From: an uncultured Fretibacterium sp.
GTDB lineage: Bacteria > Synergistota > Synergistia > Synergistales > Aminobacteriaceae
DNA length: 64,000 nt
Direction: 5' to 3'
Assembly (NCBI GenBank): GCA_946183145.1
Contig: CAMGZM010000002.1
Location: forward strand, 186,001 to 250,000
Part shown: piece by piece, positions 1 through 64,000 of the stretch
Position numbering within the stretch: the first letter of the stretch is position 1
Layout: each line of letters starts with the position of its first letter
Program-made: the position numbers and the translations under genes
Notes under the pieces: model-generated
Seen by the model: only the letters and a program-made list of their open reading frames with translations
The model's database searches: none
What the model was told of the DNA's origin: nothing

Positions 1-445
1 TGAGGATTCGTATTATCTCCGCGAAACCTAACGTAGCAATTCCGAGATAATCACCGCCGAGTCTCAATACAGGAAGCGCAACTAGAAGCCCGAAAAACGC
101 CGCGACGATTCCCGCAATGATTATTGACGCGATAAAAGGTGTGTTGACTTTCAGCAGCCAGGGATAAATGTCCTCAAGAATCCACATCGCATTTTTCTGC
201 GACGGAGTTAGAACGAGCAACGCAGAAACGTACGCGCCAATCGCCATAAATCCCGCATGGCCGAGCGAGAACATTCCCGTAATGCCGTATATCAGGTTGA
301 GACTTAATGCTAGTATTGCGTTGATTGCGATTAGGTTCAAGATTCTCTGCCAGTAACCGTTAAGGAGAAGGGGAGCTTTGTCGAGGAAGTATGCTAAAAG
401 TATTACAGCAATAACAGTGAGGATTAAATTTCTTGTGCGTCTCAT
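1..445 (-). CDS. livM: Branched-chain amino acid ABC transporter permease LivM (3' end outside window)
   Basis: Inner-membrane permease of the Liv (HAAT) uptake system, pairing with LivH to move branched-chain amino acids delivered by LivK. Only the N-terminal part, about 148 residues, is in the window; the frame runs off the left edge. Read on the minus strand it starts MRRTRNLILTVIAV and contains the family's early signature NLIYGITGMFSLGHAGFMAI, followed by hydrophobic segments. The ATG overlaps the livH stop codon (TAATG), which predicts translational coupling, and a GGAGG lies just upstream inside livH. The ATPase genes livG and livF would be expected further left, outside the window. 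Confidence 0.9.
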   Translation of the reverse strand, partial: MRRTRNLILTVIAVILLAYFLDKAPLLLNGYWQRILNLIAINAILALSLNLIYGITGMFSLGHAGFMAIGAYVSALLVLTPSQKNAMWILEDIYPWLLKVNTPFIASIIIAGIVAAFFGLLVALPVLRLGGDYLGIATLGFAEIIRIL

Positions 446-1341
446 TATATTTTGTCCTCCAGTTTCTCACCAAGAAGCCCCGTCGGCCTGAATAGCAGTA
501 TCATTATCAGAAGCAAAAACGCAAACGCATCTTTATACCCCGAAAGAGTCGGGAAAAACGCAACCGACATTATTTCAACGAAGCCGAGAATTAATCCTCC
601 TATCATCGCGCCCGGCACCGATCCGATTCCCCCGAACACCGCCGCAATGAACGCCTTTATTCCCGGAGTCATTCCCATGAACGGCTCAACACGAGGATAA
701 CGCAGTGCCCACATTATTCCCGCAACAGCAGCCAATGCAGAGCCGAGTCCGAACGCAAGCGCAATAATTTTGTTGACGGAGACTCCCATCATCCTCGTTG
801 CTTCAATGTCGAATGATATAGCACGCATAGCAAGTCCCGGTTTCGTGCAGTAGAGCAGCCACAAGAGTCCCCCGACTAGCACGAATGACACAACAGGAAC
901 GAGAATCCCAAGAGGAATCAATCTCACGCCGCCGGATAACTCAATGGGCTTCATGAGAATCGGAGGCTGTACGACAGGACGCGGCATTCCCGTAAAGACT
1001 ACGACCGCAAAATTCTCGATGAAGAATGAGACTCCTATCGCGCTGATCAGTGCAGAGATTCGCGGAGCTTCACGCAATGGCTTGTATGCGATTCGGTCAA
1101 CGAGTAGTCCGCAAATTGTCGTGAGGATTACAGCGATTATTACGCCAATTGCCCAAGGAAGATGATAGACGATTGTCGCAAAGTATACGAAATACGCGCC
1201 GAGCATGAATATATCACCGTGAGCAAAGTTTATGAGCCTCAATATTCCGTACACCATCGTATAGCCCACAGCAACAAGCCCGTAAAGTGAGCCGAGACTC
1301 AATGCGTTAATGAAATGCTGAATGAATATGTTAAAGTTCAA
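445..1341 (-). CDS. livH: Branched-chain amino acid ABC transporter permease LivH
   Basis: Inner-membrane permease of the Liv transporter, 298 residues, the usual family length. The LivH signature is present near the N-terminus (GSLYGLVAVGYTMVYGILR, then INFAHGDIFMLGAY) and the C-terminal half has the EAA-like FGGIGSVPGAMIGGLILG segment. About eight hydrophobic segments are visible. The start is TTG; an AGAAAGGG ribosome-binding site lies about 12 bases upstream, and no better in-frame ATG exists. It overlaps livM by one base (TAATG). In an intact operon livK would sit immediately upstream; here a TnpB element separates them, so livH may now depend on read-through or on a promoter supplied by the insertion. 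Confidence 0.93.
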   Translation of the reverse strand: MNFNIFIQHFINALSLGSLYGLVAVGYTMVYGILRLINFAHGDIFMLGAYFVYFATIVYHLPWAIGVIIAVILTTICGLLVDRIAYKPLREAPRISALISAIGVSFFIENFAVVVFTGMPRPVVQPPILMKPIELSGGVRLIPLGILVPVVSFVLVGGLLWLLYCTKPGLAMRAISFDIEATRMMGVSVNKIIALAFGLGSALAAVAGIMWALRYPRVEPFMGMTPGIKAFIAAVFGGIGSVPGAMIGGLILGFVEIMSVAFFPTLSGYKDAFAFLLLIMILLFRPTGLLGEKLEDKI

Positions 1342-1462
1342 ATATTTTCAGCCCTTTCTGAATTTAGGATTAAGAGATTGTATCATTGTCCATAAAAAAA
1401 CAGAGCCGGGAAATTTTTATTATTTTACGCAAGAAGCCGAAAAATAAATTGCGCTATTAAGA

Positions 1463-1468
1463 TATAAT
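1463..1468 (+). promoter_or_regulatory. -10 box of tnpB, likely leaderless start
   Basis: TATAAT ends six bases before the tnpB ATG at 1475, so transcription would start at or beside the start codon. No Shine-Dalgarno sequence is visible upstream of 1475. Together these suggest leaderless translation. No good -35 is seen. Confidence 0.5.
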
Positions 1469-1474
1469 ATTTGT

Positions 1475-2722
1475 ATGATCGAAGAAGAGAGAATAGCCAA
1501 GAACAACCGTATACGCGAACAATGCAGACTGACCAGAGAAAAACGCAAGCATCAAATCTGCCGAGTATACCGCGTGAAAATTGACTTCTCTCACCTTAAC
1601 GAAGCACAAAGAGTTCACCTCAAAATGCTTTTTGTCGAGGCTAAATGGCTCTATAATGACGCGCTGACCTTCTCACATGAACATGATATTAACGAATACG
1701 ATACAGCGACTCATACAGTACACGGACTTGACAAAGATAAATTGCCCGTAACACATGAGATTGAATATTTAGCCTCGCAGATGAAACAATCTGTCATTCA
1801 GGGCATAAAGCACAGTCTGAAAGGATTAGCCGTTCTCAAGAAACATAATCATACAGTCGGCAATTTGCGCTATAAGTCAGATTATGTATCAATCAACCTT
1901 CAGCAACATTATGTAACATACAGGTTCTATGATATGAATCACATAGGGCTTCAAGGCTTCAGGGAACGTATACGGATAAAAGGCGCAAACCAGTTCTGGA
2001 ATATACCTGGGATAGAATTAGCAAATGCCAAGCTGTTAAATCTTCCTGACGGCTATTATCTTGCAGTAACGACATATCAGAATAAGGGAGGTGAGACGAG
2101 GAAATACAAACCCGAAATCGGTATAGATATGGGAATTAAGACGACAATAACAACATCTGAGGGTAAAAAATACAAAGTGCTGATTGAAGAAAGTGAACGT
2201 ATAAAGAAGTGCCAGCGTTTAATCGCCCGGCGTCAAAAATGTTCAAGCAATCGATACAAAGCCCGAAAGTTGTTACAGAAAGCATATCAAAAATTAAGCA
2301 GCCGTAAAAGAGACATAGCCAATAAAATCGTGCATGAGTTATTAGAGCATGAGCATGTATATATGCAGGATGAAAATATTTCCGGGTGGCATAAAGGCTT
2401 GTTCGGCAGGACAGTACAGCATTCAGTGTTAGGATTAGTGAAATCCAAGCTGATGAAACATGAACGAGTAACAGTCTTGTCATCGAAAGAGCCAACGACA
2501 AAATATTGCCCATGCTGCGGAAAATTGAAGAAAGACATAACGTTAGAAGACAGAGTATATGAATGCACATGCGGATATAAGGAAGACAGGGATATACATG
2601 CGGCGCGAAACATGATATTGCTTGCAAAAAAACATACCTGTGGGACGCAGGGAATTAACGCCTTTGGAGAGAAAATAAGACGACCCAAGCCCAAAGACTT
2701 GAGTCGCAATCTCGTTGAATGA
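1475..2722 (+). CDS. tnpB: RNA-guided endonuclease TnpB family protein
   Basis: Transposon-encoded, RNA-guided RuvC-type nuclease of the family ancestral to Cas12, 415 residues. The RuvC triad is visible: D218 in IGIDMGI, E300 in MQDENI, and D373 in EDRDIHAARN, where the usual Asn of the DxN motif is His. A zinc finger lies between the second and third motif (CPCCG and CTCG). The N-terminal region carries the helix-turn-helix-like YRVKIDFSHLNEAQR segment. No frameshift is seen, so the protein is probably intact. Its omegaRNA is expected to overlap the 3' end of the gene and extend to the right end of the element. The absence of tnpA nearby suggests a domesticated or trans-mobilised element. 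Confidence 0.92.
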   Translation: MIEEERIAKNNRIREQCRLTREKRKHQICRVYRVKIDFSHLNEAQRVHLKMLFVEAKWLYNDALTFSHEHDINEYDTATHTVHGLDKDKLPVTHEIEYLASQMKQSVIQGIKHSLKGLAVLKKHNHTVGNLRYKSDYVSINLQQHYVTYRFYDMNHIGLQGFRERIRIKGANQFWNIPGIELANAKLLNLPDGYYLAVTTYQNKGGETRKYKPEIGIDMGIKTTITTSEGKKYKVLIEESERIKKCQRLIARRQKCSSNRYKARKLLQKAYQKLSSRKRDIANKIVHELLEHEHVYMQDENISGWHKGLFGRTVQHSVLGLVKSKLMKHERVTVLSSKEPTTKYCPCCGKLKKDITLEDRVYECTCGYKEDRDIHAARNMILLAKKHTCGTQGINAFGEKIRRPKPKDLSRNLVE

Positions 2723-2758
2723 GGAAGCTCCCGCTAAAAACGGGCGGGGGTAGTTCAC
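2640..2758 (+). ncRNA. Predicted TnpB omegaRNA (3' end at element right end)
   Basis: By analogy with ISDra2-type TnpB, the guide scaffold is the 3' part of the tnpB transcript ending at the element's right end. Here the terminal hairpin CCCGC/GCGGG and the GGTAGTTCAC end are present. The guide would then be read from flanking DNA immediately right of 2758, that is antisense to the last codons of livK. The 5' limit given is arbitrary. This is inference from family knowledge; only the hairpin and end motif are seen. Confidence 0.4.
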
Positions 2759-3885
2759 ACTTCAGGTTTCACGATTCCGATAAAGGTCTTTTTTCCGTCT
2801 TTGATCTCAACGATTCCCATGTCTTTCTCTGCGTCATGAGTCGCGTTGATTGTCGTCATTCCCGTAACTGTCGGAAGGTCTTTCACGGTTTCGAGAGCGT
2901 CGCGGATTTTTGCGGGTTCTGCGCTTCCGGCTCTCTCTATTGCGTCCTTCAGCATTATGTAGCAGTCGTAACCCAAAGCGCAATTAACGTTCGGTGCTTT
3001 GTCGGGGTGTACTTTGTTCCACGCTTCTGTGAATGCCTTTGCGGTGTCGTTCATTTCGGGCATTGAGGGATCATACGCAAATGTTGTATGCATGAATCCT
3101 TCTACAGCATCGCCGCCGAGCGTAACAATTTCGGGGTTGTCCATAGCGTCAGCTCCGATGAATTTGAACGTTGCGCCGAGTTCTTTGGCCTGCTTGAGGA
3201 CTATTGCGCCCTCTGCAAAATACGCGGGGAGGAAAACTATATCCGGCTTTGCGTCAATTAGTGCTGTCAACTGCGCCGTAAAATCTGTGTCGCCTGACTG
3301 GTAGAACAGACTCGCTGCGATTTCTCCGCCCATCTTCTTGAAGGAGTCGCGGAAGAATTTTCCGAGTCCTACGCTGTAATCATTCGACATGTCTACGAGA
3401 GTCGCGGCCTTCTTGAGTCCCAAGTGCCTGAATGCGTATGTCGCTGCCCCTGCGCCCTGGAACGGGTCAATGAAGCAGACGCGGAAGTAAAACTTTTTGC
3501 CGTCAGTAACAAGAGGATTCGTGCATGAAGTTCCGATTACGGGGACTCCGGCTTTCTCTGCTACTTCTCCCCCGGCCATTGCGAGCGATGAACCGTATGT
3601 GCCTATTATCGCGTTCACTTTGTCGTTCTCAATGAGACGTGTTACGGCATTGGCGGCCTCTACTTTGTCGGATTTGTTGTCGACGATCACAAGCTCGACT
3701 TTGCGCCCGGCGATTTCGGGGAAAAGTGAGTGTGCTAACTGTGTGCCTTCAAGCTCAAGCTGTCCGCCGAAAGCATTTTGTCCCGTCAAGCAGTTGAAGA
3801 CTCCGACCTTGATTGTTCCGTCGTCAGCAAACGCGCAAACACTGAGCATTAACACGAGCATTAACGCCGCTAAAATTTTACGCAT
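2755..3885 (-). CDS. livK: Branched-chain amino acid ABC transporter substrate-binding protein
   Basis: Periplasmic binding protein (Peripla_BP_6 / LivK type), 376 residues, that captures branched-chain or related amino acids for LivH-LivM. A Sec signal peptide is clear (MRKILAALMLVLMLSVCAFA, cleavage before DDG). The mature part opens IKVGVFNCLTGQNAFGG and keeps the family pattern of the first lobe, including VIDNKSDKVEAANAVTRLI and AIIGTYGSSLAMA. An AAGGAG site precedes the ATG. The final codons and the TGA stop (2755-2757) coincide with the right end of the adjacent TnpB element, so the extreme C-terminus may have been reset by that insertion. Confidence 0.93.
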   Translation of the reverse strand: MRKILAALMLVLMLSVCAFADDGTIKVGVFNCLTGQNAFGGQLELEGTQLAHSLFPEIAGRKVELVIVDNKSDKVEAANAVTRLIENDKVNAIIGTYGSSLAMAGGEVAEKAGVPVIGTSCTNPLVTDGKKFYFRVCFIDPFQGAGAATYAFRHLGLKKAATLVDMSNDYSVGLGKFFRDSFKKMGGEIAASLFYQSGDTDFTAQLTALIDAKPDIVFLPAYFAEGAIVLKQAKELGATFKFIGADAMDNPEIVTLGGDAVEGFMHTTFAYDPSMPEMNDTAKAFTEAWNKVHPDKAPNVNCALGYDCYIMLKDAIERAGSAEPAKIRDALETVKDLPTVTGMTTINATHDAEKDMGIVEIKDGKKTFIGIVKPEV

Positions 3886-3926
3886 GATGAGAATACATCT
3901 CCTTTGTGTTATGGAAAGTTGCGGAA

Positions 3927-3935
3927 ATTATATCA
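3927..3935 (-). promoter_or_regulatory. Extended -10 promoter of livK
   Basis: On the minus strand TGATATAAT, an extended -10 (TGnTATAAT), lies about 45 bases upstream of the livK ATG. No clear -35 is present, as is tolerated by extended -10 promoters. Confidence 0.55.
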
Positions 3936-3963
3936 TGCGCGGAATTTTTATCTTCACGGCGCG

Positions 3964-4435
3964 TTATTGGGCTTCTGATTCTGATGGCTGTGATTTCTTT
4001 GTGCTTTTTTCGGATTCAGATGAGAGATATACATTCAGAATGACATATAACTTGTCCGCATGAAGATATATATCGTCAATCGTTTCAATTGGGATTCGCG
4101 TTTCTTTCCTGTCCTCGCCGAAAAAGCCTATATATTTGCTGTTTGTGTTGTTAAAGTAGAATCTGCAGAGGGGTTTTCTCTGGTTTCCGTCAAGAAGAAC
4201 ATTGCAGTAATTCACAGTGTCTTTTATGGTTATGCGCTTAACGTCTGCTTTGTTCCTGAGTATTGCTTTCACAGCGTTGTAGCCGTCAATTTCTTCCTGT
4301 GTCGTAACGATTCTGCTTTTTGGTTCTGAAGGTGTTTCGGGTGAAGAGTCTTCTTGCTGCTCTGAAGGTGTATTAGCTGCTTTTTCCTCTGACAGTGCGG
4401 AGGCTAATCGGTCGCTTCCTCTGTCGCTTATCGAA
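3964..4435 (-). pseudogene. C-terminal remnant of a type I restriction endonuclease-like protein
   Basis: An open frame without a plausible start except GTG at 4272 runs from about 4460 down to 3964. Its translation has an acidic Ser/Pro/Gln linker, then IVTTQEEIDGYNAVKAILRN, RDT-like KDTVNYCNVLLDGNQRKPLCR, FYFNNTNSKYIGFF and IPIETIDDIYLHADKL. This order (VTT-EEI-GY, LLD-N-RKP-CR-FN, DDIY) is the C-terminal module I associate with type I restriction endonuclease-like proteins of anaerobes. The upstream catalytic part is absent; the frame ends at the boundary of the repeat element that follows. A short intact protein starting at 4272 cannot be excluded. Confidence 0.45.
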
Positions 4436-4502
4436 ACCCGCCGTAAAACCCCTTGCTTTAGCTATGTGGATATAAGGCGCAATATAGTATAATAATTTTA
4501 CA

Positions 4503-4787
4503 GTTAGTCGTTCCGCGTTACCAAAAATGTAGCAACACCAACAAATTGAAGTACGGGGAAACACTTTCCTCTTGCCGCAGCGTAGCACTTAGAGATTTTT
4601 ATCTCCGGACTGGGTGAACTATGACGGGTTCTATGAGAAAAGGTGTAAGAAGTAAAGCAAAGTAATGTTGTGTCCTATTTAGGGCTATACAGTCCCTTAC
4701 GGGGCTACGCTAGAGGCGGACTGGCCACGCCTTTGAGAATAAGGATGCCTGCTATTGTAGGTGGAAACTTAAAATCAAACTTCTCAA
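4503..4787 (+). ncRNA. Dispersed structured RNA element, copy A (omegaRNA/HEARO-like candidate)
   Basis: A non-coding element whose core (4503-4689) is roughly 90% identical by eye to copy B at 34437-34691, in opposite orientation. The 5' boundary at GTTAGTCGTTCCGC is abrupt; bases to its left are unrelated in the two copies. Stems seen: GGGGAAA/TTTCCTC around 4555-4571; CAGTCC/GGACTG (4690-4722); TTGAGAA 4733-4739 with TTCTCAA 4781-4787, which covaries with copy B; and a perfect 8-bp long-range pairing AGCGTAGC 4579-4586 with GCTACGCT 4704-4711. Copy A has an extra hairpin (GAGAT/ATCTC) absent from B. Further hairpins lie to about 4845. TATAAT at 4488-4493 could drive it. No nuclease gene is attached. 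The family assignment is a hypothesis; the structure is supported directly. Confidence 0.6.
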
Positions 4788-4857
4788 GAACCCCCTACCG
4801 AAAGGCTTGGGGAGGCTCAGAGCAGAAATATATTGCCTCCCGTCATCCCTTGAGCTT

Positions 4858-6501
4858 TTACGCTTTTCGCCTGAGAATGAATCCTCCCGCAAGAATCGCA
4901 ATCACCGCACTGACTCCAACGCTGCAACCTGAAGATGACCCGCCGCCAACCGTAACCATAACGTTTTTGCCGAGAAGCTCATACGACGCTTTTACGTCAA
5001 GGAGTCCCATACGGCTGACTCTCCCTGTTCCGTCAAGCTGTTTGTATGGGGCGTAAAGTTCTTCAGCATTGCGCGTAATCTGTGCAATTTCTGCATCACG
5101 CGATTCGGGCGCAATAATTCCCGTCTCTATTCCGTTATCTAAATATTGTGTCCATTTCGCTACAAAATCTTTCACAAATCCTGCAAAAGGATAAACAAGC
5201 GGATTCTTGTTCTTATTCGCTCCCTCAAGTAAGGCTGCCTTTATCTGTGAGGGCGTTGCGTTCGGATATGCTGACATGAGGAGAGCCGCCGCTCCCGTAA
5301 CATGAGGTGCTGACATTGATGTTCCTGATGAGTATCTGTACATGGCCGGGCTTCTGCCTCCTATTGCAATCGGTGAGTACGTGCTGAGAATATCGACTCC
5401 CGGCGCGGCAATGTCTACTTTTTCGCCCCAGTTCGTGAATGACGGTGCAGTGTCATCCGAATCTATAGCACCAACAACAATAAGATTATTCAGCCCTGTG
5501 AATGACGCGGGATAAAAATAATCTCCCTTCTTGAACTGAGGATTGCTGCCGGGTTCGTCAAAAAGCGCGGCTGCTCCTGTCTCAACCCCGGAATTTCCAG
5601 CAGCAACTACAATTAACGTCCTGTTCAGCGAGTCGAGTGCCTGATATGCCATGTAGTAGACATCATTCTGCATTTCTTGAGGCGTTACAGGAAGAGCAGC
5701 ACCGAGTGAGAAATTCAGCGCGGCAAGTTTCAAGTCAGGATTTTTACGCAGAAGATTCGCAATGTAATTCAGTGCGCGAATCTCAAAATTGATCGTCTCA
5801 TAAGCATTCTTGTTGTCAAAAATTCTCACAGGAATAATTCTCACATTCCAGTTTACCCCGGCGACTCCGATATTGTTGTTTCCGACCGCGCCGACTGTAC
5901 CCGCTACATGAGTCCCATGACCGATAAAATCAGAGTCCCAGCTTACGTTACGCAGGTCATAATCTCCGCTCACTGTCTGAGTGTTGAATCCGTATTCTGC
6001 TGCTATATTGCCCGTCAAATCGGGGTGCTTGTAGACTCCTGTATCAACAACACACACGTAAATATTTTCGCTTCCCGTCGTAACTTCCCAAACGTCAGGG
6101 GCGTTAATGGCCTTCAGTCCCCAGCATAAATCCGCGCTTGGGTCATTCGGAATTTCTGACGCGCTGAATGACTGCCTCTTTGCGTAATAGTTCGGTGATG
6201 CTGTGATTACGTCAGGGCGTTTCTTGAGGTCGGAAATCAATTGCTCCGTTGATTTTGTTGACGAACGTACGAGAACGAAAATTTTTCCCTCAATCTCTGA
6301 TAACGTCTCGTAAGTCTCTGCTACTGACGCGCCAATTTTCCCGGCAGACTCCGCGACATTAACACACGCCGCTGAAACGCTGACTCCTTCCGGGACTCTG
6401 AAAACCGCAAGTGCTTCACCCTCTGCGTAAGTCTCAGAAAACGCCGGGCAGCAAAGAATCATCACCGCAAAAACTGACAGCGCAAAAATTTTTCTCTTCA
6501 T
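4858..6501 (-). CDS. Secreted subtilisin-like (S8) serine protease with Synerg-CTERM-type tail
   Basis: Exported protease, 547 residues. A signal peptide of about 22 residues is followed by an inhibitor-I9-like propeptide to about residue 110 and then the S8 catalytic domain. The triad is clear: D153 in CVVDTGVYKHP, H195 in GHGTHVAGTVG, and S395 in SGTSMSAPHVTGAAAL. Between H and S the oxyanion Asn region (VVAAGNSG) is also present. The C-terminus reads VTVGGGSSSGCSVGVSAV, then a hydrophobic stretch and FILRRKA, matching the Cys-containing, membrane-spanning, basic tail of the Synerg-CTERM sorting signal. It is therefore probably anchored or processed at the outer surface. An AAGGAGG site precedes the ATG. 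Confidence 0.93.
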   Translation of the reverse strand: MKRKIFALSVFAVMILCCPAFSETYAEGEALAVFRVPEGVSVSAACVNVAESAGKIGASVAETYETLSEIEGKIFVLVRSSTKSTEQLISDLKKRPDVITASPNYYAKRQSFSASEIPNDPSADLCWGLKAINAPDVWEVTTGSENIYVCVVDTGVYKHPDLTGNIAAEYGFNTQTVSGDYDLRNVSWDSDFIGHGTHVAGTVGAVGNNNIGVAGVNWNVRIIPVRIFDNKNAYETINFEIRALNYIANLLRKNPDLKLAALNFSLGAALPVTPQEMQNDVYYMAYQALDSLNRTLIVVAAGNSGVETGAAALFDEPGSNPQFKKGDYFYPASFTGLNNLIVVGAIDSDDTAPSFTNWGEKVDIAAPGVDILSTYSPIAIGGRSPAMYRYSSGTSMSAPHVTGAAALLMSAYPNATPSQIKAALLEGANKNKNPLVYPFAGFVKDFVAKWTQYLDNGIETGIIAPESRDAEIAQITRNAEELYAPYKQLDGTGRVSRMGLLDVKASYELLGKNVMVTVGGGSSSGCSVGVSAVIAILAGGFILRRKA

Positions 6502-6522
6502 GAAAATCTACCTCCTTATGAA

Positions 6523-7878
6523 TTATCGTAAAGCTGCTATCTTTTTGTCCCAGCCTGCCCGCTTAATGTGAAGAGTCATTAAGGCCGTGCAGACCATCCA
6601 GCCGAGAGGATAGCCGATTGCAATAAAATACACTGATTCCGTTAAACGCGAAATGATGAACAGATATATCTGCCTGAAGACTACGAACGACATCAACATA
6701 ATGAACATTGGACTCTTAGAGTCGCCGACACCGCGCAAAGCTCCGGCCTCAATCTGATTCGTTGCGTTCATCGGGTCAAAAAGACAATTGAGTCTCAGGA
6801 ACAAAACCGCGAAACCTATAACCGCTGTATCCTGGTTGAAAAGCCCGGCGATATACGGCGCGAAAATGTAAATGCTTGTGATGATACATGCTGATATGCC
6901 CCATGATATAAATAACCCCTGAAGGAGTCCTTTGTGGATTCTTTCGGGCTTCCTTGCTCCTGCGTTTTGTCCCACGAAAGTTGTTACTGCCATCGCCATG
7001 CTTTGAGTCGGAAGAATGACAAACGCATCAACACGCGCATAGATTCCCCATCCTGCTGTTGAGGCCGCTCCGTATGCGTTGATATATGCCTGAACAAAAA
7101 CGTTTGAGAATGATGTTACGGCCATCTGAAAGCCCGCCGGGAATCCTACAGCAATAATCCTCCGCAAAATTTTCGTGTCGATTCTCATCTCGCGCCATGT
7201 GAGGCTATGCACTTCATGACTGCGGAACAAAATCCAGAAGATAATCAACCCTGAAACGAGCTGAGATATTATTGTCGCATAAGCAACACCCGCAACGCCC
7301 GACTCGTATCTTATGACGAAAAGAAGATCAAGAAATATATTGAGGATTGACGCGAGTATCAAGAAATACAGAGGACGTTTTGAGTCACCGACTGCACGGA
7401 GAATCGCGCTTCCCATGTTGTAGAGCATAGTGCCTCCGAGTCCAAGCGAGAAAATTTGCAGGTAAACGACAGCTTCACGGAATACTGACTCGGGAGTGTT
7501 CATCATTCGCAGAAGATAAGGTGTCGAGAAGTAACCGATTGCAGAGATTACGAGAGCCATAATTATTGTAGAGACTACAGCGGTGTGAGTCGCTTTTCGG
7601 AGATTGGGAATGTCTTTCGCGCCGAAATACTGAGAGATTACTACGCTTGCGCCCATTGCGAGTCCGATGAAGAGTCCGATGAGAGTAATTACGATTGGGA
7701 TTGTCGATGTTACCGCGCCGAGAGCGTCAGAGCCTACGAAATTCCCGACTACTATGCTGTCTACGGTGTTGTACAGCTGCTGAAAGATATTGCCTATAAA
7801 CAGAGGGAACGCGAAACTGATTAGGTGCTTCCAGATTGTTCCCTCCGTCATGTCTTTAACGTGTGAGATTTTTGGCAA
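6523..7878 (-). CDS. MATE family multidrug/cation efflux transporter
   Basis: Inner-membrane Na+ or H+ antiporter of the MATE family, about 451 residues and about 12 membrane segments. It opens with the family pattern TEGTIWKHLISFAFPLFIGNIFQQLYN-DSIVVG, and the second half repeats the fold (PAGFQMAVTSFSNVFVQAYIN; TFVGQNAGARKP). I place the start at TTG 7878 because AAAGGGGG lies seven bases upstream; a longer reading would start at 7932 without a ribosome-binding site and include that site within the coding region. Closest functional subgroup is the DinF/NorM-like MATE set; substrate unknown. It lies 21 bases upstream of the protease on the same strand. Confidence 0.9.
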   Translation of the reverse strand: MPKISHVKDMTEGTIWKHLISFAFPLFIGNIFQQLYNTVDSIVVGNFVGSDALGAVTSTIPIVITLIGLFIGLAMGASVVISQYFGAKDIPNLRKATHTAVVSTIIMALVISAIGYFSTPYLLRMMNTPESVFREAVVYLQIFSLGLGGTMLYNMGSAILRAVGDSKRPLYFLILASILNIFLDLLFVIRYESGVAGVAYATIISQLVSGLIIFWILFRSHEVHSLTWREMRIDTKILRRIIAVGFPAGFQMAVTSFSNVFVQAYINAYGAASTAGWGIYARVDAFVILPTQSMAMAVTTFVGQNAGARKPERIHKGLLQGLFISWGISACIITSIYIFAPYIAGLFNQDTAVIGFAVLFLRLNCLFDPMNATNQIEAGALRGVGDSKSPMFIMLMSFVVFRQIYLFIISRLTESVYFIAIGYPLGWMVCTALMTLHIKRAGWDKKIAALR

Positions 7879-7939
7879 GATATTACCCCCTTTATCGTAA
7901 AAAATTTTAGGCCATGTGATAAAGAGGGTCAAACGTTTA

Positions 7940-8986
7940 TTAGTAGTGAATCACATTCTCCGTCCCTCTGATTCTCTCTATCACCTTTTCACCCTCGCCG
8001 CCCGCAAAATATTCATACGTCGACTCAGGCACAAGCCCGCGAATCTCCTCAAGCCTTCCTTCCTTTATGGCCTGCCGAACGTCTGACGCGCTAATGACTC
8101 TTCCGCCCTCCGTCTTTCTCGGAACAATCACGCACTTGATTCCGTGTTCGGGAAGTTTCGCCGACATTATGCGGTTGTAGATTCCCGTAACGAGGCTCTT
8201 AGGCTCTTCACCGACATAACGCGCATTAATCCCAAGAGATTCGGCAATCCTCACAAAAATTTCGAGGTCTAAATTCGCGTGGCTCTCGATCACTGCCTCG
8301 TCATCTTTCTGGAAATAGCTCGGAAATGTCGCGCCGCTTATGATGTACGGCCCTGTGTCGTGATAGATGATGTTATGCAGATGTGATGTCCCGGCAATCA
8401 CTAAACGCTTTCTCACGTCAAACGGAACTAATGACGCGTCCTCACTCACAATAAATACATGAAGAATATCATTCTCACTTGCTGCCTTCTCAACCAAAAA
8501 TTTATGGCCGAGCGTAAACGGATTCGCATTAAGCACAAGAGCCGCGATATTTTTCCCCTCGCGTTTCGTTTCTGACAACGCCGACAAGTAATCGCTGAAG
8601 CCCGTTCTCCTGTTCTCCATGAAGACAACCTGATTATTGACTCGAACAATCTCGTAAAATCCCAAGTCCCCGAAAAATTTTGCCGAATTGCATTTAGTGT
8701 AAAGGAACAAATGATTTATCCCCCGCTCGTACTCATGCTGCACCAAATGACTCACAACCTGATTCATTAACCCCTCGCCTTGATGTTCATGACTCACCGC
8801 CATACAGCGCAATGTATTTCCGAAACAGCTCCCGGTCGCAATTACGCTGTAATCCTCATCGTAAACCGCGCACGTGTAATCTAGATTCTTGTCGCGCCTT
8901 ATCCCCTCAGCAAGCAATAATTTTTCGATCTGTGAACTGCTCCTTTTGTCCGACGGATATACTTTTGAGACTGCATACTCTGACAT
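7940..8986 (-). CDS. citC: [Citrate (pro-3S)-lyase] ligase CitC
   Basis: Acetate:SH-citrate lyase ligase, 348 residues. It acetylates the prosthetic-group thiol of the citrate lyase acyl carrier protein CitD using ATP and acetate. An N-terminal GNAT-like part (SHEHQGEGLMNQVVSHL, FYEIVRVNNQVVFME) is followed by a nucleotidyltransferase domain with the HxGH-type motif NANPFTLGHKFLVEKA and a C-terminal ISASDVRQAIKEG, as in CitC. The start is ATG 8986, preceded by GGGGG at eight bases; upstream in-frame codons run antisense through the tRNA gene and are not coding. No citD, citE, citF or citG is seen in the window, so the gene is separated from its usual cluster here. Confidence 0.9.
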   Translation of the reverse strand: MSEYAVSKVYPSDKRSSSQIEKLLLAEGIRRDKNLDYTCAVYDEDYSVIATGSCFGNTLRCMAVSHEHQGEGLMNQVVSHLVQHEYERGINHLFLYTKCNSAKFFGDLGFYEIVRVNNQVVFMENRRTGFSDYLSALSETKREGKNIAALVLNANPFTLGHKFLVEKAASENDILHVFIVSEDASLVPFDVRKRLVIAGTSHLHNIIYHDTGPYIISGATFPSYFQKDDEAVIESHANLDLEIFVRIAESLGINARYVGEEPKSLVTGIYNRIMSAKLPEHGIKCVIVPRKTEGGRVISASDVRQAIKEGRLEEIRGLVPESTYEYFAGGEGEKVIERIRGTENVIHY

Positions 8987-9036
8987 TTTCACGCCCCCTT
9001 GAAAGTTGATGTTGTGCAAAATTTTACAGCATGTGC

Positions 9037-9042
9037 TATAAT
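9037..9042 (+). promoter_or_regulatory. -10 box of tRNA-Ser
   Basis: TATAAT lies 14 bases before the tRNA 5' end; TTGTGC at 9012-9017 is a possible -35 with a long 19-base spacer. Confidence 0.5.
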
Positions 9043-9056
9043 CTTGCGCGTTTTCG

Positions 9057-9141
9057 GGAGAATTGGCCGAGTGGTCGATGGCGGTTGACTTGAAATCAAT
9101 TGAGGTGCAAGCCTCCGGGGGTTCGAATCCTCCATTCTCCG
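9057..9141 (+). tRNA. tRNA-Ser (anticodon TGA)
   Basis: Class II tRNA with an extended variable arm. Acceptor arms GGAGAAT and ATTCTCC pair fully, with G as discriminator. The anticodon stem-loop is TTGA-CTTGAAA-TCAA, so the anticodon is TGA (9091-9093), reading UCA and UCN-type serine codons. The T arm contains GTTCGAATC. CCA is not encoded. Confidence 0.96.
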
Positions 9142-9151
9142 CTAAGAGTAA

Positions 9152-9180
9152 AGCCCTGTACAAAGCGTGCAGGGTTTTTC
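9152..9180 (+). terminator. Rho-independent terminator after tRNA-Ser
   Basis: CCCTGTAC (9154-9161) pairs with GTGCAGGG (9167-9174) around a five-base loop and is followed by TTTTT. Confidence 0.85.
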
Positions 9181-9205
9181 GTATATTCAGGGGGTGTAAT
9201 TTCTC

Positions 9206-10003
9206 GTGGAAAAGCTCAAAATTCTTCAGGAATATTTATCTGCACTCGGAAGCGTCGCAGCTGCGTTTTCAGGAGGAGTCGACTCAACATTACTCCTCAA
9301 AGTCGCGCATGATGTATTAGGGGACAAAGCTATAGCCGTAACAGTCTCAGCTTCATTCACAGCGAGCCGCGAAATGAACGAGGCCGAAAATTTTTGCGCG
9401 GACAATCACATTCATCACATCAAGATTCATATTGACATGGCCGAAATTGACGGCTTCAATCTCAATCCCCCGAATCGCTGTTACATCTGCAAGCGCGCAG
9501 TCTTCACGCGAATCATCAGCGCCGCCCGCGAAAACGGAATCTCAAACGTAATTGACGGCTCAAACCTTGATGATTTAGGCGACTACAGGCCGGGCATGAA
9601 AGCACTTCACGAACTGGGAATCATAAGCCCACTGATTCATTGCCAGTTCACAAAGTCAGACGTTAGGAATTTATCGCGGGAAATGAATCTCATTACGTGG
9701 GACAAACCTTCTTTCGCGTGCCTTGCGTCGAGATTCGTTTACGGTGAAATTATTACGGCTGAAAAATTGCGTATGGTTGAACGCGCCGAAGAGTTTTTGA
9801 TGTCGATGGGCTTCCGTCAGATTCGTGTGAGAGTTCACGGTGATTTAGCAAGGGTTGAGATTTTGCCGGAAGATTTCCCCAAAATGATTCATGATGAGAC
9901 GCGCGAAAAAGTTTATGACGCTCTCAAGGGCTGCGGGTTTCATTATGTTGCTCTCGATTTGAAGGGTTACAGGACAGGGAGCATGAATGAAGCCTTGCTG
10001 TGA
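9206..10003 (+). CDS. larE: ATP-dependent sacrificial sulfur transferase LarE
   Basis: Cytoplasmic PP-loop enzyme of nickel-pincer nucleotide (NPN) cofactor synthesis, 265 residues. It adenylates P2CMN and donates sulfur from its own cysteine, or via a cluster in multi-Cys types. The N-terminal PP-loop is AAFSGGVDSTLLLK. The segment KPSFACLASRFVYGE holds the Cys that aligns with the sacrificial residue of Lactobacillus LarE; NPPNRCYICKRAVF provides two more Cys, as in LarE proteins proposed to carry a 4Fe-4S cluster. The start is GTG 9206, with GGGGGTG nine bases upstream. The partner gene larC lies 14 kb away at 24220; larB is not in the window. Confidence 0.92.
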   Translation: MEKLKILQEYLSALGSVAAAFSGGVDSTLLLKVAHDVLGDKAIAVTVSASFTASREMNEAENFCADNHIHHIKIHIDMAEIDGFNLNPPNRCYICKRAVFTRIISAARENGISNVIDGSNLDDLGDYRPGMKALHELGIISPLIHCQFTKSDVRNLSREMNLITWDKPSFACLASRFVYGEIITAEKLRMVERAEEFLMSMGFRQIRVRVHGDLARVEILPEDFPKMIHDETREKVYDALKGCGFHYVALDLKGYRTGSMNEALL

Positions 10004-10200
10004 TAGAATCAGCATTAAAGAATATCCCGTGTATTTCCGAAAAATATTGCGAATGACAAGCAGGAGAATAATATTCTTTCTGCTAACCCTCAGACAGGAG
10101 GAGAGGGGAAAAAGATTCACAATCACATTATTTATCCGTCAAAAATCAAGGAGGTGAAAGCGCAAAAAACTTAACCCGCGCAAAATCGGCAGGGGATTCA

Positions 10201-10308
10201 ATGATGAACCCCATCAGGAAAATGCAACACGCAGTAAAAATCTCAGAATATCCCGAATCAAAAAATAAAAATATGGGAAGAAAGGACAAGGAGGTTTGTT
10301 CAATATGA
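10201..10308 (+). CDS. Possible 35-codon leader ORF overlapping the Ig-repeat gene
   Basis: An ATG at 10201 preceded by AGGGG at about six bases opens a 35-residue frame (MMNPIRKMQHAVKISEYPES...) that ends exactly over the start of the next gene: its TGA is 10306-10308 and the next ATG 10305-10307. The AAGGAGG that serves the large gene lies inside it. It has no recognised homology and may be a leader peptide that couples translation, or chance. The rest of 10004-10300 holds a hairpin (AGCAG..AGAAT/ATTCT..CTGCT, about 10059-10084) without a T-run, and an AAGGAGGTG at about 10150 with no usable ORF after it. Confidence 0.3.
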   Translation: MMNPIRKMQHAVKISEYPESKNKNMGRKDKEVCSI

Positions 10309-13300
10309 GAAAACGCATTTTATGTAGTGCATTGCTGTCTTTGCTTGCGCTGTGGGTGATGGCTCTTCCGGCGATGGCTGCCAACCCTACGAACTACTAC
10401 AAGCTCAACAGTTTGGCGACTAACAAGAAATCTTACAAGTTTGATAAGTATGCCGCTGCAGCAACGCTTCCGACAGGGAATGACGCGATTGTACTAACGC
10501 TGAAAGCGGGCACAAAATCAGCAACTTCTGCGCCTTCTGGCTACGTTAATGCTAGTTCGGTGGCTTGGACTGTCGCGGTAGACCCTACGGGCATGGTCGA
10601 CAACTCTACCAAAATTACTTGTTCCCCGACAAGCTCACCTCTTAAGACGGATGCACTGACACACACGATGACTCTTACGGGAGCAGTCAAACGCTCAGGC
10701 ACAGTTACTGTAACAGCCACGCTCGGCTCAGGTGCTACTGCTCAAACTAAAACCGCAACCATCAAGATCACTGTACCTGACAAGCCAGCCCCGGAAATCA
10801 GCGCAGGAGAAGATGCGGCGGAGTTCTCCGGAGAGGCAATGTCAGCACTTTCGCTCAAGGATTCCAGCGGTACAGCAATAACCGGCAACAAGATCACATT
10901 CAACAGTTACCCGGAATATATCACTTTTACTCCTGATGCTACGACCCTTAACGGATACGGCGTTACGGTAACAGCTGGCGGTAAGAACGGTGATGCGCTT
11001 GCTGATGCTACAAAAACAAGAGATGTTACATTCGCGTCAACAGCCAACAAAGTAGCCAAGATTACAGACGGCGTAACGATAACCGTAACTGCATACAACA
11101 ATAAGGCAGACGGCACAAAGGGTACGGAAGTCAAGAAACAAGTTAAGCTCGTTGTTACAGGAATAAAGCCTACAGCGTGGCAGACAGAAGCGGGAGGAAA
11201 GCCTGCTGACTTGGGAGACAAGGCTTCAAGCAAGAAAGCTATCACAGGGCAACTGACTCTCGTCGAGGGAGGCGTAGACATCGGAAACAACCTGACATGG
11301 AAACTCCAGAACGTTACTACTCCCGTAACTTTCACGGCTAGAGGACTTCCTGAGGGACTCACTCTCGAGGCTGACGCTAACACATCGACACCGAACGCCA
11401 AGCAGACAAGCGCATTCGGTGTAACGCTTAAAGGAAAGCCGGCAGCGGGATATTATGACAAGATATATATCACGGCGGAGAACTCAGGAGGAAGAATAGA
11501 GGGCGGCCCGTATATCCTTGATGTAGTCAACAAGCCAAAAATCTCGGTCGACAAAATTCCCGACATCACTTGGGGCCAGAACTACACGTACACAGTTCCG
11601 GCAACAGGCGGAGAGAACACAAAGCACCCGCTTACGTATGCCATCAAGTCAACCTCAAACTCTCCCGGCCTCAAGATCACCAACGCCACAAAGGGAATAC
11701 TTGCAGGAAGATATGAGTCATCTGACAAATCCGCAACTGATTTCGCGCTCGGCACAGCTGCCGAAAAAGAGTTCAACACCCTTACGCTGACAGTCGTAAA
11801 TGATTTTGTCGGCACTACGGCAGCAGAACAGAACGTAAAATTCAAGATCAAGGGAGTAAAACCCGTTCTCGTAAATAACGCTGCGGCAGCACAGAACGAA
11901 CTCAACAAGGCCACATTAACGGCTCTCAACGATGTAGAATGGAAAGATGGAGATACTAAATATCCTATCTCGGTAACAGGCCCCGGCACGTTTACTTTCT
12001 CGTATGAAAACCTGCCTACGGGAATTACGGCTACGGCTCAGGCTCAGGACGAGGATCATCCTTCACGCCAGGTTGTTACGTTTGAGGGAAAACCCCAAGT
12101 TACAGCTAAGAATCATGTTGCAACCGTAACTGTGTCGAACGCTCTCGGCTCTCAGAAAATCCCGCTCAAGTTCAACATCGGCGCGGAGGAGGAAGATTTC
12201 AAGATAACACCCAACAAGGGAGCTATTGCGCCCGTAAAGGTTGACGGCCAGACGGCTATCACAAATACTGCTTTTCAGGCGGCATTCGGCCCTGTAACAT
12301 GGAGAGCTAAGAATCTTCCGGCAGGACTGAAACTCTCACTTGACAAGAGCGTTCCCGATGACAAAAAAGTATGGGTTGTAGGAACTCCCACAGCGGCAAC
12401 AAAAGCTGACAAGAACGGGCAGAGCATTTACGAGATTACAGCGGTGAACAAGCCCACAGGCTACGAGGCTGTTGTATCTCAGGACTTCAGGCTCTTCAAG
12501 AAGCCAACAATCTCAACGAAATCACTTTCCGCAATCACGCTTGAGAAGGAATATACGGGTAAAATCACAGGGTCAGGCGCAAGCAGCTCGGATCTTTCGT
12601 GGGTCGTAACAATCGCTGAAGTTCCAGCAGGCACAACAACGGCACTTCCCGCACCAAAAGGAGTCGTAGATTCAACGTCAACAAAGAACTTCAAGCCCAC
12701 AGCGACTCCCGCAGGAAAATCCACGCTCACAGTAAGCAGCGACGCGAAAACAGGTATGCCCGTCATCGTCGGAAGCCTCGACAGGATGCCCGCAAGCGGA
12801 AGGCTCAAAGTTACCGCAACAGCTACAGTAGCGAAAGGAACATCAGTAGCGCAGGCCTCAGATCCCGTTGAGATAGAAGTTCTGGTTAAGGGTACGGCAA
12901 CGAAAATTACGACATCAAGCGTCGGAAAATTCAAGAAGAAGGACACGACTTCAAGCAGTGATGTTGTAGCAACGGGAACGAAGCCCATCTACATGAAGGC
13001 TCTTATCTCGGAGTCAGATGTTCAAAAACTCCTGAACTTTGAGGATGTCGCTACTGCCGCCTCAGCTCTCGGTGTAGGCACATATACTGATGCTAAGGAC
13101 AACAAATATATTGACCTGACCAACAAACCAAGCAACAAGCTGGGTATCAATTTTGTGTACGATGCAACAAAGCTCGATGGCAAAGGAAAATTGCAGAGCA
13201 TAGCAAGCGGAACATATACCGTAACGAATCTCCCCGTGAAGATTCAGGCCGGAAACGCCGTAGCACTCAACAACAGAACAGGCAGAGTCGAACTCAGGTC

Positions 13301-15314
13301 AAGCGACAAGATTCTGAAAGTTACGATCACCGGGGATGCTCCTGAATGGAAGAGAGGATCAAAAGCCGCTTTGCCAGACATAACGATTTTCGAGACAGAC
13401 GGAACAGCAATTGATGATGTTACGTACACTGTGAGCGCGGATCTTCCCTACACGATAACGGTATCACCTTCAGGCACATCTTCTGAAAAGACGAAGAACG
13501 GACTTTATGCAGAAGTTACGCAGGGTGAAACAGGAAAGCCCGGAACAGTCGTAATCTCAGGAACTCCGACATCAGGCAGAGAGACAAAGACAACGTTCAC
13601 GCTTACGGTAACGAACCCGACAAGCAAGCAGAAATCACAGGCAAAAGTTACGATTATCGGTCAGATGAGGCCGGAAATCACAACAAAGATTACTGACGGC
13701 TCTCTTACCGAAAAAGTTACGGAAGTCGGAAAGACTCTGAGCTACAAGATCAACGCTAAAGGCTCAAAGAGGGCTTACATAAAGACTTCGCCGGATACAA
13801 AGCCGTTTGTGAAGGAACTTGCCACAAACATGGTTGCTTACGCGCCTATAGTCTGGGAAATCGCTGATAGTTCAACGAATAATGCGGATGACCTTAAAAT
13901 AGTCGGCCTTGAGTTTGACACCGCAACGGGAGCGTTCAAAGGAATGCCCACAGCCGCAACTTCAGAAGACAATTCAGGCAAGATGGATTATAAGCCGCTT
14001 GAATTTACTATCAAGCCCGTGAACACAGCAACAGGCGATGCAGCTCAAAACGCTTCGGCAAAAGTCAAAATCGGCGTTAAGGGCAAGAAACCCAAGCTGA
14101 CCACGAAGACGATTACGCTTGAGCGCGGCAATGAGAGCTATGATGTTGCAGACTGCCAGCTTTCGACCAACCTGACAAACGACAAGAGCGCGTCTATCCA
14201 ATGGAGATGGGCTGATGGTGCTGACTACGCGACATGGGGATTTAAAGAGAAAATAGAGACCGAAGACAATCTCGGAAAACTTGCCAGCTCCGGTGCTAAG
14301 CTCCCGACAGCGACAAAGGGCGTGAACTTGAGAGTAGTCGCGCACAACGTAGGTCAGGAAGTTACTGGAAACGTGAAGTTCATCATCAAGGACAAAGACC
14401 CCGAAGTTAAGGCTGACAAGGACACAGTATCCATGCATGGTGAAAAGGACGTTACCGTAACGGAAGATGTTACGTTCGAGCTGACAAATACCTCTGAGAT
14501 GATGACGGGCGACACAAAAATTGAGTGGAAGATCGGCGCACAGCCTTCAACCGCATCAGTGAAAGCCTCATCCCCCAGAGTGAACGGCGACGGTACAGCC
14601 TGCACAGTAACATTGACGGCGGCAAAAGGAATCTCAACAGCAATAAACGGAGCTAAATTCTCAGTAACCGCAAAGAACAAATCAACCGGCGCAATGGCCT
14701 CAAAGGAAGTTGCCATAAACGTAGCGGCATATTCGACTGAGGAGGCACTTCCCGCAGAGAAGGACGCAACGCCGGAAGACAAAGCCGCGCTTCCTGAGTC
14801 TGAAACCGCAGAGGAATCACTCACTGAGGAAGAAGAAGAGCTTGCAGCCGGTGAAGGCACAGTAACATACGGCCGTGAGCGCACAGAGTCAGGACTCACC
14901 CAGGCAGAACGCTCAATGCTCGCTGAGGGCGGATATGTCATTGCGGCAATTCTCCCTGAGATCACGACAGACGCGTCAGGGCAGTACGATCTTGATGTTG
15001 TTTCACTCGATGAGGCAGCAGCAGAAGGAGCCGAGCTTGTGTGGTTCGCATTCCCGCGCAACGCTGAAAGCACAGAGGATGACTCAATCGCTGAGTTCTA
15101 CGATGAGGCCGGAGCTGAGATTTACGCAGTCCCGGAAAGCAAGAAAGTTGTTGTGTCGCCTTGGCTCGAAGCTGAAGTAACGTACGCGCCTGTTATAGCG
15201 GTCAAAGCACCCGTTGCAGGAGACGCAAAGACTTCACTCGATGAGGCAGAAGCAGGAGACACAGTAACAGAACAGGCAATTGAGGACGCAATAGAGACTC
15301 CCGCAGAAAAGTAA
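10305..15314 (+). CDS. Giant secreted protein with about ten Ig-like (putative Ig / He_PIG-type) repeats
   Basis: Exported surface or adhesin-like protein, 1669 residues. The ATG at 10305 is chosen because AAGGAGG lies ten bases upstream; an upstream TTG is too close to it. A signal peptide ends at PAMAA. The body is a chain of roughly 80-170-residue beta-rich repeats, each opening with KP/RP/DP plus an I-T/S-T-like strand (for example KPKISVDKIPDITWG, KPTISTKSLSAITLE, RPEITTKITDG, KPKLTTKTITLE) and several containing the He_PIG-like GLPxGL motif (RGLPEGLTLEAD, ENLPTGITA, KNLPAGLKLSLD). A very acidic linker (about residue 1485-1530) precedes a C-terminal domain. No LPXTG or Synerg-CTERM tail is seen. 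Two Cys-poor, Thr/Lys-rich composition fits an extracellular stalk or S-layer-associated protein. Ligand unknown. Confidence 0.75.
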   Translation: MRKRILCSALLSLLALWVMALPAMAANPTNYYKLNSLATNKKSYKFDKYAAAATLPTGNDAIVLTLKAGTKSATSAPSGYVNASSVAWTVAVDPTGMVDNSTKITCSPTSSPLKTDALTHTMTLTGAVKRSGTVTVTATLGSGATAQTKTATIKITVPDKPAPEISAGEDAAEFSGEAMSALSLKDSSGTAITGNKITFNSYPEYITFTPDATTLNGYGVTVTAGGKNGDALADATKTRDVTFASTANKVAKITDGVTITVTAYNNKADGTKGTEVKKQVKLVVTGIKPTAWQTEAGGKPADLGDKASSKKAITGQLTLVEGGVDIGNNLTWKLQNVTTPVTFTARGLPEGLTLEADANTSTPNAKQTSAFGVTLKGKPAAGYYDKIYITAENSGGRIEGGPYILDVVNKPKISVDKIPDITWGQNYTYTVPATGGENTKHPLTYAIKSTSNSPGLKITNATKGILAGRYESSDKSATDFALGTAAEKEFNTLTLTVVNDFVGTTAAEQNVKFKIKGVKPVLVNNAAAAQNELNKATLTALNDVEWKDGDTKYPISVTGPGTFTFSYENLPTGITATAQAQDEDHPSRQVVTFEGKPQVTAKNHVATVTVSNALGSQKIPLKFNIGAEEEDFKITPNKGAIAPVKVDGQTAITNTAFQAAFGPVTWRAKNLPAGLKLSLDKSVPDDKKVWVVGTPTAATKADKNGQSIYEITAVNKPTGYEAVVSQDFRLFKKPTISTKSLSAITLEKEYTGKITGSGASSSDLSWVVTIAEVPAGTTTALPAPKGVVDSTSTKNFKPTATPAGKSTLTVSSDAKTGMPVIVGSLDRMPASGRLKVTATATVAKGTSVAQASDPVEIEVLVKGTATKITTSSVGKFKKKDTTSSSDVVATGTKPIYMKALISESDVQKLLNFEDVATAASALGVGTYTDAKDNKYIDLTNKPSNKLGINFVYDATKLDGKGKLQSIASGTYTVTNLPVKIQAGNAVALNNRTGRVELRSSDKILKVTITGDAPEWKRGSKAALPDITIFETDGTAIDDVTYTVSADLPYTITVSPSGTSSEKTKNGLYAEVTQGETGKPGTVVISGTPTSGRETKTTFTLTVTNPTSKQKSQAKVTIIGQMRPEITTKITDGSLTEKVTEVGKTLSYKINAKGSKRAYIKTSPDTKPFVKELATNMVAYAPIVWEIADSSTNNADDLKIVGLEFDTATGAFKGMPTAATSEDNSGKMDYKPLEFTIKPVNTATGDAAQNASAKVKIGVKGKKPKLTTKTITLERGNESYDVADCQLSTNLTNDKSASIQWRWADGADYATWGFKEKIETEDNLGKLASSGAKLPTATKGVNLRVVAHNVGQEVTGNVKFIIKDKDPEVKADKDTVSMHGEKDVTVTEDVTFELTNTSEMMTGDTKIEWKIGAQPSTASVKASSPRVNGDGTACTVTLTAAKGISTAINGAKFSVTAKNKSTGAMASKEVAINVAAYSTEEALPAEKDATPEDKAALPESETAEESLTEEEEELAAGEGTVTYGRERTESGLTQAERSMLAEGGYVIAAILPEITTDASGQYDLDVVSLDEAAAEGAELVWFAFPRNAESTEDDSIAEFYDEAGAEIYAVPESKKVVVSPWLEAEVTYAPVIAVKAPVAGDAKTSLDEAEAGDTVTEQAIEDAIETPAEK

Positions 15315-15350
15315 ACGGAGTCTCTCAGAGAATTAACGAGTAACAAAAAG

Positions 15351-15381
15351 CACCCTGTCAGAAAAAGGCAGGGTGTTTTCT
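15351..15381 (+). terminator. Terminator of the Ig-repeat gene
   Basis: CACCCTGTC (15351-15359) pairs with GGCAGGGTG (15367-15375), one wobble, followed by TTTTC. The stem also faces the end of the convergent prepilin peptidase gene, but only the plus strand has the T-run. Confidence 0.85.
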
Positions 15382-15388
15382 TATGTGC

Positions 15389-16192
15389 TTAAAGCGTGAA
15401 AGGCCAGGAAAGTGAAAGTATTTCGGGCGATAAAATTCTCGCGCTCAGGTAAGAAAATATTTCAGGGCCGAATATCATCGTGATGAAGCACCCAACCGAC
15501 AAGAACGGCACAAGCGGCAATGTCTCGCCTTTTCCCCAATGAAGACGGCCGATTATCATCATGACGATCGCAAAGAAGCCCCCCGCCATTATTCCCGCGT
15601 AAAAAGAAAACAGCGTGAACTTCAAGCCCATCACCGCACCGATTCCCGCCATGAATACAGCATCTCCCCAGCCCATTCCCCCGTGTGAAAGCACTATTAT
15701 CACCGCAAAAATTCCCCAGCCCGCAGCAGCTCCCGCGAGTCCGTCAGCAACCGCCCATTTTCCCCCCGCAATTCTCAGAAGCAGGCACAAAATCCCCGGC
15801 GCAAGCGCGAAAACGTCAAAAATATCTCCCGACTCTAAATCCGTCAGCGAGTTCACCACAAGACCGCAAGCACCAACGCCCACGATTAACGCCGCCCAAG
15901 AGATTCCCCAGCGGTATATTATCGACATGGCCATTAACGCGCAGACAATCTCAACAAGAACGTAACGCACGGAAATTTTTGCCCCGCAATGCCGGCATTT
16001 TCCGCCCTGAATCAGCCACGAGAGAATCGGAATCAGCTCAAACGCTCCGAGAACATGGCCGCATGATTCGCAGACTGAACGGTCATTCCCCGCCCATGAC
16101 CGACCCTGTATAGATCTGTGCGCTGCGACATTCAGGAATGATCCCATGCACGCGCCGAATATCCCCGCAATGATTATTTCTCGTGTCATCAT
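15389..16192 (-). CDS. Prepilin peptidase (A24 family, PilD type)
   Basis: Inner-membrane aspartyl protease and usually N-methylase that matures type IV pilins and pseudopilins, 267 residues. The N-terminal domain has GACMGSFLNVAAHR and two CxxC pairs (CESCG, CRHCG) binding zinc. The two catalytic aspartates lie in NSLTDLESGDIFD and GGMGWGDAVFMAGIGAVMG, the latter the GxGD-type motif. Several membrane segments follow. The start codon overlaps the stop of the upstream zinc-ribbon gene (ATGATGA), implying coupling. No pilin or assembly ATPase gene is seen in the window. Confidence 0.92.
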   Translation of the reverse strand: MMTREIIIAGIFGACMGSFLNVAAHRSIQGRSWAGNDRSVCESCGHVLGAFELIPILSWLIQGGKCRHCGAKISVRYVLVEIVCALMAMSIIYRWGISWAALIVGVGACGLVVNSLTDLESGDIFDVFALAPGILCLLLRIAGGKWAVADGLAGAAAGWGIFAVIIVLSHGGMGWGDAVFMAGIGAVMGLKFTLFSFYAGIMAGGFFAIVMMIIGRLHWGKGETLPLVPFLSVGCFITMIFGPEIFSYLSARILSPEILSLSWPFTL

Positions 16193-16599
16193 TTCCTCTT
16201 CTGGCTGTCGTAAACGTACTGTCGGTTCTCGTCCTTCTTGTGCTGTGAGTCTCTCGCGTAAAGTATTCCGCCGTATGTCGTTATGTTCCGCTTCAGTTTC
16301 TCGGCCTCCGCGTGAATCGCCTCCGCTAATTTCTGCCGCGTTCCCTTCTTGTCCTTGCTGTATGTCTGCATGTCCCGCTCAATATATCCCAGGTCAACAA
16401 GCGCCTGAATATCTACCGGGCTTATTTCCATTTCGTCAGCAAGCGTTTCAAGGTCAAAATTCTTGTCCTGATTGTCGCGCATATACTCATGAACTTGGCC
16501 GTATATCTCTTCAAGCCTACGTATACAGTCCCCGCATATTCGCTGCCCCTCAAAGCCGTTGTAAATCCTCCTGCAAAGTTTGCATTCAGTTAATGCCAT
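16189..16599 (-). CDS. Zinc-ribbon/helix-turn-helix protein, YvyF-like, copy 2
   Basis: Small cytoplasmic protein, 136 residues, similar to the YvyF/TIGR03826 flagellar-operon family. Two CxxC pairs form a zinc ribbon (CKLCRRIY and ICGDCIRRLEEIYG). A helical segment resembling a small HTH follows (TLADEMEISPVDIQALVDLGYIE). The C-terminus is basic. It is a tandem paralogue of the gene at 16616-17008 (shared MALxECKxC, GxVHEYMRD/GRIHNYIRD, LGxxERDxQTY) and overlaps the prepilin peptidase start. Function unknown; context hints at control or assembly of surface appendages. Confidence 0.6.
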   Translation of the reverse strand: MALTECKLCRRIYNGFEGQRICGDCIRRLEEIYGQVHEYMRDNQDKNFDLETLADEMEISPVDIQALVDLGYIERDMQTYSKDKKGTRQKLAEAIHAEAEKLKRNITTYGGILYARDSQHKKDENRQYVYDSQKRK

Positions 16600-16615
16600 C
16601 TATATACCCTCCCTG

Positions 16616-17008
16616 TTATTTTTTCCTGCTGCGCCTGATTTTGTACCTGTGGTTAGCTCCCTCATATGTGAGTACTTTTTTGTGTTCGTCGATCATCTTC
16701 CTTAGTTCGTCAGCAAATTCTTTCGCGAGTTTCTGACGGTCTGATATTGTTGTGCCGTATGTCTGTATGTCGCGCTCAAGCCAGCCAAGCTCTATTATGA
16801 TTTCCATCTCGGCGGGGGTTGTTCCGGTTTCCTCTGCTAGGCGGGCTATGTCGTGGATGTTTATCTCCCCGCGGTCGCGTATGTAGTTGTGTATACGGCC
16901 GTAAGTGCCTTCAAGCCTCATACGGCAGTCATGGCATATTTCCGTAGTGCCTATGTAGGTTTCATCATCGTAAAGCGATTTGCAGACCTTGCATTCTCTC
17001 AGTGCCAT
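16616..17008 (-). CDS. Zinc-ribbon/helix-turn-helix protein, YvyF-like, copy 1
   Basis: First of two tandem paralogues, 130 residues from ATG 17008, which has GGGGAGA upstream; an earlier in-frame start at 17035 lacks a ribosome-binding site. It has CKVCKSLY and ICHDCRMRLEGTYGRI as zinc-ribbon pairs, then DIARLAEETGTTPAEMEIIIELGWLE as an HTH-like segment and a basic tail (KIRRSRKK). Related to the YvyF-type proteins of flagellar operons by the CxxC-plus-HTH layout; the assignment is by pattern only. It leads a probable three-gene operon with copy 2 and the prepilin peptidase. Confidence 0.6.
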   Translation of the reverse strand: MALRECKVCKSLYDDETYIGTTEICHDCRMRLEGTYGRIHNYIRDRGEINIHDIARLAEETGTTPAEMEIIIELGWLERDIQTYGTTISDRQKLAKEFADELRKMIDEHKKVLTYEGANHRYKIRRSRKK

Positions 17009-17101
17009 AAAAATTTCTCCCCGTGAAAATATCACAATAATTTTACATGATATGATAGGAAAAAAATTTCAACAGGAGGAATTATCACGCTGAATTTTCT
17101 T

Positions 17102-17959
17102 GTGCGCATGATTCGATTCATGCCTCACAGTTTCGCATTGGCTTTCGGAAGATTCGCGGGGAAATTATTGCGTCTCATTCTCTGGAAGAAGGTTGACAGG
17201 TGCGAGGCTCGCTGCGTAAAAGCGCTCGGAGTCGGCGTAACAATCTCACGCAAAATCATTCGCGACTCGTTCATCAATCTCGGAATGTCCGTAACAGAAT
17301 TTATCCGTCTCCCAAAAGTCATTTCACGAATCAATGAGCTTGTAGAATTTCCCGATGAAAGCATTGACGTTTTGCGCTCTGCATTGTCGCGGGGAAACGG
17401 CGCGATTCTCATGTGCCAGCACTTTGCGAACTGGGAATATGCCGCCGCAAGAGTCATTCACGAGGGCTTTCACCTTCACGCAGTATATACCCCTCAAAGG
17501 GACAAAGGAGTCGAGTCGGTCATAATGTCAACACGAAAAGACATCTCGCACATGGCCATGATTGACAGTGATACGGGGCTGCGTGAAATATTCAGGGTCT
17601 TGAAGGCCGGAGAAGTTTTAGTGATTATGCAGGACTTAGACTCGCGCAAAGACGGAATAGACTCAAAATTTTTCGGACTACCCGCAAGAACTCATGAAGG
17701 AATCGTGAAGTTATACCGCAAATTTCACTGCCCGATAATTCACGGCGTTTACTGGCGCGACATCAATAACCCGTCAAAACATCATATACGCTTATCGGGA
17801 ATCTTGAGCGACATGAACGACTCTAACGGGCTTCCATTCGGCGCGGACATGGCCGGAAGCATACGCCTCTGCAACGAGCATATAGAGAGCCTCATACGGA
17901 AATTCCCGGGTCAATGGCTCTGGCTTCTCGACAAATGGGAATATACGTTAGGAAAGTGA
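17102..17959 (+). CDS. Lysophospholipid/lipid A acyltransferase family protein (LpxL/HtrB-like)
   Basis: Membrane-associated acyltransferase of the LpxL/HtrB fold, 285 residues, expected to add secondary acyl chains to lipid A precursors. The catalytic HX4E motif is CQHFANWE. Downstream, VLVIMQDLDSRKDGIDSKFFGLPARTHEGIVKL and a C-terminal WLWLLDKWE match the family order. The start is uncertain: GTG 17102 is about 22 bases from AGGAGG, while an in-frame CTG at 17090 sits ten bases from it. A second family member lies at 37529-38395. Two members fit a diderm envelope. Confidence 0.85.
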   Translation: MRMIRFMPHSFALAFGRFAGKLLRLILWKKVDRCEARCVKALGVGVTISRKIIRDSFINLGMSVTEFIRLPKVISRINELVEFPDESIDVLRSALSRGNGAILMCQHFANWEYAAARVIHEGFHLHAVYTPQRDKGVESVIMSTRKDISHMAMIDSDTGLREIFRVLKAGEVLVIMQDLDSRKDGIDSKFFGLPARTHEGIVKLYRKFHCPIIHGVYWRDINNPSKHHIRLSGILSDMNDSNGLPFGADMAGSIRLCNEHIESLIRKFPGQWLWLLDKWEYTLGK

Positions 17960-17994
17960 TTAGTGTTCAGTGTACAGGGAACAGGGATTAGGCA

Positions 17995-18474
17995 ATGAAT
18001 AACAATACGGGCTGCGCTGTTGCTTTGGGATTCGATCCGGGCAGGGATAAAACTGGATTCGCGTTTGTGAATGTGGACGGAGAATTGTTGCTGTCGGGTA
18101 TATTTCCGTCATCTGAGACTGAGAAATTTTTTGACGATTTCACGTCGTATATCATTGAGCGCAATGTTGATTTTTGTGCTGAAGATTTTATTGCGCGGGT
18201 AAAGTTTATAGCAGTCGGGGACGGAACGACAAGCAGAGATTTCACGGAAAAATTGAGGACGTTAACCGGCCATGAGATTATCACAGTTGACGAGAGAAAT
18301 ACGACACTTGAAGCGCGTAATCTCTACTGGAAGATTCACAAGCCCGGAATATTTCTGCGTCTTTTGCCTGAAGGAATGAGAGTGCCTCCGAGAGTCGTTG
18401 ATGATCTTGCTGCGTTTGCGGTTGCGTTGCGAGGTCTGAAAAAATATAGAGATATACGGCGGAATAAGCTATAA
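17995..18474 (+). CDS. RNase H-fold protein of the YqgF/RuvX superfamily
   Basis: Cytoplasmic protein, 159 residues, with the RNase H-like resolvase fold. The first acidic motif is ALGFDPGRDKTGFAFV, the middle region has VDFCAEDFIARV, and the end has VDERNTTLEARNLYW followed by VVDDLAAFAVALRG, which aligns with the conserved order of YqgF (Holliday-junction resolvase-like, pre-16S rRNA processing). The EARxL-type motif is conserved but overall similarity appears divergent, so it could be a specialised paralogue rather than the housekeeping RuvX. No obvious operon partner; cheX follows after 56 bases with its own -10. Confidence 0.65.
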   Translation: MNNNTGCAVALGFDPGRDKTGFAFVNVDGELLLSGIFPSSETEKFFDDFTSYIIERNVDFCAEDFIARVKFIAVGDGTTSRDFTEKLRTLTGHEIITVDERNTTLEARNLYWKIHKPGIFLRLLPEGMRVPPRVVDDLAAFAVALRGLKKYRDIRRNKL

Positions 18475-18475
18475 T
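18470..18475 (+). promoter_or_regulatory. Candidate -10 box for cheX
   Basis: TATAAT overlaps the stop codon of the YqgF-like gene, 56 bases before the cheX start. No convincing -35 is seen. Confidence 0.35.
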
Positions 18476-18530
18476 ATGTGGCAAATTCAAATCCAAGTCA
18501 ATAAAATACAGGGAGGGAGATTAATTTCAG

Positions 18531-19022
18531 ATGGCCGGTAACGATAAACTAATCGCTCTGGTAAATAGTTTTGCATCGGCTGTTCTTTCCGTAGGGCGAG
18601 AAGTGGGGCTTAATATCACCCTCAACAAGTCAAAAGTTTCCCCCGGGATAAAAGTCGGCAATATCTGCACAACGGCATTAATCGGAGTCGTTGGTGTAGG
18701 TTCTCGCGGAACGGTGAATATCATGCTCAACAAAGAAGGTTTCGAGAATATCATCAGCGTGATGTCAGGGGGAATGATACCGCCTGTTCTCGGTGATGAT
18801 GTCTCAATGAGCGTAATCGGTGAGCTTTCGAACATGATCGGAGGCCGCGCACTAGTTCAAAGCGCACTGGGCACTGTTGATGTAACGCCGCCGCAATTAA
18901 TCATAGGGGAAAATATCAGGAACGTAACGAAAGAGGATAACGGCATGAGGAGCTTCACACTTCCTTTTGAGATTCAGCCTTCAGGGGGGCTTTATCTTGT
19001 GCTGTCGTTCAAGATTGACTAG
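18531..19022 (+). CDS. cheX: Chemotaxis phosphatase CheX-like protein
   Basis: CheC/CheX/FliY-family protein, 163 residues, which dephosphorylates CheY-P. The single active-site ExxN motif of CheX is present in VIGELSNMIGGRA. The fold's preceding strand region (VGVVGVGSRGTVNIMLNKEGFENII) and the C-terminal GLYLVLSFKI are typical. GGGAGGGAGAT lies upstream of ATG 18531. No other che or flagellar gene is seen in the window, so its signalling partner is elsewhere; isolated CheX domains also act in non-motility two-component systems. Confidence 0.85.
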   Translation: MAGNDKLIALVNSFASAVLSVGREVGLNITLNKSKVSPGIKVGNICTTALIGVVGVGSRGTVNIMLNKEGFENIISVMSGGMIPPVLGDDVSMSVIGELSNMIGGRALVQSALGTVDVTPPQLIIGENIRNVTKEDNGMRSFTLPFEIQPSGGLYLVLSFKID

Positions 19023-19060
19023 CCTGTAATAGCTTTATATTTTGACAGAGAAAATTTGTT

Positions 19061-19098
19061 AAACGGTTCTTGGTCTGAATGGGCCGGAGCCGTTTTTC
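19061..19098 (+). terminator. Terminator after cheX
   Basis: A 13-position stem (ACGGTTCTTGGTC with GGGCCGGAGCCGT, one mismatch and several G-U pairs) around a five-base loop is followed by TTTTTC. It lies between cheX and the patatin gene and rules out the TTG at 19056 as a start of the latter. Confidence 0.75.
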
Positions 19099-19118
19099 AC
19101 ATTAAGGGGAGAAAATTT

Positions 19119-21215
19119 ATGTTGAGACGGTTAATTTATGTCTTCATGGCCGCATGTGTAATCGTGCTGAGTCCTTTTCAGGGTGAAGCGGGAGTTGTTC
19201 TTGTGCTTTCTGGAGGAGGCACAAAGGGATTCGCTCATCTCGGAGTAATGGAGACGTTAGAGCTTAACGGAATCCCTATAATCGGGATCGTAGGCACAAG
19301 CATGGGCGCATTGATGGGAGCATTGAGGGCGAGCGGATATACTACAAAGGACATGCACAGAATCTTGAAGGAGTTAGACCTTCCGAGCCTTTTGAGTGAA
19401 AACACCGGGCCTATGTTCGTGTTTACGGGTAATGACAGGCGCGCAAAAACAAACACAGTCAGCTTTCTCACATACAAGAAGCAGGAAGGGCAGACCGGGC
19501 CTAAAGGAATGCTGACGGGCGACAAGCTGTACAGATATTTTTCTCAGCTCATGAAGCACGTAACAGAGACAGACTTCTACAATCTCCCTATACCTTACGC
19601 GGCAGTAGCGACAGACATAAACACGGGTGAAAAAGTTGTGCTCAAGGAAGGGAATTTAGCGGCGGCAATGAGGGCATCTATGTCGATACCGATGGTGTTC
19701 GAGCCGTGGAAGATTGACGATCATCTTCTTGTTGACGGCGGAATAGTCTCAAATCTTCCTGTCTACACAGCAAAAGAATTATTCCCCGGCGTTCCTATTG
19801 TTGCGGTCGACATATCCGGGAAAATGGAAGGCGGAGTAAATTCGTACATGGACGTTCTGAATCAGTCGCTCACGATTCTAATGAGGAAGACTACGGACGA
19901 GGAAGCACTAGCGGCGGATATACTTCTCAAGCCAGACACATCGGGTATGGGAACGCTTGACAATATAGACCCTGAAATAGTTATTGCGCTTGGCGTTGAA
20001 GAGACGATGAAGCATATTGACGAGATAAAAGCATTGTCGGAAAACGGTCCTGCGCTATTCACGCTCCAGAATGAAGAAAGGCACTTGAGCAATATTGTAG
20101 GAGATATAGAGGTACACGGACTCCCGCCGAAAATGGCCGCGCTTGTGAGAAAAAGAACTCTCCGCTGGGTCGGGAAACCTGTAGACGAAAAAGCAGTGAA
20201 TGATGAATTAGACCGATTAGGCGAATCAGTCGGTGTTGAAATGGCTGATTACCAGTTAGGGCGCACAATGTCGGGGGATATTCTTGTGCGTATTGACGTG
20301 AGAAAAGCTCCTGAGCTGAAATTAGGAATATCGGGTTACACAACGAACCTTCACCCAAACAGATGGCTTTATCTCAAAGGCGAAATGAACGGAATCTTTT
20401 CGGAATATGACTCGCTTATCGGAGTCGCTAAACTCGGCGAGCAAATGGGAATTGACCTGACATATCAGACAGCCCCGCAGCCTATGTCAGGATGGCAGAT
20501 AACGTTTTCGGCTCAGAACTGGAAGCCCGCCGGAGAAGATGACCACCTCAGGGACTGGGACAGATACGCGGCAGGAATAGCGCACCTCTTCACATGGGGA
20601 GATGTGAATATGGGACTAGGTTACGCGTATGAACATGTTGACGGTTCCTCAATATCGCCCAAAGACGGAACAGAGTCGAGCGGAATAACATTCTTTGCGG
20701 AATATGACACACTTGACATGCCTTCAGACCCTACAAGGGGCTATGCGTGGAAGATTAATGCGTGGTGGCCGAACTTTGACGAGGTAAATTACAGGCTGAG
20801 TTACTTCAAGCCGCTTGATGTCTCAAAATCATGGAGGACGTATTTGCGTCTGGGATTTGCTGAAGGCGACATGAACAAGAGAAGCCACGCCGTATATCTC
20901 GGAGCTGCTGAGGAATTGTACTCAGTCTCTCAGCATCCCATAGAGGCCGAAAGAATGTTCTGGGCTAATCTCGCTGTAAGGAAGATACTTAACCGCACGG
21001 CTGTGGGAGTTTTGGCCGGGGAAATTTTCGCGAGCTGGGGCTATGCGATGGATAAAGGCTGGTCGAAGATAGATGCTCCGTGGGAAGTCGGGCTTGCCGT
21101 GAATTTCCCGAACAACATAATCGATACGAAACTCGCAATCATGTACGGCTCTGAGGAGTTGAAGACGGGATTTTTCTTAGGCGTTCCGATTTGGGATCAT
21201 TATCCGCTGCCGTAA
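19119..21215 (+). CDS. Patatin-like phospholipase fused to Omp85/BamA-type barrel
   Basis: Outer-membrane or type Vd-like (PlpD-like) protein, 698 residues. The ATG at 19119 follows AAGGGGAG and gives a signal peptide ending GEA. The patatin domain has the oxyanion loop SGGGTKGFAHLG, the nucleophile elbow GTSMG, and the catalytic Asp in LLVDGGIVSNLP, so Ser-Asp dyad chemistry is intact. Between about residues 305 and 385 lies a POTRA-like segment (VHGLPPKMAALVRKRT), and the last third is a surface-antigen (Omp85) beta-barrel ending in aromatic-rich GFFLGVPIWDHYPLP. The family hydrolyses phospholipids or lysophospholipids; the barrel suggests anchoring or self-secretion. Confidence 0.9.
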   Translation: MLRRLIYVFMAACVIVLSPFQGEAGVVLVLSGGGTKGFAHLGVMETLELNGIPIIGIVGTSMGALMGALRASGYTTKDMHRILKELDLPSLLSENTGPMFVFTGNDRRAKTNTVSFLTYKKQEGQTGPKGMLTGDKLYRYFSQLMKHVTETDFYNLPIPYAAVATDINTGEKVVLKEGNLAAAMRASMSIPMVFEPWKIDDHLLVDGGIVSNLPVYTAKELFPGVPIVAVDISGKMEGGVNSYMDVLNQSLTILMRKTTDEEALAADILLKPDTSGMGTLDNIDPEIVIALGVEETMKHIDEIKALSENGPALFTLQNEERHLSNIVGDIEVHGLPPKMAALVRKRTLRWVGKPVDEKAVNDELDRLGESVGVEMADYQLGRTMSGDILVRIDVRKAPELKLGISGYTTNLHPNRWLYLKGEMNGIFSEYDSLIGVAKLGEQMGIDLTYQTAPQPMSGWQITFSAQNWKPAGEDDHLRDWDRYAAGIAHLFTWGDVNMGLGYAYEHVDGSSISPKDGTESSGITFFAEYDTLDMPSDPTRGYAWKINAWWPNFDEVNYRLSYFKPLDVSKSWRTYLRLGFAEGDMNKRSHAVYLGAAEELYSVSQHPIEAERMFWANLAVRKILNRTAVGVLAGEIFASWGYAMDKGWSKIDAPWEVGLAVNFPNNIIDTKLAIMYGSEELKTGFFLGVPIWDHYPLP

Positions 21216-21239
21216 AAATTTTTGAGAGGAGGGGTAATC

Positions 21240-21524
21240 ATGATACTGCGTGAGGAAGATTTGAAGGTTCTTGAGGGAGTTCCTGCGGGAAAATGGCAAG
21301 AGGTTATGGATTTCGCGCGTTATCTCATAGCAAGATTCGGAGAAGAGAAAATGCCGGAAGCAAAACAGGATAAGCAATACCGTTCCGGCGGATGGGTTGA
21401 GGGTGAAATATGGATGTCTGACGATTTCAATGACCCGATGGATTTCGTGTCTGATGATGAGAGGCGTGTTCTTGAAGCTATGCGCGAAAGCAAGCGGGAA
21501 AAATTGCAGGAGGTCGCCGTATGA
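21240..21524 (+). CDS. Antitoxin of a VapBC-like pair (DUF2281-like)
   Basis: Small acidic protein, 94 residues, from ATG 21240 with GGAGGGG upstream. It reads MILREEDLKVLEGVPAGKWQEVMDFARYLIARFGEEK, a DUF2281/AbrB-partner-like helical start, followed by an acidic middle and a basic end. Its stop overlaps the start of the PIN-domain gene (ATGA), the classic antitoxin-toxin layout. It is assigned mainly from context; the DNA-binding part is not recognised. Confidence 0.7.
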   Translation: MILREEDLKVLEGVPAGKWQEVMDFARYLIARFGEEKMPEAKQDKQYRSGGWVEGEIWMSDDFNDPMDFVSDDERRVLEAMRESKREKLQEVAV

Positions 21525-21922
21525 TGTATTTGCTTGATACTTGCGCGTTTATCTGGTACATCGAGACAAGCGGGAGACTCCCTGAAGCAGTGCGTAGGAT
21601 AATCGATACCAGCGAGAATATTTATCTCAGTCAGGCTACATTGTGGGAAATTGCGATAAAGAAGACAACCGGGAAAATCAATCTGCCTATGACGATCTTT
21701 GAGCTTGAAGACAGATGCAGGAAAGAGAAAATTACCGTTCTTCCCTTAGAGTGCAGATATTTCGAGCGCATAAAGAAGCTGCCATTGATTCACAGAGATC
21801 CTTTTGACCGTATCATTATCGCAACAGCAATCGAGAGAGATTTAACGCTTCTGACAAAAGACAGCGAAATCATCAAGTATGAAGTAAAAACAATCTGGCA
21901 ATCACAAAAGGAGGACAAATAA
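21521..21922 (+). CDS. vapC: PIN-domain toxin, VapC family
   Basis: Predicted Mg2+-dependent endoribonuclease, 133 residues. PIN acidic residues are in place: Asp in YLLDTCAFIWYIE, Glu in QATLWEIAIKKTTGK, and Asp in HRDPFDRIIIATAIERD. The pattern SQATLWEIAIK and the HRDPFDR motif are those of the YdgE/PIN_VapC-like (COG3744) group. It overlaps the antitoxin by four bases. Targets of VapC proteins are usually tRNA or rRNA loops; none can be inferred here. Confidence 0.9.
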   Translation: MMYLLDTCAFIWYIETSGRLPEAVRRIIDTSENIYLSQATLWEIAIKKTTGKINLPMTIFELEDRCRKEKITVLPLECRYFERIKKLPLIHRDPFDRIIIATAIERDLTLLTKDSEIIKYEVKTIWQSQKEDK

Positions 21923-21924
21923 TT

Positions 21925-23361
21925 TTGGCACGAAACATAACACCGAGAAAAGAAAACTATTCGCAGTGGTATCTTGACGTAATCAAAGCGGCAGAACTCG
22001 CAGACTATGCGCCCGTTCGCGGCTGTATGGTGATACGTCCTACAGGCTATGCGCTGTGGGAAAATATACAGTCAAAACTTGACGCTGAGTTCAAACGCAC
22101 CGGCCATGTAAACGCATATTTCCCGCTTCTTATTCCCGACTCATTTTTCCGCAAAGAGGCAGAACACGTTGAAGGATTCGCCCCGGAGCTTGCTATGGTG
22201 ACTCACGCAGGAGGCGAGAAACTTGAAGAGCCTTACGCAGTCCGCCCGACATCAGAGACAGTTATCGGCTATATGTACTCGAAATGGATTCAGTCATGGC
22301 GTGATTTGCCCGTACTCATCAACCAGTGGTGCAACGTAATGCGATGGGAAAAACGTCCCCGGCTATTTCTGCGAACATCAGAATTTTTATGGCAGGAAGG
22401 ACACACAGCCCACGAAACAGAGCAGGAAGCGCGCGAGGAAACAATCAGAATGTTACACGTCTACAAGAAAGTACTTGAGGAAGAATTAGCGGTGCCGGTT
22501 CTTTCGGGTGAGAAAACTGCGGGCGAAAGATTCCCCGGTGCTGAAGACACGTACACATGTGAGGCAATGATGAGCGACACGAAAGCGTTACAGTCAGCAA
22601 CGAGTCATTTTCTCGGTCAGAATTTTGCAAAGGCTTTCGAGATTCAGTATCAGAACAGAGACGGCGAATTATCGTACTGCTGGACTACAAGCTGGGGACT
22701 CTCGACTCGTTCAATCGGCGCGCTTATCATGACACACTCAGATGATGACGGCTTAATCATTCCTCCGAGAATCGCTCCCGTGAAGGCCGTAATCCTCCCG
22801 ATCTCAAAAGATGAGTCAGTCGCAGAGAATGACATTCTCCCCAAAGCAAAAGAGTTATCCGCCAATCTTGACGCGGAATTAGGCGGAATGTATACGAAAG
22901 TTGATACTGATTTTCACATGAGGCCGGGAGATAGATTTTTCGCGCACCTTCAGAAGGGAGTCCCGTTACGTCTCGAACTCGGCGAAAAGGATCTAGCAGC
23001 CGGAACTGTGAGACTCGTGCGCCGCGACACAGGCACAAAAATTGACGTTGCGAATGATGAAGTTATCCCCGCAGTGAAGAAAGTGCTTGATGACATTCAG
23101 AAGAATCTTTTTGCGAGGGCTGAAAAATTCCGGGAAGAAAATACACATGACGCGTCAACATATGAAGAGCTGAAGGAAATTATTGCGGACAAAGGTGGAT
23201 TCGTGCGCGCATATTTCGGAGGCACAAAGGAAGATGAGACTCGAATCCGTGAAGAAACAGGAGCGACTCCCCGCGTGATTTTGCCAGGTAACGCAACGGG
23301 TAAATGTATCATCACGGGCAATGACGGTGCAAGGCTCACAGTTTTTGCGAAAGCGTATTAA
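21925..23361 (+). CDS. proS: Proline--tRNA ligase, short (archaeal-type) ProS
   Basis: Class II aminoacyl-tRNA synthetase charging tRNA-Pro, 478 residues, the length of the archaeal/eukaryote-type ProS without an editing insertion. It opens RKENYSQWYLDVIKAAELADYAPVRG and contains motif 2 (WCNVMRWEKRPRLFLRTSEFLWQEGHTAH) and motif 3 (SWGLSTRSIGALIM), with a C-terminal anticodon domain and the terminal Zn-like/C-terminal fold ending TVFAKAY. The start is TTG with AAGGAGG upstream. It follows the toxin gene by two bases, which might reflect a shared transcript. Confidence 0.95.
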   Translation: MARNITPRKENYSQWYLDVIKAAELADYAPVRGCMVIRPTGYALWENIQSKLDAEFKRTGHVNAYFPLLIPDSFFRKEAEHVEGFAPELAMVTHAGGEKLEEPYAVRPTSETVIGYMYSKWIQSWRDLPVLINQWCNVMRWEKRPRLFLRTSEFLWQEGHTAHETEQEAREETIRMLHVYKKVLEEELAVPVLSGEKTAGERFPGAEDTYTCEAMMSDTKALQSATSHFLGQNFAKAFEIQYQNRDGELSYCWTTSWGLSTRSIGALIMTHSDDDGLIIPPRIAPVKAVILPISKDESVAENDILPKAKELSANLDAELGGMYTKVDTDFHMRPGDRFFAHLQKGVPLRLELGEKDLAAGTVRLVRRDTGTKIDVANDEVIPAVKKVLDDIQKNLFARAEKFREENTHDASTYEELKEIIADKGGFVRAYFGGTKEDETRIREETGATPRVILPGNATGKCIITGNDGARLTVFAKAY

Positions 23362-23364
23362 CTC

Positions 23365-24216
23365 ATGGCGGAAAATTACGAGGCTGATTTAGTTTTTGCG
23401 GGCGGGGGGAATTATCTCCCGTCTGCTGATTTATGGATGGTTATTGACGTTCTCAGAGCTACAACAGTAATGACACGCTGGTTTGAACTCGGAGGCACTG
23501 AGCTTTACCCCGTAAAAACTCCTGATGAAGCGCGTGAACTCGTGAAGGAATTGCGCGGGCGGGGGTCATCTCCTCTTCTCATGGGTGAGGTGAATGGGAT
23601 TCCGCCTGAAGGTTTTGATATGGGAAATTCTCCGCTCGATTTGACGTATGATGTTATACGCGCTCACTATTGCGGCGTAATGTCAACAACAAACGGCACG
23701 GGGGCATTGCTTGAGGCTGAGTCTTCCGGCTGTCCTGTAATGGCCGTAAGTTTCAGGAATTATTCTGCATGTGTTGACCACGCTTTGACGATTGGGACTC
23801 GCATAGGGATTTTGTGTTCAGGGAGAAAGCACCGCCCATCCTGGGAAGATACTTTATGCGCGGGGGCTGTGATTGAGGATTTGCAGCGACATGGTGAAGT
23901 ATTAATGTCTGACAGCGCGAGAATAGCATTAACGTTGTGGCAGAACAGCGGAAAAGACACAGAGTCTTGCGTCAGGAAATCTACTCACGCACAATACTTG
24001 ACACAGATCGGTTACAGCAATGATATATCTTTTGCGTGCGAAATTGACTCGTCTACAGTTGTTCCTATGCTCGCAGAAAATGAACCGCGCACAGTTCTGC
24101 GTGCAGTTTCAGGAAGCGCGAGACCGTATCACCGTGAGAGTGAAAAAATTGAACAGTCAGCAAAAAAAACAGATCCATTTGAAGAATTACTAGCATACAC
24201 CAGAAAGAAGGATTAA
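23365..24216 (+). CDS. comB: 2-phosphosulfolactate phosphatase family protein ComB
   Basis: Family of Mg2+-dependent phosphatases acting on 2-phosphosulfolactate in coenzyme M synthesis, 283 residues. Signature segments are MVIDVLRATTVMTRWFELGG, LLMGEVNGIPPEGFDMGNSP and VMSTTNGTGALLEAESSG. The gene begins three bases after proS. Many non-methanogens carry ComB without the rest of the CoM pathway, so the true substrate here is uncertain; no comA or comC is seen. Confidence 0.88.
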   Translation: MAENYEADLVFAGGGNYLPSADLWMVIDVLRATTVMTRWFELGGTELYPVKTPDEARELVKELRGRGSSPLLMGEVNGIPPEGFDMGNSPLDLTYDVIRAHYCGVMSTTNGTGALLEAESSGCPVMAVSFRNYSACVDHALTIGTRIGILCSGRKHRPSWEDTLCAGAVIEDLQRHGEVLMSDSARIALTLWQNSGKDTESCVRKSTHAQYLTQIGYSNDISFACEIDSSTVVPMLAENEPRTVLRAVSGSARPYHRESEKIEQSAKKTDPFEELLAYTRKKD

Positions 24217-24219
24217 TGA

Positions 24220-25458
24220 TTGAAGACGTTATATCTTGACTGCTTTGCGGGAATCGCCGGGGATATGTTCATCGGGGCATTGCTGAATCTCGTTCATGAC
24301 CCCGAAATATTAATACGCGAAATAGCAAAGATTCACTCTATTGATGACGAGTACGAAATACTGATAGAGCATACGACAAGGAACGGAATCGCAGGGATAA
24401 ATTTTGACGTAAAAGTCTTTCACGGCGACGAGCACGAACACGGCCATGAACACGCCAATGAACACGCGCACGCTCACGAACATGACTCACATCATCATCA
24501 CAGGCATTTGCACGACATCGAGGCGATAATCTCAGGAAGCGGACTCTCTCAGAGGGTCAAGCGCGAAACATTGCGGGCATTCTCATTACTCGCTGAGGCA
24601 GAAGCACACGTACACGGAACAACCCCGGACATGATTCACTTTCACGAGGTCGGAGCAGTCGACTCGATTATCGATATTGCCGGGGCGTTTGTGCTGATGG
24701 AGGCTTTAGACTGGCCGCGTGTGATATGTTCTCCTGTTAATGTCGGTTCGGGTACGGTGAAATGCGCTCACGGTGTACTGCCTGTTCCTGCTCCTGCTGC
24801 TGAATATCTGCTTCATGGCCTTCCCGTTTTCGCGAATGGGAGTCCGATGGAACGTACGACTCCTACAGGGGCGTTGCTGGTGAAGATTCTTGCTGACGGA
24901 TTCGGGACAATGCCGGCGGGGAAAATTTACGCGTCAGGTTTCGGATTCGGGAATCATGAGTCGGAAGATATGCCTAACGCTTTACGGGCCGTGATGATTG
25001 ACAGCGCGGACGAGGTAAGCGGATTAGTTTACGAGAAATTGACGCTTGAGGAATGCAACATTGACGACATGAACCCGCAGGATTATGAGACTGTATGCGC
25101 AAAACTTTTCGAGGCTGGCGCGCTTGATGTGTGGACGGAAAATATCAGCATGAAAAAGTTTCGTCCGGGCGTTAAGCTCTGCTGCATGTCAAAACCTGAT
25201 GACGCTGTGAAGATTTGCCGGGTAATTCTCACGCACACAACTTCGCAGGGAGTGAGGCTGAAAGATTTTGACCGTTTGCGCCTGAAGTGGCGTATTGATG
25301 AGTGTGATACGTCATTGGGAAAAATTCATGTGAAAGTTACGGAGCTTGACGGAGAAATTTTGCGCAAGATCCCGGAGTATGAAGACGTGAAAGAAATTGC
25401 GAGTCAGAAAAATATTTCGGTGAACGAGGCAAGAAATATCATCATCAGGGAAATATAG
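24220..25458 (+). CDS. larC: Nickel-pincer cofactor metal-insertion protein LarC
   Basis: CTP-dependent cyclometallase that inserts nickel into the pincer nucleotide, 412 residues. It starts at TTG with MKTLYLDCFAGIAGDMFIGALLNL. A His-rich stretch at about residues 68-98 probably binds nickel. The family motifs FHEVGAVDSIIDIAGA and PMERTTPTGALL follow, and the C-terminal LarC2 part (EECNIDDMNPQDYE, MKKFRPGVKL) is in the same frame, so no programmed frameshift is needed, unlike Lactobacillus. It follows comB by three bases. larE lies at 9206. Confidence 0.93.
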   Translation: MKTLYLDCFAGIAGDMFIGALLNLVHDPEILIREIAKIHSIDDEYEILIEHTTRNGIAGINFDVKVFHGDEHEHGHEHANEHAHAHEHDSHHHHRHLHDIEAIISGSGLSQRVKRETLRAFSLLAEAEAHVHGTTPDMIHFHEVGAVDSIIDIAGAFVLMEALDWPRVICSPVNVGSGTVKCAHGVLPVPAPAAEYLLHGLPVFANGSPMERTTPTGALLVKILADGFGTMPAGKIYASGFGFGNHESEDMPNALRAVMIDSADEVSGLVYEKLTLEECNIDDMNPQDYETVCAKLFEAGALDVWTENISMKKFRPGVKLCCMSKPDDAVKICRVILTHTTSQGVRLKDFDRLRLKWRIDECDTSLGKIHVKVTELDGEILRKIPEYEDVKEIASQKNISVNEARNIIIREI

Positions 25459-25462
25459 ATAC

Positions 25463-25495
25463 AAAAATCCCCCGGCCATGTTACTGACTGGGGGA
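25463..25495 (-). terminator. Terminator of the small periplasmic gene cluster
   Basis: On the minus strand GGGGG...CCCCC stem arms (25490-25494 and 25469-25473) with a 16-base loop are followed by ATTTTTG. It lies between larC and the convergent gene and may weakly serve larC too. Confidence 0.65.
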
Positions 25496-25516
25496 ATGAT
25501 TTTCTTCCTGTGATTG

Positions 25517-26062
25517 TTACTCTTTTGACTCGTTTTCTGGTGCTGCGTTTTCAGGAGTCTCTGTTTCTTCTTCTGCTGACGGACTCATATCTTCAGGCGC
25601 GGGCGGAAGTCCTTTTTTCTGTCTTGCTTCTATGCGCTCAAGCCTCCGTGTGAATCTCCATGTCTCTATCTCCTGCTTTGCCTTCTGCATTTTCGCATGA
25701 ACGTCAAGAGCTTTCTCCTTATTGATGGGGCGTGATGTCATTGCCTCTTCAAGGTCTATTCTGAGCTTTGCGAGTTCGGCTGCTTTCTCGCGGATCTCTT
25801 TGGGCATGTCGGGCGTGAAGATTCTGCTTCCTCGTCTTGCCTTAGGCGGGCAGGGAGCTTCATTGCGGGGCATATTCGGCGTGTTCGGCGCGTCAGGATT
25901 CATGCGTTCCATTCTTGCGGGTGCGGGCTGATTCATTCTCGGCGGCATTTCCTGATTCATTCTTGCGGGCGCGGGCTGTCTTGCGGGGTTGCGCGGTGCT
26001 GCTATTGATGTTCCTGCGATGCAAACTGCGAGTGCTAATGCGAGTGCTAATACTTTCTTCAT
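25517..26062 (-). CDS. CpxP/Spy-like periplasmic protein with Pro/Met-rich N-terminus
   Basis: Exported protein, 181 residues, with signal peptide ending SIAA. The mature N-terminal part has repeats PARMNQ/PPRMNQ, rich in Met, Pro and Asn, then a helical core, ELAKLRIDLEEAMTSRPINKEKALDVHAKMQKAKQEIE, that resembles CpxP/Spy/ZraP-type LTxxQ-family helices. The tail is acidic. Such proteins sense or chaperone under envelope or metal stress. It is the last of three small exported-protein genes that run divergently from an OmpR-type two-component system, which suggests that system controls it. Confidence 0.55.
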   Translation of the reverse strand: MKKVLALALALAVCIAGTSIAAPRNPARQPAPARMNQEMPPRMNQPAPARMERMNPDAPNTPNMPRNEAPCPPKARRGSRIFTPDMPKEIREKAAELAKLRIDLEEAMTSRPINKEKALDVHAKMQKAKQEIETWRFTRRLERIEARQKKGLPPAPEDMSPSAEEETETPENAAPENESKE

Positions 26063-26083
26063 GATTTTGTTCCTCCTAAAATG

Positions 26084-26386
26084 TTATCTGGGTTCTACAC
26101 CCTGCTGTTTTGTGGCTCTGTCAAATTCCGGCGGTCTCCTGTCTCCTGAGCGCGGCGGCATTGGCGGTCTTTTGCCTTCATTCGGTCTTCTGTCGCGGCT
26201 GACTCTCGGATGCTTGTTATCCGGCGGGAGAGGCGGCCTGTTCTTGTCGCTGCGAATATCACGGCTCATCATCGGCGGGCGTTTGCCGTCAAAATCTCTC
26301 GGCGGTTTGTGCTGTGCTGCGAATGACGTTCCCAACATTGCGATTATTCCCGCTAATATCAACCCTGCTGTTAATGCTTTCTTCAT
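26084..26386 (-). CDS. Exported Arg/Pro/Asp-rich small protein
   Basis: Unrecognised exported protein, 100 residues. A signal peptide (MKKALTAGLILAGIIAMLGT then SFAAQ) is followed by low-complexity repeats of KRPPM/NRPPL/RRPPE type with alternating Arg, Asp and Pro. No folded domain is evident. AAGGAG lies upstream of the ATG. It sits between the CpxP-like gene and the His/Pro repeat gene, each with its own ribosome-binding site, and probably shares their transcript. A role in metal or stress response is inferred only from the neighbours. Confidence 0.55.
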   Translation of the reverse strand: MKKALTAGLILAGIIAMLGTSFAAQHKPPRDFDGKRPPMMSRDIRSDKNRPPLPPDNKHPRVSRDRRPNEGKRPPMPPRSGDRRPPEFDRATKQQGVEPR

Positions 26387-26424
26387 TGTATGATTTCTCC
26401 TTTCGGTTTTGCTCCGTATATATA

Positions 26425-26778
26425 CTAGCGCGGCGGAACTCCGATTTCCCCTCTATACGGCGGAATGTCCCTGTGATGATGATGTTCTCTCCATTCATGT
26501 GGCGGGGGCGGCGGGTGATGAGGCCCGTGATGCGGCGGCTCTCTGAATCCGTGCATCGGGGGCGGGTGATGAGGTCCGTGATGCGGAGGCTCCCTGAATC
26601 CGTGCGGCGGAGGCGGATGATGCGGGCCATGATGCGGCGGTTCTCTCCATTCACGCGGGGGCGGCATATGCCCGTGATGCCTCGATGCTTTTATCTCTTC
26701 TGCTCCTGCTGTATTCCCTGCGAGCAATACGCTTCCTGCTGTTACTATCATCAACGCTGCTGCAATTTTCGTTTTCAT
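26425..26778 (-). CDS. Exported His/Pro-rich repeat protein
   Basis: Unrecognised exported protein, 117 residues, signal peptide ending TAGA. The mature part carries tandem 15-residue units of the form GFREPPHHGPHHPPP (45 bases each, three to four units), ending in a run of His. Such His clusters commonly bind Zn, Ni or Cu, so metal buffering in the periplasm is a reasonable guess. GGAGG lies upstream of the ATG. It is the first gene after the divergent regulatory region facing the response regulator gene at 26879. Confidence 0.6.
   Translation of the reverse strand: MKTKIAAALMIVTAGSVLLAGNTAGAEEIKASRHHGHMPPPREWREPPHHGPHHPPPPHGFREPPHHGPHHPPPMHGFREPPHHGPHHPPPPPHEWREHHHHRDIPPYRGEIGVPPR
26525..26665 (-). 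repeat. Imperfect 45-bp tandem repeats inside the His/Pro-rich gene
   Basis: About three coding units encode (G/E)(F/W)REPPHHGPHHPPP. They are in frame and conserved at protein level, so they reflect the protein and not a CRISPR or satellite. Confidence 0.7.
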
Positions 26779-26878
26779 TTTTTGTTACCTCCTTGTTTCA
26801 ACGCTGATAGAATAATCCCTGATTGTGAACGCGGTATGAAATCAATCTATATTTTTTGTGAAAGGAGAATTTTTTACC

Positions 26879-27562
26879 GTGAAGATTCTTATCGTTGAAG
26901 ATGAAGCGGCAATTGCTGAAGTTGTAAGCGCATATGCCAAGCGTGAAGGATATGACACAGTAACAGCTTCTGACGGACTTTCAGCACTCGAAATTTTTTC
27001 ACATGAAGATATTTCACTCGTCATTCTCGATTTAATGCTCCCTAAACTTTCAGGCGAGGAAGTTTGCAGGCGTATACGCGAGAAATCACAAGTCCCAATC
27101 ATTATGCTTACGGCAAAAACAGGTGAGTCGGATGTAGTTTACGGACTCGACATTGGCGCGAATGATTACGTGTCAAAACCTTTCAGCCCCCGCGTGTTAA
27201 TGGCAAGAGTACGCGCACACTTGCGGCCGTCAGCCTCAAGGGACAATATTGCGGCGGGATTCTGCGCTGACGGTAGAATAGAGATTGACCCCGAACGCGT
27301 AGAGATCCGCAAGGACGGAAAATCTATCCCCGTAACAAAAAGTGAGTTCCTCATATTTTCGACTCTCGCCTCAAAACCTATCCGCACATGGTCAAGAGAC
27401 GAAATCATACGCGCTGCACTCGGTGATGATTATGACGGTTTCGACAGGACTATAGACACATACGTGAAGAATCTCCGCAAGAAACTCGCTGAACCCGGCC
27501 ATGAAAACGGATGGATAAAAACTATTTACGGATTCGGCTACAGGCTTGACGATGAGAAGTAA
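26879..27562 (+). CDS. OmpR/PhoB-family response regulator
   Basis: DNA-binding response regulator, 227 residues. The start is GTG 26879 because AAAGGAG lies 12 bases upstream; the GTG at 26858 contains that site. The receiver domain begins VKILIVEDEAAIAEV, has the phosphoacceptor Asp in LVILDLMLPKLSG, the switch Thr in IIMLTAKTGE and Lys in VSKPFSPRVL. A winged-helix C-terminal domain follows (VTKSEFLIFSTLASKP, RTIDTYVKNLRKKL, TIYGFGYRL). It overlaps the histidine kinase gene by 11 bases. Confidence 0.95.
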   Translation: MKILIVEDEAAIAEVVSAYAKREGYDTVTASDGLSALEIFSHEDISLVILDLMLPKLSGEEVCRRIREKSQVPIIMLTAKTGESDVVYGLDIGANDYVSKPFSPRVLMARVRAHLRPSASRDNIAAGFCADGRIEIDPERVEIRKDGKSIPVTKSEFLIFSTLASKPIRTWSRDEIIRAALGDDYDGFDRTIDTYVKNLRKKLAEPGHENGWIKTIYGFGYRLDDEK

Positions 27563-28940
27563 ATCATTGAGATCTCATTTCCTCATGCTTTATGTGATTC
27601 TTGCTGTCATTGCGGGAATAGTCGTTCCGCTTCTAGGATTGAAATTAAGCGTTGAGGGATTCAGGAAATACCAGATACAGCGCAGGCAGGCAGACCTTGA
27701 GAATCTCGGCGAGTCATTATCCGCTCTCTATCATGAAGAGGGAGACGCTTGGGACATTCGCAGAGTGAGAGATATACTCCGCCCCGCTCCTCAATGGGCA
27801 GCAATGACAATATCTCTCATCGACTCACATGGCCGTGAAGTATATACCCTCCGTCCCCCGCATATGAACATGAACAGGCAGATGCACGGAAGAATGCACA
27901 GCGCACAGCAGGAAAATCCCCCGTCAGAAAACACACCAAACACCGAGTACATAACCGTGAAACTCTCAGGGAATGCCGGAAGACTCGAAATCGAACGCCG
28001 AATCCCTTCAGGACGCTACGAAAATTCGTTCATCTCGTACCTTGTGCGCTACACACTTGCGGGCGCGCTGCTGATGATAGTATTTGCGTGCGGGCTTGGG
28101 TATTTTGTCGCGGGGAAATTGAGCCGTCCTGTGATACTTGCGATTGAGCGTACGAAAAATATTGCGCGGGGTGATTATGACATTCACGAGGAAGCAAAAC
28201 CCGTAGGAATCCGGGAGCTTGACGCACTGACTCGCGGCGTTGAAGATTTAGGGCGGTCATTGGCGGGTCAGGAAAAATTACGGCGGCGTTTGATGGTTGA
28301 TATAGCGCACGAGCTGAGGACACCTTTGACCGTAACAAGAACTCAGATTGAAGCGATTTCTGACGGGATATTAGAGCCGACACAGGAACGTTTGACACTC
28401 TGCGTTAATGAGATGACGAGACTCGCGGATCTCATCGGGAACATTGACGCATTGTCGCGGATTGAGGGAGAAACTTTGCGCCTTGACCTTGAAATCACAG
28501 ACATGAAAAAATTTCTCGCATATGTAGCTGAAAGTTTCAAGCCTCTTTTCACAAAGTCAGAAATAAATCTTTCAACGGAGCTTGAGAATGTGAAGTGTGA
28601 AATTGACCGTGAAAAATTCCGTCATGTAATCGATAACCTGTTATCCAACGCATTACGTTACACCGACAAAAACGGAAATGTGAAAGTGCGGTTGTATGCG
28701 CGTGATGATGAAGCTGTGATTGAAGTTTCTGACACTGGAATAGGAATCGCGCCGGAAGATCTTCCGAATATCTTTGAGCGTTTCTGGCGTGCAGATGAGT
28801 CGCGAGCAAGAGTTACGGGAGGAAGCGGAGTCGGACTCGCAATCGTGAAAGCTACAGTAGAGGCTCACGGTGGGAAAATTTCAGCCGTCAGCAAAAAGGG
28901 AGAAGGGACTTGCTTCACAGTGAGTCTCAAACGTGCATAA
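27552..28940 (+). CDS. Sensor histidine kinase (EnvZ/CpxA/BaeS-like)
   Basis: Inner-membrane kinase, 462 residues from ATG 27552. One membrane helix near the N-terminus and a second at about residues 155-180 bracket a periplasmic domain with a Met/His-rich patch (HMNMNRQMHGRMHSAQQ), plausible for metal sensing. HAMP follows (IERTKNIARGDYD), then the H-box DIAHELRTPLTVT, N-box NLLSNALRY, and G-boxes DTGIGIAPEDLPNIF and GGSGVGLAIV. It pairs with the upstream regulator. The divergent Met/His/Pro-rich exported proteins are the likely regulon, a Cpx- or Bae-like logic. Confidence 0.93.
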   Translation: MRSKSLRSHFLMLYVILAVIAGIVVPLLGLKLSVEGFRKYQIQRRQADLENLGESLSALYHEEGDAWDIRRVRDILRPAPQWAAMTISLIDSHGREVYTLRPPHMNMNRQMHGRMHSAQQENPPSENTPNTEYITVKLSGNAGRLEIERRIPSGRYENSFISYLVRYTLAGALLMIVFACGLGYFVAGKLSRPVILAIERTKNIARGDYDIHEEAKPVGIRELDALTRGVEDLGRSLAGQEKLRRRLMVDIAHELRTPLTVTRTQIEAISDGILEPTQERLTLCVNEMTRLADLIGNIDALSRIEGETLRLDLEITDMKKFLAYVAESFKPLFTKSEINLSTELENVKCEIDREKFRHVIDNLLSNALRYTDKNGNVKVRLYARDDEAVIEVSDTGIGIAPEDLPNIFERFWRADESRARVTGGSGVGLAIVKATVEAHGGKISAVSKKGEGTCFTVSLKRA

Positions 28941-28999
28941 TCACGCTCATAACATGATATACTTTGCGTAATTATCACAAAATGAAAGGTGTGCTGAAG

Positions 29000-30079
29000 T
29001 TGAAAGAATCCATGCCTGTATTAAGGATTGGGAAATACAAGCCTAAGTACCCTCTAATACAGGGGGGAATGGGAGTCGATATATCAGGCCCGAACTTAGC
29101 CGGCCATGTCGCGAAAAACGGCGGAATAGGTACAATCGCAAGCGTAGGACTCGCGCATGACTCTCCGTTGTTCCAGATAGAGAAGCATAACTATTTTGAC
29201 GTGAACGAGATCGTAATCAAGGAAGCAATCTCAAAAGCAAAATCAATCGCCGGCCCTGAGGGAATAATCGCGGTGAACTGCATGGTAGCATTGACGGATT
29301 ACGACAGGCAGGTGCGTTCTTCAGCAGAGGGAGGAGCGGACATAATCATATCGGGGGCGGGTCTTCCTCTGAGACTTCCTGATTACACGAAAGATTTTCC
29401 CGATGTCGCATTAGTGCCGATAGTCTCATCAGCAAAAGCAGCGAGCCTCATAACACGCCATTGGGAGAAGAAATATCACCGAGTCCCGGATGCGTTTGTT
29501 GTTGAGGAGCCTGCTACAGCGGGGGGGCATTTGGGAGCGATGACGATAGAACAGGTTTATGATCCTGCATTGCGACTCGAGAATGCTGTGCCTGATGTTG
29601 TGCGTTATGTGCGTGATGAGATGAAGAGCGATATTCCCGTGATAGCCGCCGGAGGAATCTGGGACAAAGCAGATCTTGAGAGGGTATTTGCGCTTGGTGC
29701 TTCTGGCGTTCAGATGGGGACTCGGTTCGCATGTACAGTTGAGGGGGACGCGTCAGACAGATTCAAACAGGCGTATATTGACGCAAAGGAAGAAGACGTT
29801 GTACTGATTCACAGCCCCGCAGGTTTGCCGGGAAGGGCGATAAAGAATCCTTTTGTGGCGAAATATCTTGAAGGCGACGTAGAAAGCAAACCATGTTTCG
29901 CGAACTGCCTATCACATTGCCGCTACCGCAAGACAAAGGAAACATTCTGCATTGCGGCGGCGTTGGTTGATGCTCAAGTCGGGAACTGGGAGACGGGGTT
30001 ATTCTTCTGCGGTTCAAATGTCGTGAAGGTCAACAAGGTAGAAAGAGTCGCTGATATTATCTCGGAGCTATTTGCGTAA
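29000..30079 (+). CDS. NAD(P)H-dependent flavin oxidoreductase / nitronate monooxygenase family
   Basis: FMN-binding TIM-barrel enzyme of the NMO/2-nitropropane dioxygenase/FabK-like family, about 359 residues. Signature segments are YPLIQGGMGVDISG, NGGIGTIASVG, EEPATAGGHLGAM, PVIAAGGIWDKADLERVFALGASGVQMGTRFACT. A Cys-rich segment near the end (CFANCLSHCRYRKTKETFC) is shared with the YrpB-like subgroup of anaerobes and might bind a metal cluster. I prefer TTG 29000, which has AAAGGTG eight bases upstream; ATG 28982 has no such site. Substrate unknown. Confidence 0.82.
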   Translation: MKESMPVLRIGKYKPKYPLIQGGMGVDISGPNLAGHVAKNGGIGTIASVGLAHDSPLFQIEKHNYFDVNEIVIKEAISKAKSIAGPEGIIAVNCMVALTDYDRQVRSSAEGGADIIISGAGLPLRLPDYTKDFPDVALVPIVSSAKAASLITRHWEKKYHRVPDAFVVEEPATAGGHLGAMTIEQVYDPALRLENAVPDVVRYVRDEMKSDIPVIAAGGIWDKADLERVFALGASGVQMGTRFACTVEGDASDRFKQAYIDAKEEDVVLIHSPAGLPGRAIKNPFVAKYLEGDVESKPCFANCLSHCRYRKTKETFCIAAALVDAQVGNWETGLFFCGSNVVKVNKVERVADIISELFA

Positions 30080-30091
30080 GGAGGCTTCATA

Positions 30092-30625
30092 ATGGAAAAA
30101 TTAGCAAAAGCTATATCAAACTGGCTTGTGGGGCAGGTCAAAAACAATCCCAAGCTGAATCCCGTTCCGCCTCAAATTTTCGAGGCACTCCTGAATAAGC
30201 AGATAGACGCAGCAAAAAAACGCGGGCAGAATATAGACTATAACACGCTGGCGGAAGCCGTGAAAATTGAGCTGGCAAAGTCAAAAATCACCGTAATATC
30301 ATCAAGCCTTATGCCTCAGAAGAAGGAAGACTCCCGCCCCGTTCTTGATGTCAATGAACATGAAGCCGAAAATGAAGACGCAAATGTTTTCAACGCGGGC
30401 GCGAATATTGGAGTCGTCATAGGGTCAACGGTGCGTAATGTAAGCTCAGCTGCTGTTGATGCTGGTGTTACTGTGGGAAAAGCTGCGGTGAATGCCGGAA
30501 CTACAGTAGGGAAAGCCGCCGTATCTGTCGTGAAGAAAGCCGGAATACTCACAGCGGGAATTGTAAGCGGGACTCTCTTAGGAGCTTTCAAGGCTAAAGG
30601 TAAGGACAAAAACAAGAACGCGTAA
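30092..30625 (+). CDS. Hypothetical protein with 11-residue amphipathic repeats
   Basis: No recognised family. 177 residues, no signal peptide. The N-terminal half is helical and charged (MEKLAKAISNWLVGQVKNN...). From about residue 115 it has near-perfect 11-residue repeats, VDAGVTVGKAA, VNAGTTVGKAA, VSVVKKAGILT, then a glycine-rich hydrophobic stretch and a Lys tail. Such 11-mers occur in amphipathic-helix proteins that lie on membranes or lipid surfaces (apolipoprotein-, LEA- or phasin-like), which is a guess for function. It follows the flavin enzyme by 12 bases and is closed by a strong terminator. Confidence 0.6.
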   Translation: MEKLAKAISNWLVGQVKNNPKLNPVPPQIFEALLNKQIDAAKKRGQNIDYNTLAEAVKIELAKSKITVISSSLMPQKKEDSRPVLDVNEHEAENEDANVFNAGANIGVVIGSTVRNVSSAAVDAGVTVGKAAVNAGTTVGKAAVSVVKKAGILTAGIVSGTLLGAFKAKGKDKNKNA

Positions 30626-30633
30626 ATTCTATG

Positions 30634-30666
30634 CCCCTTTGGTCTTTCATGGCCAGAGGGTTTTTT
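30634..30666 (+). terminator. Terminator after the 11-mer repeat gene
   Basis: A ten-base-pair stem (CCCTTTGGTC with GGCCAGAGGG, some G-U) around TTTCAT is followed by TTTTTT. Confidence 0.9.
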
Positions 30667-30674
30667 CTTGTCGG

Positions 30675-31103
30675 TTAATTCTCCCTTAACGCTTCATTTA
30701 CTGCCCTGTTTGTGAAACCGCGGGAAATAAGCCGTGATTTTATCTTCCTTTCATCGAGGCCGGACTCGCGCAATCCGTCAGAAATTTCACGCGCTCTTTC
30801 TGATTCGTCAGCAATCTCATCAAGCGCAATACGTATATTTTCACGTGAGACTCCACGAACTGAAAGCTCATACGAAATCTTGATATTTCCCCATCGCAAA
30901 TGGCCGTCAGCAAAAAGTTTCGCGAACGACAAATCATCAATCAGCCCTAAATTTTGCGCCTCGTCAAGCAGCTCTTCAGGAAATTTCATCTTGCGCAGAT
31001 ATTCACGCGCCTGTTTGTATGTGCATGGCCGCCGGAGAAGGTACGAAAAGAATTTTTCCCGCTGTTCGTTCTCCGGGTTAATGAGTTCTTCAAATGATTT
31101 CAT
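30675..31103 (-). CDS. recX: Regulatory protein RecX
   Basis: Cytoplasmic modulator of RecA filaments, 142 residues. Three-helix RecX repeats are visible: FFSYLLRRPCTYKQAREYLRK, then LIDDLSFAKLFADGHLRWG, which is the family core, and IKSRLISRGFTNRAVNEAL. It overlaps recG by four bases (ATGA). RecX next to recG, and not recA, is a local arrangement; it ends the long minus-strand gene run. The terminator of the convergent gene lies just beyond. Confidence 0.88.
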   Translation of the reverse strand: MKSFEELINPENEQREKFFSYLLRRPCTYKQAREYLRKMKFPEELLDEAQNLGLIDDLSFAKLFADGHLRWGNIKISYELSVRGVSRENIRIALDEIADESERAREISDGLRESGLDERKIKSRLISRGFTNRAVNEALREN

Positions 31104-33166
31104 GATGTTATTGCAAGCTCCAGGACTCCGCCGAGCCTCCGTAAAATTTCTTTCTTCAAATCTGGTTCACTGCTCAAATTCGGGTCATCGTCAAGAAGTT
31201 TTTTAGCCTCATCACGCGCAAGGATCAAAATTTTCTCATCACGAATCAAATCTGCAACCTTGAAATCCGTAACACCGTGCTGATGAGTCCCGCAGATTTC
31301 CCCCGGCCCACGCTGAATCAAATCCCTCTCCGAAAGCTCGAAGCCGTCAGAAGTTTCTACCATTGCCATGACTCTTTCACGCCCCGTGTCTGTTATGTCG
31401 CCATTCTCAAGAAGAACGCAATAACTTTGAGCATCACCGCGACCGACTCGCCCTCTCAACTGGTGAAGCTGAGAGAGTCCGAACTGCCCCGCGTCCTGTA
31501 TCACAATCATTGCAGCGTTCGGAACGTCAACACCGACCTCAATCACAGTAGTTGCGACAAGAATATCAATTTTCCCCGCGCTGAAGTCCTGCATTACCCG
31601 CGATTTTTCGTCAGCGTTCATACGGCCATGAAGTACAGCGGCTCTCATTTCAGGCATGGCCGAATTTATGCGTTCAATCGCTTCTGTTACGCTGTGCAAA
31701 TCCCGTTCGCTCTCATCAATTACGGGACATACCCAATATACTTGATGGCATTTGCTGACTTCCTCCCGAATCATTCCGAAAACTCTTTTTGCTTCCGGCG
31801 GCGTTAATGAGACTGTCTTAATCTTCTTGCGGCCTTTTGGCATTTCGTTCAGCGTTGAGACCTCTAAATCTCCGTATATCGACATCACAAGAGTACGGGG
31901 AATCGGTGTCGCTGTCATTGCGAGAGTGTGAGGGGCTATAGCTTTTGCCGTGAGATTACCGCGCTGAAGGACTCCGAATCTGTGCTGCTCGTCAACAATA
32001 GCGAGTGAGAGATTCTGAAACTTCACTCCCTCCGAGAAAAGAGCGTGAGTCCCAACGGCTATATTTATGCTTCCGTCAGAGAGTCCCGAAAGAATTTCAT
32101 TGCGTTCTGACTGTCTGAGGCTTCCTGTCAAGAGCGCGGATTTCACGCCAAGAGGGTCAAGAAATCTCTTCAGGCTCATGTAGTGCTGCTGAGCAAGAAT
32201 TTCTGTCGGTGCCATGAATGCGGACTGAACGCCGGAATCACACGCCGCCAGCATCGCGAAAATTGCGACAATCGTTTTCCCTGAGCCTACATCACCCTGC
32301 AATAATCGATTCATGGGATAAGGCTTCTCGATGTCCTGCAAAATTTCGTAGACTGCAATTCTCTGCGCGTCAGTCATCGTGAAAGGGAGTCCGTTCTCAA
32401 ACTCCGCGAAAATTTTCCCCGGCTTCAGAATGTCAGCGTGATATTTTCCCGTGAAAGCCCTTCTCCGCATTATGACTCCGGCCTGAAGCAAAAATAACTC
32501 GTCAAATGAGAGTCTGTTTCTTGCTCGTATGAATTTGTCCTCATCTGGCGGATTGTGTACCGTCATGATCGCGTCTTTAAGGCTCATCATCTTGTAGCGT
32601 GATGTTATTCGTTCAGGCAGAAAATCTTTCAGGCATGATTCAGCGTACGTATCAAGGGCAGTGTCAACAAATTTCTTGATTGCTCTTTGAGTAAGTTCAG
32701 CCGTTCCCGGGTAAATGGGAAATATTTTGCCGATTAATGTCGGAGTCTTGTTCCTGTAGAGTATCTCAAATTCGGGGTGCGTAAACTGCGGGAAATCTAT
32801 ATAGCGGTCATTCACAGGGCCGTAAAGAGCGAGCCTCATACCCTCGTACACAAATTCGGCGATTCTGTCTGTGAACCACACAACGCGGGCATTTCCTGAC
32901 TCGTCAGAAATTATTGCTTCTGTCCGCCCGTTTCTTTCTGCGATTTCAGAGACTACAGCAACGGCGCATTCAGTATTACCCGGTGTGAGCTGTGATAAAG
33001 GCTTGGGGAATCTCCTGTCCTCATATCGGCGGGGCATAAGGAAAAAGAGATCCTCAAGCGTAAATATTCCGAGTTTTGCGAGTGCTTCGGATTTTTTCGG
33101 GCCGACTCCCGCGAGGATTGTTACGGGTGAAGTCAGGCGGGCTTTATTCCCCTTCTGCGCTGTCAT
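31100..33166 (-). CDS. recG: ATP-dependent DNA helicase RecG
   Basis: Branch-migration helicase that reverses stalled forks and processes Holliday junctions, 688 residues, near the usual 690. The wedge/OB domain is N-terminal (TILAGVGPKKSEALAKLGIFTLEDLFFLMPRRYEDR). Helicase motifs: Walker A LLQGDVGSGKTIVA, motif II VDEQHRFGV, motif III MTATPIPRT, motif V/VI DVPNAAMIVIQDAGQFGLSQLHQLRGRVGRG. The start lies within the 3' end of divIVA (23-base overlap), consistent with coupled translation. Confidence 0.96.
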   Translation of the reverse strand: MTAQKGNKARLTSPVTILAGVGPKKSEALAKLGIFTLEDLFFLMPRRYEDRRFPKPLSQLTPGNTECAVAVVSEIAERNGRTEAIISDESGNARVVWFTDRIAEFVYEGMRLALYGPVNDRYIDFPQFTHPEFEILYRNKTPTLIGKIFPIYPGTAELTQRAIKKFVDTALDTYAESCLKDFLPERITSRYKMMSLKDAIMTVHNPPDEDKFIRARNRLSFDELFLLQAGVIMRRRAFTGKYHADILKPGKIFAEFENGLPFTMTDAQRIAVYEILQDIEKPYPMNRLLQGDVGSGKTIVAIFAMLAACDSGVQSAFMAPTEILAQQHYMSLKRFLDPLGVKSALLTGSLRQSERNEILSGLSDGSINIAVGTHALFSEGVKFQNLSLAIVDEQHRFGVLQRGNLTAKAIAPHTLAMTATPIPRTLVMSIYGDLEVSTLNEMPKGRKKIKTVSLTPPEAKRVFGMIREEVSKCHQVYWVCPVIDESERDLHSVTEAIERINSAMPEMRAAVLHGRMNADEKSRVMQDFSAGKIDILVATTVIEVGVDVPNAAMIVIQDAGQFGLSQLHQLRGRVGRGDAQSYCVLLENGDITDTGRERVMAMVETSDGFELSERDLIQRGPGEICGTHQHGVTDFKVADLIRDEKILILARDEAKKLLDDDPNLSSEPDLKKEILRRLGGVLELAITS

Positions 33167-33977
33167 TCACAGTTTCGCCGGCTTCCTGAGTCTGCTGGGG
33201 AATTTCCGCGTTATTTTCGGGCGCGGGCGTATTTTCGTGTGAATCTGCGTAGACTTCTCCGTGTGAATATTCCTCGTCAATATCTTCCTGTGCGCGGTCT
33301 ACAATTTTCCCGAAATCTATCAGCAATGAATACGCGTCCTTCAAGAACTGCTGCTTCTGAAGGCTCAAGAATCTTATCTGACGCTCATATTCTGCCCTTT
33401 CATTTTCTGCGTCATCGATAATTTTTTTGGCTTCTTCTTTTGCTGACGACAATATTCCCTCTGTTTCAGTCTGTGCTTCACGTCGTCTTGCTTCAAGCTC
33501 GCTTTCAATGTTTGAGAGTGAATATTCAGCCTGTGCGCGCCTGTCCTGCGTTGACTGCGTGATTTCGTCAGCCGCCATTCTTGCCTGGGCTATTATGTCG
33601 TTTGCTTTGCGTTCTGCCTCGTCGATTCGTTCCTGAACGATTCCGTCAGCTTCTGCTATGTGCTGTTTTGCTTCCTCGTCTGCCTCCGCGAGAATTTTCT
33701 CGGTCTGAGTGCGTGCCTGCTCCTCCATGTCTTTTGCGGCTTTGCGTGCCTGAATTAACGCGTCCTTGATTGCGTCCGTCATGGCCTCCTGCTTTTTCAC
33801 AAACGCTTCAAGCTCCTGTATTCTTGCTTCCTTCTCGTCAAGCTGAGTCACGTAGGCTTCAAGATCATCTGCAACCTGATTCAGAAAGTCTTCAACCTCA
33901 GGAACGGAATAACCTCCGAAACGAACCTTCTTGAAGATTTTGACTTCTACGTCTTTGGCTGTAAGCAAATCGCTCAT
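33144..33977 (-). CDS. divIVA: DivIVA domain cell-division/polarity protein
   Basis: Coiled-coil membrane-curvature protein, 277 residues. The N-terminal DivIVA domain is clear: LLTAKDVEVKIFKKVRFGGYSVPEVEDFLNQV, in which the FxxxxFGGY region inserts in the membrane and DxVDxFLD is matched by EVEDFLNQV. A long Ala/Glu/Lys coiled coil follows to about residue 225, then a Pro/Glu-rich acidic tail. It overlaps sepF by four bases. The sepF-divIVA pair belongs to the conserved division cluster with yggS. Confidence 0.92.
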   Translation of the reverse strand: MSDLLTAKDVEVKIFKKVRFGGYSVPEVEDFLNQVADDLEAYVTQLDEKEARIQELEAFVKKQEAMTDAIKDALIQARKAAKDMEEQARTQTEKILAEADEEAKQHIAEADGIVQERIDEAERKANDIIAQARMAADEITQSTQDRRAQAEYSLSNIESELEARRREAQTETEGILSSAKEEAKKIIDDAENERAEYERQIRFLSLQKQQFLKDAYSLLIDFGKIVDRAQEDIDEEYSHGEVYADSHENTPAPENNAEIPQQTQEAGETVNDSAEGE

Positions 33978-34384
33978 TCGTCAGCTCCTCCTTCCGGCCA
34001 AACCTCGAACATGTCATGACGCGGAGTAACAAGATACTGTGCTGGCTCAATGAATTTCAGCTCACCATTGCGGGCAAATGCGACTCCCCCCATGAAGGTG
34101 ATGAAGTCTTTTCCGTCCTCGTCAAATTCGCGCTGGTTGAGTGTGTGAAGGTCTATGAGAATCATTGCGCCGTTGTTGAATGCCTCGCGGAGTCTCCGTT
34201 TGTCGTTGTCGGACGCTATGCCGTTGAAGAGAATCAATTTTCCGCCTGAAATTGAGCCGCCTGATGATGTACGTGATGAAGTTTCTTTGCGTGATGATTT
34301 CTTGCGCGGTTCTTCTTTGTAGTCGTCGCTGTCGTCGTAATCGTCCTCGTCATTCTCGAATCCGAAAAATTTCATGAAGTTCAA
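33974..34384 (-). CDS. sepF: Cell division protein SepF
   Basis: FtsZ-binding membrane tether, 136 residues. TTG 34384 is chosen: GGGAGG lies nine bases upstream and the protein then starts MNFMKFFGF, an amphipathic membrane-binding start as in Bacillus SepF (MKxxxxxFFG). An acidic and Ser/Lys-rich linker precedes the SepF fold (ISGGKLILFNGIASDNDKRRL, GAMILIDLHTLNQRE, GKDFITFMGGVAFARNGE, PAQYLVTP). It lies downstream of structured element B, whose transcription direction is the same. Confidence 0.9.
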   Translation of the reverse strand: MNFMKFFGFENDEDDYDDSDDYKEEPRKKSSRKETSSRTSSGGSISGGKLILFNGIASDNDKRRLREAFNNGAMILIDLHTLNQREFDEDGKDFITFMGGVAFARNGELKFIEPAQYLVTPRHDMFEVWPEGGADE

Positions 34385-34436
34385 CGCTAACAACCTCCCG
34401 TAAAATTATGTAGTTGTGAATGGGCTTAAATATACC

Positions 34437-34691
34437 GTGTACTTTCTGCAACAAGAATAACAGAATTTGCAAGAAGTTTGACATCAAGCCCTTATTCTTG
34501 CAGGCGTGTACACTTCGCCCCTACTGTATAGCCCTAAAAAGGACACAACATTACTTTGATTTACTTCTTGCACCTTTTCTCATAGAACCCGTCATAGTTC
34601 ACATTTGTGCTACGCTGCGGCGAGAGGAAAGTGTTTCCCCGTATTGCTTTTGATGGTGTTGCTACATTTTTGTTAATGCGGAACGACTAAC
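34437..34691 (-). ncRNA. Dispersed structured RNA element, copy B (omegaRNA/HEARO-like candidate)
   Basis: Inverted second copy of the element at 4503. On the minus strand it opens with the same GTTAGTCGTTCCGC at 34691 and shares the GGGGAAA/TTTCCTC hairpin, the CCGCAGCGTAGCAC block and the GAAC..GTTC region. It lacks about 21 bases present in A after GTAGCAC and has a shorter 3' domain. Its stem GCAAGAA (34495-34501) with TTCTTGC (34469-34475) matches A's TTGAGAA/TTCTCAA with three compensated pairs. The same 5' arm can alternatively pair with TTATTCTTGTTGCAG (34443-34457), and GTGTAC/GTACAC closes a longer hairpin. A TATAAT lies 18 bases upstream of the boundary. It is inserted between yggS and sepF; the rest of 34394-34774 shows no gene. 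Confidence 0.6.
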
Positions 34692-34774
34692 CGCTTAAAG
34701 CATTCAAAAATTATAACAAAAACTAAAAATGACGCGTTTAATAAAGTCGAAAGTGTTCACACAAAAAACAAATA

Positions 34775-35458
34775 TTAGTGATTTCCGTAATCCCTCGGCC
34801 CAAAAAGAAGAGTCCCAATCCGAATCAATGTGCTACCCTCAAGAACAGCAAGCTCAAAATCTCCGCTCATTCCCATCGAGAGAGTCGGCAATTCGAGTCC
34901 TGTTCTCGTTCGTGCATTCTCAGAAAGAGTCCTCAATGCCGCAAAAGCATTCCTGATTTCGCGCTCGTCATCTGTAATCGGCCCTACAGTCATGAAGCCT
35001 TCAAGCCGCAAATTTTCCTGTGTCATTACAGCGTCAAGAAGCGGTGAAAGATTCGCGGGCTCAACTCCTGATTTGCTTTCCTCGCCGGAAGTGTTCACCT
35101 CAATCAATACGGGGATAATTTTTCCGAGTTCACCGGCTATTCTGTTGAGTCTCTGCGCTAATTCGGGAGTGTCAATGCTGTCTATTGTGTCAAAAATTTC
35201 TGCTGCTTTTCGTGCTTTGTTCGCCTGAAGATGACCGATTAAACGCCAGGGGATTCGCGACTCTCCGTAAACATTCCGTTTTGACTCTGCTTCCTGGACT
35301 CTGTTCTCGCCAAAGTAATCGACCCACGAAATTTTTTCGGCCTCTTTCATCTCGTCAACCGTTCGAGTCTTGCTGACTGCCGCGAAAAATATTTTGTCTT
35401 TGCGTCCTGCTTTTGTGATTGCGGAGTCGATTTGTTCGCGTATTTCTTCTGCGTTCAA
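34775..35458 (-). CDS. yggS: Pyridoxal phosphate homeostasis protein YggS family
   Basis: Cytoplasmic PLP-binding alanine-racemase-fold protein without racemase activity, 227 residues. The PLP lysine is in FFAAVSKTRTVDEM. WVDYFGENRVQEAESK, WRLIGHLQANKARKA, VLIEVNTSGEESKSGVEP, LSMGMSGDFELAVLEGSTLIRIGTLLFGPR are the family's ordered motifs. It follows the HlyD-like gene by three bases. In many Firmicutes and Synergistetes yggS directly precedes sepF; here element B lies between. Confidence 0.94.
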   Translation of the reverse strand: MNAEEIREQIDSAITKAGRKDKIFFAAVSKTRTVDEMKEAEKISWVDYFGENRVQEAESKRNVYGESRIPWRLIGHLQANKARKAAEIFDTIDSIDTPELAQRLNRIAGELGKIIPVLIEVNTSGEESKSGVEPANLSPLLDAVMTQENLRLEGFMTVGPITDDEREIRNAFAALRTLSENARTRTGLELPTLSMGMSGDFELAVLEGSTLIRIGTLLFGPRDYGNH

Positions 35459-35461
35459 CTT

Positions 35462-36391
35462 TCACCAAATCCTTTCTTTTTCGTCTTTTATCGCTGAAGC
35501 GTCAAGTATCACTTTGTCGCCGTGCCTGACTCCTTTCTCGATGAAAAAATTTTCCTCATCAGCCGGGAATCCTTCAACGTCATTAAGAATCGGGCTGTTA
35601 CCCTGAAGAATGAAGACTTTGTTTTTTCCCCCGCGAGTGATTACGGCTGTGTCAGGAATCATTATGCCTTTCTGAACGTCAGTAATAACGCTCGCATGAA
35701 AGCTCCTTGACCTTACGAGTCCCGGCGGGAAAAACGGCAGCCGCAAATATACTTTGAGAGTCTGCCCTGAAGATTTCACAGCGACAACATCAGCTTTTCT
35801 CTCTTTTCCCTCGTCTTCTGTTCGGATTCGTATCTGCGGGTTGTCTTTGTTCTTGAGAGTCCGTTCAAGTGATGGTGATGTGTCAAGATAGGTTATGCAC
35901 CTGAGAATCTGCGGCTGAGGAATCAATTTCCCGATAGGATCCCCCCGCTGAAGATATGTCCCGTCATCGATGAGTTTCGAGTCCTCAAATTCGGGATAAG
36001 GCGCGAAATCCGGCCATAACTTTGGGTAAACCCATTGCCCTTCCTGTCCGTCAAGCCCGGGATAAAAGTACGCGGGATAAGGGGCATATATCGCAGAGCC
36101 GTCAACAGCCGCGAGAATTTCTCCCTTTGCAACCATTCGGGGACGCGGTGAAGGGTATGTGATGTAGCCGCTTTTTGTCGCGTAAATCAACTGCTCATCC
36201 CACAGCAATATACCGTCAAGGGGCTGTTCCTCGCTGTAATTTGTCGTTACTGCCTCAATGACACGCGGATGAGAAAATTTGTAGTCCTCGTACCACGTCC
36301 TATAAACGCGGTAAGCCATCACGAATATGAATATGAACAGCGAGTAATATAGCAAACGCTGAGGGAGTCCCCTTCGTTTACGCCGACTCAT
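35462..36391 (-). CDS. HlyD-like membrane-anchored protein of the yggS-sepF cluster
   Basis: Inner-membrane-anchored periplasmic protein, 309 residues. A basic N-terminus and one membrane helix (LLYYSLFIFIFVMAYRVYRTW) are followed by beta-rich segments resembling the lipoyl/barrel-sandwich part of HlyD-family adaptors (GILLWDEQLIYATKSGYITY, GEILAAVDGSAIYAPYPAYF) and a C-terminal IMIPDTAVITRGGKNKVFIL. The coiled-coil hairpin of true efflux adaptors is missing. Its neighbours in the division cluster suggest an envelope role. It overlaps folE2 by four bases. Confidence 0.6.
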   Translation of the reverse strand: MSRRKRRGLPQRLLYYSLFIFIFVMAYRVYRTWYEDYKFSHPRVIEAVTTNYSEEQPLDGILLWDEQLIYATKSGYITYPSPRPRMVAKGEILAAVDGSAIYAPYPAYFYPGLDGQEGQWVYPKLWPDFAPYPEFEDSKLIDDGTYLQRGDPIGKLIPQPQILRCITYLDTSPSLERTLKNKDNPQIRIRTEDEGKERKADVVAVKSSGQTLKVYLRLPFFPPGLVRSRSFHASVITDVQKGIMIPDTAVITRGGKNKVFILQGNSPILNDVEGFPADEENFFIEKGVRHGDKVILDASAIKDEKERIW

Positions 36392-37161
36392 TTTGTGCGC
36401 TCAATCTCCGCAAATGCGCTGTGATCGTGAATGCTCTCCTGACTCTCAACATTTGCGCTGTACCACGTAATACGCTCTTCACTGTCAAGCCTCACTGCTA
36501 ACTCCCGTATAACGTCCTCAACAAATCGCGGATTCTCGTATGCGTGTTCAGTGATATATTTCTCGTCCTCACGTTTGAGCAATGTATAGAGGGGTGATGA
36601 AGCTGACTCCTCAATCATCGCTATCAATTCCTCGAACCAGACGAGTCCCCTGCAGCGTACTTTGAGTGAGACAACTGCACGCTGATTATGCGCTCCGTAC
36701 TGTGAGATTTCCTTTGAGCACGGGCATAATGTCTGAACACTTAACGCGAGTCCCGTAATCATGTCGAGATGTCCGCCCATGATGTAATTTGCCTGAAGAT
36801 CTATGTCGCATTTGCTGTAGCTTTCGATTTTTGATACGGGGGCTTTCTTTCTGAAGTAATAGGGGAAACGGAATCTCACGGAGCTTTCTGAGGCGTTGAG
36901 CTTCTCACACAAACGGCGCGTAAAACCCTCCAGATTATGAGGTGAGACACGGCCGCGATATTCTTCCAGCGTCTCAATGAATCGGCTCATGTGAGTTCCT
37001 CTGTATTCACGCGGCAGTAATACGCTCATTGAGATTCTTGCGATTGTGGATTGAGTCCCGCCGTCCTGATACAGTGTGATTATCGGGTAATTTACGTTTC
37101 GGACTCCGACCCGGTCAATCTGAATGTTGCGGGAGTCATATTCTTTCTGTACGTCCTTCAT
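36388..37161 (-). CDS. folE2: GTP cyclohydrolase FolE2 (type IB)
   Basis: Converts GTP to 7,8-dihydroneopterin triphosphate, precursor of folate and queuosine, 257 residues. ATG 37161 overlaps the queD stop (ATGA). Diagnostic segments: QIDRVGVRNVNYPI, MSVLLPREYRGTHMSRFIETLEEY, and the metal-ligand region LSVQTLCPCSKEISQYGAHNQRA with its conserved Cys, Glu and His. FolE2 enzymes can use Mn and are often kept for zinc limitation. Adjacent queD uses the same product. Confidence 0.95.
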   Translation of the reverse strand: MKDVQKEYDSRNIQIDRVGVRNVNYPIITLYQDGGTQSTIARISMSVLLPREYRGTHMSRFIETLEEYRGRVSPHNLEGFTRRLCEKLNASESSVRFRFPYYFRKKAPVSKIESYSKCDIDLQANYIMGGHLDMITGLALSVQTLCPCSKEISQYGAHNQRAVVSLKVRCRGLVWFEELIAMIEESASSPLYTLLKREDEKYITEHAYENPRFVEDVIRELAVRLDSEERITWYSANVESQESIHDHSAFAEIERTK

Positions 37162-37526
37162 TCTGTCATATCGTCCCTCCTGAGAATCACGCGGCTGTCT
37201 GCTGTCTCCCAAACATGAATCTCATACAATGAACAATTCTCCCTTTTCACAGACTCTTCAAGCTCGCCCCAAATCCATAACGCAATATTTTCCGCGCTCG
37301 GCTGAGGGATTATTTCATTGATATATGAATGGTCAAGCCGTGAGAGTATGCGCTCTTTCACAATTGCTTTAAGCTCTATGAAGTCGATAATCATTCCTTC
37401 AGAGTCGGGAGTTCCTTCAACAACAACACGCAACTTGTATGTATGTCCGTGAAGCCTCTCACATTTCCCGTGATAGTTTATGAGATTGTGCGCTGCGTCG
37501 AACGTGAAATCTTTTGTCAGTAACAT
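37158..37526 (-). CDS. queD: 6-carboxy-5,6,7,8-tetrahydropterin synthase QueD
   Basis: Zinc enzyme of queuosine synthesis (or PTPS-like folate bypass), 122 residues from ATG 37526, with GGAGG eight bases upstream. FTFDAAHNL provides the first His ligand, and CERLHGHTYKLRVVVEG provides the catalytic Cys (CxxxHGH) and two further His ligands. SRLDHSYIN and the final ETADSRV complete the family pattern; the catalytic Asp-His pair and Glu are present. It sits between an LpxL-type gene and folE2. queE and queC are not in the window. Confidence 0.93.
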   Translation of the reverse strand: MLLTKDFTFDAAHNLINYHGKCERLHGHTYKLRVVVEGTPDSEGMIIDFIELKAIVKERILSRLDHSYINEIIPQPSAENIALWIWGELEESVKRENCSLYEIHVWETADSRVILRRDDMTE

Positions 37527-37528
37527 TT

Positions 37529-38395
37529 TTACGGCCTCCATCTTTTATGAAGCCAGAACCAAAGCTCCGGCCTTCTTCGTATGAATCTCTCTATAGCAAG
37601 GTTGCATTCAAGAATTATTTTGCGGAGTCTCTCTTCACGCGGCAAATTTGAGTCTGGAATCTCTATCGGCGGGAAAAATTCTATTTCGTGCTGAAACGGC
37701 GCGTTCCTGTAAATGCACACCGGGATAATCGGAACTCCTGAGAGCATCGCCATAATCGCCGGGCCGGGCATGTTCGTAGCGTCATGTCCCATAAACGGCA
37801 CAATCATTTTCCCCGTTCCCGCAACATCATTAAGGAGCGCGATATGATTCCCCGCTTTGAGGAGTCTCGCGTATTTCTGCACGGAGTAATCACTAGGCAG
37901 AATGTCAAAGCCGATATGCTTCCGAACGCCGTCAATGTAGTCTGATATGTCCTTGTCGTGAATTGGCTGTGTAACAACGTACATTTGATGATTGCGACTC
38001 TTTGTGTACTGCCCGTACCATGCCGCCATAATCTCCCAGTTCCCGAAATGCGCCGACAGAAACAGCGCGCCCTTGTTCGCGTCAATGAGTTCGTCTGCGA
38101 TTTCAGGATTGCCGGAAGTTTTCACCCAGTCAAAAATCTGTGAGGGATCTTTCTGAAGGGCTAATATCTCCGTGATTGTCCACGCTAAATTATCGTACAT
38201 TAAGCCCTGAATATCTTTGCGCCATTGCTCCGGGGCATCGGGATATGCGAGCTTGAGATTCTCATCAGCAACTTTTGCGCGAGGGTGAATCATTCTGAGG
38301 AGTCCCGACAGAAATTTTTGCGTGATTCTTCCTTTTGCGCCCGTGTCAGCAAGGTGCGTGAATAACTTTATCGCTTTTACTGCAAGTTTGCTCAT
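37529..38395 (-). CDS. Lipid A biosynthesis acyltransferase family protein (LpxL-like)
   Basis: Second member of the LpxL/HtrB family in the window, 288 residues. The HX4E motif is LSAHFGNWEIMAAWYGQY. The conserved later segments VTQPIHDKDISDYIDGVRKHIGFDIL, IALLNDVAGTGKMIVPFMGHDATNMPGPAIMAMLSGVPIIPV and C-terminal PELWFWLHKRW match. It overlaps the upstream glycosyltransferase-like gene by four bases. The pair suggests lipid A or LPS-core assembly. Confidence 0.88.
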   Translation of the reverse strand: MSKLAVKAIKLFTHLADTGAKGRITQKFLSGLLRMIHPRAKVADENLKLAYPDAPEQWRKDIQGLMYDNLAWTITEILALQKDPSQIFDWVKTSGNPEIADELIDANKGALFLSAHFGNWEIMAAWYGQYTKSRNHQMYVVTQPIHDKDISDYIDGVRKHIGFDILPSDYSVQKYARLLKAGNHIALLNDVAGTGKMIVPFMGHDATNMPGPAIMAMLSGVPIIPVCIYRNAPFQHEIEFFPPIEIPDSNLPREERLRKIILECNLAIERFIRRRPELWFWLHKRWRP

Positions 38396-39168
38396 TCTGA
38401 TATTATTTTCCTGTAAAGGCTTACGATAGAGCTTGCGCAGCGTTCATGAGACCGCCGGGAATTGAGGAAATGACGCGCTGTCATGGCCGTATGCTTTCCC
38501 CTGTTGCCGAGTCCCTGCTGAATTATCCGGGGCAAATCATCATCATCACGAATCAGAAAATACCCGTCAGGCCCTAAAATTTCGTCAAGATACCCGGACT
38601 TCTCAGACGCAACGCAGACTCCCCGCATCGTCAGAATCCCCGCCCTCATTGCCTCGCGCGGCCCTGTGTCGTTCGCAATGTATATCCCGCTTAACGCTTC
38701 AGGCCGTAACAATTTCTCCGTGATGTCCGCAACCTCGTAATCACCTTCAGGGACTTTGCGGTTATCACGGACAAATACAGCCTTCTTCCCGTCCTCAGTG
38801 TATGAGCTTAACGGATCAAATACCGGGAAGATTACAGCCTCGCCCGATTTCGCGCCCTCTGTGAAAAATCTTGACGGATGACCCGCCCAATAATTACTCT
38901 CAAGCAATGTGTGAACAGTCCGCGAATGTAATCTAACAATCCGCCACCAAAACGGAGCGCGCCCGAACAAGTGCCATATTTCACGCTTCCTGAAAATATT
39001 TCTCACACGCTCAAAGCCTGCCTTGTAGGACTCCTTTGCGCTGATTACGTCAATATCAATATTCCGGGAATGACTCCGCAGTGCGTTGGCCATATCCTTT
39101 ATGACCTGCGCCAAAACATCGCTGACACTCCTGGAAATATACCATGTGCATGTGTGCATGTTATGCAA
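38392..39168 (-). CDS. Glycosyltransferase-like protein (GT-B C-terminal half)
   Basis: Probable cytoplasmic sugar transferase, 258 residues, short for the family. The N-terminal half (YISRSVSDVLAQVIKDMANALRSHSR, WHLFGRAPFWWRIVRL) is not clearly recognised. The C-terminal half, YIANDTGPREAMRAGILTMRGVCVASEKSGYLDEILGP then DGYFLIRDDDDLPRIIQQGL, has the GT-B pattern of an acceptor-gene EAMxxG loop followed by EIL-DG and a D-LPxxI helix. It overlaps tyrS by eight bases and the LpxL-like gene by four. With its neighbours it may modify LPS. Confidence 0.5.
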   Translation of the reverse strand: MHNMHTCTWYISRSVSDVLAQVIKDMANALRSHSRNIDIDVISAKESYKAGFERVRNIFRKREIWHLFGRAPFWWRIVRLHSRTVHTLLESNYWAGHPSRFFTEGAKSGEAVIFPVFDPLSSYTEDGKKAVFVRDNRKVPEGDYEVADITEKLLRPEALSGIYIANDTGPREAMRAGILTMRGVCVASEKSGYLDEILGPDGYFLIRDDDDLPRIIQQGLGNRGKHTAMTARHFLNSRRSHERCASSIVSLYRKIISE

Positions 39169-40438
39169 TTTCGGCCATGCTGAATTTCTTGCGGCCTATT
39201 CTGAGGAACAAATATTTTCCCGCGATTAACATTGACGGGGGAATCTCTGCTTTCTCGTCCGTAATCTTCACGCCGTTGACCGAGACTCCTCCCTGACGTA
39301 TTGCGCGCTTTGCCTCGCCGTTTGACTCGCAAGCCCCTGACGCTGACAGGACATTAACGACTCCCGCAGGAAGACTCAAGCCTTCAAGTTTCGCGTAAGG
39401 GATTTCCTGCTTCAGCATTTCGCATGTTTCACCGCTAACGTCAGCAAAATCAATTTTCGGGTTGAACAGAATCTCGCTGGCTGTGATTACGCTTTTTGCC
39501 GTGTCAACTCCGTGTACTGTCGCTGTAACCTCGTATGCTAATTTCTTCTGTGCGACTCTCTTTTCCGGGGATTGCTCATGTTCGGCCATGATGGATTTGA
39601 TTTCGTCAATCGGAAGGAACGTATACAGCTTGAGGAGTCTTTCTGCGTCTTTGTCCTCCGTGTTGAACCAGAACTGATAGAACTTGTACGGGCTTGTTTT
39701 CTCCGGGTCAAGCCACACCGCACCAGCCTCAGTTTTTCCGAACTTAGTCCCCGATGACGTGAGCAAAAGAGGCTGAGTGAGTCCGAAAACTTCCGCGCCT
39801 GTCGTCCTGCGTATGTAGTCAGAACCCGCAAGAAGATTCCCCTGCTGATCATTTCCGCCCATCTGCAAGCGGCAATTATAGTGTTCATTGAGATACTTGA
39901 AATCCATCGCCTGAAGCAGCACGTAAGAAAATTCGGTGTAGGAGATTCCTTTTTCGGGGTCTTCGAGTCTTGAGCGGATATATTCACGGGCTATCAGGTT
40001 GTTGACGGAGAAATATTTTCCCACATCGTGAAGCACATCGAGGAAAGAAATTTTGCTTAACCAGTCGTAATTGTTGAGGAGAAGCGCAGAGTTTTCACCG
40101 CAGTCAAAGTTGAGGAATTTCACGAGCTGTTTCTTCACGCCCTCTATGTTGTGCATGACCGCTTCAAGGGTGATGAGGTTGCGCTCCTTGCTTTTTCCAG
40201 AAGGGTCGCCGATGAGTCCCGTTCCGCCTCCTGCGAGCGCAATGGGTCTGTGTCCCGCACGCTGTAACCATCCCAGTGCCATCAGCGGAATCAAATGCCC
40301 TACGTGAAGGCTGTCCGCTGTCGGGTCAAATCCTACGTAAGCCGTAATCATCTCTTCTGTCATGACTTGTGAGAGCCGCTCTTCATTCGTGCACCACTCG
40401 AAATAACCGCGCTCCTTCAATGTCTCAAACGCATTCAT
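39161..40438 (-). CDS. tyrS: Tyrosine--tRNA ligase
   Basis: Class I synthetase charging tRNA-Tyr, 425 residues, the usual bacterial TyrS length. The HIGH-type motif is DSLHVGHLIPLMALGWLQ, the KMSKS-type motif is GTKFGKTEAGAVWLD, and the tyrosine pocket has YTEFSYVLLQAMDFKYLNEHYNCRLQMGGNDQQGN. A C-terminal S4 RNA-binding domain is present (EAKRAIRQGGVSVNGVKITDEK). AAGGAG precedes the ATG. It leads the minus-strand gene run that extends to recX. Confidence 0.97.
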   Translation of the reverse strand: MNAFETLKERGYFEWCTNEERLSQVMTEEMITAYVGFDPTADSLHVGHLIPLMALGWLQRAGHRPIALAGGGTGLIGDPSGKSKERNLITLEAVMHNIEGVKKQLVKFLNFDCGENSALLLNNYDWLSKISFLDVLHDVGKYFSVNNLIAREYIRSRLEDPEKGISYTEFSYVLLQAMDFKYLNEHYNCRLQMGGNDQQGNLLAGSDYIRRTTGAEVFGLTQPLLLTSSGTKFGKTEAGAVWLDPEKTSPYKFYQFWFNTEDKDAERLLKLYTFLPIDEIKSIMAEHEQSPEKRVAQKKLAYEVTATVHGVDTAKSVITASEILFNPKIDFADVSGETCEMLKQEIPYAKLEGLSLPAGVVNVLSASGACESNGEAKRAIRQGGVSVNGVKITDEKAEIPPSMLIAGKYLFLRIGRKKFSMAEIA

Positions 40439-40488
40439 ATTATTGTTGTCTCCTTTTCGGGATTTTTACGGCTAATTATACACGCAGA

Positions 40489-41877
40489 TTAATACGCTCC
40501 CTTGTGCGTTACAACAGCTAACGGAGTCTTCATGAGAATCGCTATGTCTAACCATACACTCCAGTTGTGAACGTAGTAGCAGTTAATCTCGCGCCTGAAA
40601 TCCGCATCAAGATCACTCCTCCCGCTTACCTGCCATATTCCTGTGAGTCCGGGCTTAGCGGCGTAAACTTTCTTCGTGAACTCTTCTCCGTAAACTATAT
40701 CAACATCACTCTGCATTAACGGACGAGGCCCGACAAGACTCATTTCTCCTTTTAACACGTTAAAGAGCTGCGGCAGTTCGTCAATGCTTGTCTTTCTGAT
40801 GTATGCTCCGATTTCAGTTTGGCGGGGATCATCTTTGAGCTTTATTCCCTTCTTGTAGGCCGCAAAAATTTCCGGGTCGCTGAAAAGTTTTTTCGTAATC
40901 TCGTCTGCGTTAATGTGCATTGAGCGGAATTTGTAGGTCATGAAATGTTTTCCCTTCCATCCGACTCGATCCTGAACGAAAAATACAGGCCCGCCGTCCT
41001 CCTTCTTGATTCTGTACGCTGCCCATATCATGAAAGGCGAGAACACCAAAAGTGCAATCACCGCGCCGATGTAATCAATCACAGTTTTAACCGCAATGTT
41101 CACGGGATTCAGAAGTCCCTGCGACGATGATATTACCGGCATTCCGTCAAGCTCGCTCATTGAGGCTGAAGACACCGTAAGCATATACATATCAGGCACG
41201 TAAAGCACGCTCCCTATATGCTGCTCAACTGTATTCAGAATCCCGGCTAATTCCTGCCTTGATGCTGTCGGAATCGCTATCACTGCCTCGTCTGCTTTCA
41301 CTTCACTCTGAACCCTCACGAAATCCGAGAGCCTTCCCAAAACTTTCACGCCCGAAATTTCTCCGCCCTGTTTCGACTCGTCATCGTCAAGAAAACATGA
41401 AACTCTCCGAATCGCAAAAGGTGATGACGAAATTTTGCCCGCAAAAAGTTTCCCCGCCTCGCCCGCTCCGAGTATGATTACGGACTTAACCAGCAATCCC
41501 GAACGGAATAACTTTACGCGGAATATGTATCTCGCCGCCAATGTCATCGGCACAAAAAGAGAGACCGCAATAAAGAGTCTTAACGCTGAGAGCCTGAATT
41601 TTATGGTGAAGAGGAATAATACATCAATCAGGAGAGTCAATAACCATGCTTTGAGGACTGATGATGTTTCCTCCCATAATGTCCAGTTCGTGAAGCCGTA
41701 AAGCCTGTAGAATGTCAGGCATGAAATATACGCGCCCGTGAGAAATACGCGGACTTCAAACTCAAGCGGGGGCATTATCAGAAAGCATATCTGACAGAGA
41801 AATATATCAATGAGAATTTGTACGAGCGAGAAAAAAAAGTAAGAGAAATCTGCAATGTGTGATTTTTTTCCGGCCAT
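40489..41877 (-). CDS. Exopolysaccharide polyprenyl glycosylphosphotransferase (WcaJ/WbaP-like)
   Basis: Inner-membrane initiator of polysaccharide synthesis, transferring a sugar-1-phosphate to undecaprenyl phosphate, about 462 residues. Four N-terminal membrane helices, a CoA-binding/Rossmann-like middle ([18 protein letters not shown]), one further helix, and the C-terminal bacterial sugar transferase domain ([59 protein letters not shown]). ATG 41877 is chosen; AAAGGAG lies about 14 bases upstream, rather far, and ATG 41901 lacks a site. Confidence 0.92.
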
Positions 41878-41989
41878 GTGAAATTTGATAACTCCTTTCA
41901 TAAATAGCAATTTTAATTTGAGTTGAGCAATTCTAACATGAAAAGTCTGTTATGATTCCGAACAAAAAATTTTCTGACAACAAAACAAC

Positions 41990-41995
41990 TATAAT
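41990..41995 (+). promoter_or_regulatory. -10 box of the lytic transglycosylase operon
   Basis: TATAAT 31 bases before the TTG start at 42026; GAGAGGAG follows as ribosome-binding site. No clear -35. Confidence 0.45.
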
Positions 41996-42025
41996 ATTCT
42001 CAATTTCACGAGAGGAGAAATAAAT

Positions 42026-43990
42026 TTGCTGAAAAAATTTTGCACACTCGCAATCACATTCACACTTCTCATTATCACATCTTCAAATTCATATGCTGTG
42101 TCAAAACTTGAGGATTTATTCTGGCGGCGTTCATGGACAGAAATGGAGCTTCAGTTCAACGCCATCAAGAAGAAAACAGCACGCGATTATTCACTAATGG
42201 CGAACGCATACAGGTTCCAGGAGAAATGGCCGGAAGCCGTAACAATTCTCGAATCACAGTCGAAAAATTTTCCCGCGTCCGTAAGGCCGTATGCACAGAT
42301 GATACTGCTTTTGGGCTATGAGAATATCGGGCAGCCTCAGAAAGCATTAACCCTCGCAAACTCGCTGTATAATTCCGCGCCGTCTGACCTGAAATATTAT
42401 GTCGCGATGGCACAATACCGAATCAACGACTCGCAGGGCAATCCGTCAGCAGCTCTCACGGGATTAACGCGAATGTTACAGCACGCAGGAACGGACGAAC
42501 GCAAAATTTTCACGCTCTCGAAACTCATTCAGATACCCGGCAACAGGGACATCAATTCACACGCGCTGCAGCTGTTAGAGCTTCAGGCAGGGAGCAAGGA
42601 AGCAGCAGAAGTGCTTTCACGAGTCGCAAAGCCGAACAACAATATACGGGTCGCGTTAGGCATTCACTATCACACTGTCGGCAACAACTCTTCAGCCCTC
42701 GAAATTCTTACGGGCGCAACAGGACGCAAGGCGCAATATTATCGGGCGTGGGCAAGTTCACGGCTCAAGAGGAACAATGACGCTCTGAACATGTGGGGAA
42801 ATCTCGCAGTCAGCGGAAACTCTTACGCGTCAAGCTCCGTAATAAGAATCGCAGCCCTCGCAAAAGACAAAGGAATGCGCGACTCCTGCATGAGAGTATT
42901 AGACCGTATATCGCGTGAAAGAAGGGGAAACGTTCAGGCACGTGCGCTTCAGTCTCTCGTGAATCTCACAGGGAAATCGAACACAGCAAGAAGGGACGCG
43001 CTGGAGGCTCAAATACTCCGATCATTTCCCGGGACAACATTCGCGTTCAATACGTTGTGGGCGCGTGCGTGGCGGAATATGGACGCGGGGAATTACGCAG
43101 AGGCCGCAAAACTCTTCAGGCAGTGCGATGCTCCGGGGGTGAATCAATACAGGCGCGCAAGGATTCTCTATTGGCTCGCACAGGCTCAGGCACTCTCAGG
43201 ACAGAGTCAGGCATCAGCAAACACACTCGCTCTTCTCAAGCGGAAATATCCTCTCACGATTTACGCGTTCTTGACGGGTCAGAAGCCTAAAATTGTTGAC
43301 GGGACGAACCCGAATTTGACTCTTAAGCCTACGGAGCTTGAGCAATGGGGATATATCTATCACGCATACTTGAGACTTTCACGGCCAAAAGCAAGCACGC
43401 GGGAATTGTACCGGGCTTTGCACTTGTCGCGGTGGCTTGGGCTTGAGGAAAGTTACGCGGAGGCAAAAAGGCTTGAGACTCTCATGACATCATCAACAAC
43501 TATGTACCGTCAGGATCTTGAAGCGTTATACCCACGTCCGTTTAAGTCAATCGTTGACGCTGCATCAAGGCAATACGGAACGGAGACAAGTTTCATCTGG
43601 GCGATAATGCGTCAGGAAAGCGCGTTCAAACCTAACGCAAGAAGCTGGGCAGGCGCGGCCGGATTAATGCAGTTCATGCCCGCAACAGCTAAAGAGGAGT
43701 CAAAACGTGCAGGGATTCCGAACTACAACCTTTACGACCCTAAGGACAGCATAAGGCTAGGCGCGTCTCATCTGAATTGGCTGAAGAAGAATCTAGGACG
43801 CGAGGAATACGTCATGGCCGCATACAACGCAGGCTCAGGAAATGCCCGGAAATGGCTCAAAAACGGCGGGGCTAATGTGGATCTCGCGCGATGGGTTGAA
43901 GCCGTGAAAATTTCTGAGACAAACGATTACGTTCAGAAGGTCAGCGCAAATCTTGAAGTCTACAGGCTGTTATACGGCGATGGAAAATAA
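42026..43990 (+). CDS. Soluble lytic murein transglycosylase (Slt70-like)
   Basis: Periplasmic peptidoglycan lyase making 1,6-anhydroMurNAc ends, 654 residues. A signal peptide ends SNSYA. Residues about 30-490 form a superhelical, TPR-like alpha region (many A/L helices, for example GNYAEAAKLFRQCDAPG). The SLT catalytic domain is C-terminal: FIWAIMRQESAFKPNARSWAGAAGLMQFMP with catalytic Glu in RQES, then LYDPKDSIRLGASHLNWL and YVMAAYNAGSGNARKW. The start is TTG with GAGGAG upstream. Its stop overlaps the tilS start. Confidence 0.93.
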   Translation: MLKKFCTLAITFTLLIITSSNSYAVSKLEDLFWRRSWTEMELQFNAIKKKTARDYSLMANAYRFQEKWPEAVTILESQSKNFPASVRPYAQMILLLGYENIGQPQKALTLANSLYNSAPSDLKYYVAMAQYRINDSQGNPSAALTGLTRMLQHAGTDERKIFTLSKLIQIPGNRDINSHALQLLELQAGSKEAAEVLSRVAKPNNNIRVALGIHYHTVGNNSSALEILTGATGRKAQYYRAWASSRLKRNNDALNMWGNLAVSGNSYASSSVIRIAALAKDKGMRDSCMRVLDRISRERRGNVQARALQSLVNLTGKSNTARRDALEAQILRSFPGTTFAFNTLWARAWRNMDAGNYAEAAKLFRQCDAPGVNQYRRARILYWLAQAQALSGQSQASANTLALLKRKYPLTIYAFLTGQKPKIVDGTNPNLTLKPTELEQWGYIYHAYLRLSRPKASTRELYRALHLSRWLGLEESYAEAKRLETLMTSSTTMYRQDLEALYPRPFKSIVDAASRQYGTETSFIWAIMRQESAFKPNARSWAGAAGLMQFMPATAKEESKRAGIPNYNLYDPKDSIRLGASHLNWLKKNLGREEYVMAAYNAGSGNARKWLKNGGANVDLARWVEAVKISETNDYVQKVSANLEVYRLLYGDGK

Positions 43991-44999
43991 TCCGGCAAAA
44001 ATCCCGTATCACCTTTCAGATTACGTTCTGAGAAAATATTTTGTTGAGACGGGGACTCGTCAGTCGTGGCTTCCTGAAAACGGGCGTAATATCGCTCTTG
44101 CTGTTTCAGGCGGAGGGGATTCGCTCGCGCTGCTGTGGCTGTTCAGGAAGTTTTACGGCGGTGATGTTACAGCTGTACACATCAATCACGGCATAAGAGG
44201 AAACGAGTCGGACGATGACGAGAGATTCACGGCCATGTTCGCAAAGAATCTCGGCGCAAATTTCCGGGCTGTGAGGGTTGATGTTCCGTCAGAAAAAATG
44301 AAGGGCGAGTCCCTCGAAACGTCAGCAAGAAGACTCCGCCTTAACGCATTAGCAGATACAGCGCGTGAACTCGGAATCACATCAATCATGCTCGGACATA
44401 ACCGCGACGACTTGGCCGAGACTGTACTCTTCAACATTTTGCGGGGGACAGGGATTCGCGGTGCTGTAGGAATGACGGAATCGACTCAGGCTTACGGCGT
44501 TACGTTTTTCCGGCCTCTTTTGGGATTGAGGCGTGAATTTCTGCGTGAGATTCTGCACTCAAGGGGCTATTCATGGCGCGAGGACTCAACGAACAATGAC
44601 GACAGATATACGCGGAACTTCATACGGCTGAAACTTCTGCCCGCAATCGAGTCCAACATCAACGCTTCAGCCGCTGAACATTTAGCGCAATTCGGGGAGG
44701 ACATGAGGAAGATACGCGATAATGAGGACGAAAGAAGCCGGGAAATTCTCACGTCATGCCTTGATGATTCGCACACTCTTGACCGCAGGAAGCTCCGCAA
44801 GTTTTCTCATGATGATATTGCGATTGTGATTCGTGATTTGGGGCGGCAATTGGGACTCAAAACTTTATCGCGGGGAAGGTGCAGCGAATTAGCCGGGCTT
44901 ATCGTCAAGGGAGGAAATTTCATCTTCCAGTGGTGCGGAAATATGACGGTCATCGGCAGGAACGGGAAAATATTTTTTGAGGAGGGAAAATCCGTTTGA
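43980..44999 (+). CDS. tilS: tRNA(Ile)-lysidine synthase TilS
   Basis: Modifies C34 of the tRNA-Ile CAU anticodon to lysidine, 339 residues. ATG 43980 is preferred; it overlaps the stop of the transglycosylase gene. The PP-loop is ALAVSGGGDSLALLWLF. VHINHGIRGNESDDDERF, LGHNRDDLAETVLFNILRGTGIRG and the C-terminal NFIRLKLLPAIE are diagnostic. The C-terminal domain is short but ends with a plausible IFFEEGKSV. It overlaps the next gene by four bases (TTGA). Confidence 0.93.
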   Translation: MENNPAKIPYHLSDYVLRKYFVETGTRQSWLPENGRNIALAVSGGGDSLALLWLFRKFYGGDVTAVHINHGIRGNESDDDERFTAMFAKNLGANFRAVRVDVPSEKMKGESLETSARRLRLNALADTARELGITSIMLGHNRDDLAETVLFNILRGTGIRGAVGMTESTQAYGVTFFRPLLGLRREFLREILHSRGYSWREDSTNNDDRYTRNFIRLKLLPAIESNINASAAEHLAQFGEDMRKIRDNEDERSREILTSCLDDSHTLDRRKLRKFSHDDIAIVIRDLGRQLGLKTLSRGRCSELAGLIVKGGNFIFQWCGNMTVIGRNGKIFFEEGKSV

Positions 45000-47467
45000 C
45001 GCAGAAATTACTTGAAGACTTTGAAGAGTTACGCAGAATTTTACAGCACAGGGCGGAGGAATTACAGCAGCAGGAAAAATTGAGGGATATTGACGCAAAA
45101 CGCGCAGACCTTGAGAGACGCACCGCGCTATTTGTACCGTCAAAACAACGTCTCGAACGCGGCGGGAAAACCTTGGAGCTTGGCGAGGAGTACGAAGCAA
45201 TAAAGGACTTGAGGGAACAGCGCGGGAAAAACAAAATCCGTCAGGACTCATTGCGCGATGATTTGACCGAAGCACGAACAGCACTGCAGAACGCAGAAGA
45301 GGCACTCACTATCATTGAGGCAGAATACCGCGACAAATTAGCCGAACAAACAAAACTCGCAAATCTCGCACAGCGCGTTAAAGCACTTGACGCACAAATC
45401 TCAGACAGATCCGACGCAGTAATTCAGGCACGGAATGAATACGAAGACTCAGAGCGTGAATACCGCGAATGTTCCGCAAAAGTTGAGTCGGAGCAAATAT
45501 CCCTCGAACGTCTTGAAGTCGCATTGCGTGAAGCCCGGAAATTCTTGCAGCAGCACTCAATAGATGAGAAATTGCAGACGGGGTTGTCAGGCATTCAGAA
45601 ATGTTTTGCTATGTTCGTTCAGGCCGATGAAAAGCACACGGGACTCAAAATTGCGTGGTCAAAAGCTATTCAGCGGAAATTGCAGGCACAATCAACCCTC
45701 AACGACAGAAGCGCGATGTTCTCGGACGTAAATCACCGTTATGCCGTAATCGATAAGAATTACGCAAGGGCGCGGGCATTCTACGAGGGTACACTCAAAG
45801 GCAAATCCATAACCGAATGGCGCGAAATCTGCGAGAAGTGCAACAAAAAACTTTCTGACCTTGACGAGCTGTACAAAAAATTTCAGGAAGTAAGAAGCCT
45901 TGAAGACAAGCTCAAAAATTTTCAGGACATAAGATTACGCATTCAGCAGGAGACTCGCACACTGAACATACGCGACATAGAGCAGTCCGGGAAGATTCAC
46001 GAATTGCAGCAGGAAGCAGAACGCCTCGAAAAACGCGCGGCACTCTTACGCAGAATAGAAGACCTTGACGCGGTGAGAGAACTTTTGCAGGACGGCGTGG
46101 CATGCCCCCTTTGCGGCTCAATGACTCATCCCTACACATCAGGCGCGACAATCCCGGATCCCGAACAAGTTCACAGGCAGCTGCAGGAAACACAGCGGGA
46201 ATTAGCCGAACTCAGAGACGCATTGACGACAAGACAGACGAAAGCCGGAAAACTCAGCGAGGAAAGCACAGAAGTCGGGCGCGGTGAAGCGGAATTACGG
46301 AAGAAGATCAACGAACTCACAGCGGAAATATCATCAAAAGTTTCACTGTTGGGACTCAAAATGAGCGCGGGAATTTCACCGTTTGAGGAAATAGACCGTG
46401 AACGACAGAGAACACGCGACACACTGCAATTAGCACGCAACGCCGCCGACACAGCAGAGGAAGCCGAACGCGAAATGAAAGCCACCGCCGATGAGCTTGA
46501 CAAAATCCGTGAGACACGCGAGGAAGTTACACGCATTCAGCAGGACGCACTTTTTGCCGTTCAGAACGCGCGCGCAGAGGAAGAACAGCTTGACACAGAG
46601 ACAAAGACTCAGGCCGAAATTTTAGCGAGCCTCAAACGTGAATTAATCTCACAGATTACGGCTTACGGCTATAAGACTCTCCCCGACAAGAATCCGGCGG
46701 AAGTCGTTGAAGTCCTCGAAAAACGTATGCGCGACTGGCAGGAAGGCTCCGTAAAACGTGATGAGCTTGAACGCGAATTATCTCTCGCAAACACAAAAAT
46801 GTCGGCCATGAAGAAGAGCAAAGAGTCCCTCAGAGTCAAACGCGAGGAATTATTGAGCCGCCTTAAAGCTGTAGAGGCTGACAGGGATTCAGTTCAGCAG
46901 CAGAGGATCATTCTTTTTGCGTCAAGAAAGCCTGATGACGAAATGTCGCGGATGAATGCAGATGTCGAGTCATTGCGCTCACAGCTCAACGAACGCCGCG
47001 ATGACAAGAACGCAAAATCTCAGGCACTCGAAAGAATCCAGACCGATATTCACACGCTTGAAACTGAGACAGCAAAAGGCCGCGAGGATTTACAGCGTCA
47101 TGAGATAAATTTCAACAAGAGGCTTCTGGCATTGGGTTTCAGGAACGAGGAAGATTATTCCGCCGCATGTCTTACGCCTGACGAACGCAGAGACCTTCAG
47201 AACAAATTGCGCGAACTCTCACAGGAAGATTTAGACCTCAAAGCAGAACGCGAGAATACACGCGCAAAAATTTTAGAGCTTCAAGCCGACGGAATGAGCC
47301 GGACTAATGACGAGATTACAGAGATTGCAGAGCGGCTCAAAAATGAACTTTCTGAAAATGACAATGACGAATCAGAGTCAACAGTTTACCGCGAAAAAAT
47401 TAACGGTGAAATTATCCCTGCGGTTAAAGATTTGATGCTTACATGCGGGCTTGAGGAGGTATTTTGA
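44996..47467 (+). CDS. SbcC/Rad50-like zinc-hook coiled-coil protein lacking both ATPase lobes
   Basis: 823 residues, almost entirely coiled coil. The zinc-hook motif CPLCG is at residues 370-373 in GVACPLCGSMTHPYTSG, near the middle, exactly as in SbcC/Rad50. The distal arm has GFRNEEDYSAACLTPDERRDLQ, like the SbcC second arm. However, the protein begins directly in helical sequence (MTQKLLEDFEELRRILQ) with no Walker A, and ends at CGLEEVF with no LSGGE signature or Walker B, so both halves of the ABC head are absent. Flanking genes (tilS, GNAT) do not encode the missing parts and overlap it, so this is not an obvious frameshift. TTG start overlaps tilS. No sbcD is adjacent. Confidence 0.8.
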   Translation: MTQKLLEDFEELRRILQHRAEELQQQEKLRDIDAKRADLERRTALFVPSKQRLERGGKTLELGEEYEAIKDLREQRGKNKIRQDSLRDDLTEARTALQNAEEALTIIEAEYRDKLAEQTKLANLAQRVKALDAQISDRSDAVIQARNEYEDSEREYRECSAKVESEQISLERLEVALREARKFLQQHSIDEKLQTGLSGIQKCFAMFVQADEKHTGLKIAWSKAIQRKLQAQSTLNDRSAMFSDVNHRYAVIDKNYARARAFYEGTLKGKSITEWREICEKCNKKLSDLDELYKKFQEVRSLEDKLKNFQDIRLRIQQETRTLNIRDIEQSGKIHELQQEAERLEKRAALLRRIEDLDAVRELLQDGVACPLCGSMTHPYTSGATIPDPEQVHRQLQETQRELAELRDALTTRQTKAGKLSEESTEVGRGEAELRKKINELTAEISSKVSLLGLKMSAGISPFEEIDRERQRTRDTLQLARNAADTAEEAEREMKATADELDKIRETREEVTRIQQDALFAVQNARAEEEQLDTETKTQAEILASLKRELISQITAYGYKTLPDKNPAEVVEVLEKRMRDWQEGSVKRDELERELSLANTKMSAMKKSKESLRVKREELLSRLKAVEADRDSVQQQRIILFASRKPDDEMSRMNADVESLRSQLNERRDDKNAKSQALERIQTDIHTLETETAKGREDLQRHEINFNKRLLALGFRNEEDYSAACLTPDERRDLQNKLRELSQEDLDLKAERENTRAKILELQADGMSRTNDEITEIAERLKNELSENDNDESESTVYREKINGEIIPAVKDLMLTCGLEEVF

Positions 47468-48213
47468 TGGTGAATGATGCCTTGCGTGATATGCGGTTCA
47501 TGATGGAGTGCCTGAGAAATATTCCGTCAAATGAAAGTATTGCTCTCGGTAATGGCTTCTGCGTTTCAACAAAAACTGAGGCTGAAAACTGGGTGTATTT
47601 TCCCGGTTGCGTGAATGACATTGAGACCGTGAAAGCAGCAGCAAAATTTTTCAGCAAGCGTAACGAGGGATTCACATGGCCTGTTTTTGACGGAGGGAAT
47701 GAGATTCTTTCTGACGCTGGATTATTTTACGGGGGACAATTGCGGGCAATGAGTCTTGATTCTGACTCTGTGATTTCGATTCGCGGAAATGATTCCGTAA
47801 CGTTCAGTGCTGTAACGTCGCGTGAAGATTCTCTGCGCTGGGCTAAATGTTCGTGGACTGCTTTCGAGTATGAAGACGATGAACCGTCAGAGGATTATTT
47901 TGCGTTTGCTGAAAACTTGATGAGCTGCAAAAATTTCGCGCTGTATATTGCGGTGCTTCATGGCCGTGATTGCGGTACGTTTATGATTACGGATGATGAT
48001 AATTTGTCGGGAGTATATTATTTCGCGGTTCTTCCTGAGATGAGGCGAAAAGGAATCGCGGCGGCAATGATGAATGAGATTCGCAGATTGTCTCACGGGA
48101 AAAACGGGCAAAAAATTGTACTTCAGGCTGAATCAAAGGGCGTTCCGTTCTATTCTGCTTACGGGTTCAAGGACGCGGGCGGGATTGATATTTTCAGCAA
48201 CTCTGAAGACTAG
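47467..48213 (+). CDS. GNAT family N-acetyltransferase
   Basis: Cytoplasmic acetyltransferase, 248 residues, with ATG 47467 seven bases after GGAGG. The N-terminal 120 residues (MVNDALRDMRFMMECLRNIP...) are not recognised. The GNAT fold is C-terminal: IAVLHGRDCGTFMITDD, the acetyl-CoA loop YYFAVLPEMRRKGIAAAMMNEI with the Arg/Gln-x-x-Gly-x-Gly/Ala pattern, and VLQAESKGVPFYSAYGFKDAG. It overlaps the preceding gene's stop; substrate unknown. Confidence 0.82.
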   Translation: MVNDALRDMRFMMECLRNIPSNESIALGNGFCVSTKTEAENWVYFPGCVNDIETVKAAAKFFSKRNEGFTWPVFDGGNEILSDAGLFYGGQLRAMSLDSDSVISIRGNDSVTFSAVTSREDSLRWAKCSWTAFEYEDDEPSEDYFAFAENLMSCKNFALYIAVLHGRDCGTFMITDDDNLSGVYYFAVLPEMRRKGIAAAMMNEIRRLSHGKNGQKIVLQAESKGVPFYSAYGFKDAGGIDIFSNSED

Positions 48214-48218
48214 TCAAC

Positions 48219-48258
48219 AAAAAAGCGGCTGGCGAGAAATTCCCCCGTCAACCGCAAA
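48219..48258. terminator. Bidirectional terminator between GNAT and nhaC
   Basis: GCGGCTGGCG (48225-48234) pairs nine of ten positions with CGTCAACCGC (48246-48255). AAAAAA on its left gives a T-run on the minus strand, where it ends nhaC; the plus strand has the weaker AAAATTTC. Confidence 0.75.
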
Positions 48259-48270
48259 ATTTCTTCTCAA

Positions 48271-49854
48271 TTATTCCGTAACTGGTTCAGCTTCAGCAAT
48301 GAAGACTCCCTCTTCTGTTTTCTCGTTCTTCCAGATTATTCCGAGTCCTAATGCAGTCATCGCAAAAGCCACAAGAGGATTCAGCCAGTTCATGAAGCAG
48401 TACGGCAGGTAATCGAGAGTCGCAACTCCCAAAACCGAACTCACGTAAACCCCGCATGTGTTCCACGGGACTAATACGCTTGTCATTGTGCCGGAGTCCT
48501 CAAGCGAACGAGACAGCATTACGGGCGCAAGTTTTTTCCCGTTCGGCCATGTACGCTCGTCAAATGCGCGCTTGAACATTCGCCCGGGCACGATGATTGA
48601 TAGATATTGTTCGGAGAGAAACACATTCGCCAGAAACGCCGACGCAAGAACAGAGCCGATTAACCCCGCAACGCTCTTAACGTGCCTCATTAACGCGTCA
48701 AGTATAACGTCAAGGAATCCGCAGACCTCCATAATTCCGCCGAGCGATAATGCAACAACTATCAAGCATATAGTCTCTAACATTGATGTCATTCCGCCTC
48801 GTGTGAAAAGCTGAGTGAGCAATCCTCCGACTTTCGAGAAAACTTCAGGCGTTACGCTGAATGCAGGACTGCCCGCCGTGAATGCGCTCGTGAATGCCCC
48901 TGTTGCCGCCGTAATTGCTTCAGGTGTTGCGGCCTCTGCGAATGTCCCTAAGTGTTCAGGAACGTAGCCGGAGAAAAGAACGTTGAGAGTCTCAAATGGC
49001 GTTGAACCTCTAATGAGTGATAACACAATGCTTGCCGCGATTCCTGAGACGATTCCGGGGATTGCGGGAATTTTCAGGAATGCCATCACGATAATCACCA
49101 TCGGCGGAATGAATGCCCACAGCGATATGTTGAACTCAGCGCGCATCATGCTCTGAATCAGCGCGATTCTTCCTCCGTCTGAACCCTGAGCGGAGTCGCC
49201 CATCATGAACGCGATTATTGCCGTGATTATGAGTGTGGGAATTGTTGACAGCATCATAGCTTTCACGTGTTCAAAGAGTTCACTTCCTGCTACAGCCGGG
49301 GCGAGGTTCGTTGTGTCTGAGAGCGGAGAAATTTTGTCCCCGAAATACGCGCCCGAAATCACGAATCCCGCTGTGATTGGGAGGGGTAATCCGAGTCCTG
49401 CGCTTATTCCGATTAACGCAACTCCTACAGTTGAGCTTGTAGTCCAGCAACAGCCCGTAGCAATCGCAACAACAACGGAGATTATCAGCGAGGCAAGGTA
49501 GAAATATCTCGGTGTCATGACTTCAAGCCCGTAATATATCATAGTCGCAACAACACCGCTCTGAATCCATGAGCCTACGAGGCATCCCACAAGAACGAGG
49601 ATAACAATCGCCTGAATTGAGACCTGAATCGCTCCGGCCATGCCCTTCTCAAGCTCTGACCACGAACGCCCAAGATACAGCGCACCGACTAGAGCCGCGA
49701 ATATTGCCGCGAACAACAGAGGAACTTGCGCGGGAAGTCCGAGTCCGAAGTGAGAGCCTGACTCTAATTCGACATCAACAACACCGAACGTAACAATTAA
49801 CGCGCTAATAAGGAGTACAGAAATCGACAGTAAAAGATTGGGACGCTTGCACAA
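48271..49854 (-). CDS. nhaC: Na+/H+ antiporter NhaC family
   Basis: Inner-membrane sodium/proton antiporter, about 527 residues and 11-13 membrane segments. TTG 49854 has GGAGG eight bases upstream; the longer reading from 49869 would include that site. Typical segments are GLPLPITAGFVISGAYFGDKISPLSDTTNLAPAVAGSELFEHVK and VMLSRSLEDSGTMTSVLVPWNTCGVYVSSVLGV, both highly conserved in NhaC. With a membrane pyrophosphatase nearby, sodium cycling is likely. Confidence 0.92.
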   Translation of the reverse strand: MCKRPNLLLSISVLLISALIVTFGVVDVELESGSHFGLGLPAQVPLLFAAIFAALVGALYLGRSWSELEKGMAGAIQVSIQAIVILVLVGCLVGSWIQSGVVATMIYYGLEVMTPRYFYLASLIISVVVAIATGCCWTTSSTVGVALIGISAGLGLPLPITAGFVISGAYFGDKISPLSDTTNLAPAVAGSELFEHVKAMMLSTIPTLIITAIIAFMMGDSAQGSDGGRIALIQSMMRAEFNISLWAFIPPMVIIVMAFLKIPAIPGIVSGIAASIVLSLIRGSTPFETLNVLFSGYVPEHLGTFAEAATPEAITAATGAFTSAFTAGSPAFSVTPEVFSKVGGLLTQLFTRGGMTSMLETICLIVVALSLGGIMEVCGFLDVILDALMRHVKSVAGLIGSVLASAFLANVFLSEQYLSIIVPGRMFKRAFDERTWPNGKKLAPVMLSRSLEDSGTMTSVLVPWNTCGVYVSSVLGVATLDYLPYCFMNWLNPLVAFAMTALGLGIIWKNEKTEEGVFIAEAEPVTE

Positions 49855-50016
49855 ATAACATTCCTCCAAAAATATAATGGGTGATTCATTTTCCGACTAT
49901 ACCCGGCAGTGTCCGCCAGAACTTTTTGAGGAATGCTTTTGCCTATTGGTCTTATCGGCTTAATTCGGAAAATCGCGCAAAGTTTACAGCATTTTGCTCA
50001 AATTGCAAGATTATTT

Positions 50017-50439
50017 TTACTCCCAATTTCTGTAGATTCCTGCGTCCCTTTTTGCCTGAGCTTTCTTTGAGATGTGAGTCCCTAATACGATATTTCCGAA
50101 GCCTTTGTGCTGCAAAAGTGCCTTCATTCTGTTCATGAACGGGCAGGGGAGTCTGTGAGCATTCTCGGAGCAAATGCACGTAGCGAAATGAATCGTAACA
50201 TCATCCTTGCTGATTCCCTCTTTGCGGAGCCTCATTGACAAATTTTCGAGCTTAACCGTAATATTTCCGCAGCACCCTCCGCACGTAAAAGACATGTAGC
50301 GAGTTCCTTCCGGGTAGCCTTCGAACTTTCCTGCGCGTTCGTAAAAATCTCTCATGCACAAGAATCCCGAACATCTTTTTATGACATCATCACACTGAAT
50401 TATCACTACAAGTTTTTGCGCGTTATCCGTCATTTTCAT
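50017..50439 (-). CDS. CGGC domain-containing protein
   Basis: Small cytoplasmic protein, 140 residues, of the CGGC family, proposed to bind zinc or a cluster. The name motif is in YMSFTCGGCCGNITVKL; earlier CDDVIKRCSGFLCMRDFYERAG and later IHFATCICSENAHRLPCPFMNRMK supply additional conserved Cys. It overlaps the upstream small gene by four bases (ATGA), so the two are co-translated. Function is not established in the family. Confidence 0.82.
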   Translation of the reverse strand: MKMTDNAQKLVVIIQCDDVIKRCSGFLCMRDFYERAGKFEGYPEGTRYMSFTCGGCCGNITVKLENLSMRLRKEGISKDDVTIHFATCICSENAHRLPCPFMNRMKALLQHKGFGNIVLGTHISKKAQAKRDAGIYRNWE

Positions 50440-50750
50440 ACCCTCCCGTATTTGCCGATAACATCATCATCAACAATGGCCTCGATTCCGTTTGACGCAA
50501 GAAGAGTTTTAACGCGTTCGTAATCTTCATTGAGAACGTCAACAAAATATATATCGCGGTCAATTTTTCCGTTTGCGCCGAAATTCCTGGGATCAAGTTT
50601 AGCCCCGCAGCCGCATGAGAAAAGCGAGTCTGCTGAATAATGCCCGGCCTTTACGCTTTTGAATCCCTCTGAGTAAAGAAGCTCTTTAATTTTTGTCCAC
50701 GTAATTTTGTCTTTGCGTTTGAAAATTGTTGTTCTCTTTGCGAGCCACAT
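50436..50750 (-). CDS. Hypothetical small protein, partner of the CGGC gene
   Basis: 104 residues, no signal peptide. The first half is basic with a short Cys patch (SLFSCGCGAKLDPRNFG). The second half, RDIYFVDVLNEDYERVKTLLASNGIEAIV, has the strand-helix-strand layout of DUF2007-like signal-transducing proteins, but the match is weak. GGAGG precedes the ATG and a TATAAT lies at 50782-50787 on the minus strand. It leads a two-gene operon with the CGGC gene. Confidence 0.5.
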   Translation of the reverse strand: MWLAKRTTIFKRKDKITWTKIKELLYSEGFKSVKAGHYSADSLFSCGCGAKLDPRNFGANGKIDRDIYFVDVLNEDYERVKTLLASNGIEAIVDDDVIGKYGRV

Positions 50751-50909
50751 TTTTTTTCCTCCTTCGTCATTAATTTTTGTAATTATAATTGCCGTATTAA
50801 ATGCGGAAAAGTAACTTTCAATCGCATTCGCAAGGATAGCCTTTAATGGTGCAAGGGCGTAATTGAGTCTGACGGTATGAGTCTTAATGCCTGAAAATTT
50901 CAGCTAGGG

Positions 50910-50915
50910 TATAAT
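50910..50915 (+). promoter_or_regulatory. -10 box of the ankyrin gene
   Basis: TATAAT 34 bases before ATG 50950, with AGGAGA as ribosome-binding site. The 100 bases upstream carry no recognised element. Confidence 0.45.
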
Positions 50916-50949
50916 TTCGGTCATTCACACAAAATTAGGAGAAAATAAC

Positions 50950-51915
50950 ATGTGGTTTGAGTTTTTGCTTGAAGGTCTGAAAAAGTTTGCGGGAGAAATT
51001 ATCGGTACACTGCTGCGTACACTGCTGCTTATATTTGTGCTGTGGGCATTCCCGGGATTGCGGTCATTGTTCACGAAATACAAAAGCCCGAAGAAAAATG
51101 ACAATGATACGAACATTGAGCAGGTGCTGAAAGACCTTGAAGAACAGCGCAAGAAGGAAGCCAGCAAAAGAGCAGAATTAGAGCTTGAGCTGGAAAAGAA
51201 ACGTCATGAAGAGGCTTTGAAGGCTCAACAAGAAGAGGAAGCAAAACGCAGAGCAGAAATTGAGAGGCAGCTTGAGGCAGAAAGGCAAGAAAGAGAGCGT
51301 ATACTCGCCGAAGCAAAACTCAGGGAAGAAGCCCGTAAAGCAGAAGAGGCCAAACGAAACGCAGAGATTCAGAGACAGCTTGAGGAACAGCACAAGGAGC
51401 AGGAACGTATAAGGGCGGAGATTCAGCGCAAGGAAAAACTCGCTCAGGAGGAAGCACGAAAACTTGAGGAGTCTTTGCGGAAATCAGAAGTAAAGCCTGA
51501 GACAAAACGCCCTGCGATGAAAAAAGGGTCTGCAATGAGTGATAAAGATTTTGTGAACCTCTGCGGACGTGGCGATGCTGTGAAAGTTAAGGAAGCAATA
51601 AGTAACGGTGCGAATGTCAACGCTAAGGACAAAAACGGCTGGACGGCTTTAATGTGGGCAGCAGAGAACGACCACACCGAAACAGCAGAAATGCTCATCA
51701 ATCACGGGGCAGATGTCAACGCTAAGAACAATGACGGCATGACGGCTTTAATTTGGGCGGCAGATACAGGCGACACCGAAACAGCAGAATGGCTCATCAA
51801 TCACGGGGCAGATATTAACGCTAAGGACAATGACCGCAATACGGCTTTAAGTTGGGCGACAAGAGCCGTCCACCCCCAAACCGCAAATCTCTTACGCAGA
51901 TACGGCGCAAAATAG
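50950..51915 (+). CDS. Membrane-anchored coiled-coil protein with C-terminal ankyrin repeats
   Basis: 321 residues. One N-terminal membrane helix (IIGTLLRTLLLIFVLWAFPG) is followed by a charged coiled coil rich in Glu, Arg, Lys and Ala (about residues 45-180, TolA-like composition), then a GRGDAVKVKEAI half-repeat and three ankyrin repeats (NGWTALMWAAENDHTETAEMLINHGADVNAK and two near-copies). The repeats are very similar to each other, which suggests recent duplication. Ankyrin arrays mediate protein contacts; partner unknown. Single gene, promoter upstream, hppA next. Confidence 0.85.
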   Translation: MWFEFLLEGLKKFAGEIIGTLLRTLLLIFVLWAFPGLRSLFTKYKSPKKNDNDTNIEQVLKDLEEQRKKEASKRAELELELEKKRHEEALKAQQEEEAKRRAEIERQLEAERQERERILAEAKLREEARKAEEAKRNAEIQRQLEEQHKEQERIRAEIQRKEKLAQEEARKLEESLRKSEVKPETKRPAMKKGSAMSDKDFVNLCGRGDAVKVKEAISNGANVNAKDKNGWTALMWAAENDHTETAEMLINHGADVNAKNNDGMTALIWAADTGDTETAEWLINHGADINAKDNDRNTALSWATRAVHPQTANLLRRYGAK

Positions 51916-51954
51916 CGCAATGAAAACTTTTACACTTACGACAGACTTTTAGGC

Positions 51955-51960
51955 TATAAT
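51955..51960 (+). promoter_or_regulatory. -10 box of hppA
   Basis: TATAAT 41 bases before ATG 52001; TTTACA at 51929-51934 is a possible -35 but the spacer would be 20 bases. GGGAGG is the ribosome-binding site. Confidence 0.45.
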
Positions 51961-52000
51961 TGAGCAATTCACAATCTCAAAACAGGGAGGCTAAAATTTT

Positions 52001-54196
52001 ATGTGGCTGTTCTTAGTATTTGTTACGTTAGTTTTTGGCGCATTGGCCGGGTTATATGCCTGGACAGTTTACCAGAAGCTCGAAGAGAGTCAGATCGGTC
52101 ATCCGAGAGTCGCTGAACTCTCATCAATCATTCATGAAGGTGCTATGGCGTTCTTGAAGAAAGAATATTCATGGCTCGCACCGTTCGTGGGAGTCGTAGC
52201 AGTATTGCTCATCGCTGCGCCCGGACTCGGACTCGGATCTGCGTTTGCGTTTGTGCTTGGCGCGTTATGCTCAGCTACAGCAGGCTGGATCGGTATGTAT
52301 GTCGCAACAAATTCAAACGGAAGAACGACATATGCGGCTCTTGCAGGAATGCCGGCGGAAGAAAAGCCCGCAGCAAAGTCATCAAAGAAATCCGTTGACC
52401 TCGACAAAGCAGAAGCTGACTCAGAACCCGTTGTTGTTCCTGAAGCTCCGAAATCAGAAGGCATACTTTCAGCGGCGGCAGGGAATGCGCTTGAGGTAGC
52501 TTTCTCCGGCGGAAGCATCGTAGGAATGGTAGTTGTAGGACTCGGACTCATCGGACTCGCGTTCTCGTATTTGTTCCTGAATGATGTTACGGCTTTGACG
52601 GCGTTCGGAATGGGCGCAAGCTCGATAGCACTTTTCGCACGTGTCGGAGGCGGTATCTACACGAAAGCTGCTGACGTAGGCGCGGATCTTGTCGGAAAAG
52701 TTGAGGCCGGAATCCCTGAGGATGATCCCCGCAACCCCGCTGTTATTGCCGATAACGTTGGCGATAACGTTGGCGACATTGCCGGAATGGGCGCGGACTT
52801 GTTCGAGTCATACGTCAACTCAATACTTGCGGCTATGGCTATCGGAGCTGTGTACTCATTCACACAGGGCGGCGAGGCTCTCGGACTCTGGGGAATCGGA
52901 TTCCCTCTGTTCCTTGCAGCTTGGGGCGTATTCTCGTCAATCGTCGGCTGCATGATGATCTCACAGAAAGCACCCTACGCGGGCAAAGTACGCGCTATCA
53001 TCGGCAAACTTCCGGGCATGGACGGAGTCGTGAAGCGCATTGAGGACGGCGACGCGGCGTTTGCTCTCAGAACAGGGACGTTTGTGGCGGGCGGATTGAT
53101 GATTGCCGGAACATTCATTCTCAGCATATTATTCTTCTTCTCAAACTCATTCAGCGTATTCCTTTCTGTTACGTCAGGAGTAATTGCGGGAATCATAATC
53201 GGAATCGTTACGGAGATTTACACGTCAGGTGATTACAGGTTCGTTCAGAGCGTTGCGGCATCATCAGACACGGGAGCGGCTACGGTAATTCTTTCGGGCT
53301 TATCACTCGGAATGATGTCAACAGGAATCCCCGTATTGCTCATCTGCTTGTCGACTCTCATCAGCTACTATCTTGCGGGTATGTTCGGTGTAGCGGTCGC
53401 GGCTGTAGGTATGCTTTCGATTACGGGAATTTCACTGAGCGTTGACGCATACGGCCCAATAGCAGACAACGCAGGCGGAATTGCTGAGATGAGCGAGCTT
53501 CCTGAAGGCGTGCGCAAAATCACAGACCATCTTGACGCAATCGGCAACACGACGGCGGCAATGGGCAAAGGACTCGCAATCGGTTCTGCGGCATTAACGG
53601 CACTCGCGCTTTTCGTGGCGTATTCACAGGCGGCGCATATCGACAAGATCGACATCATGAATCCGTATGTCATTGTGGGACTGCTCATCGGCGGTATGTT
53701 ACCGTTCATATTCTGCTCGCTCTCAATTGACGCAGTGAGCAAGGCAGCAGGCTCAATGATTGAGGAAGTCCGCAGACAGTTCCGCGAGATTCCCGGCATA
53801 ATGGAGGGAAAAGCAAAGCCCGATTCAAACCGCTGTGTAGAGATTTCGACTCACGCTGCTTTGACTCAGATGATAGTACCCGGCGTTATGGCTATCGCTG
53901 TGCCTGTTCTTGTGGGATTCCTTCTCGGCAAAGAGGCTCTTGGCGGTCTTCTCGGCGGCGCAATTGTTACGGGCGTAATGATGGCGTTATTCATGGCCAA
54001 TTCGGGCGGTGCTTGGGACAACGCAAAGAAGTACATTGAGGAAGGACACTTCAACGGCAAAGGCTCACCGAATCACGCGGCGGCAGTTGTCGGTGATACA
54101 GTAGGCGACCCGTTCAAGGATACAGCCGGCCCCGCGCTTAACATTCTCATAAAGCTAATGACTGTTGTAGCACTGGTGCTTGCTCCGTTGTTCTAG
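52001..54196 (+). CDS. hppA: Membrane-bound ion-translocating pyrophosphatase HppA
   Basis: Integral-membrane enzyme that couples hydrolysis of pyrophosphate to H+ or Na+ export, 731 residues and about 16 helices. The substrate-binding signature is [45 protein letters not shown], with a second acidic site near the C-terminus ([21 protein letters not shown]). [11 protein letters not shown] has Ala where K+-independent enzymes have Lys, which predicts a K+-dependent type; H+ versus Na+ cannot be decided here. A hydrophilic Lys/Glu/Pro-rich insertion at about residues 117-155 is longer than usual in this loop. A terminator follows. Confidence 0.96.
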
Positions 54197-54213
54197 GGCA
54201 AACGTAAAAATTT

Positions 54214-54248
54214 ACGGGGGGAGTCGTGAATGATTCCTCCCGTTTTTT
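54214..54248 (+). terminator. Terminator after hppA (T1 of a recurring family)
   Basis: ACGGGGGGAGTC pairs with GATTCCTCCCGT around GTGAAT and is followed by TTTTTT. Very similar hairpins recur at 55214, 55852 and 57100. Confidence 0.85.
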
Positions 54249-54269
54249 GTGTGAAAGGAGGATTTAAGC

Positions 54270-55202
54270 GTGAAAAAATCGTTTCTCGCGGCCGTCGTAT
54301 TTGCAGCTGTACTCGTTTGTACTGTAGCAATAGCGGGGATAGACAACCCTGTACTGCTGATAGGCGGGAGCATAAGAGCGGGTACAGTCCCTGTTGTGAG
54401 GACGTACAAAGCGTTCGACAGGTTTGATTTTGCGTTTGTGAATCTTGACAGCAAGACTAAGCATGACAGGGACAATTATTCATTTTCGTATGACGCGAAG
54501 TCCGGCGATTTCGTTCATGACGACATACAGGTTTTCCCAAGGCACTGGGCTTCAAAGCCTGTCGCGGAAGGCAGGACACCGGCGGAAAAAGACGGACTCC
54601 TGAACAGCGGACAGCCTATTTGCGTTGTGGCTGACGGGGACACTGTAACATTTCATTTGGACTACTACAACTACAATGGCACGGGCGTATATGACAAGCT
54701 GAGGCTGAGAGTCTTTGACCTGAACGGAAAAATAATCGGAACTGTAACAGAGAAGGACAACCCTGAAGATGAACCGCTCAGTGTGAAGCTGCCCGGCAGG
54801 ACTCAGCAGTACTACATCGAGATTTACGACCCTAAGATCCCTTACGGAAGCAGGAAAATAGAAAAGCGTTACTGCTACATTCTTGTTGAGGTTGAGCGCG
54901 GGAAACAAAAGCCTCAATTCGGGCAGGGGAGCAACGCGTTAAGCCATCAGTGGAGCAGAAATTCACCTGAGGAACTCAAGAAGCTCACCGAAGAAATTGA
55001 GAAGTATGAGAAGCAGCACGGATCAGTTAAAGGTTATGACGCGTTCCGGGTAATAGTCGACAATACAAACAAAGCTCTCGGCTATAAGGCGTTCGACATT
55101 GAAGACATCATGACTAACGCCCCGCAGCGGCCGCAGGAAAAAACGAAAGCTGCCCCCGCGAAAAAGTCAGTCAAAACAAAGCGCACGAAGAAATCGAAAT
55201 AG
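54270..55202 (+). CDS. Secreted protein of unknown function with basic tail
   Basis: 310 residues, GTG start with GGAGG upstream, signal peptide ending AIAG. The N-terminal half is beta-rich with the segment GDTVTFHLDYYNYNGTGVYDKLRLRVFDLNGK, reminiscent of a carbohydrate-binding or C2-like fold, but no family is assigned. A helical region (EELKKLTEEIEKYEKQHG) precedes a Lys-rich tail (KKSVKTKRTKKSK). It starts immediately after terminator T1 and is followed by T2. Confidence 0.65.
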   Translation: MKKSFLAAVVFAAVLVCTVAIAGIDNPVLLIGGSIRAGTVPVVRTYKAFDRFDFAFVNLDSKTKHDRDNYSFSYDAKSGDFVHDDIQVFPRHWASKPVAEGRTPAEKDGLLNSGQPICVVADGDTVTFHLDYYNYNGTGVYDKLRLRVFDLNGKIIGTVTEKDNPEDEPLSVKLPGRTQQYYIEIYDPKIPYGSRKIEKRYCYILVEVERGKQKPQFGQGSNALSHQWSRNSPEELKKLTEEIEKYEKQHGSVKGYDAFRVIVDNTNKALGYKAFDIEDIMTNAPQRPQEKTKAAPAKKSVKTKRTKKSK

Positions 55203-55213
55203 TGAGTGATGTT

Positions 55214-55246
55214 ACGGGGGAGGCATGAAGGCTTCTCACGTTTTTT
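55214..55246 (+). terminator. Terminator T2
   Basis: ACGGGGGAGGC pairs imperfectly with GGCTTCTCACGT and is followed by TTTTTT. The bases after it, GTATGAAAGGAG, repeat those after T1 (GTGTGAAAGGAG). Confidence 0.7.
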
Positions 55247-55267
55247 GTATGAAAGGAGAAATTCAGA

Positions 55268-55843
55268 ATGAGAAAATTTATCGGCGTTATTCTTGCCTTC
55301 ACGTTAATGTTTATGACGTTTGACTCTGCCCTTGCTGCCTCAAGGAAAGAAAAGCGCAAGGAATATCCCGCAGAAGGAATTGTGATAAACATTGCAGCGA
55401 ATGACCGTCTCAATATACGCGAGAAACCTAACGCGAAATCACGAATACTTGACGCATTAGATAACGGAGCGCGTGTTACAGTGAACGGCGAGGCTAATTC
55501 TTCCGGCGGATCATTGTGGTACTACATTTATGACGAGGAGTCAGGGGTATCGGGTTATGTGTCAGCAAAATATATCTCACTTGAAGGCAATCCGCAAAGC
55601 AAGCCCAAGCGAATAGAATATCCCACAGAAGGAATTGTGATAAACATTGCAGCGAATGACCGTCTCAATATACGCGAAAAACCAAGCTCGAAATCACGAA
55701 TACTTGACGCGTTAGACAACGGAGCGCATGTTACTGTGAACAGCGAGGCAGATTCTCCGGGCGGTGCGAAATGGTATTACATCTATGATGAAGAGTCCGG
55801 CGTATCGGGTTACGTTTCGGCAAAATATATCGAGCTTCAGTGA
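55268..55843 (+). CDS. Secreted protein with two tandem bacterial SH3 domains
   Basis: 191 residues, ATG with AAAGGAG upstream, signal peptide ending ALAA. Two SH3b domains of about 75 residues are separated by a short linker. Each has VINIAANDRLNIREKP, SRILDALDNGA, VTVN, WYYIYDEESGVSGYVSAKYI. The two are nearly identical in protein and DNA (offset 255 bases), so the duplication is recent. SH3b domains bind peptidoglycan cross-bridges or cell-wall peptides; a wall-binding role is inferred. T3 follows. Confidence 0.88.
   Translation: MRKFIGVILAFTLMFMTFDSALAASRKEKRKEYPAEGIVINIAANDRLNIREKPNAKSRILDALDNGARVTVNGEANSSGGSLWYYIYDEESGVSGYVSAKYISLEGNPQSKPKRIEYPTEGIVINIAANDRLNIREKPSSKSRILDALDNGAHVTVNSEADSPGGAKWYYIYDEESGVSGYVSAKYIELQ
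55361..55840 (+). repeat. Two direct repeats of about 225 bp encoding the SH3 domains
   Basis: Copy 1 begins at 55361 and copy 2 at 55616, an in-frame 255-base (85-codon) step. Long stretches are identical in DNA, for example GTGATAAACATTGCAGCGAA in both. Confidence 0.85.
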
Positions 55844-55851
55844 AAAAATTT

Positions 55852-55884
55852 CGGGAGGAGTCGCAAAATGATTCCTCCCGTTTT
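55852..55884 (+). terminator. Terminator T3 after the SH3 gene
   Basis: CGGGAGGAGTC pairs over 11 positions (one G-U) with GATTCCTCCCG around GCAAAAT, followed by TTTT. Confidence 0.85.
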
Positions 55885-55887
55885 GCG

Positions 55888-57069
55888 TTAAAGGCTTGTG
55901 ATTATGCCGTGAATTTTTTCGGCTGACTTGTCCCATGAAAAACGCTTTATGTTCTCATAACCCTTGCGGATTAATTCAGCCCTGAGATTTTCGTCCGTAA
56001 GTCCGCGCTCGATTCCCTGTGATATGTCCTGAATGTTATTCGGGTCAATGAGGATTGCGGAATCTCCTGCGACTTCTGGCATTGACGTAACGTTTGAGCA
56101 AAGAACCGGGACTCCTGCCGCCATTCCCTCGACGATCTGAAGCCCGAATCCCTCATAGAAAGACGGAAGGACTATCAACGAGGCAGCCTGATAAATTCCT
56201 GGCCTGTCTTTGTCCGGGACTCTGTATATCCATCGCATGTTGTCCGACACTCCGCATTTTTCCGCGCAATGTATCACGCTGCTGTCCGGGTTCGTGATTA
56301 CTATCTTGTACTCTTCACGCAGTCTTTCAGGGAGCAAAGAATAAGCCTTTACGAGCGAGCATAAATTTTTGTGTGGAGCGCACCGCCCGAAATAAAGCAT
56401 ATATTTTTCCGGGAGTCCGTATTCTTTCCTGAGAGCGTCAAAATCATATGAGCGTGAGAAATCAGAGACATCTGCCCCGCAATAAACGACTTCAATTTTA
56501 CCGTTGTCATTAAGTCCGAAAAAGTCAAGAATATCTGACTTCGAGTACTCCGAGTCCGTTATGATTTTGTCTGCCCTTGCTAGTATCCTCTCTATATCGT
56601 GCTTTGCTGACCTGAAATGTATTCTTCCTTTGAACGTCTCAATGCTGCTTTTCCTAAGCGGTATTATGTCGTGAATGACCGCGATAATTTTCCCCTTGAG
56701 CCTTATTTCCGGGATCTTGTTCTCAAAGAACATATACACATCATCAGAGCCGCCCTTCATTAACGCGTTGCAGCTGAAAAAAGGCCGCGTGAAATTCAAC
56801 AATGACATTGCCGCTGTCTTTCTGTTAAAACCACAGTTGAATGCAAGATAGGGATGAAATTTTATCTGCCTCATAGGGAAATTAAATCTCTCTGTGTTTT
56901 TCTCAGTGAGTGAAAAATATGACGCTGATATGTCAATGTCTTTATACCCTGCGAGCCGTAATGCTATTTCTGTCTCATAAGTCGCGAAACCGCTGCGCCC
57001 TCCGCATGACTGAAGATTGAGATGCACGCGCAAAGGCTTTTGGCTGTTATGTGAAGATTTTTCCTGCAT
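55888..57069 (-). CDS. Glycosyltransferase family 4 protein
   Basis: Retaining GT-B glycosyltransferase, 393 residues, of the GT4 family that builds LPS, capsule or exopolysaccharide. The N-terminal domain has RVHLNLQSCGGRSGFATYE and the C-terminal donor-binding half has YMLYFGRCAPHKNL, then SFYEGFGLQIVEGMAAGVPVLCSNVTSMPEVAGDSAILIDP with the EX7E motif (EGFGLQIVE). AAGGAGG precedes the ATG. The gene lies between two terminator-type repeats (T3 and the 57100 hairpin) in the opposite orientation, which suggests it was inserted there as a unit. Confidence 0.88.
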   Translation of the reverse strand: MQEKSSHNSQKPLRVHLNLQSCGGRSGFATYETEIALRLAGYKDIDISASYFSLTEKNTERFNFPMRQIKFHPYLAFNCGFNRKTAAMSLLNFTRPFFSCNALMKGGSDDVYMFFENKIPEIRLKGKIIAVIHDIIPLRKSSIETFKGRIHFRSAKHDIERILARADKIITDSEYSKSDILDFFGLNDNGKIEVVYCGADVSDFSRSYDFDALRKEYGLPEKYMLYFGRCAPHKNLCSLVKAYSLLPERLREEYKIVITNPDSSVIHCAEKCGVSDNMRWIYRVPDKDRPGIYQAASLIVLPSFYEGFGLQIVEGMAAGVPVLCSNVTSMPEVAGDSAILIDPNNIQDISQGIERGLTDENLRAELIRKGYENIKRFSWDKSAEKIHGIITSL

Positions 57070-57142
57070 TTTCAGACCTCCTTAATCAGGTGAAATTTCC
57101 GGGAGAAACCGCGAAATGATTCCCCCCGTTTTTATGTGCGAA

Positions 57143-57283
57143 TCAGTCCCAGAACATATGCAGATATTCTTCCATCTCCGCGCCGCAATGAGGACAAATC
57201 AGTTGGCTAAAGAGAGTCTCATTGCCGTATTCATGTTATTGCGCCGTCGGGGTGTTCCTCAAAGAATCGTTTTGCCGTTAACG
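57143..57283 (-). pseudogene. Frameshifted remnant of a small zinc-ribbon protein
   Basis: Downstream of the ThrE gene on the minus strand, AAGGAG is followed by a frame reading LTAKRFFEEHPDGAIT that stops at TGA; the next frame continues HEYGNETLFSQLICPHCGAEMEEY LHMFWD to a TGA at 57143-57145. Joined by a single frameshift near 57238 this would be a small CPHCG protein. No start codon is found. The reading is plausible but rests on pattern only; unrelated chance frames are possible. The rest of 57070-57283 holds a terminator-like hairpin at 57100-57132. Confidence 0.35.
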
Positions 57284-58498
57284 CTATTTTCTCCTTCTGA
57301 CGTGTATAACAACTGTTGACGCTAATACGAATCCCATACTCAGACCTGCAAGCGAAATCAGGCAGTTGACTCCGTTAAGCTCAACCCATTCACGCGCACC
57401 GAGATATATACCCGTTATCGCGTAATAGAACAGATCACCGGGGATTAACGGAATTATTGACGGGTAAACGAAATATGTTGAAGGCTGTTTGCGTCTTATC
57501 GCTAAAAACTCTGCGTACAATGCCGCCGCCGATGCCGAGAGAGTCATAAACCAGAAACGCCCCGCGATTATCCCCGGAAGATATATCAACGACACTCGCG
57601 ACAAAGCACCGCCGAGTCCCGCAAGCCATAAATCTTTGGGAGGGATTCTGAAGTTCACGCCGAATCCTATTGACGCAACGAACGATAGCGCAATCAACAA
57701 TACAGGGTCAGTAGGTGCTGAAACTGTCGGGCTAATCATCGACTCGACTCCGAACATCATGAACGCCGCGTAAATTCCCAGCGCAAGAGCCATAGTCTCA
57801 ACTGAAACTTTCAGCATCTGCAATATTCCGTTTATCTCGCTTCCGCACAGCAAGTTACGCATCGCATTAACCAGAGGAATGCCGGGTATCACGAGCATTG
57901 ACACGGTTATCATTATGACCGCGAAATTTCCGTTGAAGCCCGAATATATGAACGCCAATGCAACAGAAGCAGCCGACCACATTGTGAGGGAGTTCACTAA
58001 CATACGGTCAAGCCCCTTGCGTTCAAGCCACGACATAAGGAAATGAATCAACGCCGTAATAACAGCAACAGGAATCAAATCCCACGCAGTAGCACCAAAC
58101 ATCACACCAAGACAGAGCATCGCGCATATTTTCCCAGCAAGAACAACATAATCCGGGTAATCGCTGACGTTCATAGCACGGTCAAGCATCTGTGATAACG
58201 TTTTGGGATTGGGCGTAATTTCGGCGATCTTGTACGATAACTGATTGAGAGATCGCAGACGGTCAAGAAAGATTCCCGATGAAGGAATGGAGATCTGCCG
58301 CGAGGAATAATTGCCATCAGAATCAACCGCGCTCACTGACATATGAGTACTCAGCAAGAATATACTGACATCACTTAACCCGTAAGCCCGGCAGACTGTA
58401 TTAACAGCCGTGTGAATACGCTCAAGATTCGCACCGCTCATAATCATATTTCGGCTCAGGTTCACGCAGAAAGAAAGAATATAATCAATATCACGCAT
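57284..58498 (-). CDS. Threonine/serine exporter family protein (ThrE-like, fused form)
   Basis: Inner-membrane amino acid exporter, 404 residues. The N-terminal soluble and membrane half is ThrE/DUF1212 (LSRNMIMSGANLERIHTAVNTVCRAYG), and the C-terminal membrane half is ThrE_2/DUF3815, fused in one chain as in Corynebacterium ThrE. About ten hydrophobic segments are visible. It starts over the folD stop (TAATG). Export of threonine or serine would connect with the serine-fed one-carbon genes upstream, though that link is inference. Confidence 0.88.
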   Translation of the reverse strand: MRDIDYILSFCVNLSRNMIMSGANLERIHTAVNTVCRAYGLSDVSIFLLSTHMSVSAVDSDGNYSSRQISIPSSGIFLDRLRSLNQLSYKIAEITPNPKTLSQMLDRAMNVSDYPDYVVLAGKICAMLCLGVMFGATAWDLIPVAVITALIHFLMSWLERKGLDRMLVNSLTMWSAASVALAFIYSGFNGNFAVIMITVSMLVIPGIPLVNAMRNLLCGSEINGILQMLKVSVETMALALGIYAAFMMFGVESMISPTVSAPTDPVLLIALSFVASIGFGVNFRIPPKDLWLAGLGGALSRVSLIYLPGIIAGRFWFMTLSASAAALYAEFLAIRRKQPSTYFVYPSIIPLIPGDLFYYAITGIYLGAREWVELNGVNCLISLAGLSMGFVLASTVVIHVRRRK

Positions 58499-59349
58499 TA
58501 CTTCAACAATTTCTCCGCTGATTCTATAACGTGCTTTGCGAGGACTGCCGTTGTTAATGCACCGACTCCGCCCGGCACAGGCGACACCGCACGCACAATT
58601 TCTGATACGCTGTCAAAATCTACATCACCGCATAATTTCCCGTTTTCGTCTACGTTAATCCCAACGTCTATTACTGTCTGGCCTGATGACACAAAATTTT
58701 CACCGACAAATTTCGGCCTTCCTATTGCGGCTATGATTATGTCAGCGTTATGGCAGATTGACGGAAGATTTTGCGTTCGTGAATGGCAGATTGTTACGGT
58801 TGCGTTTCTGTTCATGAGGAGCATTGAGACGGGGCGGCCAATCACGAGACTCCGCCCGATTACGGCGATATTTTTCCCGGCAACATCAATCCCGTAGAAG
58901 TCAAGAAGCTCAATACATGCCTGAGCTGTGCACGGAGGGTAACCAGTCCCCGAACCAGTGAAGACTCCTGCGAGTGATTCATCTGTCATGCAGTCAACAT
59001 CTTTTGACGGAGAAAGAATCTCACGCGCTGAAGACTCTGTGTCTTTGTCGTCAAGAGGACGGAACATCAAGAAACCGTGAATCGATTCATCGCTGTTGAT
59101 TTCGTGAACATGGCCGAGGATCTCATCTTTTGACGCTGAGGACGGGAGAATGATTTTTCTGGCGGTGATTCCGATTTTTGCGCAGCGTTTTTCCGCGCCT
59201 GACTCGTAGGACAAATCGCCGGGCTTTTCTCCGACTCTCAACATTGCGAGAGTGGGAATGATTCCCCGCGCCTTTAACTTTTCACAGCGTGATGATAATT
59301 CCTCCGTGATTTTCGCTGCGGCCGGGACTCCTTTCAGCAATTCCGCCAT
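58498..59349 (-). CDS. folD: Bifunctional methylene-THF dehydrogenase / methenyl-THF cyclohydrolase FolD
   Basis: Interconverts 5,10-methylene-, methenyl- and 10-formyl-THF, 283 residues. The segments LAMLRVGEKPGDLSYESGAEKRC (catalytic Tyr and Lys region is altered to ESGAEKRC), CMTDESLAGVFTGSG, PCTAQACIELLDFYGIDVAGKNIAVIGRSLVIGRPVSMLL and PVPGGVGALTTAVLAKHV follow the FolD order. The usual YVxxKxK motif appears as YESGAEKRC, so the catalytic Lys is kept. It follows fchA by three bases. Confidence 0.95.
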   Translation of the reverse strand: MAELLKGVPAAAKITEELSSRCEKLKARGIIPTLAMLRVGEKPGDLSYESGAEKRCAKIGITARKIILPSSASKDEILGHVHEINSDESIHGFLMFRPLDDKDTESSAREILSPSKDVDCMTDESLAGVFTGSGTGYPPCTAQACIELLDFYGIDVAGKNIAVIGRSLVIGRPVSMLLMNRNATVTICHSRTQNLPSICHNADIIIAAIGRPKFVGENFVSSGQTVIDVGINVDENGKLCGDVDFDSVSEIVRAVSPVPGGVGALTTAVLAKHVIESAEKLLK

Positions 59350-59352
59350 ACG

Positions 59353-59982
59353 TTAAACCCTCCTGACGATTAGCGTAACTTTTCCGGAGATGTCATCAAT
59401 TTTCGGGAGATATTCGGCCATGAGCGAGTCAATCTGCGACTCCATTTCGCGGGCTTCCGGGCAGTCCTTGAGGCTTCCTGTGTTGATGTATACGTTCATT
59501 GCTGACGAACTCATAGCGGCCTCGCAAAGTGATACACCGCAGCCAACATCCGAAATCAGCATTACATTTCCCTTCTCCATGACAACCGCAAGAAGGTCTA
59601 TAGCCTCACAGCAGCATTTGACCATCTCAAGAGGAGCTTTGCATACGTTGAGAGTTGCGCGTGTGAAGATCTCTTTACGGCTGGGATAATCTTTCGGGAG
59701 TCTCCACGCGGCTGAAAGTTCCGGGAATGCTTTTGCGTCCTCGTCAGCAAGCTCAAGGAAACGCACACGGATTTTTTCCGCGCGTTCAACGATTGATTTC
59801 ATTTCCGGCTCAACGTCATAATATCTCTTGTTGCCGACAGTGAAATTCGCGGCCATCTCGCACAATGCAGCACCCAACGCACCGACAAGAGCAGAAGCCG
59901 CCCCGCCTCCGGGCATTGAGACTTTTGCGCCTAAAAGTTTCGTGAACTCAGCACATGATTTGCTCATCAATTCATCAGCCAT
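59353..59982 (-). CDS. fchA: Cyclodeaminase / methenyl-THF cyclohydrolase FchA family
   Basis: Formiminotransferase-cyclodeaminase-like protein, 209 residues. MPGGGAASALVGALGAALCEMAANFT is the family signature, with SDVGCGVSLCEAAMSSSAMNVYINTG near the end. It acts as methenyl-THF cyclohydrolase or formimino-THF cyclodeaminase. Lying between fhs and folD, it may give a second route for the cyclohydrolase step or feed formimino-THF from histidine or purine breakdown into the pool. Confidence 0.92.
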   Translation of the reverse strand: MADELMSKSCAEFTKLLGAKVSMPGGGAASALVGALGAALCEMAANFTVGNKRYYDVEPEMKSIVERAEKIRVRFLELADEDAKAFPELSAAWRLPKDYPSRKEIFTRATLNVCKAPLEMVKCCCEAIDLLAVVMEKGNVMLISDVGCGVSLCEAAMSSSAMNVYINTGSLKDCPEAREMESQIDSLMAEYLPKIDDISGKVTLIVRRV

Positions 59983-59984
59983 GA

Positions 59985-61658
59985 CTAGAACAACCCCGTA
60001 ATTTTTCCGTCAGAATCGACATCAATATTCAGCGCGGCAGGTTTTTTCGGCAAACCGGGCATTGTCATAATTTCACCCGTAACAGCGACAAGGAAGCCGG
60101 CGCCAGCAGAGAGTCTCACTTCACGAACGGTAATGCGGAATCCTGAAGGCCGTCCGATTTTCGCGGGATCGTCCGAAAGTGAGTACTGAGTTTTTGCCAT
60201 GCAGACAAGAAGATCATCTTTTCCGAGCTCGTGAATCTGCGCTAAATCTTTTTCCGCCTGCGCCGTGAAGTCGACTCCGTCAGCCCCGTAAATTTCGCGC
60301 GCGATTGCATTCATTTTCTCTTTTGGACTCATGGCCGAGTCGTAAATGAATCTGAATGATGACGGCTTTTCACATGCTTCAACAACTTTGCGGGCTAATT
60401 CTTTTCCGCCTTCACCGCCTTTGCTCCAGACTTCAGAGAGTGCGAATGACGCGCCTAACTCTTCACATTTCTTTGCGACAAGTGCGAGTTCATTCTCCGT
60501 GTCATTCGGGAATCTGTTAATCGCAACGACAACGGGCAGTCCGTATTTCTGTATGTTCTCGATGTGCTTCATGAGATTGGGGATTCCTGCCTCAAGCGCG
60601 CAAAGATCTTCCGTGTTAAGCTCGGTCTTCTTCCGTCCTCCGTGCATCTTCAACGCTCTCACAGTAGCGACAACTACAACCGCATCCGGCTTCAACCCTG
60701 CAACACGGCATTTTATGTCAAGAAATTTCTCCGCGCCCAAGTCAGCCCCGAATCCTGCCTCAGTAACGAGATAATCCGCGCATTTTAGTCCGAGCCTCGT
60801 AGCCTGAATACTATTGCAACCGTGAGCAATGTTCGCGAATGGCCCGCCGTGAATGAACACGGGACTCCCTTCAAGAGTCTGAACAAGATTCGGTTTTATC
60901 GCGTCCTTCAGCAATACAGCCATTGAACCCGCCGCGCCTATGTCGGAAGCCGTAACGGGTTTTCCGTCATAAGTGTACGCAAGAACCATACGGCCGAGTC
61001 TCGCCTTCAAGTCCATCAAGTCAGAAGCAAGACACAGAATCGCCATGACCTCAGAAGCCACTGTGATGTCAAAACCTGACTCGCGGGGGACTCCGTGAGC
61101 TTTTCCGCCGAGACCGATAACTATATTCCGTAATGCGCGTTCGTTGAGATCCATTACACGCCTGAATACGACTCTGCGAGGGTCAATGTTCAGCTCGTTG
61201 CCCTGCTGAATGTGATTGTCGAGCATGGCCGCGCAAAGATTGTGTGCTGTCGTTATCGCGTGAAGGTCTCCCGTGAAGTGAAGATTGATGTCCTCCATCG
61301 GAATCACTTGAGCATAACCGCCCCCGGCTGCCCCGCCTTTGAGTCCGAAGCTCGGCCCTAATGACGGCTCGCGTAATGCTGCCATTGCGTTTTTGCCGAT
61401 TTTGCGGAGTCCGTCTGTGAGTCCTACTGTCGTTGTAGTTTTTCCTTCACCTGCGGGCGTGGGTGTTATTGCCGTAACGAGTATCAATTTTCCGTCGGGC
61501 TTACCGGCTAATCTCTTCATTACGGAGGGTGATACTTTTGCTTTGTATTTTCCGTAAAGCTCTAACTCATCTTCCGAAATTCCTATACTTGACGCGACAT
61601 CAATAACTTTTTCGGGCGTTACTGACTGCGCGATTTCTATATCACTGGGAAATGACAT
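59985..61658 (-). CDS. fhs: Formate--tetrahydrofolate ligase
   Basis: ATP-dependent formation of 10-formyl-THF from formate (reversible, giving ATP in fermentation), 557 residues. The P-loop-like segment is [57 protein letters not shown] and [22 protein letters not shown] are diagnostic. It is the first gene of an fhs-fchA-folD-thrE unit with gaps of two to three bases. The set can run acetogenic or glycine/serine-derived one-carbon flow. Confidence 0.97.
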
Positions 61659-61716
61659 TATGATTTTCTCCCTTGTTCGTGGATTGTATTTTGTGGATTA
61701 TAGCAGAGGAGAAAAA

Positions 61717-63741
61717 TTACTCGCAGAGAGTCAAAGCCTCAGAGTACAAATATATTCCGCGCCGTGAGTTTGGGTGTATGTGATCGTTGAGATAATATCT
61801 TGCTGTTGACGCGAGGACTTTTGCCGAAATGTATCCGTTCACGTCAAAATATTCATGGCCTTCACGTATGCAGTGATTCTTGAGAGCCTGAGAATATGAC
61901 TCATTCATCAAAAATTTTTCGTCATATTTCAGCTGTGTAGCTTTGTCGCCGTCATCTGACCACCACGGAGCGATATACGCGAATTTTGCATCATTGCATT
62001 TTTTGCTGATAATCTTTTCGAGGGACTGAATGCGTGAAATATATTCCTCAGGAGTCATTGCGCATATTCTAGCGTCGCGGTAACGTACATCATTTGTACC
62101 AATCGCAATAACATAAAGCCCGGAATTTGTCGCTGTGATTTCGTCTGCATGTTCAATGAGAGACTGAACAGTTCCGCCGCCGTATGAGACGTTATGAATT
62201 TCGGCCTTGATTTGACTCATTAACGGCTCGTAGTAAGGATAGCCGCCATTCCTTGAACCCTGCGTTACAGAATCGCCGACAAAGCACACAGACTCATGTG
62301 AATTAATCAGCTTCATGAATCTTGAATTGCTTGCATCAGACTGAAGCGGCAAAACTTTTTCGCGAATATAGCCGCGCTCGTCAAAATAATATTTCTCCCT
62401 CACCATGTCAAAATAAAACTCATGGCCGAAAACTGTAGACGTGATTACCTTGTTGACCTCTTCAGCGCGTTCAAAGTCGTATGTAGTGAGCTGTGAAGAA
62501 ATTTCCCCTTCAGCAATAACATTCATGGGAACAGGCTGATAATTTCCGTTCATGTATGAGAATGTCCACATAGGAATGATACTGCCTCCGATGATTTCCT
62601 TCTTGTTCTTGTCAATATAGACTTCTGCGAGAATGCCTGCATCGCCGTTGTAGTACCTGTAAATGTTCGCATAATTTCCCGGACACCATGCTGTGAAAAC
62701 TTTTCTGCCGTTAAAATTCGTGATTTCTGCGGGCTGCACTGAGTGAGTATGATCCGCGAGGATAATATCTGCTCCGAAATCCGTGAAAATTTTTGCCCAT
62801 GTCTTTTGATAGTCATCCGGCTTTGTGAGAAACTGCTCGCCCATGTGAGGCAATACGACAATGAAATCGGGCTTTAATTCTTTTGCGCGGTCAAAATCTT
62901 TCTTCACGCTTTCTTTAACGGCATCAAAATTTTCGCTTGACGGTTCAACAATGATAGATGTCAAAAATTTCAGGTCATCAGAAAAAAGCAGGTCTTCTTC
63001 TTCATAACCGTTTGAGCCGTATGTGTACGAGAGAAAAGCAAATTTTAGTCCGTCCTTCTCGATGAGCCTGACGCATGATGATTCTTTTTCCTGTTGTGAA
63101 CTGTAAGAGCCTGTGTGAGGAAGTCCGATTCTGTCTAAAGTCTTGAGCGTCTGCAAAGCTCCCGGCTTCCCTTTGTCGAGAAGATGATTATTCGCCATCG
63201 TAACGAGATCGAAACCTGCGCGTTTCACTGCCTCACCGAAAGAATCCGGGTAATTCAGAGCTAACTCTTTTCCGTCGTCATAATTGCCCCGTGAATATCC
63301 TGCTTCTTCACCCGCCATAGGCCCCTCAAAGACACCGACAGCAATATCAGCTGACTGAATATATTTGCGGGTATACTCAAACATTTCATCAAACTGCGCG
63401 CGTTTCACCTGATCTTCAAGAAGTATGAGATCTCCGCAGAATAATATCCTGAATGCGCCCTGAAAATTTCTGCGCTCATCATCAGTCATTACGGGAGGAA
63501 TGAAGAATTTTTCCGTTTCGGGATTCTTGCTCAGATATTTCTTTGCGACTCTGTATGTGCTGCGGAGTATATCTTTTGCGAACATTGCTGCACTGTTGCG
63601 GCGGTGCTTAGAGAACCAAATTACGACAGATGTTTTCACCTTCTCGAAATCAAAATTGACCGTGATAATTTCTGCATAAAATGACAATCCGAGCGCGAAA
63701 ATAAACAGTACTGCTAATATTCTCCTAAATTTTTTCATCAT
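61717..63741 (-). CDS. CapA-type metallophosphatase fused to an SGNH/GDSL hydrolase
   Basis: 674 residues with one N-terminal membrane helix ([18 protein letters not shown]), so probably periplasmic. The CapA/PGA_cap domain (about 90-460) has [38 protein letters not shown] and [18 protein letters not shown] with its metal ligands. From about 475 an SGNH hydrolase follows with block I GDSVTQGS, the Gly block VSYGGGT, block III GTNDVR and the catalytic DHIHP. CapA proteins take part in poly-gamma-glutamate or glycan export; SGNH domains act as O-acyltransferases or esterases. The preceding gene is an acyltransferase and overlaps it (ATGA). Confidence 0.85.
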
Positions 63742-64000
63742 ATAATGCCTTCTTTCTGCTTGATAAAATCACCGAGACTGATAAACGCAGGAGGATTTTT
63801 GCCTTTTCGTGTTATCGTCCTGAACTCCGGCATAACTACGGTGCAGTCATCCGGGACATCACGAGTTACAACACAGTTAGCACCTATACAGACATTATTT
63901 CCGATATGGATTCCGCCTATGATTTTCGCTCCGCAGCCTATGAAAACGTTATCGCCGATTACGGGCGCGCCTCTGTTCTTGCTGCCTTCGAGTGTGTTTG
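63738..64000 (-). CDS. Hexapeptide-repeat (LbH) acyltransferase, 5' part outside window
   Basis: C-terminal about 86 residues of a left-handed beta-helix acyltransferase, serine acetyltransferase-like. The translation includes [26 protein letters not shown] and [17 protein letters not shown], i.e. successive hexapeptide turns ([LIV]-G-x4), and it ends KQKEGII. The stop overlaps the start of the CapA-SGNH gene, suggesting a joint role, perhaps O-acetylation of a surface glycan. The start lies beyond the right edge. Confidence 0.85.

What the first reader, a model, noticed from the sequence alone, without database searches (positions are those of the whole stretch)
4503..4787. Dispersed structured RNA element with covariation (copy A)
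A non-coding block of about 285 nt recurs in inverted orientation at 34437-34691. Over the shared core (about 187 nt in A) the two are roughly 90% identical by eye, then diverge in a 3' domain. The stem TTGAGAA/TTCTCAA in A is GCAAGAA/TTCTTGC in B: three base pairs change and all three stay paired, while the loops differ. Two non-coding copies with compensated stems and unrelated flanks imply a mobile or duplicated functional RNA. IscB/IsrB omegaRNA (HEARO) is a candidate because the 5' boundary is sharp, as expected when the guide comes from flanking DNA, and such RNAs occur without a nuclease nearby. I did not recognise the family with certainty.
Basis: partly seen in the sequence, partly recalled or inferred. 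Interest (0 to 1): 0.78.

Follow-up and report, generated by a model that had tools for sequence, protein, structure and literature searches.

The report
Satellite transposons carrying TnpB guide RNAs
The repeated block is a small protein-less transposon that carries its own promoter, an undescribed folded RNA domain and the guide RNA of a TnpB (Cas12-ancestor) nuclease; relatives in two bacterial phyla attach the same RNA domain to guide RNAs of unrelated transposon types, and what that domain does is unknown.

Summary
In detail: both copies are real, and the reported stem covaries. The HEARO/IscB reading does not hold. Copy A (4432-4820, +) and copy B (about 34762-34437, -) are non-autonomous IS200/IS605-type elements. 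Each has a transposon left end, a promoter-like -10 box, a roughly 150-nt 5' RNA domain, a TnpB omegaRNA scaffold, a right-end hairpin, and host DNA in the guide position. The 3' part is homologous to the 3' ends of intact tnpB genes in this and related genomes. Two relatives have the empty site for B: TTTAT followed by the same guide sequence.

The surprise is the 5' domain. It is absent from Rfam, supported by strong covariation (41 sequences, 10 of 16 pairs changed on both sides) and found in at least 55 copies, in one Synergistaceae genus and in Negativicutes. It is joined at the same AGTA point to omegaRNAs of IS605-type families and of an IS607 (serine recombinase) family. No copy examined carries its own tnpB, and no tnpB element examined carries the domain. 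Best reading: satellite elements making trans-acting omegaRNAs from their own promoter, with a portable 5' domain of unproven role. Expression and function are untested.

The parts
4428..4431 (+). TTAT target / candidate TAM flanking the left end of element A (TTATC context conserved in nearly all type I copies)
4432..4820 (+). Element A: complete non-autonomous IS605-type (type I ends) element
   Evidence: same ends as the tnpB-bearing element at G000:C10
4440..4479 (+). Left-end hairpin of A (GCCGTAAAACCCCTTGCTTTAGCTATGTGGATATAAGGC)
4488..4493 (+). -10 box TATAAT of the internal promoter of A (its -35 is weak)
4500..4516 (+). hp1, hairpin at the predicted 5' end of the RNA (GCGG/CCGC type; left strand degenerate in A)
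4552..4649 (+). Conserved 5' core of A: P2 hairpin, long bulged hairpin P3, candidate loop-tail pseudoknot; model R1
4661..4820 (+). TnpB omegaRNA scaffold and right-end hairpin of A (begins AGTAATG, ends GGCTCAG)
4821..4840 (+). Predicted guide of A (host flank directly after the right end)
   Evidence: layout as in ISDra2 (PMC10097598); inference
34437..34762 (-). Element B: non-autonomous element with degenerate type II left end; left boundary approximate
   Evidence: empty sites in G004 and G030
34710..34715 (-). -10 box TATAAT of B
34678..34694 (-). hp1 of B (GCGG/CCGC intact)
34567..34643 (-). 5' core of B (short apical form CAC-AAAT-GTG)
34437..34555 (-). TnpB omegaRNA scaffold and right-end hairpin of B, second TnpB subfamily (parents in G036)
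34417..34436 (-). Predicted guide of B; its start GGTATATTTA follows TTTTTAT directly in the two empty sites

Best explanation
Copies A and B are satellite (non-autonomous) IS200/IS605-type elements that live off autonomous tnpB-bearing relatives. A promoter inside the left end starts a transcript at hp1. The transcript carries a conserved, probably pseudoknotted 5' domain, then a TnpB omegaRNA scaffold and the right-end hairpin, and runs into host DNA, whose first 16-20 nt become the guide (architecture shown by sequence; transcription inferred). A TnpB made elsewhere binds this RNA and cuts the vacated donor site or sister empty sites (TAM plus guide), so that the element is copied back or retained (inferred from known TnpB biology and from the empty sites of B). 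The 5' domain is a portable module that satellites of different transposon families have come to share. Its most likely job is to stabilise the free omegaRNA, or to promote its loading on TnpB, in place of the tnpB mRNA from which omegaRNA is normally processed (inferred, the weakest step).
For: Scaffold and right end homologous to tnpB 3' ends. Same left end after TTATC as the tnpB-bearing element. Empty sites TTTAT+guide for B in two relatives. About 13 copies in this genome. Promoter hexamers at fixed distance before hp1, 27 of 36 copies scoring 9 or more of 12 against a shuffled mean of 7.4. Covariation of the 5' domain. Domain joined to IS605- and IS607-type omegaRNAs at the same AGTA junction. 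No tnpB or IS607 tnpA of its own near any core copy.
Against: No transcript data. Genome G030 (99% complete) and G013 carry elements but no full-length TnpB of the matching clade, and G034 (91% complete) shows no TnpB at all, so some copies look like orphans. Copies L026, L027 and L029 lost most of the core yet sit at separate places, so the core is not needed for mobility. hp1 of A is partly broken.
Confidence: 0.62

Rival explanations
1. The 5' domain is the real functional RNA, a regulator or ribozyme-like cargo acting independently of TnpB; the omegaRNA end is kept only because it contains the right end.
For: The core is highly conserved across phyla and indifferent to the omegaRNA type; some host genomes lack the matching TnpB.
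Against: No core copy was found without an omegaRNA-like 3' part where enough sequence was held and read (not every copy was checked); the junction is always at the scaffold start.
Confidence: 0.22
2. The 5' domain acts on transcription or on TnpB activity (put/EAR-like antitermination through the right-end hairpin, or making TnpB bind without cutting), not on RNA stability.
For: It starts at the predicted +1, is independent of the downstream scaffold, and the right-end hairpin stands between promoter and guide.
Against: No direct test; tnpB-bearing elements transcribe through the same right end without it.
Confidence: 0.2
3. Passive internal-deletion MITEs; conserved hairpins only serve transposition as DNA, without RNA function.
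For: Ends are those of transposable elements; multicopy; short-core deletions still occur at several places.
Against: The 5' domain is not part of the tnpB-bearing elements, so it is not a leftover; covariation includes G-U pairs; promoter kept; shared with IS607 elements, whose serine recombinase does not use single-stranded hairpins (own knowledge).
Confidence: 0.08
4. IscB/IsrB omegaRNA (HEARO).
For: Structured, mobile, standalone, sharp 5' boundary.
Against: No HEARO match at permissive thresholds; the 3' part is tnpB 3'-end derived; the 5' boundary lies inside the element, after a left end and promoter.
Confidence: 0.02

Closest known systems
TnpB omegaRNA / reRNA (IS200/IS605, e.g. ISDra2; PMC10097598, PMC10278001)
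   Same: Scaffold homologous to the tnpB 3' end plus right end; host flank in the guide position; TAM-like TTTAT or TTATC at the insertion target
   Different: No tnpB in cis; own promoter; extra conserved 5' domain of about 150 nt
PATE / ends-only IS605 elements (PMC7290912; Haloquadratum PATEs, PMC3119063 seen only as a search hit)
   Same: Palindromic left and right ends, no transposase, several copies
   Different: Carries an RNA gene with a new conserved domain, shared across transposon families
IS607 TnpB with RAGATH-18 reRNA (PMC11061315)
   Same: The L061 family is an IS607-derived satellite with a TnpB scaffold
   Different: No RAGATH-18 match in Rfam search; domain lies 5' of the scaffold and is also found in IS605 satellites
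HEARO / standalone IscB omegaRNA
   Same: Standalone transposon guide RNA (from own knowledge)
   Different: Different nuclease, guide at the 5' end, no model match

Membership tests
TnpB omegaRNA | Scaffold overlaps or derives from the 3' end of tnpB and the right end | tested here: met
   Scaffolds align with the 3' ends of intact tnpB genes L043, L132-L135, L152
TnpB omegaRNA | Guide directly 3' of the right end; unoccupied site is TAM plus guide | tested here: met
   Two empty sites for B: TTTTTAT followed by GGTATATTTA; not found for A
TnpB omegaRNA | Binds TnpB and guides cleavage | not testable with these tools
   Needs biochemistry
Non-autonomous IS605-type element (PATE/MITE) | Ends shared with an autonomous element, no transposase, dispersed copies, empty site | tested here: met
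HEARO (IscB/IsrB omegaRNA) | Match to the Rfam HEARO model | tested here: not met
HEARO (IscB/IsrB omegaRNA) | Guide at the 5' end, at the element boundary | tested here: not met
   5' end lies inside the element after left end and promoter
RAGATH-18 reRNA | Rfam match | tested here: not met
   No match to any family at E<=5 in IS607-type loci L061, L072, L108, L129 other than chance snoRNA hits
IStron (group I intron fused to IS605) | Group I intron in the element | tested here: not met
   No intron match

The most novel reading that the evidence does not exclude
The 5' domain is a new RNA class: a transferable module that makes or controls trans-acting TnpB guide RNAs, acquired by satellites of both IS605 and IS607 and exchanged between Synergistota and Negativicutes. 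It would act by an undescribed mechanism, for example hijacking TnpB from autonomous copies or changing its activity.
Probability: 0.4. Interest if true: 0.82.

Novelty: new variant of a known kind. Interest (0 to 1): 0.66.

Why it matters
TnpB guide RNAs are normally cut from the tnpB mRNA. Here satellites without tnpB appear to have their own promoter-driven guide-RNA genes with a dedicated, strongly constrained 5' domain shared by transposons of two unrelated transposition chemistries. That makes it testable whether TnpB homing can be hijacked in trans, suggests where the functional 5' edge of the scaffold lies (the recurrent AGTA junction), and offers a natural 5' extension that might stabilise or tune compact RNA-guided nucleases.

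Tried and rejected
HEARO and all other Rfam families at permissive E-values. Single-sequence folding energy is uninformative (z 0.4 and -0.3), so structure rests on covariation only. Plasmid, phage and viral-contig searches for the core: none. An empty site for A was sought through the neighbouring protease gene; that neighbourhood is not syntenic. Considered and dropped: coding role of the 5' domain (no conserved open frame seen by eye; stop codons in the frame that continues into the tnpB remnant); self-cleaving ribozyme or group I intron (no model match). The TnpB in the window (1475-2722) was considered as partner: its 3' end has a different right end and no matching scaffold was found in it. 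A first tblastn pass for neighbouring transposon genes covered mainly short-form copies and was repeated on all core loci. An antitermination (put/EAR-like) role of the 5' domain fits its place at the transcript start but was not tested.

Full report
Check of the observation. Copy A (4503-4787) and copy B (34437-34691, minus strand) exist as described. A whole-genome search with A finds 17 matches, about 13 places. Alignment of the copies with flanks shows that A extends left through a palindromic left end (from 4432, just after TTAT) and right through a right-end hairpin to 4820.

What the 3' half is. One match in the same genome is the 3' end of an intact 433-aa TnpB gene at G000:C10:51947-53245. 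It has the same left end after TTATC, and the scaffold runs from inside the C-terminal codons to the right end. NCBIfam calls the protein RNA-guided endonuclease TnpB. Its FNADVNG motif fits the RuvC-III NADXN signature that PMC10278001 uses for 'Derived' TnpBs. The scaffold of copy B is closest to the 3' ends of a second TnpB subfamily (G036, 59% protein identity). As described for ISDra2 (PMC10097598), TnpB omegaRNA overlaps the tnpB 3' end and right end, and a TAM lies upstream of the target; the guide is at the 3' end. A and B have that layout.

Mobility. For B, two relatives keep the yggS-sepF intergenic region without the element. The empty sites read TTTTTAT then GGTATATTTAGCG, and B reads AGTACAC then GGTATATTTAAGC. 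The unoccupied site is therefore a TAM-like TTTAT followed by B's guide, which is what a TnpB loaded with B's RNA would be expected to cut. Nearly all type I left ends sit after TTATC. No empty site was found for A.

The 5' domain. Upstream of the scaffold the satellites carry about 150 nt that the tnpB-bearing elements lack. An exact pattern scan of 84,980 species genomes found it only in Synergistaceae/Synergistales MAGs (one of them named Fretibacterium) and in Selenomonadales/Veillonellaceae MAGs, largely from ruminants. It was not found in viral contigs, plasmids or phages. A covariance model found it in 12 of 188 Synergistota genomes, all of one genus. It was found in 18 of 189 genomes of the Selenomonad order and 24 of 380 genomes of that class, including more distant short forms. 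At least 55 distinct copies were collected. Rfam has no match.

Structure. The domain has a 5' hairpin (GCGG/CCGC, GTGG/CCAC, GAGG/CCTC, ACGG/CCGT), a hairpin P2 and a long hairpin P3 with a nearly invariant AA bulge and a 5-nt bulge, mostly CGGAC. A loop-tail pseudoknot is likely (ACAC with GUGU, GCAC with GUGC, and ACAU with AUGU in L004); P2 itself fits the Selenomonad copies poorly. On 41 sequences P3 keeps 96.8% of pairs. Ten of 16 pairs change on both sides, and 65 cells are doubly changed against a shuffled mean of 19.8 and at most 8 when the partners are slid. The commonest change is CGUAG/CUAUG to CGCGA/UCGUG, the latter seen only in Negativicutes copies. Cells count sequences, not independent events. 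Single-sequence energies are not significant, so the case rests on covariation.

Promoter. The first hairpin lies about 6-8 nt after a -10 box in most copies. Negativicutes copies mostly have TTGACT or TTGACA, 17 nt, TAAAAT. Of 36 copies, 27 score 9 or more of 12 against a shuffled mean of 7.4; Synergistaceae copies have a good -10 but a weak -35. The transcript therefore probably starts at hp1. This explains the sharp 5' boundary between A and B, whose left ends are of different types.

Modularity. A second satellite family (L061, L072, L108, L129) has the same core, but its ends and scaffold match an IS607 element (L144) with a serine-recombinase transposase and its own TnpB. The 5' core is thus joined to omegaRNAs of at least two IS605-type families and one IS607 family, each time at an AGTA motif that begins the scaffold. 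Among the core loci none has a transposase or tnpB of its own within the sequence held, up to about 1.5 kb; the one match is another TnpB gene beside an insertion. No core match was found in the tnpB-bearing elements examined.

Interpretation. The architecture, homology, mobility of B and covariation are shown. Transcription, TnpB binding and homing in trans are inferred. The role of the 5' domain is open. The best guess is stabilisation or loading of a free omegaRNA; rivals are TnpB control, transcription antitermination, or an independent RNA cargo. Against a strict TnpB dependence, three element-bearing genomes show no matching full-length TnpB, and three copies sit at separate places without most of the domain. 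Most genomes are MAGs, so absence claims are weak.

Noticed in passing
window 1475-2760 (+): A separate TnpB gene (415 aa, RuvC-III DRDIH) with its own right-end hairpin (GCTCCCGCTAAAAACGGGCGGGGGTAGTTCAC), between genes resembling a branched-chain amino-acid ABC permease and substrate-binding protein; not the partner of A or B.
   Followed up: partly
L043 / G000:C10:51947-53245: The partner-type TnpB lacks the usual RuvC-II glutamate position (GYN motif); a nearby EESYTSK motif may supply it. IS607-type L144 TnpB has the same pattern.
   Followed up: no
L230, L240 and L289 (Negativicutes): The conserved G-U wobble in P3a is replaced by A-C, an isosteric wobble, in these copies, hinting at a tertiary contact.
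   Followed up: no
L023 (G000:C4) and L199 (G030:C8): Elements at the same gene in two species with alike right flanks but different apical stem forms (short and long), suggesting replacement or stem change after divergence.
   Followed up: no
L053 (G022:C173): A hybrid element with a type II left end and a type I right end, a likely recombinant between satellite families.
   Followed up: no
L024 (G000:C1:132873-133148) with L065, L066: A different scaffold start, AGTAAGCG..AAAGGCTCACGA..GTGAGAAG, shared by these loci, pointing to a further omegaRNA type or a short variant.
   Followed up: no
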